The notes under the pieces were generated by a model that saw only the letters and a list, made by a program, of their open reading frames with translations, made no database searches and had not been told where the DNA came from. Of a DNA stretch of 26,573 nucleotides, positions 1 to 26,573 are shown piece after piece (the stretch's first letter is position 1; each line of letters begins with the position of its first letter). The position numbers were made by a program, and so were the translations under genes. The stretch lies in IMG/VR virus record IMGVR_UViG_3300025132_000237, positions 1 to 26,573 of that record; one strand, 5' to 3'. The stretch is from a virus.

Positions 1-1167
1 GATTCAGATGTTACAAGCCGAAACCGTAATGGACAAACAAAGTCTGGTTTATATTCTTTGTTTATCCCAATGGAATGGAACTATGAAGGATTTATTGACC
101 AATACGGACAACCTGTATTTAATAACCCAGATTATGATGTTTACGGACCCGACGGTGAATTAATTGATGTAGGTATAATTAACCACTGGAACAATGAGGC
201 TGACGGATTAAAAGGAGATCAAGATGGTTTAAATGAATTTTATCGTCAATTTCCTAGAACTGAAGAGCACGCTTTTAGAGATGAAGCAAAAAATAGTATA
301 TTTAATTTAGTTAAAATATACGAACAGATAGATTACAACGAAGGCATTGGCAATGATAATGCTATAACTACTGGTAGCTTTCAATGGTTAAATGGAGTTA
401 AAGACAGTAGCGTAATATTTTATCCTAACCCACAGGGTAGGTTTAAAGTAAGCTGGGTGCCGCCAAGTAGTCTGCAAAACAAAATAATAACAAAAAATGG
501 AATTAAATATCCTGGCAACGAACATGTTGGTGCTTTTGGTTGTGACAGTTACGACATTAGTGGTACTGTTGGTGGCAAAGGTTCTAAAGGCTCGTTACAT
601 GGATTAACAAAGTTTTCAATGGAAGACGCACCACCAAACCATATGTTTCTAGAATATATAGCTAGACCACAAACTGCAGAAATATTTTTTGAAGACGTGC
701 TAATGGCTTTAGTGTTTTATGGCATGCCACTACTTGCAGAAAACAATAAACCAAGATTACTTTACTATTTAAAGCGTAGAGGCTATAGAGGTTTTAGTAT
801 GAACAGACCTGATAAAGTTTGGAATAAATTATCTGTTGCTGAAAAAGAAATAGGTGGTATACCAAACTCTAGTGAAGATATTAAACAAGCTCATGCTGCT
901 GCAATTGAAATGTATATACAAGAGCATGTTGGCCATAAAGGTGACGGCATGTATGGAAACATATATTTTAATGAAACATTAAATGATTGGGGTAGATTTG
1001 ATATAAATAAAAGAACTAAGTTTGATGCAACTATAAGTTCAGGTTTAGCTATAATGGCTTGCAACAGACACCTTTATACACCAGTGGCTAATAGGCAAAA
1101 ACCAAAACTAAATATAAAAATGTCAACATACGATAATAAAGGATATACATCTACAATAATAAAATAA
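1..1167 (+). CDS. terL: Terminase large subunit, C-terminal part (5' end outside window)
   Basis: The reading frame is open from base 1, so the gene starts upstream and the N-terminal ATPase with its Walker motifs is missing. The 388 visible residues cover the linker and the RNase H-like nuclease domain that cuts the packaged DNA. The segment FPRTEEHAFRDEA (just after the linker) is typical of terminases from marine and crAss-like phages. Likely metal-binding acidic residues, numbered from the window edge, are Asp182 in GCDSYDIS, Glu247 in PLLAENNK and Asp342 in KFDATISSG. They sit in the order and spacing expected for the nuclease. The ATG at 58 is an internal methionine (MEWNYEG) and not the true start. 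The stop is followed 3 nt later by the portal gene, the usual packaging pair. The family call is firm; the phage lineage is inferred. Confidence 0.9.
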   Translation, partial: DSDVTSRNRNGQTKSGLYSLFIPMEWNYEGFIDQYGQPVFNNPDYDVYGPDGELIDVGIINHWNNEADGLKGDQDGLNEFYRQFPRTEEHAFRDEAKNSIFNLVKIYEQIDYNEGIGNDNAITTGSFQWLNGVKDSSVIFYPNPQGRFKVSWVPPSSLQNKIITKNGIKYPGNEHVGAFGCDSYDISGTVGGKGSKGSLHGLTKFSMEDAPPNHMFLEYIARPQTAEIFFEDVLMALVFYGMPLLAENNKPRLLYYLKRRGYRGFSMNRPDKVWNKLSVAEKEIGGIPNSSEDIKQAHAAAIEMYIQEHVGHKGDGMYGNIYFNETLNDWGRFDINKRTKFDATISSGLAIMACNRHLYTPVANRQKPKLNIKMSTYDNKGYTSTIIK

Positions 1168-1170
1168 AAT

Positions 1171-3594
1171 ATGGCAGAGTCTGTTATAAAAAGTTATTTT
1201 CCAAGTCAAGTAGTTAGTGATGCTGAAAAGCTTAGCTATGACTACGGTTTAAAAGTTGCTAAAGCAATAGAAACAGAGTGGTTTTTTGATGATAGAAGAC
1301 ACACTAGATACGAAGCTAATTTCAATGATTTTCATAAATTAAGGCTTTACGCTAGAGGTGAGCAGTCAGTTCAAAAATATAAAGATGAGTTATCAATAAA
1401 TGGTGACTTAAGCTACTTAAACTTAGACTGGACACCTGTGCCAATTATACCGAAGTTTGTAGATATAGTTGTTAATGGTATAGCTGAAAGAGCTTATGAT
1501 ATAAAAGCGTATTCACAAGATCCTTATGGTGTAGCTAAAAGAACACAGTACATGGAAAGTGTACTTGGTGATATGGCTACTAAAGAAATGAATGACTTTG
1601 CTGCTCAAGAATTTGGTATTAATCTTTACCAAAATGATCCTGAAAAACTTCCTGAAACTCAAGAAGAGCTAGAGCTGCACATGCAATTAACATACAAGCA
1701 AGCTGTTGAAATAGCAGAAGAGCAAGCGATTAACGTATTGCTTGAAGGTAATAATTATGATTTAATTAAAAAACGTTTATATCACGATATAACTGTTTTA
1801 GGTATTGCTGCTGTAAAAACAAATTTTACTACATCTGAAGGTGTTGTAATAGACTATGTAGATCCAGCAGATTTAGTGTATTCTTACACTGAGTCGCCGT
1901 ACTTTGATGATATATACTATGTAGGTGAAGTTAAGACAATACCTATAAACGAGCTTGTTAAACAATTTCCACATTTAACACAAAGCGACTTAGAAGAAAT
2001 ACAACAAACAGGCTACACGCAAAGATCAAACTACAATAACAGTGGGCCTAGATACGAAGATACAGATAAAAACAAAGTTCAGATTTTATATTTCAATTAT
2101 AAAACGTATATGAACGAAGTTTATAAAGTTAAAGAAACTGGCAGCGGAGCTATGAAGGCTATACAAAAAGATGATAGCTTTGATCCGCCGGAAGATGCTC
2201 AAGGTAACTTTTCAAAACTTGAAAGATCTATAGAAACATTATATGAAGGCGCCTTGATTTTAGGTACTAGCAAATTGCTTAAATGGGAGATGTCTGAGAA
2301 TATGATGAGGCCTAAAAGTAATTTTACTAAAGTAAAAATGAACTATAGTATTGTAGCGCCTCATATGTATAAAGGTAAAATACAGTCGTTAGTAAAACGT
2401 ATCACTGGCTTTGCTGATATGATACAGCTTACACACTTAAAGCTACAACAGGTATTATCACGCATGGTTCCAGATGGCGTTTACTTAGATGCTGACGGTT
2501 TAGCTGAGGTTGACTTAGGTAATGGTACAAACTATAATCCGCAAGAAGCTTTAAACATGTTCTTCCAAACAGGTAGTGTTATTGGTAGGTCGTTTACACA
2601 AGAAGGTGATATGAATCCTGGTAAAGTACCTATACAAGAAATAACTAGCGGTAGTGGTGGTAACAAAATACAAGCGTTAATAGGTAATTACAACTATTAC
2701 TTGCAGATGATACGTGATGTGACCGGGCTAAATGAAGCGCGTGATGGTAGTACGCCAGACGAAAGAGCGTTAGTCGGTGTTCAAAAAATAGCTGCAGCTA
2801 ATAGTAATACTGCCACAAGACATATATTAAATTCTGGTTTATTTTTAACAGCTGAAGTTTGCGAATGCTTGTCGCTTAGAATATCTGATATTATAGAGTA
2901 CTCACCAACTAAAGAAGCGTTTATTCAATCCATAGGTGTTCACAACGTAGCTACACTACAAGAAATGTCAGAGTTACATCTATATGACTTTGGTATATTC
3001 TTAGAGTTAGCTCCTGACGAAGAACAAAAAGCTATACTTGAAAACAATATACAGCAAGCATTAGCGCAGAAAATAATAGATCTTGAAGACGCTATAGATC
3101 TTAGAGATATTAAAAACATTAAGTTAGCAAACCAACTACTTAAAATACGTAGAGGTAAAAAGCTGAAGCGAGATCAAATGATGCAACAGCAAAACATACA
3201 AGCTCAAGCCCAAGCCAATACGCAAGCTCAACAAGCGCAAGCTCAGCTTGAAATACAAAAACAACAAGCGTTAAAACAAGCAGAAGCTCAGCTAGCTCAA
3301 ATGCAAGCACAGCTTGATGCTCAAAAAATGCAAGCTGATGCAGCGTTAAAAGCTCAGTTAATGGAGCAAGAGTTCCAATATAACTTACAGTTAAGATCTA
3401 TAGACTCTGCTAATTTAAAGGCTAGAGAGAACAATAAAGAAGATCGTAAAGACGAAAGAACTAAAATACAAGCTTCACAACAAAGTGAACTTATAGATCA
3501 ACGTAAATCAGGCAAACCACCTAAAAACTTTGAGTCTTCAGGTAATGATATACTTGGAGGTGGATTTGACTTAGGCGCGTTTGAACCTAAATAA
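1171..3594 (+). CDS. Portal protein
   Basis: This 807-residue protein lies directly after terL and before the scaffold and capsid genes, the standard position of the portal, the dodecameric ring through which DNA enters and leaves the head. It is long for a podovirus portal (about 540 residues in T7, 725 in P22) and closer to crAss-like portals. The central part (roughly residues 395-560) contains the wing/stem-like helical region with ITGFADMIQLTHLKLQQVL and a conserved VTGLNEARDGSTPDERALV stretch. From about residue 670 to 750 it becomes a Gln/Ala-rich, strongly helical segment, followed by a charged tail ending in a Gly-rich FDLGAFEPK. The Q-rich helix may form a coiled-coil barrel pointing into the head, as in P22; that is inference. 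Start: ATG, no Shine-Dalgarno, in an A-rich leader. Isoleucine is mostly ATA (14 of the first 19 by hand count). Confidence 0.85.
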   Translation: MAESVIKSYFPSQVVSDAEKLSYDYGLKVAKAIETEWFFDDRRHTRYEANFNDFHKLRLYARGEQSVQKYKDELSINGDLSYLNLDWTPVPIIPKFVDIVVNGIAERAYDIKAYSQDPYGVAKRTQYMESVLGDMATKEMNDFAAQEFGINLYQNDPEKLPETQEELELHMQLTYKQAVEIAEEQAINVLLEGNNYDLIKKRLYHDITVLGIAAVKTNFTTSEGVVIDYVDPADLVYSYTESPYFDDIYYVGEVKTIPINELVKQFPHLTQSDLEEIQQTGYTQRSNYNNSGPRYEDTDKNKVQILYFNYKTYMNEVYKVKETGSGAMKAIQKDDSFDPPEDAQGNFSKLERSIETLYEGALILGTSKLLKWEMSENMMRPKSNFTKVKMNYSIVAPHMYKGKIQSLVKRITGFADMIQLTHLKLQQVLSRMVPDGVYLDADGLAEVDLGNGTNYNPQEALNMFFQTGSVIGRSFTQEGDMNPGKVPIQEITSGSGGNKIQALIGNYNYYLQMIRDVTGLNEARDGSTPDERALVGVQKIAAANSNTATRHILNSGLFLTAEVCECLSLRISDIIEYSPTKEAFIQSIGVHNVATLQEMSELHLYDFGIFLELAPDEEQKAILENNIQQALAQKIIDLEDAIDLRDIKNIKLANQLLKIRRGKKLKRDQMMQQQNIQAQAQANTQAQQAQAQLEIQKQQALKQAEAQLAQMQAQLDAQKMQADAALKAQLMEQEFQYNLQLRSIDSANLKARENNKEDRKDERTKIQASQQSELIDQRKSGKPPKNFESSGNDILGGGFDLGAFEPK

Positions 3595-3615
3595 TTAATT
3601 ATATAATATTTTATC

Positions 3616-4815
3616 ATGGAAGAGAATAATGAAAACGTAGTTGACGAAACTACACAAGAAAAAACTGTAGAAACAGTTGATGAAACTAAATTTAATAGTG
3701 CTGGCGATGACAGTGTTATTAAAGTAGATTTAAGTAAACCAATTGAAAATGAAACCCAAGAAGAAACAACAGAAGCTGCAGATGACACAGCTGACGACGC
3801 AAGAGTGGTTGGAAGCAATGAAAACACCGAGCCCGTACAAGAACAAAAAGAAGTACAGCCGGAAGTCGAAGCACAAGAACAACCTGTAGTTGAAGAAGTA
3901 ACTGAAGAAGAAATAGCTGAAGAAGTAGAAGCTGTTGCTGAAGAAGTTGAGGAAGCTATTACTAAAGCTGAGGCTACAGGTGAACCGTTGCCAGAAAATA
4001 TTCAAAAGTTAGTTGACTTTATGAATGACACTGGTGGTGATTTAGAAGATTATGTAAGGCTAAATCAAGATTATTCAGAAATGGATAACTCATTAGCTTT
4101 ACAAGAGTATTATCGTTTAACTAAACCTCATCTTACAGAAGAAGAGCGTAGGTTTTTAATGGACGAAACTTTTTCATACGATGAGGATGTTGATGATGAA
4201 AGAGATATTAGAAAAAAGAAAATCGCTTTAAAAGAGCAAGTTGCCGAAGCGAAAGCCTACTTAGACGGGCAAAAGTCTAAATATTACGACGAAATCAAAG
4301 CTGGTTCAAAGCTTACGCCTGAACAACAAAAAGCTGTTGATTTCTTTAATCGATACAACAAAGAATCGAGCGAACAAAAAACTGTGGCTGAAAAGCAACA
4401 TAGAACGTTTTTAAACAAGACTAATCAATTATTCAATAATAAATTTAAAGGTTTTGAATATAATATTGGAGATAAAAAGTTTAGATTTAATGTTAAAAAT
4501 GTAGACAATGTTAAAGAAACCCAAAGCGACATTAACAACTTCGTCAAAAAGTTTTTGGCAGAAGATAACTCAATGTCAGACGCTAAAGGTTATCATAAGT
4601 CGTTATTTACGGCTATGAACGCAGACGCTGTTGCTCAACACTTTTACGAGCAAGGTAAAGCTGACGCACTCAAGGAGAGCGTTGCTAAATCTAAAAACGT
4701 GAATATGGATCCGCGACAACAATTTAGCGGTGTGCCAAATTCAAGTGGTATGAAGTTTAAAGTGTTAGGTGACAACTCGAACGATTTTAAGTTTAAGATT
4801 AAGAATAGAAAATAA
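3616..4815 (+). CDS. Capsid scaffolding protein (acidic, helical)
   Basis: This 399-residue protein sits between portal and major capsid protein, where head-assembly scaffolds are normally encoded. Roughly residues 1-125 are extremely acidic and low in complexity (Glu/Val/Thr repeats such as EEVTEEEIAEEVEAVAEEV), with no Cys. The middle is predicted helical (RDIRKKKIALKEQVAEAKAY), and the C-terminus turns basic (DFKFKIKNRK). An acidic N-terminus, helical core and basic C-terminus fit scaffolds that bind capsid protein through a charged tail and leave the shell after assembly. There is no clear protease motif. The call rests on position and composition rather than on a sequence-specific motif. 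Long ORFs on the opposite strand are artefacts of the GAA-rich coding strand. The gap to the capsid gene is 28 nt. Confidence 0.7.
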   Translation: MEENNENVVDETTQEKTVETVDETKFNSAGDDSVIKVDLSKPIENETQEETTEAADDTADDARVVGSNENTEPVQEQKEVQPEVEAQEQPVVEEVTEEEIAEEVEAVAEEVEEAITKAEATGEPLPENIQKLVDFMNDTGGDLEDYVRLNQDYSEMDNSLALQEYYRLTKPHLTEEERRFLMDETFSYDEDVDDERDIRKKKIALKEQVAEAKAYLDGQKSKYYDEIKAGSKLTPEQQKAVDFFNRYNKESSEQKTVAEKQHRTFLNKTNQLFNNKFKGFEYNIGDKKFRFNVKNVDNVKETQSDINNFVKKFLAEDNSMSDAKGYHKSLFTAMNADAVAQHFYEQGKADALKESVAKSKNVNMDPRQQFSGVPNSSGMKFKVLGDNSNDFKFKIKNRK

Positions 4816-4843
4816 TTTATTTAACGCTTAAAATTTTACAATT

Positions 4844-6337
4844 ATGGCAATTAATGCAGGAACTAATTTGAATAGTGTTCCTAGCTCGCAGCAGCAAACA
4901 CTATCTACAAATTATGTTGATTTTACAAGCACATCTACACAAGGATGGGCACAGCAGTACTTACCTGAGTTAATGGAAAAAGAAGCTGAGATCTTTGGAC
5001 CTCGTACAATTTCTGGTTTCCTTAATCAAGTTGGTGCTGAAGAGGCTATGACCTCTGACAGAGTTATATGGTCTGAGCAATCAAGACTTCACATCTCTTT
5101 AAAAGGTACTATTGATCAAGACGGTAACGTGTCTTCTTCTGGTGCTAAAGGTAAGTTCACTGTAGTATCTGATATTGACGGAAACGTTGTAGCTGATGGT
5201 TTTGGTGCTTCAAATCCAGGTGATGCTCACGGTGTACGTAACCACGATTTAGTTTTACTTTCAACTCCAGGAGTTGTTGTTAGAGCTTTAGTCGTAGCTG
5301 TTGACGGTAATACTATTGGTCTTAGAGCTTACAATGCTGATACTTTAGCTGCTTTAGCTGAAACAGCTGGTGGTTGTACTTTATTAGTTATCGGTTCTGA
5401 GTTTAAGAAAGGTGATAACTATGACGGAGCTACTACAAGAGGCGCTAACGAGCCAAGCTTCAAAACATTTACTAATAAGCCAATCATCATGAAAGATTAC
5501 TACGAAGTATCTGGATCTGATGCTGGTCGTATTGGTTGGGTTGAAGTAGCATCTGAAGGTGGAGCTTCTGGGTACTTATGGTACTTAAAAGCTGAAGCTG
5601 ACACTAGAGCTCGTTTCAACGATTACTTAGAAATGGCTATGTTAGAGTCTATTCCAGGATCTAACTCAACTAACGTTGATGGTGAATTAGGTTTATCTCC
5701 AGAAGGTGATGCTGGTACTGAAGGTTTATTCCACGCTATTGAAGACAGAGGTAATGTTACTACTGGTGTTACTGGTGTTAATGCTGCTACTGACTTAGCT
5801 GAGTTTGACGCTATTTTAGCAGAGTTTGATAACCAAGGTGCTATTGAAGAAAACATGATGTTTGTTAACCGTGCTACTAGTTTAGCTATTGACGATATGT
5901 TAGCTTCAATGAATTCTTACGGAGCTGGTGGTACATCTTACGGTGTATTTGATAACTCTGAAGATATGGCATTAAACTTAGGCTTCTCTGGTTTCCGTAG
6001 AGGATCTTACGACTTCTATAAGTCTGACTTCCGCTACTTAAACGACAAGGCTACTCGTGGTGGTATTAACGCTACTGCTGGTTCTGAAGCTTTAAGAGGT
6101 GTTATTATTCCAGCTGGTTCTTCTTCAGTTTACGATCAAACTGTAGGTTCAGCTGTAAGACGTCCTTTCTTACACGTACGTTATAGAGCTTCTCAAACTG
6201 ATGACCGAAGAATGAAGACTTGGGTTACTGGTTCTGTTGGAGCTGCTACAGCTGCGTTAGACGTAATGCAACTTCACTTCTTAACTGAAAGATGTTTAGT
6301 AGTACAAGGTGCTAACAACTTCATGTTGATGAAGTAA
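4844..6337 (+). CDS. Major capsid protein (HK97-fold type)
   Basis: This 497-residue protein should form the icosahedral shell. It follows the scaffold gene and has the size and style of the HK97-fold capsid proteins of marine Bacteroidota and crAss-like phages. Features include an N-terminal arm with WAQQYLPELMEKEAEIFGPR, a long Gly/Ala/Val beta-rich core, a DYLEMAMLESIPGS helix near residue 265, and a C-terminal domain ending in the hydrophobic FLTERCLVVQGANNFMLMK. Codon use differs sharply from the neighbours: only 1 of 20 Ile codons is ATA (14 ATT, 5 ATC by hand count), and TTC, TAC and CGT are common. This is expected of the most highly translated gene in the operon. An intrinsic terminator lies about 10 nt after the stop. 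The start is an ATG in an A/T-rich leader with no Shine-Dalgarno. Confidence 0.88.
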   Translation: MAINAGTNLNSVPSSQQQTLSTNYVDFTSTSTQGWAQQYLPELMEKEAEIFGPRTISGFLNQVGAEEAMTSDRVIWSEQSRLHISLKGTIDQDGNVSSSGAKGKFTVVSDIDGNVVADGFGASNPGDAHGVRNHDLVLLSTPGVVVRALVVAVDGNTIGLRAYNADTLAALAETAGGCTLLVIGSEFKKGDNYDGATTRGANEPSFKTFTNKPIIMKDYYEVSGSDAGRIGWVEVASEGGASGYLWYLKAEADTRARFNDYLEMAMLESIPGSNSTNVDGELGLSPEGDAGTEGLFHAIEDRGNVTTGVTGVNAATDLAEFDAILAEFDNQGAIEENMMFVNRATSLAIDDMLASMNSYGAGGTSYGVFDNSEDMALNLGFSGFRRGSYDFYKSDFRYLNDKATRGGINATAGSEALRGVIIPAGSSSVYDQTVGSAVRRPFLHVRYRASQTDDRRMKTWVTGSVGAATAALDVMQLHFLTERCLVVQGANNFMLMK

Positions 6338-6346
6338 ATCAATTAT

Positions 6347-6377
6347 GGTCGAGGGCTACGGCCCTCGATCTTTTTTT
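6347..6377 (+). terminator. Intrinsic terminator after the capsid gene, UACG-capped
   Basis: An 8-bp perfect stem, TCGAGGGC (6349-6356) with GCCCTCGA (6361-6368), is extended by one G-U and one G-C pair (6347-6348 with 6369-6370). It is closed by a TACG tetraloop (6357-6360) and followed at once by seven T residues (6371-6377). The C(UACG)G cap belongs to the extra-stable UNCG tetraloop class. It lies 10 nt after the capsid stop and 20 nt before the next ATG. Partial readthrough would step transcription down from head to tail genes. Confidence 0.93.
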
Positions 6378-6397
6378 AATTTTTATTATATTATATC

Positions 6398-7219
6398 ATG
6401 GCAAAAAAACAAACTAAGAAGGCTGAAGTAGCGCCTGAAGTAAAAGCTACTAATGAAATGGTTGAGGTTAAAATTAATCCTGAGCCTAAAAAACCAAAGT
6501 GGGAAATAAAAGATAGAGTTTATTATTTGACTAGACAAAGAAGGCCTCTTTCTTATATGCTTAAATCAGCTGACATATATTATTTTGATGAAGAAAAGGG
6601 TTATGAAAGAGAGTTGAAGTATTGTAAAAATCAAAAAACTCCTTTTGTAGACGAGATGATGGGTGACCAAAGATTAGAGCATATCATTTTTAGAAATGGA
6701 GCTTTACACGTTACAAGAAATCATCAGACTTTACAAAAGCTTTTATCGTTATATCACCCTCACAGAGATGTTCAGTTCTTTGAATATCAACCAGAGGTTG
6801 AAGCAGCTGATGAAGTTGAAATTTTAGAAGCTGAAATAGAAGCTTTGATGATAGCAAAAGATATTGATATTGATTTAGCTGAAGCTATCATGAGAGTTGA
6901 AGTAGGATCTAAGGTGTCAAGCATGAGTTCTAAGGAGCTTAAAAGAGATTTACTTATATTTGCTAAGAGAAATCCTGCGGTGTTCTTAGAATTAGCTACA
7001 GACGATAATGTTGCTCTTAGAAACTTTGGTATTAAAGCTACTGAACTTGGTATTATTAGGTTATCAGATGATCAACGTAACTTTTTATGGGCATCTAATG
7101 ATAGAAAACTTATGACTGTACCATTTGATGAGCATCCATACACAGCGCTAGCGCATTGGTTTAAAACTGATGAGGGTATGGAAATTTATACAAACATAGA
7201 AAAGCGATTAAACGCGTAA
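6398..7219 (+). CDS. Conserved phage protein of unknown function, after the capsid gene
   Basis: This 273-residue protein begins with a Lys-rich, probably disordered stretch (residues 1-35). A compact region follows (about 40-125) with YYLTRQRRPLSYMLKSADI, a YYFDEEKGYERELKY motif and FRNGALHVTRNHQTLQKLL. A highly acidic hinge (about 132-155) leads to a helical part with SMSSKELKRDLLIFAKRNP. The end has a MTVPFDEHPYTALAHWFK motif. I recall this architecture as recurrent in uncultured marine phage genomes right after the capsid gene, but know no assigned function. Its place between capsid and ring proteins suggests a head-completion or capsid-associated role. It is isolated between two intergenic hairpins, so its mRNA may be separately terminated or processed. 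Start: ATG after an A/T-rich leader, no Shine-Dalgarno. Confidence 0.85.
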   Translation: MAKKQTKKAEVAPEVKATNEMVEVKINPEPKKPKWEIKDRVYYLTRQRRPLSYMLKSADIYYFDEEKGYERELKYCKNQKTPFVDEMMGDQRLEHIIFRNGALHVTRNHQTLQKLLSLYHPHRDVQFFEYQPEVEAADEVEILEAEIEALMIAKDIDIDLAEAIMRVEVGSKVSSMSSKELKRDLLIFAKRNPAVFLELATDDNVALRNFGIKATELGIIRLSDDQRNFLWASNDRKLMTVPFDEHPYTALAHWFKTDEGMEIYTNIEKRLNA

Positions 7220-7225
7220 TCACTA

Positions 7226-7267
7226 TATAGTAGAGCAGCCACTCTACGGGGTGGTTGCTTAACTATA
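7226..7267 (+). promoter_or_regulatory. Long intergenic RNA hairpin with UACG tetraloop, no U-tract
   Basis: Bases 7226-7244 pair with 7249-7267 in a nearly continuous stem: 19 opposed positions giving 18 pairs, three of them G-U, with one A-A mismatch (7232/7261). The loop is TACG (7245-7248) closed by C-G. No T-run follows, so it is a poor classical terminator. It ends 13 nt before the GTG start of the next gene. Possible roles are an mRNA processing or stabilising site, a weak attenuator, or a translation-control structure. The pairing is visible; the role is inference. Confidence 0.7.
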
Positions 7268-7279
7268 AATAATGATGAC

Positions 7280-8044
7280 GTGGTAAATATAGATGCAGTA
7301 TATCAAACAGTATTAGCGCTAGCTAATAAAGAGCAAAGAGGCTATATAACTCCTCAAGAGTTTAACTTATTTGCAAATCAAGCTCAACAATCAATATTCG
7401 AGCAATACTTTTACGATTTAAATCAGTTCAAAAGAGTACCTGGTAATCAGTCAAACTACGCAGATATGACTAGTATTATCGAAGAGAAAATAGCTATATT
7501 TAATAGACGTATTCTCTTGCTTCAACTTGCTGGAGGAGTTTCTTTTTCTACTTTTGGTTTACCTAATGATTTTTACAGATTTATAAATGTTCAAGCTGAT
7601 TACTCTAGTAACTTTGGTAACACGTATGTTGATTTAGCGAAAGGACAAAGAGTCGTTGAAATTATGAGTATAGCAAAAGCTAACGAATTACTACACTCTG
7701 GACCTTTAGTTAGACCTACTGTTAATAGACCAATTGGCTATTTACAAGGAACAGCTGGAGCTCCGGTAGAACAACCATCAGCGCTAATAGTTTATCCAGA
7801 AGTACCAAGACTAAGAGTCGATTATGTAGCAAGACCTGATCAAGTGCAATGGGGCTATGTAGTTGTCAATGAAAAAGCTATTTGGAATCCAGGTGAATCT
7901 GAAAATTTTCAATTACACGAATCAGAGCAGAAAAATTTAGTTATAAAAATATTAAAACTAGCTGGAGTTTCTATTGAAGACGCAGGCCTAGTTCAAGTAG
8001 CTACTCAAGAAGAAATAAAAAGTATAAGACAAGAAAAAGCATAA
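7280..8044 (+). CDS. Ring/adaptor-like neck protein (first of two)
   Basis: The 254-residue product starts at a GTG. No ATG occurs in frame between the previous gene's stop and this codon, and the conserved N-terminal helix (VYQTVLALANKEQRGYITP) begins here. A nearby ATG pair at 7272 runs into a stop after four codons. The N-terminal part is helical with GYITPQEFNLFANQAQQ, a pattern I recognise from marine phage neck proteins. GLPNDFYRF (near residue 94) resembles the LPxDF/Y motif of portal-bound adaptor proteins of the T7 gp11 / P22 gp4 kind. A helical C-terminus would pack around the portal. Position between head genes and the large tail protein fits a ring or adaptor protein joining portal to tail. 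It lacks a Shine-Dalgarno and lies 13 nt after a long hairpin. Identification as a crAss-type ring protein is inferred. Confidence 0.68.
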   Translation: MVNIDAVYQTVLALANKEQRGYITPQEFNLFANQAQQSIFEQYFYDLNQFKRVPGNQSNYADMTSIIEEKIAIFNRRILLLQLAGGVSFSTFGLPNDFYRFINVQADYSSNFGNTYVDLAKGQRVVEIMSIAKANELLHSGPLVRPTVNRPIGYLQGTAGAPVEQPSALIVYPEVPRLRVDYVARPDQVQWGYVVVNEKAIWNPGESENFQLHESEQKNLVIKILKLAGVSIEDAGLVQVATQEEIKSIRQEKA

Positions 8045-8048
8045 TTAA

Positions 8049-9719
8049 ATGGCATTACTAGACGGACAAACACAAAGCTCTTATTATCAAGGCAGCGAAT
8101 ATGGTCAATATCAATTTGTATCTCTACAAGATGTTATTGATCAATTTATGGTTATATATGTTGGTGAAGAAAAAGTTATTAATAAAGCTAGTAGAACAGA
8201 CGTTGCGTTTCACGCGCAAAGAGCTTTAGCTGAATTATCATTTGATACACTTAGATCTTTTAAAAGCCAAAGTATTGTTTTACCGCCAAGTCTTGTAATG
8301 ACTTTGCCGCACGATTATGTTAACTATACTAGAGTAATGTGGTGCGACGATGCTGGTATTAAAAGGCCGCTTTACGCAACAAGAGATACTCAAAATCCTT
8401 TTCAAATAAAACAAACTGCAACTGGCGCTTATGACTTTGGTGCTAATAATCCTGTAATATTTAATGGTGGCACGCTTTCTGATTATGCTGGCGCAGCAGA
8501 AGTCACTTTTAGAGAGTCGTGGCAAACTAGTAATAATAGTTTTTATGGTAACCCTAACAATGTTGGTTTTCCAGTTACTGGTCTAAGATCTTGGGCTTTC
8601 AACGTGGACAATGGTCTTGATGGTGGTACTGCTGGTATTTTTACTGAAATAGCAAATACAGCAAGTCCAGATAATCCAGGCGAAACTTTAACTTTGCAGT
8701 TTCGAGTCCATCAAAAAAATAATCTTGGTAGCACTGTAGGTGGTGCTCCAGCTATTTGGCAAAAAGTATCTAACAATACAGGCTATATAAAAGTAACAGC
8801 GGCAGCTGAAACTCAAGCTGCGGGATCGATAACTATTGCGCCGCCAGTCGTGAATAATGTAGGACAAACATACGCTACGCCTAATACTACTGTTAGAATA
8901 GGTTTAACTACTAGAGTGCCTGATTCAAACCCTGACTTAATTAATAATCCTACCTCGGCAAACACTATAGCACAAACTTACAATGCTGAAGAAGATTTAT
9001 TTGATATATTCAATACTAGTGGTGAAGCAAAGTTTTTAGAGTGGACTGGTGGTGAAGCTGCAAATGAAAAAGAAATAGCTTACGATCTTTCTTCTTATGG
9101 AGATACGCCAGTATACTTGGTGGCTGTAGGTATTGTTCCTTGGGCTTCGTTTGAGTCTAGTAGTCATAGTCAGCAATTAGTGCTAGCGCCTAAGGTAATA
9201 TCAATAGACGCTATAAATGGTTTTCCTGCAACAGACTTAGAGCCAGAAACGGGCTATTATAAAAGCTCAATAATGTGGGAAAAGTACAAAGCTATAACAC
9301 CTGCAGAAAACAATAACGACGACTATGCTAATGATGATTATCAAAGAGTTCCTGACGAAAGATATGGTCTTGATCCTAGCAAAGCACAAACAAACGGTTC
9401 GTTTTATGTAGATGATTTATATGGCAGAATACATTTTAGCTCTAATGTTTCTGGAAAAACTGTGATATTAGATTACATAAGCGATAGTCTTGGAACTGAA
9501 GATGAGATGCAGGTCCATAAGCTAGCAGAAGACGCTATATACAAATGGATAACGTACGGCGTATTATCTTCTAAGATAAATATACCAGAGTATATAGTTC
9601 AAAGAGCTAGAAGAGAAAAAATAGCTGCTACAAGAAAAGCTAAACTTAGATTATCAAATGTTAAATTAGAAGACATTGCTCAAACACTTAGAGGAAAGTC
9701 TAAACAAATAAAGCATTAA
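8049..9719 (+). CDS. Ring/tail-tubular-like neck protein with a beta-rich insertion
   Basis: The 556-residue protein has a conserved helical N-terminus (about 1-75, including DVAFHAQRALAELSFDTL), then LPHDYVNYTRV at 86-96, the counterpart of LPNDFYRF in the preceding protein. A conserved C-terminal part (about 437-556) holds RYGLDPSKAQTNGSFYVDD, a beta hairpin with GKTVILDYISDSLG, and a basic helical tail. These N- and C-terminal parts fit portal-binding tail-tubular/ring proteins. Between them, about residues 130-395 are Gly/Asn/Thr-rich with a jelly-roll-like pattern (SWAFNVDNG, AIWQKVSNNTGYIKV, YDLSSYGDTPVYLVAVGI), like a carbohydrate-binding module inserted in the core. The gene follows its neighbour by 4 nt and precedes the muzzle gene by 3 nt, so the three are probably translated together. 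Fold assignments are inferred from pattern. Confidence 0.7.
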   Translation: MALLDGQTQSSYYQGSEYGQYQFVSLQDVIDQFMVIYVGEEKVINKASRTDVAFHAQRALAELSFDTLRSFKSQSIVLPPSLVMTLPHDYVNYTRVMWCDDAGIKRPLYATRDTQNPFQIKQTATGAYDFGANNPVIFNGGTLSDYAGAAEVTFRESWQTSNNSFYGNPNNVGFPVTGLRSWAFNVDNGLDGGTAGIFTEIANTASPDNPGETLTLQFRVHQKNNLGSTVGGAPAIWQKVSNNTGYIKVTAAAETQAAGSITIAPPVVNNVGQTYATPNTTVRIGLTTRVPDSNPDLINNPTSANTIAQTYNAEEDLFDIFNTSGEAKFLEWTGGEAANEKEIAYDLSSYGDTPVYLVAVGIVPWASFESSSHSQQLVLAPKVISIDAINGFPATDLEPETGYYKSSIMWEKYKAITPAENNNDDYANDDYQRVPDERYGLDPSKAQTNGSFYVDDLYGRIHFSSNVSGKTVILDYISDSLGTEDEMQVHKLAEDAIYKWITYGVLSSKINIPEYIVQRARREKIAATRKAKLRLSNVKLEDIAQTLRGKSKQIKH

Positions 9720-9722
9720 TTT

Positions 9723-12700
9723 ATGGCAGAGTTAAAGAATAACTTTCTTCAAGGTAAAATGAATCAAGACCTTGATGAAAGAATTTTACCTAAAGGACAG
9801 TATAGAACCGCGATGAACATACAAGTTTCTTCATCTGACGAAGATAGTGTAGGTACTGCTGAAAATATTCTTCCTAATCAATCTTTCTCTAATATTGCTT
9901 CAGTTCACCCTACCTGTAGATGCGTTGGTAGTATAGCTGATCCTTTAACAAATAGTATATATTGGTTTGTTCGTTGTCAAGATAGAGATGCTATAGTTAG
10001 ATATTCTCAAGACTCTGACACTTCTGAAATAATAGTTGCAGATTTAGGTAGAGCTAGAGCTAACTATGTCGGTGAGTTTAGATCAGCACCTCCTGTTCCT
10101 TTTTTAAACTTTACTGGCGAACAAATTACAGCTATTAGTATAGTAGATAATTATTTGTTTTTTACTGATGGTAATAGTGAGCCAAAAAGAATAGATTTAT
10201 CTAAAGATTACACTAATTATGGGCTTGGAGAAAACGGTGTTAATTTAGGTACAAATCAATCATTTAGACATCATTCAGTATTTAGGGCTAACGGACAAGA
10301 GCATGGGTTTTTGCAAGAACGACATATTACCGTTATAAAAGAAAAACCAACTAAAGCTCCTTTAGTAAGATTTACTAGTTCAGTTAATAATCCTGAAAAA
10401 AGTATATTTGAAAAACAAATACCTAGATTTTGCATTAGATATAGATACGACGACAATCAAGTTTCAGCGTTTGGTCCTTTTTCACAACCTGTATTTAACG
10501 CAGCTTTTCTTGAAGAGCAAGATTATAATGTGAACTTTTATAGTGACACTGAATATTATAACACTGCAATGTTAAATTACATAAGCTCTATAGAGCTGTA
10601 TAACTTTGTGTTACAAGATACGCCTGAAGATGTTGCTGAAATAGAATTATTGTATAAAAATGAAGATTCAACTGTAGTATACTCAATAGCAAAAATAACA
10701 AGAGACCAAGAAGAGTGGTCGCAACTTGGTAGTCTTTACACGCAGCTACAAATAGAGCAACCAGAAACTGTTGGTATTAGAGCAGATATTGCTACTGGAT
10801 CTTACACTATAAACAGCGAAAATATAACGGCAGCAATAGCTGAAGATCAATTGCTCAGAGTTTATGATAATGTTCCAAGAAAAGCTAGAGCTCAAGAAAT
10901 AGTTGGTAATAGAGTTGTTTATGGAAATTATACTCAGAACTATGATTTAGATCAAGCTGTAATACTCGACGCAAATTACGAGCACAACTATTACGATCCA
11001 ACATTAGTTAATTATAGCAACAGATTCTTTAATCAGCCGTACAGAACTATAAAGTCTCAACGAAAATATCAAATTGGATTATTATTTGGAGACATGTATG
11101 GTAGAGAGACTCCAATATTTACTTCTAAGCAAGGCTCTGTAAATGTGGACTGGTTTTACAATGGTCAAGAAAACGATCAATTATTTGATGATAAAAATGC
11201 TACTTTATCTAATAGACTGTTAGCTAGCGTAGATCCGCAAACTATACCTTCTTGGGCTAGTTATTATAAGTTTTACGTTAAAGAAACTTCAGGTAATTAC
11301 TTTAACTTATTAAACGATAGAATATATATACCTTATAGACACAGTGAGTTTGAAAACAAAGAAAATCATATATATTTAGCTTTTGCTTCAAAAGATAGAT
11401 CTAAAGTTTCTGAAGAGGATTATATCATATTAAAAACTATACTAAAAAGTCCAGCTCCTTATCAAGTTGGTCAAGATAACAAATACAAAATAATAGACAT
11501 TAGCAATGAAGCTCCAGAAGCAATTGCTTATAAGTTTTACGATCTTGGGTCAGTTGTAAATAACGAAAACTCTTTAACTGAAACTGGCGGTTTATTTACT
11601 CAAGGCGGTATAGGTGATACTAGTCAACGAATAGACAGAGAAACAGATACTATAATAATTAGCAAAGCTTTTTGGCAAGCCTTAGAGCAAGATGGTTCTG
11701 CCTTAACAAATTCAGAAGGCGGAGCAATTGAGTCTAGCAATAAAGTTGAAAACTTATACATGTCTTGGATTGTGGGTGATTTTCAGTCTGTAAAATACAA
11801 GATAGCTAACATAAGAATATCAGGTGATAATTATGTTATTAAATTATCAAGTAGAATTAGTCAAGCAGACGCGACTATAGCTAGCGTAGGCGGCGTTGAT
11901 TCTGAAGGTGAAATGGTAATATCAGATAACATAGCTGATGGATTAATATTTAAAATACAAAGAAAAGATAGATTTTCTAACGAAAATTTTTCAGGTAGTT
12001 TCTTTGTAAAAATTGCCGCTGATGATTTAATTAATAACGAGCTTGTAAACTTAGGATCTAATGTTAGTATTCTTGATTCTATATCAGGGCAAACAAATAT
12101 ATACGCTTGGCTTGATCAGGCTAGTAGTCAGCACTCTTTAACACAAATATCGAATGCTGAAAATGCAGCTGATATTAATAGTGTTTATGGTGGAAGCGCT
12201 ACAACTCCCGAAGACATTCACGGTGGAGACGGCATAACTAATACAGCTGCAGAGTGGGAAGTTATGTTAGCATCAAACACTGGTTTTGGTTCTGGTGATG
12301 GCAAATTTTTTATTGATGGTATGTATATGGCTGCCACTGCTAGTCCTTATAACAACGTAAATCATTATGCTTCTGACTCTGCTCAAGGATGGATAGGCTT
12401 TGACGCAATAAAATATCCTAGGCCAATGTGGAAAAAAGTTACTGATTATAGTTATACAAGCTCGTACAACTATGAAGGTGGGCAATCAACTCAGATGAAA
12501 CACAGGCGTCTTAGAGACAAAAAGCAATATGCTTGGGTTTTTGGCGGGAGTTATACCGCTCCAACTGGAGAGTTTGTAGAAACTGAAACGTTTTTCGGCA
12601 TGGGTGGTAATCTTACTGAGTCAGGACCAATATTACAGGCTAGAAGAGGTCATATTACAACGTCTGCAGGTAGTTTTAACACAAGCGCTTTAGAAAACGC

Positions 12701-15700
12701 AGGCTATACAGACGGTGATTACACTAATTCATATGTAAACGGTGTTGACCCTATAATTGAAGCTGGATCAGATCATACTGGCGAGCCTTCGGAAGGTCAA
12801 GGCTATAAAAGGTGGGTCAATAGTAAATATAGTTTTCCAAGAAATCCAGATGATACATATGAAGAAGGTGGGTTTTATATGCACTTATCTTTCTTAGGTC
12901 CTGGTGTTGATTTATTTACTGAGGCAGCTGAATATCCTACTAAAATAAATTTGATAGGACCTGACTCTTTAGGAAAACACTTGCAAGGAATATTTGGTGG
13001 CGGAGCGTTTACAAAACAAGATGGTAGTGTATTTAATAGTAACAGCTTAGAAAACGTTATAGAGCTGCAAGGGGCATACTTTAACGACAGCTACGACTCT
13101 GGCTATGTTGGTGGTTGGGGTGTACGAAGAGAGCCTGTGGCTTGGAGTGCTTATCCTGCACCTCAAAACATGAGCTCTGCACCAGGCGAAGTTCAGTTAA
13201 TAGGTTTTAATTCTAGTTATACAGAAGCTAATAATAAGCAGTTTGATCCAACGTATGGAGCTGAAAATCCAATAGGTGTTCAAGATATTTTAGATAAAAT
13301 TCAAGTTAATGGTAGGTTTAGATTTTCTGAAGATAGTGATAATGAAGTATACACTATACTAGGCGTTGAAAAAAAGCATGTGTATAATCACACACCTTGG
13401 AGGAAAAGAATGGAGTGGGATGGTGATAATTGGGTAGCTGGAGGTGATAGCGTTGAAGAAGCAATTATCGCTTGGGCTGACGCTCATTGCGTGGCAGATC
13501 ACACTACAGAAAATCTTGGTAACGCAGTTATAAATAGAGACTATGTTTCTACACAACCAAACGTTGGAACAGGCTATAATGATGAGTTTCAAGATGTTTT
13601 AGATAAACTGACTGCTTTTGGCTCTAGATCTAACAGAAGAGTTGTTTATGTGCTTAAGTTAGACAAAGATCCTAGAGGATCAAGCTTTAATCCTATAGCT
13701 CAAGCTAGTACTGGCTCAATAGAAGTTGATAATAACGCTAGTTTTATAGAGTTTATTGAGCCTGCTTCAAAATCTTATACTAGTGAGGTAACTACAAATA
13801 AAGCTATATTTGAGACTGAGCCTCAAGACTCTGCTGATATAGATATTTATTACGAAGCTAGTGACGCTATACCAGTTAGCTTAGGTTCAGATTTAATTCA
13901 CAATTATTTACCCGTAGGCTCTAAAGTTGAAATCATAGACTTTGATGATGCTTTAAATGACTCTGGAGATAAAGTTTTAAGGACTGTTTTTCCAATTTTC
14001 AATCAAGAAACCAACGTATTTGAAGCTCAAATACAAGTACGTGGATTTAATGAACAAGTTATAGGTTTTAATGAAAACAGTGCGAGTACTGGTGAAGCAT
14101 TAGACTATACTGGCGTTAGGCTAAGAGTCGTAAAACCAGATGGGTCTTACAGTGATTTTACAATAAGTAGTACACTAGGTGCTGTTAATAATTTTATATC
14201 TACTTTTAATATAGTATTAGATCACTCTTTGTTTCAAGGACTAAATTTTTATAACGCATTTAGCTTTGGAAGTGGTGTTGAGTCTGATACTGTAAGAGAT
14301 GATTTTAACGGTAACAGAATTACAACTGGCGCTAGAGCTTCTACTACTTTAGACGAGCCTTACGCTGAAGAAACAAGAGAAAATGGTTTAATATTTTCTG
14401 GCATATATAATTCTAACGGTAGAATTAACAATTTAAATCAGTTTATACAAGCTCAAAAGATAACTAAAGACTTAAACCCAACGTACGGTAGTATACAAAA
14501 GCTTTTTCAAAGACAAACAGATTTAGTTGTATTTTGCGAAGACAGGGTAGTTAAAGTTTTAGCCAACAAAGACGCTATATTCAACGCTGACGGTAATCCT
14601 CAGCTTGTTGCTAACGAAAATGTTCTTGGTCAAGTTAGACCGTTTGTTGGTGATTATGGTATAGCGACTAATCCTGAATCTTTCGCGTCTGAATCTTACA
14701 GAGCTTACTTTACAGACAGGCAAAAGCAAAAAGTATTAAGATTATCTATGGACGGTCTTACGCCAATATCTGACGCTGGTATGAAAGACTGGTTTAGAGA
14801 TAACTTACAATTTACAAACATACTGTGTTTAGGCACTTATGATGAGAATAAAAAAGAATATAATTTAACTCTAAGAAACGCAATAAACGCAAACGTTATT
14901 CAAAATGCTTTCTTTGAAGAAGCTTTGCCTTTAATAGAAACTTTTACTGGAGAAGAACTAGTACAAAATCCTAATTTTAATGGAGGCGAAGATTTTACTA
15001 CAGTTGATTTTGTTGGTGATATTTTTGAAACAGAGCAAGATCTTATAGGAGGCTTTAACTCTGATCTTGACACTACTGTTACAGTAAATTATTGGCCAGA
15101 ACTAACTATAGGAAGTATTTTTGAAGGAGTTGACATACCACCGCAAGAAGGTCAAGACAGTGTCTTTGCATTTAACACAGGCTCTTGGACAAACGGATGG
15201 TCGAATAATTATTTTGATGGACCAGATCCCAGCCTGTTAACAAACCAATTTGGCGGCACGATGAACTTTACTGGTATTAATCAAAATCCTTTTGTATCTA
15301 ACAATGACAATGGGCCGGGTACAGGCGGCTATACTTCTGCAATGTTTCCTCGATGTACTGCTTATGGAACTGGTATAACCGCTAGTACTATTGATCTTAC
15401 GCAAGCTTATCACTTTACTTATGAAGATGAAACTAGCGCCAACGGGGTATCTTCGGCGCCTTTTAATATAGGCTCACCAGAACATCCCGTGCAGCATGTA
15501 GGATTAGTATTTAGCATACCAAGTGGGGAAGTAACCGCCAATAATGTTGCTACATATATTCTTCCATATACAAGACTGTCTTATAGCAGTTGGTCGCGCG
15601 GTTTGCCTTACAGTGTTGGTAATTGGATTAATAATCCCGCGAATATAAATGACGTAGACTATAGCTCGGCAGATAATATGACCATGTTTAATGGTGAAGA

Positions 15701-18689
15701 AATTAAAATTACGTTTAAAGTTAAAGCTGATTACCAAGGAAACGTTCCTTGCCGTTTTAGATTACAATTAATCGATGGCAACGCAGGCAATGTAATTCCT
15801 AATGAGTATGTTCAAGTACAAGCTGTTGAGGAAGGAACTAATGGCACGGATGCCGCTGATGCTTTGCCTTATGGATCTATTAGATCAATTCAACATTACG
15901 GCGGCGAAGAGTTAAACTATGGAAGTGATTCTTTTGATTTTACCAGTTCTGCCGTTGGCGATAGAAAAGGTTTTCAAACTAGCACAACGATTGATTTTGA
16001 AAAAATTGGAGCCGGAGAAAACTTAGATTTTGATGATTTAGGTGATGATGGTTGGTTTACGTTTTCTGCTTGGTTTAAATTTCAAAACGGTTACGAAGAA
16101 AGTATTGTTGTTAATGATTTAAAAGCAAGGCTTTACTACATGCACAATAGTGATGGTATTGAGTCGACTTCATCAACTGAATATTCTCAAGTTGTTATAG
16201 ATTATTTTATTATTAAAAAGTATTATAGACTTGAAGAGCCGCAAATTACTCAAGTTGGAGCAGAAATTAATATTCCACCAGTGCCAGAAGAAAATATACC
16301 GGCTTGGACAGAAGTTATATACAATGGTTTTGACGATTGGAATACTAACACTTGGCAAGGTAATGTAGTAGCGTCAAATGCAGCCGGCGTTAATTTTGGC
16401 CCACAAGTTTTAGGTGGTGTTCAATCAGTAATATTGCCAAATGGCACAACGTATTCTTACAATGCTCCAACAAGTAGTGGAAATCAATTTACGCCAGATC
16501 CATTAAATCCTCCTATAGGAAACGCAGTTATTTCGACTACACATCCACAAACAGGATTACCTTATACTACTGTAACTTACGATCTGCAAGGTAGCAACTC
16601 TGGAGTATTGTTTAGTCCTACGCCAGGTTCGCCTGCTAGTATAACTCAATTTCTAGATGATGCAGAATACGATAGAACAATAAAAAAAGGTAATTGGTAT
16701 TTAGTTGAAGCAGTAGTTGATCCTACAAATCCAATAAACTCGTGGTATTACGATGCTAATCCAGCTTTAATGCTTAGAACTCAAGCTATAGTTGGCGATG
16801 TTGACACTAACATGGCTCAAATTAATCAAGCTTTAGGTATTAGTCATGAGGATATTAATAATCCTAACTTTGAAAATTATCCTTTATATCATTTTGGGCA
16901 AATATGGCTTCAATCATTTGGTGCAGACTCCAACGCTCCTAAAAGAATGGAGCTCATGCCTACAACAAGAAGCTGGTATGGCGAAGAAGTTCCAATACTG
17001 ATGGCTATATTTCAAGCGGGTGAAGATTCTAATGAGTTTACTCTGCAGTGCGTAAAAGCTACAGCTGCAAGCGACGAGCAGTTATTGCTAGATAGTATAA
17101 AAATATATGATATTACACAGACAGCGTCAATGTTAGAGCCAACCTCCTGGGATATACAGCCTGCCGGTTATCAACAACCTCATGCTCTTCCTCAGTTAGT
17201 ATCTGAATTTTTTCCGGACGCAAACGCGGAAGTGTATTACAAAGGCGGACAAGTAAATTGGAATTCTACTGGAGATGGTTCGTTTTATTATTTAACTCAA
17301 GGCTCTAGTGATAATGCTATAAATGAATTTGAAGTTAGTCAAGCTGGCTACGTAATGACTTTTGAAATAACAAGTCACATTGATTTTCCAGGCGAAGATC
17401 CACAAGGTCGATTAATAGCGCAAGTTAGAAACTTTGTAGGTGATCAAAACTTTGGTTTTATTGCAATTATTGATAATCCAGTAGTTGGAATATATACTAT
17501 TGAGTTCAACTACGATGGATCTACTCCAACTGTAATTTCTCAGCCAGAAGGCTCAGAAGTAACAATTAATAATCCACCGACTACTACTAGCTCTGCTTTT
17601 GGTTTCGTAGCCTCTCCTTCACAAGGTTTTTTTGGTGGACTTAAGAATATATCAGTTTATGATCAAACAACTTTATTCAGTGGTGGAGCTTTAGGTAGTT
17701 GGAGCTTTTTAGAAGGCGTACAGTGGAATGAAAGTGAAGAAAATATACAATTTACAGACGCTGAAGGAATAAACAATACTTTAGGAATTATTGCCGCTAT
17801 GCAGAACATAGGTGAACTAGCAACTGACAGCGCTTATGGTTTGGAATTTACTGTTGTAAATCCATTTAATATTCCTTTAAATTACTATTATTTTAATCCT
17901 CAAGGTCAAGGGTTTTTTGGTACAGTAAGCGCTAGCACAGACGTTAACGTGCAGCACGTTGTTGGCGAACAATCTTTATTGCCAGATTATCAAGGATCTT
18001 TAGTTAATGCTTTAGTATTTTATATAGACGACAACGAAGAGCTACTAGAAATAACTACACAAAATCAAGATGGTGAAGATCAAACAGAAATTGTAGAAGC
18101 TTTTTTAACTATAGATAATGTATACTTAAATCAATTACCTGCAATTGGATTTAATCCTTCAACTATTTCGTACAGCGAAGATGTAAAAGGTTGGGTTAGC
18201 TTTAAGTCATTTATACCAGAAAGCGGTTTGAGCTTAGGGTCTAACTATTACACTTTTAATTTAGCAGGTCTTTATAGGCATCATATTGAAACTATAGCTG
18301 GCTATAATCAATTTTATGGTAGGCCTAGAGTTAACTCTGAAATAACGTTCATATTTAACGATGCTACTTCTATTTCAAAAGAATTTCAAACTGTTGCTTA
18401 CGAAGGTAGTAGAGCAAGAAGACAAAGGTTTTCTACTAGAGACGGGCTAACAGAAACAATAACACCTGATAATTTGTTTTTAAGCGCTAACGGTGGATTT
18501 TCGCCAGGCTGGTTTGTTTCAAATATTCAAACTGATTTACAAAGAGGATCAATACCAAATTTTATTAAAAAAGAAGGTAAATACCACAACTATATAACTG
18601 GAGCCAACGTTGACTTTAGGAATTCAGACGATATTGGCAGACTAAACGTGCAAGGACTAGGATTTGCTACGACAGTAGTTGTAACTTAA
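9723..18689 (+). CDS. Giant muzzle/nozzle-type tail protein ('stabilization protein' family)
   Basis: At 2,988 residues this is the largest complete gene here. The N-terminus carries the family signature LQGKMNQDLDERILPKGQY followed by an NIQVSSSDED stretch. This resembles the opening of beta-propeller nozzle proteins (T7 gp12, P22 gp10) and of the crAss-like muzzle/'stabilization' protein. Family blocks recur later: AIFETEPQDSADIDIYYEAS near 1361-1380, propeller-like blades ending in KKEYNLTL near 1716, and GWVSFKSFIPESGLSLGSNY with YEGSRARR near 2820-2905. Normally, as I recall, the last two blocks are close together; here about 1,100 residues separate them. No signal peptide or long hydrophobic segment is seen. 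The product should form the exit of the short tail, closing the DNA channel and possibly touching the receptor. It sits 3 nt after the ring protein and 15 nt before the next gene. The family call is fairly secure; the exact structural role is inferred. Confidence 0.8.
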   Translation: MAELKNNFLQGKMNQDLDERILPKGQYRTAMNIQVSSSDEDSVGTAENILPNQSFSNIASVHPTCRCVGSIADPLTNSIYWFVRCQDRDAIVRYSQDSDTSEIIVADLGRARANYVGEFRSAPPVPFLNFTGEQITAISIVDNYLFFTDGNSEPKRIDLSKDYTNYGLGENGVNLGTNQSFRHHSVFRANGQEHGFLQERHITVIKEKPTKAPLVRFTSSVNNPEKSIFEKQIPRFCIRYRYDDNQVSAFGPFSQPVFNAAFLEEQDYNVNFYSDTEYYNTAMLNYISSIELYNFVLQDTPEDVAEIELLYKNEDSTVVYSIAKITRDQEEWSQLGSLYTQLQIEQPETVGIRADIATGSYTINSENITAAIAEDQLLRVYDNVPRKARAQEIVGNRVVYGNYTQNYDLDQAVILDANYEHNYYDPTLVNYSNRFFNQPYRTIKSQRKYQIGLLFGDMYGRETPIFTSKQGSVNVDWFYNGQENDQLFDDKNATLSNRLLASVDPQTIPSWASYYKFYVKETSGNYFNLLNDRIYIPYRHSEFENKENHIYLAFASKDRSKVSEEDYIILKTILKSPAPYQVGQDNKYKIIDISNEAPEAIAYKFYDLGSVVNNENSLTETGGLFTQGGIGDTSQRIDRETDTIIISKAFWQALEQDGSALTNSEGGAIESSNKVENLYMSWIVGDFQSVKYKIANIRISGDNYVIKLSSRISQADATIASVGGVDSEGEMVISDNIADGLIFKIQRKDRFSNENFSGSFFVKIAADDLINNELVNLGSNVSILDSISGQTNIYAWLDQASSQHSLTQISNAENAADINSVYGGSATTPEDIHGGDGITNTAAEWEVMLASNTGFGSGDGKFFIDGMYMAATASPYNNVNHYASDSAQGWIGFDAIKYPRPMWKKVTDYSYTSSYNYEGGQSTQMKHRRLRDKKQYAWVFGGSYTAPTGEFVETETFFGMGGNLTESGPILQARRGHITTSAGSFNTSALENAGYTDGDYTNSYVNGVDPIIEAGSDHTGEPSEGQGYKRWVNSKYSFPRNPDDTYEEGGFYMHLSFLGPGVDLFTEAAEYPTKINLIGPDSLGKHLQGIFGGGAFTKQDGSVFNSNSLENVIELQGAYFNDSYDSGYVGGWGVRREPVAWSAYPAPQNMSSAPGEVQLIGFNSSYTEANNKQFDPTYGAENPIGVQDILDKIQVNGRFRFSEDSDNEVYTILGVEKKHVYNHTPWRKRMEWDGDNWVAGGDSVEEAIIAWADAHCVADHTTENLGNAVINRDYVSTQPNVGTGYNDEFQDVLDKLTAFGSRSNRRVVYVLKLDKDPRGSSFNPIAQASTGSIEVDNNASFIEFIEPASKSYTSEVTTNKAIFETEPQDSADIDIYYEASDAIPVSLGSDLIHNYLPVGSKVEIIDFDDALNDSGDKVLRTVFPIFNQETNVFEAQIQVRGFNEQVIGFNENSASTGEALDYTGVRLRVVKPDGSYSDFTISSTLGAVNNFISTFNIVLDHSLFQGLNFYNAFSFGSGVESDTVRDDFNGNRITTGARASTTLDEPYAEETRENGLIFSGIYNSNGRINNLNQFIQAQKITKDLNPTYGSIQKLFQRQTDLVVFCEDRVVKVLANKDAIFNADGNPQLVANENVLGQVRPFVGDYGIATNPESFASESYRAYFTDRQKQKVLRLSMDGLTPISDAGMKDWFRDNLQFTNILCLGTYDENKKEYNLTLRNAINANVIQNAFFEEALPLIETFTGEELVQNPNFNGGEDFTTVDFVGDIFETEQDLIGGFNSDLDTTVTVNYWPELTIGSIFEGVDIPPQEGQDSVFAFNTGSWTNGWSNNYFDGPDPSLLTNQFGGTMNFTGINQNPFVSNNDNGPGTGGYTSAMFPRCTAYGTGITASTIDLTQAYHFTYEDETSANGVSSAPFNIGSPEHPVQHVGLVFSIPSGEVTANNVATYILPYTRLSYSSWSRGLPYSVGNWINNPANINDVDYSSADNMTMFNGEEIKITFKVKADYQGNVPCRFRLQLIDGNAGNVIPNEYVQVQAVEEGTNGTDAADALPYGSIRSIQHYGGEELNYGSDSFDFTSSAVGDRKGFQTSTTIDFEKIGAGENLDFDDLGDDGWFTFSAWFKFQNGYEESIVVNDLKARLYYMHNSDGIESTSSTEYSQVVIDYFIIKKYYRLEEPQITQVGAEINIPPVPEENIPAWTEVIYNGFDDWNTNTWQGNVVASNAAGVNFGPQVLGGVQSVILPNGTTYSYNAPTSSGNQFTPDPLNPPIGNAVISTTHPQTGLPYTTVTYDLQGSNSGVLFSPTPGSPASITQFLDDAEYDRTIKKGNWYLVEAVVDPTNPINSWYYDANPALMLRTQAIVGDVDTNMAQINQALGISHEDINNPNFENYPLYHFGQIWLQSFGADSNAPKRMELMPTTRSWYGEEVPILMAIFQAGEDSNEFTLQCVKATAASDEQLLLDSIKIYDITQTASMLEPTSWDIQPAGYQQPHALPQLVSEFFPDANAEVYYKGGQVNWNSTGDGSFYYLTQGSSDNAINEFEVSQAGYVMTFEITSHIDFPGEDPQGRLIAQVRNFVGDQNFGFIAIIDNPVVGIYTIEFNYDGSTPTVISQPEGSEVTINNPPTTTSSAFGFVASPSQGFFGGLKNISVYDQTTLFSGGALGSWSFLEGVQWNESEENIQFTDAEGINNTLGIIAAMQNIGELATDSAYGLEFTVVNPFNIPLNYYYFNPQGQGFFGTVSASTDVNVQHVVGEQSLLPDYQGSLVNALVFYIDDNEELLEITTQNQDGEDQTEIVEAFLTIDNVYLNQLPAIGFNPSTISYSEDVKGWVSFKSFIPESGLSLGSNYYTFNLAGLYRHHIETIAGYNQFYGRPRVNSEITFIFNDATSISKEFQTVAYEGSRARRQRFSTRDGLTETITPDNLFLSANGGFSPGWFVSNIQTDLQRGSIPNFIKKEGKYHNYITGANVDFRNSDDIGRLNVQGLGFATTVVVT
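14871..18161 (+). other. Inserted multi-domain block inside the muzzle protein (residues about 1717-2813)
   Basis: This block lies between two conserved parts of the muzzle protein. It looks like several carbohydrate-binding-type jelly rolls in a row, with recurring openings such as ELVQNPNFNGG (about 1745), WTEVIYNGFDDWNTNTWQGN (about 2195), GGQVNWNSTGDGSFYYL (about 2508) and GGALGSWSFLEGVQWN (about 2655). Each is followed by beta-rich, aromatic- and Asn-rich sequence. Isoleucine codon choice also changes: ATA is 8 of 28 Ile codons in 15100-16320 against roughly 21 of 30 at the start of the gene (hand counts). The boundaries are approximate and the domain type is inferred from pattern only. 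Confidence 0.55.
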
Positions 18690-18704
18690 AATAACATATA
18701 ATTA

Positions 18705-19940
18705 ATGGCAAATATATCTAACATATCTATACAAACTAACGATATTCCAGCTGCTGGTCAGTTGAGAAAAGCACGTATTGACGGTGAAATTGGAGCTAGC
18801 GGTATTTTGCAAATTATTAGTAGTAATAATCAGTTTTACAATTTTACAACTAGAACTTTTACTAGCGAATATACTTCAAATAACGCTTTTAGCTTTACGC
18901 TAACGGCTACTAAATATGATATTAATATATTATTTCCTGCAGCTACGGGTGTAAATTATTTTTTAATAGTAACACCTAAAGCTGGAAATACTTTTGCAAA
19001 CAGACAAACAGCTAGTATAATACAAATTGGATCAATAGCTAATACAACGTTAACTGTTGCTGCTAGTACAGCTTCTTCAGCTAAATATTCTTCAGATCCT
19101 GCTTTTTCAAATGTAACTCTTGTAGGAACTTCTTATGCTAATATTAATTCAACGCTTTCTGTAAGTAAAACTATTACTAATGCAACTACAGACGCTAATA
19201 GTAACGGTTTGTTTTTAACTAAAAAAGGTTTAAATCCACTAGATTTTTTTAGTGTAAAAACTGAAAATGTAAGCAGTAATCCTGCTGGTGATGCTACATC
19301 AAGCTTAACTGTTGTTGTTGCTGATCTTTCTAACTTAGTAGAAGGTATGACTTTGTTTTATCACAAAGGCACAACAGCTCCAACAGCTGGAACAGTTATA
19401 AAGTCTATAAATAAAGCTACTAAAACTTTAACTTTTAATAATGCTGTAGCGTTTGAAAATGGAGAGACAATGACTTTTAGAGCTATAGGTTTAAATTTAG
19501 TAAACAAGTCTCTTAATAGTAATATTATTTTAAAGAAACAGGTTGAGCCAAATATTCGTACTTTAGTTAAAGAAATATCAACGACAGTTAGAACAGCGCC
19601 CTCTAATTCTACTACTATTAACGTAGGCGCAACACAAGGAATACCAGGTGGTAGTACAGCTGAGTTTTTTGGTTTTAAAGTAAATAACTCTAGCACAAAT
19701 AATGTCAATGCTGTTACTCCAGATCCAGATGGCACTGATACTGATGGTGTAATTACTTGCGATGTAAATCAAACTTTAACTGTTGGTACTAAATTAATTT
19801 TCACACCTGTAAATAAAAAACATATTTTAACGACTAGCGCTAGCGTTAATTTTGATCTTATTGTAACAAAGCTTCCACCTGCTGATGCTACAATATTTTT
19901 AAACTTAGATAACTTTGTAACGCCTGGCGCTGCATCATAA
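18705..19940 (+). CDS. Beta-rich virion protein with duplicated module
   Basis: The 411-residue protein is rich in Thr, Asn, Ser and Val, has almost no Cys and shows alternating beta-strand patterning throughout, typical of phage decoration or fibre proteins. Two related modules are visible. Residues 199-262 contain LVEGMTLFYHKGTTAP, IKSINKATKTLTF and FENGETMTFRA. Residues 300-368 have TTINVGATQGIPGG and QTLTVGTKLIFTP in matching places. I recall similar modules from marine phage structural operons but no assigned function. The N-terminal region (about 1-190) includes an SNVTLVGTSYANINSTLS stretch, also beta-rich. It lies 15 nt after the muzzle gene and 10 nt before another small beta protein, so it is probably a tail or head surface component. 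No signal peptide or membrane segment is seen. Start: ATG after an A/T-rich leader. Confidence 0.8.
   Translation: MANISNISIQTNDIPAAGQLRKARIDGEIGASGILQIISSNNQFYNFTTRTFTSEYTSNNAFSFTLTATKYDINILFPAATGVNYFLIVTPKAGNTFANRQTASIIQIGSIANTTLTVAASTASSAKYSSDPAFSNVTLVGTSYANINSTLSVSKTITNATTDANSNGLFLTKKGLNPLDFFSVKTENVSSNPAGDATSSLTVVVADLSNLVEGMTLFYHKGTTAPTAGTVIKSINKATKTLTFNNAVAFENGETMTFRAIGLNLVNKSLNSNIILKKQVEPNIRTLVKEISTTVRTAPSNSTTINVGATQGIPGGSTAEFFGFKVNNSSTNNVNAVTPDPDGTDTDGVITCDVNQTLTVGTKLIFTPVNKKHILTTSASVNFDLIVTKLPPADATIFLNLDNFVTPGAAS
19299..19808 (+). repeat. Divergent duplicated protein module
   Basis: Two copies of a small beta module lie in the preceding protein (19299-19490 and 19602-19808). They share the plan LTV-x-NL/GI-x-G-M-x-L, a central loop, TLT-x(n)-GxxMTF/GTKLIF. 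Copy 2 carries a Pro/Asp-rich loop (TPDPDGTDTDG). Similarity is at the protein level and weak at the DNA level. Confidence 0.45.
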
Positions 19941-19950
19941 AAATTTAAAC

Positions 19951-20307
19951 ATGGCAGTAACAATAACCGTACCTATGGAAAATGTATCTCTTCAAGTTGG
20001 AGACACAGCCTTTTTTGTACCTATCAACGAAGACTTTTTAAACAGCGGCGTTGGTGTTGCTGGATTTGATGGAGCGACACCTCCTGCGACAATAGGTGTT
20101 ATAACACAAATAAACGCTAACTCTATAGTTGTGCAAGAAGAAATAAACGTTCCTGGTGAAGGTGATTTTATTTTATTTGTAAAAAATGCTAACGTCAATG
20201 CCTCAGGAATAAAAGGTACGTTTGCAGAAGTAACGATGGAGTTAGATACTCCTCTTAGAGGCGAGTTGTTCTCTGTAGGTGTAGAAGTAAAAGAAAGTAG
20301 TAAATAA
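19951..20307 (+). CDS. Small beta-rich virion protein
   Basis: This 118-residue protein opens with MAVTITVPMENVSLQVGDTA and ends with a GELFSVGVEVKESSK stretch. It is almost entirely predicted beta strand, without Cys, signal peptide or membrane segment. I recognise the pattern (opening ITVPxENVSLQxGD, an FILFVKNxxVNxSG middle and an AEVTMxL...LFSVxxEVxESSK end) as a small protein that regularly follows the muzzle gene in marine phages. Its function is not known to me. Position suggests a tail accessory or surface protein acting with its 411-residue neighbour 10 nt upstream. The ATG follows an AAATTTAAAC leader without Shine-Dalgarno. A 40-nt A/T-rich gap with no clear signal separates it from the next gene. 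Confidence 0.8.
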   Translation: MAVTITVPMENVSLQVGDTAFFVPINEDFLNSGVGVAGFDGATPPATIGVITQINANSIVVQEEINVPGEGDFILFVKNANVNASGIKGTFAEVTMELDTPLRGELFSVGVEVKESSK

Positions 20308-20347
20308 CAAGTCAAAAATGTAACTATTAATACATAAATTTAATAAT

Positions 20348-21163
20348 ATGGCAATAGTAGGTTTAAAAAAAATAAGTCCGTTAAAATTTATAGATCCTGT
20401 AACGGCAATAAGCTTAGGCACTTCTATAGCGGGACTGTTCGGAGCGGGTAAAGCTAGAAAAGACGCTAGAAGAAGAGACGCTGAAGCAAGAAGAAGATTA
20501 GCAGAAGCTAAAGAAGCTTATAACGCTATTGAGTTTACAAATCCTTATGAAGGCATAACAAATCCATACGAAGGTGTAACTAGTCAGTTTACAGGTATGG
20601 AAAACGTATATGAAGAGCCACAAGTTGACACTAGGGCTGCAGACTTTATGCGTGAACAATCACAGCAACAACAGGCAAATATAATGCAAAACTTAAAAGG
20701 TACAGCAGGTGCTAGTGGTGTAGCTGGCTTAGCGCAATCATTAGCTAACATCGGCACGCAGCAGGCTAGACAAGCTTCTATGGATATTGCTAGGCAAGAG
20801 CGTCAAAGCGAAATGGCTAGACGAGGTGAAGCTAGTAGAATAGACTCACTGCAAAGACAAGACGCACAAAGAATAGATATGCTACAGCGTCAAGGCGCTT
20901 ATCAAGCGGATATGCTTCAAAGAAAAGGTGACATGTACGTTCAGCAGCAAGAACAAAACAGAATAGCTAGTTTATATGGTTTAGCCGCTGATAGACAAAC
21001 AGCAACTAGTCAAGCGTTAAACACAGCGCAAACAGGATTTAGCGACGCGCTTGGTGGTCTTTTTGGAGATGTAGCTGGCGGAGTAGCTAGTGGAGGTATT
21101 GATGCTAAAGGACTTTTTAATAGATTAGTATTTGGAAAATCAGAATCAGGCGATCCAATTTAA
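20348..21163 (+). CDS. Internal virion protein, T7 gp14-like (ejection protein)
   Basis: The 271-residue protein has a short hydrophobic N-terminal segment rich in small residues (about 18-34, TAISLGTSIAGLFGAG), followed by a basic helix (KARKDARRRDAEARRRLAEA). Tandem NPYEGITNPYEGVTSQF repeats come next, then QQQQANIMQNLKGTAGASGV. A long Gln/Arg-rich helix with an approximate 11-residue repeat follows (RIDSLQRQDAQ, RIDMLQRQGAY, QADMLQRKGDM). The C-terminus is Gly-rich and mildly hydrophobic. This order is common in podovirus internal core proteins such as T7 gp14, which leave the virion with the DNA and form a channel in the envelope. The equivalence is by architecture and gene position, not by a specific motif. 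It precedes the two large putative core proteins, as gp14 precedes gp15 and gp16 in T7. Confidence 0.65.
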   Translation: MAIVGLKKISPLKFIDPVTAISLGTSIAGLFGAGKARKDARRRDAEARRRLAEAKEAYNAIEFTNPYEGITNPYEGVTSQFTGMENVYEEPQVDTRAADFMREQSQQQQANIMQNLKGTAGASGVAGLAQSLANIGTQQARQASMDIARQERQSEMARRGEASRIDSLQRQDAQRIDMLQRQGAYQADMLQRKGDMYVQQQEQNRIASLYGLAADRQTATSQALNTAQTGFSDALGGLFGDVAGGVASGGIDAKGLFNRLVFGKSESGDPI

Positions 21164-21172
21164 ACAATAACT

Positions 21173-23239
21173 ATGGCAGAAGAAAAAGATTTTATGGAAA
21201 GCCAAGATTTTCTTGGAGACTTATTTGAAAATGTAGGTAAATCTACTGGTAAAAATTTATTTGAAAAATTATCTACCAACGCTAGGCAAGATGCGATACA
21301 GCCTTTAGTTAAATCACTACAAGTACAGGCGTTTACAAAGCCACTTAGAGATCTAGCTAATAAAGCAAAAAAAGCTCAAAGAGCTGGTATGGCTGCCTAT
21401 ATTGCGGCTAATCCAGAGATAGATGAATCATTATTGTTTGACGGCACCGGCGACATTATAAGCGGTGTCATGCAAGAAAACAATTTAAGATTTAGAGAAA
21501 TAAACAGACAATTGTCGTTTATGGATGTTACTAATCCTAGGTATCAAGAGCTTGCTAATGAACTAAATAAAATAAATAAAACTAGTGCTCAGCTTAGAGA
21601 AGATAACACAAAGCTGTTGAACATTAGAAACATAATGACAGATGACAATAGAGTTGAAGAGTTGACAGATGGTATGACCCAAGGGCAGCAAGATATGTAC
21701 AACGATATTTTAACTGGCAATACTGAAAACTTTGTTAATATAAACGGTAAGTTGCACTGGCAAAATCCTAACGACGCAGATGAAGATCCTATAGCTATAT
21801 CAAGCATAGACGCCGGCGGCCCTATGTACACTAACTCTCTTGTAGTTCAAGAGCATGTTAAACTTTATAGCCAAGTAATTAATGCTACATATGTAGATGA
21901 TGTTGTGTTGCAAAATAAAATAAAAAACATTTGGGGCATGGATGGTGTTGGTGACGCAGGCTTAAAGTCGTTTATATTTGATAGTGTAGACAACGATGAG
22001 CTTACGAGTTTTAACACTAGCGAATGGTTTGATTCTTGGTTTGAAGAGAATAACATAGTAGGTGAAGAAGCTCAAGAAGCAGAAAGAGAAAGAATAAGAA
22101 GGCAAGGCGTTACAGCAGACGGAGCTACAGGTACCGTTAAACAGCACTTCTCTGCTTGGTATCATAAGAAGTTAAAAGAAAGTCTTGGCACTCAGTACGA
22201 CGCATTAAATACTGAAAGTGAAGAAGGCGGTAGCGGCACGGGCGGTGGCACTACAGAAGAAAAAATAGTTCCTAAGAAAAAACCTACACCTCTACCAACT
22301 GGTGATCTTGATAAAAAATTACTGCCAAAGCTAAACGATGATGCGGTATATGAAGACCAAACTGGTACTGGAGACCAATTTGGTATAGCTAAAAGTCCGT
22401 TTGCCGGTATAACACAATTTGGTTGGAATGTTACTACAGATCCTAAAGGTAGAGAGATGAGTTCTAATGACCATTTATTTGAGTTTGGTGATGATGATTA
22501 TGTTATAAACACTTTAAATAGAGAATATAGTAAGTATGGCTTTGAGTTTACAGAAGCTGGAAGTGATGAGCTACGAGTTAGATATAAAGGTGAAGATTTA
22601 GGTACTTTTGAGTTTGATAAACTAGCTAGCGATAAGCCAGAGGCAAAAAGACTTCAGTTAGCTATGCATATAGCGGCAGGCATACCAACTGGAGAAGAGA
22701 AAGAAGATTTACCCTTAAACGTTAATACTACACAGCAAAATACGCCGGTAGACACGCAAGTAAATACACAGACGGACGCGCCTGTACTAAACACTCAAGA
22801 AGAAGTGCAAGAAACTACTGGAACTTTGCTTTCTCAAAACCTCAACGATCAACAACAGCAAATAGTAAAAACTATTAGTATAGATGGTACTACTGGCGCT
22901 AATAGAGCTGATATATTAGTTAACGGCAATAAAGTACAAGCTAAAGTTATGGGTGGCGCTGTTAAGGTTATAGGTGTAAGAGCTGAAGGAAATAGAATAG
23001 TTGCAGATGCTAAACCGATGATAGGCTCTCAACAAAGCCAAGATATTGGAGAGTTTAAGCTAAACTCAGACGGAACTGCCAGCTTCACGCCTAATGAAGA
23101 TGTATACAAGCAGTTAAAAGGTGAAGAAAAAGCATTGTTTGATACTATGGTTTTAGCTATGAAAACAGATCCAGAGTACGTTAAGCAAGTTCTTGGCGCA
23201 GTGCAAGGAACTACTAGATTTGACTCTAAAAATTATTAA
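21173..23239 (+). CDS. Putative internal virion protein of unknown fold
   Basis: I do not recognise this 688-residue protein. Residues 1-170 are helical and charged (KSTGKNLFEKLS, QRAGMAAYIAANPEIDESLL, ELANELNKINKTSAQLRED). About 170-350 are mixed, with WFDSWFEENNIVGEE and HFSAWYHKKLKESLG. A Gly/Pro/Lys linker follows (about 352-378, GGSGTGGGTTEE then KKKPTPLPTGD). A second domain covers about 385-510, then comes a disordered Gln/Thr-rich linker (about 518-550). The C-terminal domain (about 555-688) has a beta-rich NGNKVQAKVMGGAVKVIGV segment and a helical end. Domains joined by flexible linkers, and a place between the gp14-like protein and a giant polyvalent-type protein, suggest an internal or ejected virion component (position of T7 gp15). 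The start ATG is 9 nt after the previous stop. Confidence 0.8.
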   Translation: MAEEKDFMESQDFLGDLFENVGKSTGKNLFEKLSTNARQDAIQPLVKSLQVQAFTKPLRDLANKAKKAQRAGMAAYIAANPEIDESLLFDGTGDIISGVMQENNLRFREINRQLSFMDVTNPRYQELANELNKINKTSAQLREDNTKLLNIRNIMTDDNRVEELTDGMTQGQQDMYNDILTGNTENFVNINGKLHWQNPNDADEDPIAISSIDAGGPMYTNSLVVQEHVKLYSQVINATYVDDVVLQNKIKNIWGMDGVGDAGLKSFIFDSVDNDELTSFNTSEWFDSWFEENNIVGEEAQEAERERIRRQGVTADGATGTVKQHFSAWYHKKLKESLGTQYDALNTESEEGGSGTGGGTTEEKIVPKKKPTPLPTGDLDKKLLPKLNDDAVYEDQTGTGDQFGIAKSPFAGITQFGWNVTTDPKGREMSSNDHLFEFGDDDYVINTLNREYSKYGFEFTEAGSDELRVRYKGEDLGTFEFDKLASDKPEAKRLQLAMHIAAGIPTGEEKEDLPLNVNTTQQNTPVDTQVNTQTDAPVLNTQEEVQETTGTLLSQNLNDQQQQIVKTISIDGTTGANRADILVNGNKVQAKVMGGAVKVIGVRAEGNRIVADAKPMIGSQQSQDIGEFKLNSDGTASFTPNEDVYKQLKGEEKALFDTMVLAMKTDPEYVKQVLGAVQGTTRFDSKNY

Positions 23240-23241
23240 TA

Positions 23242-23257
23242 TGCCTAAAAATAGGCG
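23242..23257 (+). other. Small intergenic hairpin
   Basis: GCCTA (23243-23247) pairs with TAGGC (23252-23256) around an AAAA loop, with a possible U-G pair outside. There is no T-run, and the next start is 14 nt downstream. The stem is short and may be chance. A 7-codon ORF beginning at 23241 lies over it but has no support as a gene. Confidence 0.3.
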
Positions 23258-23270
23258 ACTATAATATTCT

Positions 23271-26200
23271 ATGAATAATCTACAAAAACTATATCAAACT
23301 ATACTTGACGCTCGCTTGATCAACGACTCTTACGATGATTTTAGCAACGCTATGCTTGATGAAGATTATCAAAAAAAAGTTTTTGAAGCTATAACTAAAC
23401 AAGGGCTTTTTAACCAAGACTTTAACACTTTTAAATCAGCATACGCATCGCAAGCTGGTGTAGGCGCATTAAGGCAATTACAGCCTGGTGATGCTGGTTT
23501 CAAAGAACCTGTTACAACAATTAAGGAAAAGTTAGCTCTTGGTGCCTACAGTATGGTAAGTGCGTTTAACGGTATAGGTGACTTCGCTAACGCTTTGAGT
23601 ACTAACGTAGAAGTGTTTTTTAAAGAGTTAGTTGGTGATGAATTAACGCTTGAAGAAAAAAAAGGTATATTTATACGAGGCAAAATACCTAACATTCAAA
23701 GCGAAATTATTGAAATGCAACTAATGAATTATATTGGTCGAGAAGGCGGCACAATATCTAACGCTATAAAAGAAGGTAAATATGGCGACGCGGCAGATAA
23801 AACCGTAGATGGCATGATAGAAGCTATACCATCTTTGATAGCTGCTAGACTTGGTCCTTGGGGCATGGTAGCGCTAGGCGTTAGCACTGCAGGTAATAAA
23901 TTTGAACAAGAGTTGTTCAACTCAGAAGAAGACGCCAACGTAGGTAATTTACTATTAAACGCGGCAGGTAGTGGTACTATTGAAGCGGGCTTTGAGATAG
24001 TTACAAGAAATTTGTTAAAAAGAGCTAATTTAATTAGCGATCAAGTAAGTACTAAAGCTGCAAAAGAGTTTTTAAAAGAAGGTATATTATCGTTTGGTAA
24101 AAAAGTTATAGGTAGTTTTTTAGCAGAAGGCTTTTCAGAGTCAGCAACTACATTAGTGAGTAATTATTTTGACGCATACACTCTTAATAAGCAAAGAAAA
24201 GAAGGTAAAGCTGGCCAATTAACAGATGACTTAATTAGCTTAGATTTAGAAAGCCAGTTTGTGCAAGAACTTGGCGACAGCTTTATAATTGGTAGTGCAG
24301 TTGGTACAAGTATTGAAGTTGCTGGAGGACTAAACAAGCTTAATCCTAAAGCTAAAGAAAGAGCGTATAACACCTTGATGGATGCTAATGATCAAGCTGC
24401 TTTAAATGAAATAGCAAAAGAAGCAGACGTTCTTCAAAAAGCTTACAAAGAAACTAAAGATAAGAAGTCAAAAAAAGTTATAGAAGAAAAAATGCTTGAC
24501 TTAGTTGCTAGAGCTAATAGAATAAAAGGCAACAACAAGCTTACTATAGACGCTATGACTGACGAAGCGCTAGACGAATATGTGCAAGACATAGAATCTC
24601 AAATTGAATTAAAAAGATCGTACCGATCTGCAAAGTCTGAAGAAGAAAGGAAAATATTAAAAGATAAATTTAACTCTATAAACAATCGTATTGAATCAAT
24701 ACGTGAGTCAGCAAGAAACGAAGTTTTAGAAGAGTTTTCAAACAATGTTAAAGCTTACGCGGATGACACAGGCTCTCAATACGAAAGATTTAGCGACACT
24801 AAAGAGTTTCAAAAAAGATATGAAGAGTTAGGTGGTGATCCAAGTCTTGACGTTACAGATCGTGACGGCGTTTTTGTAGGTGGAGTCATGCTTCAAAACG
24901 ACGTTGTAGCTAAAGAAACTGGAGCTATTTCAGTTGCTAGTCATGAGTTTATACATAGAGTTTTTGGTAAAAAGTTTGATAATTTAACTGATAAACAAAA
25001 AACAAATTTAACTAAAAGCTTTTATAATATACTTACAGACTCTCAAAAAGCTGCTATTAAAAAAAGGTTTGTAGAAAATAATGAAGACATAAACGGAGAG
25101 CCTGATTTTTTATCAGAAGAAATGTTTACGTATTTTGACGATGCTATAAATAAAAAAGAAATATCTTTTGACGAAAGCTTTGGTAATAGAATATTAAACT
25201 TTAGCGAAGAAGTATTAAGACTTGTTGGAAAAAGAGGTGAGTTTGAAAACGGCAGGCAAGCTTACAACTTTATGAAAAATTATAATAAAACCATAAAGAA
25301 AGGTAAGCGTAGTAAAAGAGTAACTGAATTTGCAGCAAAAGATAAAATACAAGTAGGTGAAACTACACAAACAAAGGCTTCGTTAACTAAAATATCTGAC
25401 AGAGCTAAACAAATATCAGGCGAAGTTGACGCTATTGGTAAAAAAGCTAAAAATAAAGCAGAGTATGACGCTGGGGTAAACATTGAGGCTTATAATTACT
25501 TAATTGATGGTGATGGATTAACTGGCTTAATAAAAGCTAGATTAGCTAAACAAGGTATAAATACAGAAGGTCCAGACGCTAATGTTAACGGCGTACCTAT
25601 AGCAAACTATATTGAAGATGTTAAAGCTAAGCTAATACCAGACGTTCTAGGATTTAATCCTGAAGCAGAGACTACTGAGCAAGGCAAGTTTGGATTATCT
25701 GGTTATATTAATCAACGTCTTAACTATAGAATGGGTGATGTTTCAAAAGCCGCTAAAAAAGCACCTACAGGTAGATCGTTAGATGCGCCAATAGATGATT
25801 CTGGTAGAACTGCAGCCGAGCTTGTTGAAGGTGAAGTTGATCCTACGCTAGCTAGACTTGAGGAAGAAAACTTAGGCTTTTTATACGTTAATTCTCAAAA
25901 CAGATCACAAGAAACAGAGCAAGATAAAAACGAATTAAAGTCAAGATACAGGCACAAACTAAAGAACAACGATGGTTCTAAGCTAATAGGTGAAGTGCAA
26001 GTAGAAAGTGTCAGAGAAGGCGTTAGAACAACTCTACGAAGGCTTAAAGCTGATATAACATCTGATAAGTTTTTACTTAACTTTGAAAACATGGTAAAAA
26101 AGACCATGAAGAACATTGTTCAAGGTGCTATTGGAACTAAAGCTACATATAGACAGTTTGTTTTAAACAACTTTGAAGATATTATAGATTTTTCTACAGT

Positions 26201-26573
26201 GCAAGATTTAGTAGCTATGGAGCGTCTTGTTGGTAAAGGTAAATTGAAAGATGGTAAAAAAATATTTACTGTACCTATTAGAAGACTTACAACACAAGAA
26301 GATATACAAAAAGCTATTGATCAAGGTAAGTTGCCACCAGACGCTATTAATAAATCTGCCGAAGGTGTGTTTTTATCTGAAAAGCGTATGCCCACAAAAG
26401 AAGAGCTTGAAGCATTTTTCTTTGGCACTAACATGCAAGAAGTATTAGGTTATGAGCTTGGTGCTTCTACTTTAGGTACTAGAAAAGACGGTTTATCTCG
26501 TATGATAGTTACTGAGTTATCGCAAGATGCTATGATGGAAACTATGCAAGAGCCTGATATTATGGAAGAGCTA
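23271..26573 (+). CDS. Giant polyvalent-type virion protein with zincin motif (3' end outside window)
   Basis: The frame runs open to the window edge, giving the first 1,101 residues. The ATG at 23271 is the first start after an in-frame TAA at 23262. Residues 1-180 are helical; moderately hydrophobic Gly/Ala-rich segments follow at about 185-208 (LIAARLGPWGMVALGVS) and 337-351 (SFIIGSAVGTSIEVA). A charged coiled-coil-like region spans about 365-500. The stretch TGAISVASHEFIH (550-562) contains a zinc-protease HExxH (His558, Glu559, His562), with SEEMF (Glu616/617) as a candidate third ligand. Residues 737-857 resemble sigma-70 region 2 plus an SLDAPIDD linker (836-843). The rest is helical. 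Giant multi-domain proteins of this type are known from marine and crAss-like phages and are thought to travel inside the virion and be injected with the DNA. That role is inferred from position after two putative core proteins. Confidence 0.8.
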   Translation, partial: MNNLQKLYQTILDARLINDSYDDFSNAMLDEDYQKKVFEAITKQGLFNQDFNTFKSAYASQAGVGALRQLQPGDAGFKEPVTTIKEKLALGAYSMVSAFNGIGDFANALSTNVEVFFKELVGDELTLEEKKGIFIRGKIPNIQSEIIEMQLMNYIGREGGTISNAIKEGKYGDAADKTVDGMIEAIPSLIAARLGPWGMVALGVSTAGNKFEQELFNSEEDANVGNLLLNAAGSGTIEAGFEIVTRNLLKRANLISDQVSTKAAKEFLKEGILSFGKKVIGSFLAEGFSESATTLVSNYFDAYTLNKQRKEGKAGQLTDDLISLDLESQFVQELGDSFIIGSAVGTSIEVAGGLNKLNPKAKERAYNTLMDANDQAALNEIAKEADVLQKAYKETKDKKSKKVIEEKMLDLVARANRIKGNNKLTIDAMTDEALDEYVQDIESQIELKRSYRSAKSEEERKILKDKFNSINNRIESIRESARNEVLEEFSNNVKAYADDTGSQYERFSDTKEFQKRYEELGGDPSLDVTDRDGVFVGGVMLQNDVVAKETGAISVASHEFIHRVFGKKFDNLTDKQKTNLTKSFYNILTDSQKAAIKKRFVENNEDINGEPDFLSEEMFTYFDDAINKKEISFDESFGNRILNFSEEVLRLVGKRGEFENGRQAYNFMKNYNKTIKKGKRSKRVTEFAAKDKIQVGETTQTKASLTKISDRAKQISGEVDAIGKKAKNKAEYDAGVNIEAYNYLIDGDGLTGLIKARLAKQGINTEGPDANVNGVPIANYIEDVKAKLIPDVLGFNPEAETTEQGKFGLSGYINQRLNYRMGDVSKAAKKAPTGRSLDAPIDDSGRTAAELVEGEVDPTLARLEEENLGFLYVNSQNRSQETEQDKNELKSRYRHKLKNNDGSKLIGEVQVESVREGVRTTLRRLKADITSDKFLLNFENMVKKTMKNIVQGAIGTKATYRQFVLNNFEDIIDFSTVQDLVAMERLVGKGKLKDGKKIFTVPIRRLTTQEDIQKAIDQGKLPPDAINKSAEGVFLSEKRMPTKEELEAFFFGTNMQEVLGYELGASTLGTRKDGLSRMIVTELSQDAMMETMQEPDIMEEL
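24942..25121 (+). other. Zincin (HExxH metallopeptidase-like) active-site region
   Basis: Codons at 24942-24956 encode HEFIH, residues 558-562 of the giant protein, preceded by a GAISVAS strand as in phage-borne zincins. Codons 25116-25121 encode two Glu in SEEMFTYF, 54-55 residues on, a plausible third zinc ligand. Fold and activity are inferred. Confidence 0.6.
25479..25841 (+). other. Sigma-region-2-like segment (low certainty)
   Basis: Residues 737-857 of the giant protein contain NIEAYNYLI, then GFNPE (794-798), a short loop with GKF (805-807) and GYINQRLNYR, then SLDAPIDD (836-843) and LVEGEVDP. This is the order of FDP...GxFxTYxxxxIR and SLDxPIGDD...LGD in sigma-70 factors. The segment is shorter than a real sigma factor between the two blocks and lacks most region 2.3 aromatics. 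Confidence 0.35.

Follow-up and report, generated by a model that had tools for sequence, protein, structure and literature searches.

What sets apart the gene that lies between the capsid gene and the first connector-region gene of this phage, and what do the hairpins on either side of it do? The window analyzed here, a virus contig of 26.6 kb (26,573 nucleotides), carries terminase, portal, capsid and connector/tail-type genes that all run in the same direction, and its phage belongs to an uncultured group whose relatives are cultured Flavobacterium and Cellulophaga phages. The gene in question, p1, sits between the capsid gene and the structural gene p2 (Table 1) and is the only one in the stretch with 60-nt gaps on both sides. 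Each gap contains a hairpin capped by C(TACG)G, referred to below as hairpin 1 (capsid-p1) and hairpin 2 (p1-p2). A sequence-only reading had proposed that the identical caps mark p1 as a separated unit, for example terminated on one side and cut or protected on the other. The two hairpins, the 273-residue gene between them and the U-tract at only one of them were all found as described, and p1 is indeed bracketed, although the RNA elements at its two boundaries differ in kind and are not linked through a shared cap.

For comparison, a p2 scan yielded 597 relatives, the best 80 of which were kept together with the window (81 loci), and 168 p1 representatives at 90% identity were drawn from 355 proteins. 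The latter were assigned to groups w, c, e and m by best-scoring p1 query, not by a tree, and the window group denotes w plus c; it comprises 118 representatives after manual removal of one locus, L093, whose score put it in c although its identity of 36% marks it as an outgroup. The first 50 kb of phage phi14:2, where no capsid gene was seen, were left out of the comparison. Three of the group's phage contigs (L084, L085 and L086) lie in genome bins labeled Maricaulis and Sphingobacteriales, and are perhaps free phage contigs binned together with bacteria.

Table 1. Features of the capsid-p1-p2 region, in window coordinates
Feature	Position	Strand	Basis or remark
Major capsid / virion structural protein gene, 497 aa	4844..6337	+	phrog_13704 'virion structural protein', E 1.6e-94
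Hairpin 1, GGTCGAGGGC-TACG-GCCCTCGATC, 10-bp stem, UACG loop	6347..6370	+	
Hairpin 1 U-tract, TTTTTTT (T7)	6371..6377	+	directly after stem
AT-rich leader TATTATATTATAT just 5' of p1 start, candidate promoter or leader	6383..6397	+	upstream consensus
p1, 273 aa, function unknown	6398..7219	+	phrog_34748 (unknown function), E 9.5e-21
p1 stop and conserved UCA (UAAUCA)	7217..7222	+	TAATCA in 60 w-/c-type representatives
Hairpin 2 lower stem, 5' arm TATAGT	7226..7231	+	pairs with 7262-7267
Hairpin 2 upper stem, UACG tetraloop at 7245-7248	7234..7259	+	covariation
Hairpin 2 lower stem, 3' arm ACTATA	7262..7267	+	
p2, virion structural protein (ring/connector region), GTG start	7280..8044	+	phrog_14543, E 1.9e-35

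The terminator behind the capsid gene and the p1 protein

Hairpin 1 is an ordinary intrinsic transcription terminator. Both hallmarks of that class are present, a stable GC-rich stem-loop (7 GC among 10 bp; -20.6 kcal/mol, z -5.9, with 0 of 200 shuffles as good) and an immediate U-tract, which accords with the suggestion of termination on one side of p1; the outgroups described below have terminators at both boundaries. A hairpin occupies the capsid-p1 gap in 81 of 81 loci (the window and the best 80 of 597 relatives), where its sequence varies freely while position and U-tract are kept, and a U-rich tail (T8>=5) follows it in 102 of 110 window-group representatives. Termination at this site is probably partial.

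The same comparison removes the cap as a connection between the two sites. UNCG is the usual cap at both, with CTTCGG in 75 and CTACGG in 2 of the 110 window-group representatives at hairpin 1, versus CTACGG in 50 and CTTCGG in 22 of 118 at hairpin 2. These loop counts point to incidental use of a common stable tetraloop, and the shared-cap reading is rejected on the rarity of CTACGG at hairpin 1. Within the window CTACGG occurs 7 times versus 3.98 expected, an unremarkable number that 7 of 100 shuffles reach.

Just upstream of p1, the TATTATATTATAT-type leader is conserved in both w-type (n=76) and c-type (n=31) loci and is possibly a phage promoter or leader. A similar stretch, TTATATAATAT, lies at 3599-3609, ahead of the gene at 3616. 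A sigma-70-type promoter scan of the window returned 76 candidates versus 68.9 expected, and a search of 13 contigs for a T7-type RNA polymerase (PF00940) gave no match, with the control likewise matching nowhere.

The AlphaFold2 model of p1 has a mean pLDDT of 89.5. Its fold has no match in the PDB at E<=0.001, its sequence profile finds nothing credible there, and a Pfam search assigned a family to neither p1 nor p2. Among viruses, fold matches were obtained for Tenacibaculum phage Gundel_1, crAss-like viruses, phi14:2 and Azobacteroides phage ProJPt-Bp1. The gene in the capsid position is annotated as a structural protein in relatives and as the major head protein in crAss001, where gp33, encoded directly 3' of it, matches the p1 profile weakly (17.6 bits). 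A terminator-like hairpin lies between the two crAss001 genes (L367, 29817-29893), and gp33 has almost no gap downstream; the term gp33 does not appear in the available part of the main text of the crAss001 virion paper (PMC10172136). This layout suggests that the capsid-terminator-p1 arrangement may be old and that what varies is the p1-p2 boundary. Farther downstream in the window, after the connector-type genes, positions 9723-18689 form a single open frame of 2988 aa and unknown function.

Hairpin 2 is a conserved RNA structure anchored to the p1 stop codon

Hairpin 2 (7226-7267) consists of a lower and an upper stem separated by a small A-rich internal loop, and the region 7217-7282 folds at -28.3 kcal/mol (z -6.5; 0 of 200 shuffles as good). 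No U-tract follows it in the window, where the tail reads AACTATAAATAA. Among the 118 window-group representatives the lower stem is TGTAG/CTACA in 56 and TATAG/CTATA in 12, and the internal loop is GA/AAA in 29 and AA/AAA in 17. The lower stem and internal loop are more uniform in sequence than the upper stem and would suit recognition by a nuclease or another protein.

A two-part hairpin is found between p1 and p2 in nearly all of the 81 loci (best 80 of 597 relatives plus the window), and its placement is strict. On the + strand exactly one match occurs in 74 of 81 sources, every one at p1-p2 (the sources without a match are L029, L056, L060, L065, L072, L078 and L079), and of 13 whole contigs 6 contain a single strong match, several of the other 7 being c-type or terminator-type forms. 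The exact pattern occurs in 87 stretches across the viral collection and 101 times in the collected loci, which derive from partly overlapping contigs; in 100 of 100 evaluable occurrences it starts exactly 7 nt past the p1 stop, the 101st lying at a locus end without p1. The spacing to p2, by contrast, is not fixed (17-23 nt, or 188 and 197 nt), and hairpin 2 stays at the p1 stop despite a gene inserted before p2 in the window-group loci L062, L282, L344, L167 and L112. In the first three of these the insert is a short gene, and the three inserts look related by eye.

The sequence-only reading had called for covariation analysis in related phages, and hairpin 2 responds to it clearly in aggregate. 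Of 719 cells in an alignment of 48 distinct sequences that was made without regard to structure, 96.7% pair, and double changes are seen in 116 versus 39.2 in shuffles. Because shuffles ignore kinship, changes were rebuilt on a tree of the p1 protein, yielding 52 pairing-keeping coincident double changes versus a null of 6.2 (sd 2.4, max 16, 2000 simulations). In the alignment A1 (49 sequences, 15 pairs; without near-duplicates and without L021, L027, L029, L030, L033, L046, L056, L060, L072, L078 and L079), 52 of 53 coincident changes keep pairing, whereas control alignments with partner columns slid by 1-4 give 8-25 coincident changes, 0-11 of them pairing. Wholesale replacement of the hairpin thus does not explain the pattern. 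A stricter per-pair tree-aware test is marginal, with two pairs at E<=0.05 and one at 0.075 on A1, and top three E-values of 0.05-0.14 on an 88-sequence set that likewise left out selected rows. Over the 15 column pairs, 85 G-U cells stand against 4 A-C cells, an asymmetry that points to selection on the + strand RNA. With compensatory changes beyond phylogenetic expectation, hairpin 2 is a structured cis RNA element conserved across the window's phage group. It is hit by no Rfam family: the window and five relatives gave 0 matches at gathering score, the L035 region none at E<=1, and permissive thresholds only sub-threshold matches elsewhere.

A proposed change from terminator and promoter motif to a U-less hairpin

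The outgroups show what else this junction can hold. Ordinary U-tract hairpins lie on both sides of p1 in the Flavobacterium elemo phages, in Cellulophaga phi38:1 and Calle_3, and in the Manatee Spring phage, and TAnnTTTG, which we take to be the Bacteroidetes -7 element, often comes after them; in phi18:3, phi19:3 and phi13:2, p1 and p2 are separated by a block of genes, most or all of which run on the opposite strand. At p1-p2, TAnnTTTG is present in 34 of 36 m-type and 6 of 6 e-type representatives versus 0 of 118 in the window group (shuffled expectations 2.0, 0.3 and 0.9, respectively). A U-tract passes the threshold in 35 of 36, 6 of 6 and 3 of 118, respectively, when counted in the tail after the longest stem, a procedure that undercounts members in which an A-run pairs with the U-run; four further members are U-tailed by eye (L056, L060, L079 and L107), bringing the window group to about 7 of 118. 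In L056, L072 and L079 the U-run comes right after the hairpin 2 upper stem, which suggests that terminator and U-less states can interchange. Many m-type loci have large p1-p2 gaps; these seem to reflect misplaced p2 starts and were not counted as insertions.

Hairpin 2 therefore occupies, in the window group, the place held elsewhere by a terminator and a promoter motif. Judging from this distribution, U-tract and motif appear to have been lost together while a hairpin was kept, and on these grounds we read p1-p2 as a boundary whose mode has changed. We tentatively propose, as a reading with a real but not commanding claim, that the junction went from terminating and restarting transcription to reading through and then protecting or cutting the RNA, so that the p1 mRNA would be uncoupled from the downstream genes. 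The ancestral junction, if the direction of change is as supposed, would have been a terminator followed by a new promoter. With both signals lost, RNA polymerase would have to read into p2 and the tail genes, or else transcription might start at an unrecognized promoter; where TAnnTTTG is absent, a promoter of another type may be present. The retained hairpin would have become a covarying two-part helix acting on the RNA after its synthesis, setting or protecting the 3' end of the mRNA that includes p1; this might involve cleavage at the conserved A-rich internal loop or close to it, and p1 dosage would thereby be uncoupled from that of the genes downstream. A more specific version, that the lineage swapped terminator and promoter for a dedicated hairpin recognized by a protein or nuclease at a fixed distance from the p1 stop, we regard as possible but somewhat doubtful.

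Several observations weigh against readthrough followed by protection or cutting. At about 15-21 bp in most members, and interrupted by the internal loop, the helix is shorter than a classical RNase III site; the terminator of outgroup locus L188 adjoins p2 rather than p1; the per-pair covariation test is marginal; and none of the 110 window-group representatives has TAnnTTTG after hairpin 1 either. Moreover, the same conservation would be expected of a hairpin that did nothing but block reinitiation at p2.

The last point leads to an unlikely, yet still the most serious, rival, namely that hairpin 2 is a translational element, either preventing ribosome reinitiation at p2 or serving as the operator through which a phage protein tunes p2 translation. 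Its upper stem mostly ends 18-23 nt 5' of the p2 start, its lower stem and internal loop have the uniformity noted above, and the junction is unusually open given that several neighboring genes of the window lie within 3-4 nt of each other (1167/1171, 8044/8049 and 9719/9723); this account sits poorly, however, with anchoring to the p1 stop rather than to the p2 start even where a gene is inserted, and with the terminators that outgroups carry at the same junction. The p2 start itself, overlapped in the window by a minimal ATGATGACGTGGTAA frame, is ATG in 108 of 111 window-group representatives; the window, L003 and L004 are the three with GTG.

Less probable again is that hairpin 2 works as an intrinsic terminator, weak or in decay, or as a pause hairpin, and still stops or delays some polymerases. 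True terminators at p1-p2 in outgroups and U-runs in L056, L060, L072, L079, L106 and L107 would accord with such an origin, but a U-tract is missing in nearly all of the 118 representatives, and decay would produce neither the lower stem nor the strong selection for preserved pairs. An element acting as DNA is very improbable, be it a hairpin promoter of the type used by the N4 virion RNA polymerase, a REP-like palindrome, or a recombination or packaging site. GTAG-type REP elements carry GTAG before a GC-rich palindrome, as some hairpin 2 variants do; yet REPs are multicopy, whereas each source has one strong copy of hairpin 2, N4-type hairpin promoters are read from the template strand, and the wobble asymmetry favors the + strand RNA, so that hairpin promoter and REP are both disfavored. 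Translational joining of p1 and p2, by stop readthrough or by ribosome bypass of the T4 gene 60 kind, prompted by the frame that p1 and p2 of the window share open across hairpin 2 (7217-7283) and by a UNCG hairpin after the stop codon, is rejected, since among 111 short-gap window-group representatives the frame offset is 0 in 35, 1 in 45 and 2 in 31, and the frames are joined and open in 8.

The junction thus offers a comparative series at a single site, running from terminator plus motif in outgroups to the U-less covarying hairpin of the window group, with occasional terminators within that group. Were processing or protection to prove true, it would show how such phages set capsid-region stoichiometry posttranscriptionally, and the covariance model supplied would serve to find hairpin 2 elsewhere; were a dedicated hairpin indeed the replacement, it would represent a new class of phage mRNA 3'-end element.

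Hairpin 2 among known boundary elements

In T7, T-phi is an intrinsic terminator behind the capsid gene, and R1.1 is an RNase III processing hairpin between phage genes. Hairpin 1 resembles the former and phage late-operon terminators in general, with its GC-rich stem, UNCG-type loop and U7 directly after the capsid gene. Hairpin 2 differs from them in having no U-tract but a second, lower stem, an internal loop and group-wide covariation, and it resembles R1.1 and other RNase III hairpins in its intergenic position, in its two stems around an internal loop and in that it would separate neighboring mRNAs, although its total helix is shorter than in classical sites.

Parallels also exist outside phage transcription units. 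Like REP and BIME elements, including the GTAG-tagged REPs (PMC3733652), hairpin 2 is a 3'-side palindrome that could shield mRNA 3' ends, but it is single copy and fixed to one gene, and its GTAG, where present, is base-paired. Like the L17 downstream element and similar 3'-UTR RNAs (PMC2864571), it is a conserved structured RNA 3' of a particular gene, yet it comes from a different lineage and has no Rfam match. No published description of hairpin 2 was recognized in the literature searched, which was covered mostly at the level of bibliographic entries. We would class hairpin 2 among the intergenic mRNA boundary hairpins, as a variant of them.

Follow-up and report, generated by a model that had tools for sequence, protein, structure and literature searches.

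The muzzle protein encoded in this stretch of DNA carries about 1,100 residues between two blocks of its propeller, and the question is what this segment is, whether it truly belongs there, and what it might do at the tip of the phage tail. The window (the whole stretch of 26,573 nucleotides, a record that is itself a 26.6-kb fragment) contains the structural operon of a marine crass-like phage, in the order terminase, portal, scaffold, MCP, ring, ring, muzzle. It opens with the end of the terminase. A 273-residue protein lies between the MCP and the two ring-like proteins, and the 2988-residue ORF is followed on its 3' side by proteins of 411, 118, 271 and 688 residues and then by a large cargo-like protein, of which the window contains the start. 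PHROG matches supply the names of the tail and capsid proteins, and gene order the remaining ones.

The 2988-residue ORF matches PHROG 14478, a large virion protein family, as far as residue 1721 (E 4e-111), and a second family, PHROG 18548, from residue 2812. The Pfam domain crAss_MUZ_C is matched over residues 2861–2957 (26.6 bits, E 8e-06), which is slightly under the curated cutoff of 27; it is matched by all 32 relatives in alignment A2, with a best E of 3.5e-18. The ORF lies directly 3' of a tail ring gene, as gp44 follows gp43 in crAss001. By sequence homology and gene position, it is a homologue of the crassvirus muzzle. The parts referred to below are as follows.

9723–18689, + strand: muzzle (tail-exit) protein ORF, 2988 residues
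14163–14870, + strand: propeller block N, residues 1481–1716, found in all homologues, with the last strand EYNLTL before the hairpin turn
14871–18161, + strand: insertion in the propeller hairpin, residues 1717–2813
18162–18686, + strand: propeller block C, residues 2814–2988, containing crAss_MUZ_C (PHROG 18548, PF25729)

Relatives of the muzzle region are found in marine flavobacterial phages and in marine Bacteroidota MAGs. One of them (L185) is on the 169-kb scaffold of a cultured flavobacterium (Aquimarina algiphila M91 scaffold2, 80031–101155); this is possibly a provirus or a co-assembled phage, and could name a host.

A preliminary description of this DNA had proposed that the block ending in KKEYNLTL and the block starting with TISYSEDVKGWVSF are almost adjacent in other members of the family and are split here. 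This is borne out, with the boundaries as proposed: the last residue of KKEYNLTL is 1716 (1717 by another way of counting), TISYSEDVKGWVSF starts at 2814, and the segment between them is 1,097 residues long. Homologues were collected from IMG/VR, and profiles of both flanking blocks were run over all ORFs. The spacing in the 127 distinct homologues that have both blocks is bimodal, at 25 residues or fewer in 81, with few intermediate values, above 300 in 35 and above 500 in 34, the window among the last; three of the queries were insert-bearing, and these frequencies are therefore biased and are not population estimates. Compact junctions typically read EYNITL, then 1 to 20 residues, then TVSFREDVKGWVSF, and in cultured relatives the blocks are 14 (elemoA), about 6 (phi38:1) and about 5 (Gundel_1) residues apart. 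The block is absent from homologues of ordinary length, and the spacing is far beyond chance. The window's muzzle comes from one metagenomic contig, and a chimeric assembly or a mis-joined reading frame might be suspected; the chance of this is negligible, because a second contig (L002) encodes the same architecture and is 84% identical from one end to the other, and inserts at the same position occur in 31 further contigs of the same clade. These independent contigs refute the artefact.

The compact propeller, used as a profile against PDB, did not retrieve the crAss001 muzzle chain; gp44 was taken from the crAss001 genome and aligned directly. The A2 profile of compact homologues aligns to gp44 residues 1127–1278 with E 1.9e-12, and the junction falls on the two-residue turn in VYFTYK-DH-CLCYSE, near residue 1199. 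In this alignment the insertion interrupts the β-propeller at a tight hairpin, strand-turn-strand. This site lies past the IG2/crass region of gp44 (318–1021), where variation in muzzle length has been reported, in the IG2 and crass domains (Bayfield et al. 2023, PMC10172136). The strand pattern suggests that the turn joins strands B and C of one blade. The B–C turns of a propeller share a face with the loops between blades, and one such loop bears IG1 below the propeller, which makes it plausible that the insert projects distally.

The same hairpin is where the gene itself is broken in three lineages, namely Baltivirus (phi13:2 and the cultured Cellulophaga phage phi18:3), L047 (on the same contig as L143) and L128, in all of which block C is encoded by a gene of its own. 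The split points are:

16846–16852: muzzle split in phi18:3 (L170)
16849–16855: muzzle split in phi13:2 (L171)
16556–16583: muzzle split in L047
14314–14327: muzzle split in L128

The first gene of phi18:3 and phi13:2 stops after about 500 residues at a TAA; a new ATG then opens the second one, at block C. The 500 or so residues before the break in phi18:3 contain a Big_9/cadherin-like domain of the Ig type, unrelated to the insert in the window, and both products of the split muzzle are annotated from virion MS/MS. It is worth adding that two other loci (L078, 16368–16976; L079, 16261–16905) have inserts of about 200 residues in the loop that leads into the GSYDD strand, at a distance of one hairpin from the main site.

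In a quick maximum-likelihood tree of the core, in which many forks along the backbone are weakly supported, 33 of the 34 long-insert proteins fall in a single clade of 37; its four members without an insert are L004, L081, L097 and L132. The inserts within the clade are collinear homologues. Those of L003 and L005 are shortened to about 577 residues, with the N-terminal half largely gone save for the first few dozen residues. L004 is 77% identical to L003 in the body of the protein and 88% in the C-terminal block. Its junction reads ...TIKAGYTEDEAVVNEDFEAKTLSYSE, in which the opening GYTE and the closing V-V-x-E-D-F of L003's insert are both retained, as the scars GYTE...VVNEDF, and its gene order and the sizes of neighbouring genes are the same as in L003, L005 and the window. 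Because remnants of both insert ends persist, L004 is better read as a deletion derivative than as an ancestral empty site, and the junction points to an in-frame deletion.

The insert can be divided into four segments.

14877–16229, + strand: D1, residues approximately 1719–2169, which includes the variable tip; poorly modelled (pLDDT mostly <60), with the lowest conservation and occupancy
16305–17111, + strand: D2, residues approximately 2195–2463, β-rich in the AlphaFold secondary structure, of moderate confidence, opening with EVIYNGFDDW and closing with LLLDSIKIYD
17232–17663, + strand: D3, predicted jelly-roll module, residues 2504–2647
17718–18134, + strand: D4, predicted jelly-roll module, residues 2666–2804, closing with TIDNVYL shortly before the propeller resumes

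AlphaFold, run on the whole insert with 31 relatives, gives an all-β model with a mean pLDDT of 61.5 that is confident in the last third only, and in which no continuous propeller runs across residues 1717–2813. Modelled alone, the last two modules (2504–2804) form two confident jelly rolls, with a mean pLDDT of 82.9. A Foldseek search with this D3–D4 fragment finds tandem CBM22 and CBM16 (probability 1.00, TM by target 0.48–0.60, with CBM16 at 0.60), with modest E-values, and other tandem jelly-roll proteins as well; a search with the whole insert agrees. Little weight attaches to the BFVD matches, whose TM is very low and which are tail proteins and capsids of a generic kind. D310 and N311 of the fragment are near-invariant in alignment A3. 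At the level of sequence, no Pfam CBM family is matched above cutoff across 32 inserts, the matches being at chance level; the insert matches nothing in PDB, Pfam or phage records, and a search of viral contigs with the insert alone has the contig of L002 as its one match. The preliminary description had spoken of β-rich, carbohydrate-binding-like modules with repeated jelly-roll-like openings, and had proposed modelling the insert in pieces. Its β-rich character and jelly rolls are supported by the models, confidently for D3–D4 and with low confidence for D1 and much of D2; BLAST detects no internal repeat, and the repeated openings are degenerate motifs. The predicted fold of D3 and D4 is of the CBM type, and the wording that the models support is that these two are jelly rolls of carbohydrate-binding type, with no Pfam match to go with it.

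The variability of the insert is best seen in two close relatives, L085 and L092. Their muzzles are 95% identical over residues 1–1556 and 93% over block C, and the insert outside the tip (641 residues) is 86% identical. Residues 1691–2090 of L085, approximately 400 residues of the insert, are essentially unrelated to those of L092 (36% identity over 89 of the 400). The tip of L085 is also replaced relative to L087; the tip of L092 is common to L087 and, more distantly, to L116, while that of L085 has no match at the other loci of the set except at its edge. In the other pairs validly compared, with L003/L005 left out, the insert is likewise the least conserved part of the muzzle. From its sequence, the replacement of these 400 residues looks like the swap of a receptor module. 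The MCP of L085 (4281–5720) is only 64% identical to that of L092, against 94–95% for the portal and the muzzle body. Since the MCP and two further genes diverge above average in this pair, exchange or recombination is not confined to the tip, although the divergence of the tip far exceeds the rest. What is clear is that the insertion is real, lineage-specific and exchangeable, and that its position, one hairpin in a core protein of the tail, is fixed.

Our proposal, which on balance we consider probable, is that the muzzle propeller bears, at a hairpin in one of its blades, a grafted and exchangeable arm for adhesion, and that the block is this arm. The site is precise and tolerant, as shown by the 81 of 127 homologues with adjacent blocks, the three lineages that break the gene there and the unrelated insert of phi18:3. 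The insert can be lost without damage, judging from the scars and unchanged neighbours of L004 and from the four clade members that lack it. The tip varies in the manner of a receptor-binding module, as seen between L085 and L092, and the D3–D4 model resembles CBM22 and CBM16. Contact with the cell surface has been proposed for the crass domain of crAss001 (PMC10172136). The proposal is weakened by the missing Pfam CBM match in 32 inserts and the missing PDB sequence match, by the low confidence of D1 and much of D2 and the modest Foldseek E-values, and by the existence of L004, L081, L097 and L132, which manage with no insert at all. Jelly rolls are also found in many proteins that bind nothing, and the divergence of the MCP in L085 and L092 weakens it further.

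The insert might instead be mainly structural, a collar or extension of the tail tip whose role would be to stabilise the hexamer or to keep the gate at a distance from the membrane, its divergence then reflecting relaxed constraint. The conservation and collinearity of D3 and D4 throughout the clade would fit this, as would the nozzle of SU10, whose domains are structural and rearrange (PMC9509320). We regard it as unlikely: the insert is cleanly lost in L004 and absent in others, and one module is replaced wholesale between otherwise near-identical phages, which is not simple drift. That same replacement fits specific recognition better than it fits a weak, non-specific stickiness, in which the modules would bind mucilage, algal polysaccharide or exopolymer and hold the phage near its hosts with no specific receptor. 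Such stickiness would be consistent with the CBM-like jelly rolls, with the marine flavobacterial phages and Bacteroidota MAGs in which the relatives occur, and with the proposal that the BACON arrays of gut crAss phages bind the Bacteroides surface (PMC6949934); we nevertheless think it very improbable.

It had also been suggested that the muzzle would be the main receptor-binding protein, and that this would account for the missing tail fibre gene. The large tail-tip modules, their CBM-type fold and the swapped tip all fit a receptor-binding role, and the neighbouring structural genes in the window, when tested, gave no match to a fibre-like family. The window is, however, merely a 26.6-kb fragment, which ends short of the region where the fibre genes of relatives would be reached. 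Two insert-bearing relatives with longer contigs, L112 and L005, were read outside the operon, and both have fibre-like genes elsewhere in the genome. The record of L112 has, side by side, a 446-residue tail fibre with an S74 chaperone (L195, 8304–9641), a protein with a LamG lectin domain (L195, 7397–8317) and a 932-residue protein of virion type; that of L005 ends in a 623-residue fibre-like ORF (L194, 13628–15496). With these, and with four clade members lacking the insert, it is improbable that the insert is the main or only receptor-binding protein in place of a tail fibre. Module replacement between near-identical phages does fit a receptor-binding role for the muzzle; neither the word 'main' nor the explanation of a missing fibre gene is supported. 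At the tail tip the insert more likely adds a contact than provides the sole one, and it is most likely an adhesion arm that works beside ordinary fibres.

By analogy with crAss001, six muzzle subunits would assemble into a hexamer at the tip of the tail, in which case six arms of tandem jelly rolls would ring the exit. D3 and D4, which are conserved and next to the propeller, could form a stalk, and the nested N-terminal part would be the variable tip, contacting a glycan or protein of the host surface. Together with the separate tail fibres, the arm would probably provide a secondary, docking-stage contact with a receptor, beside the gate.

Muzzles with no insert often have long C-terminal tails (for example L045, 15563–18529, and L039, 13305–17180). 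Tandem Cys-rich repeats of the form GCTDxxAxNYxPxAxxDDGSC are present in 24 of the 36 muzzles with tails of more than 300 residues and in none of the 34 insert-bearers. An insert and a large tail occur together in none of these 34 (Fisher p 4e-7, ignoring phylogeny), and lineage accounts for part of this exclusion. No BLAST match links inserts to tails that would indicate a common origin. That a tail compensates for loss of the insert was considered and rejected, as the clade members without an insert have gained no tail. It is possible, at slightly less than even odds, that the hairpin is a general docking port, which carries jelly-roll arms in the marine lineages and Ig or cadherin modules in others, and in several is cut into two genes, so that the exit protein is made from two polypeptides; the C-terminal GCTD arrays found elsewhere would then make two alternative plans for adhesive decoration.

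Two further features lie on either side of the muzzle gene.

8451–9251, + strand: second insertion, approximately 267 residues in the upstream tail ring protein (residues 135–401 of 556)
19951–20307, + strand: neighbouring gene, 118 residues, with homology to the latter half of the family of separate C-block genes in Baltivirus

The ring proteins of L081 and elemoA align with residues 1–134 and 402–555 of the window's ring, the middle being absent; compact rings of 286–302 residues are found in elemoA, L081, L012 and others. The 118-residue protein matches PHROG 18548 at positions 141–234 (E 3.5e-05). The first half of this family is the muzzle C block; the two halves form one gene (gp115) in Baltivirus and are separate genes in the window.

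Little is known of how crass-like phages, abundant as they are, recognise their hosts, and comparison of their spike genes is difficult. The hairpin offers a fixed, alignable address in a core gene, where modules of adhesion type come, go and are swapped, and the prediction follows that alleles of the tip should go with particular host strains. If the adhesion arm is real, contact with the receptor would be physically tied to the gate retaining cargo and DNA. The natural two-gene muzzles provide a route to study assembly of the exit complex.

A search of the open-licence literature found no description of this site, of an insert of this size, of its repeated absence, or of module swapping or gene breaks there. 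Within that literature, variation in muzzle length is already known, and the hairpin site, the size, the losses, the swaps and the gene breaks are apparently new. The predicted D3 and D4 share their fold, with no match at sequence level, with CBM families 16 and 22 (3oea, 2zey, 4xup). The BACON tandem-repeat tail proteins of gut crAss-like phages (PMC6949934) are also modular, tail-linked repeats of a β-sandwich carbohydrate-binding type with a proposed role in host binding, but they are separate ORFs near the tail genes and belong to a different domain family, whereas the modules in the window are inserted within the muzzle. The nozzle protein gp17 of SU10 (PMC9509320) is, by its description, similar in being a seven-bladed propeller at the tail exit that is decorated via its propeller loops; there a blade-edge dock loop at blade 1 holds a separate short tail fibre, while in the window the modules are fused into the chain. 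The closest comparison is with gp44 of crAss001 (PMC10172136), which shares the homologous C-terminal propeller region, crAss_MUZ_C and the position after the tail ring gene. Length variation by insertion has been reported in the gp44 family for the crass and IG2 domains; in the window, about 1,100 residues of β-rich modules occupy a later hairpin of the propeller, where crAss001 has a turn of two residues.
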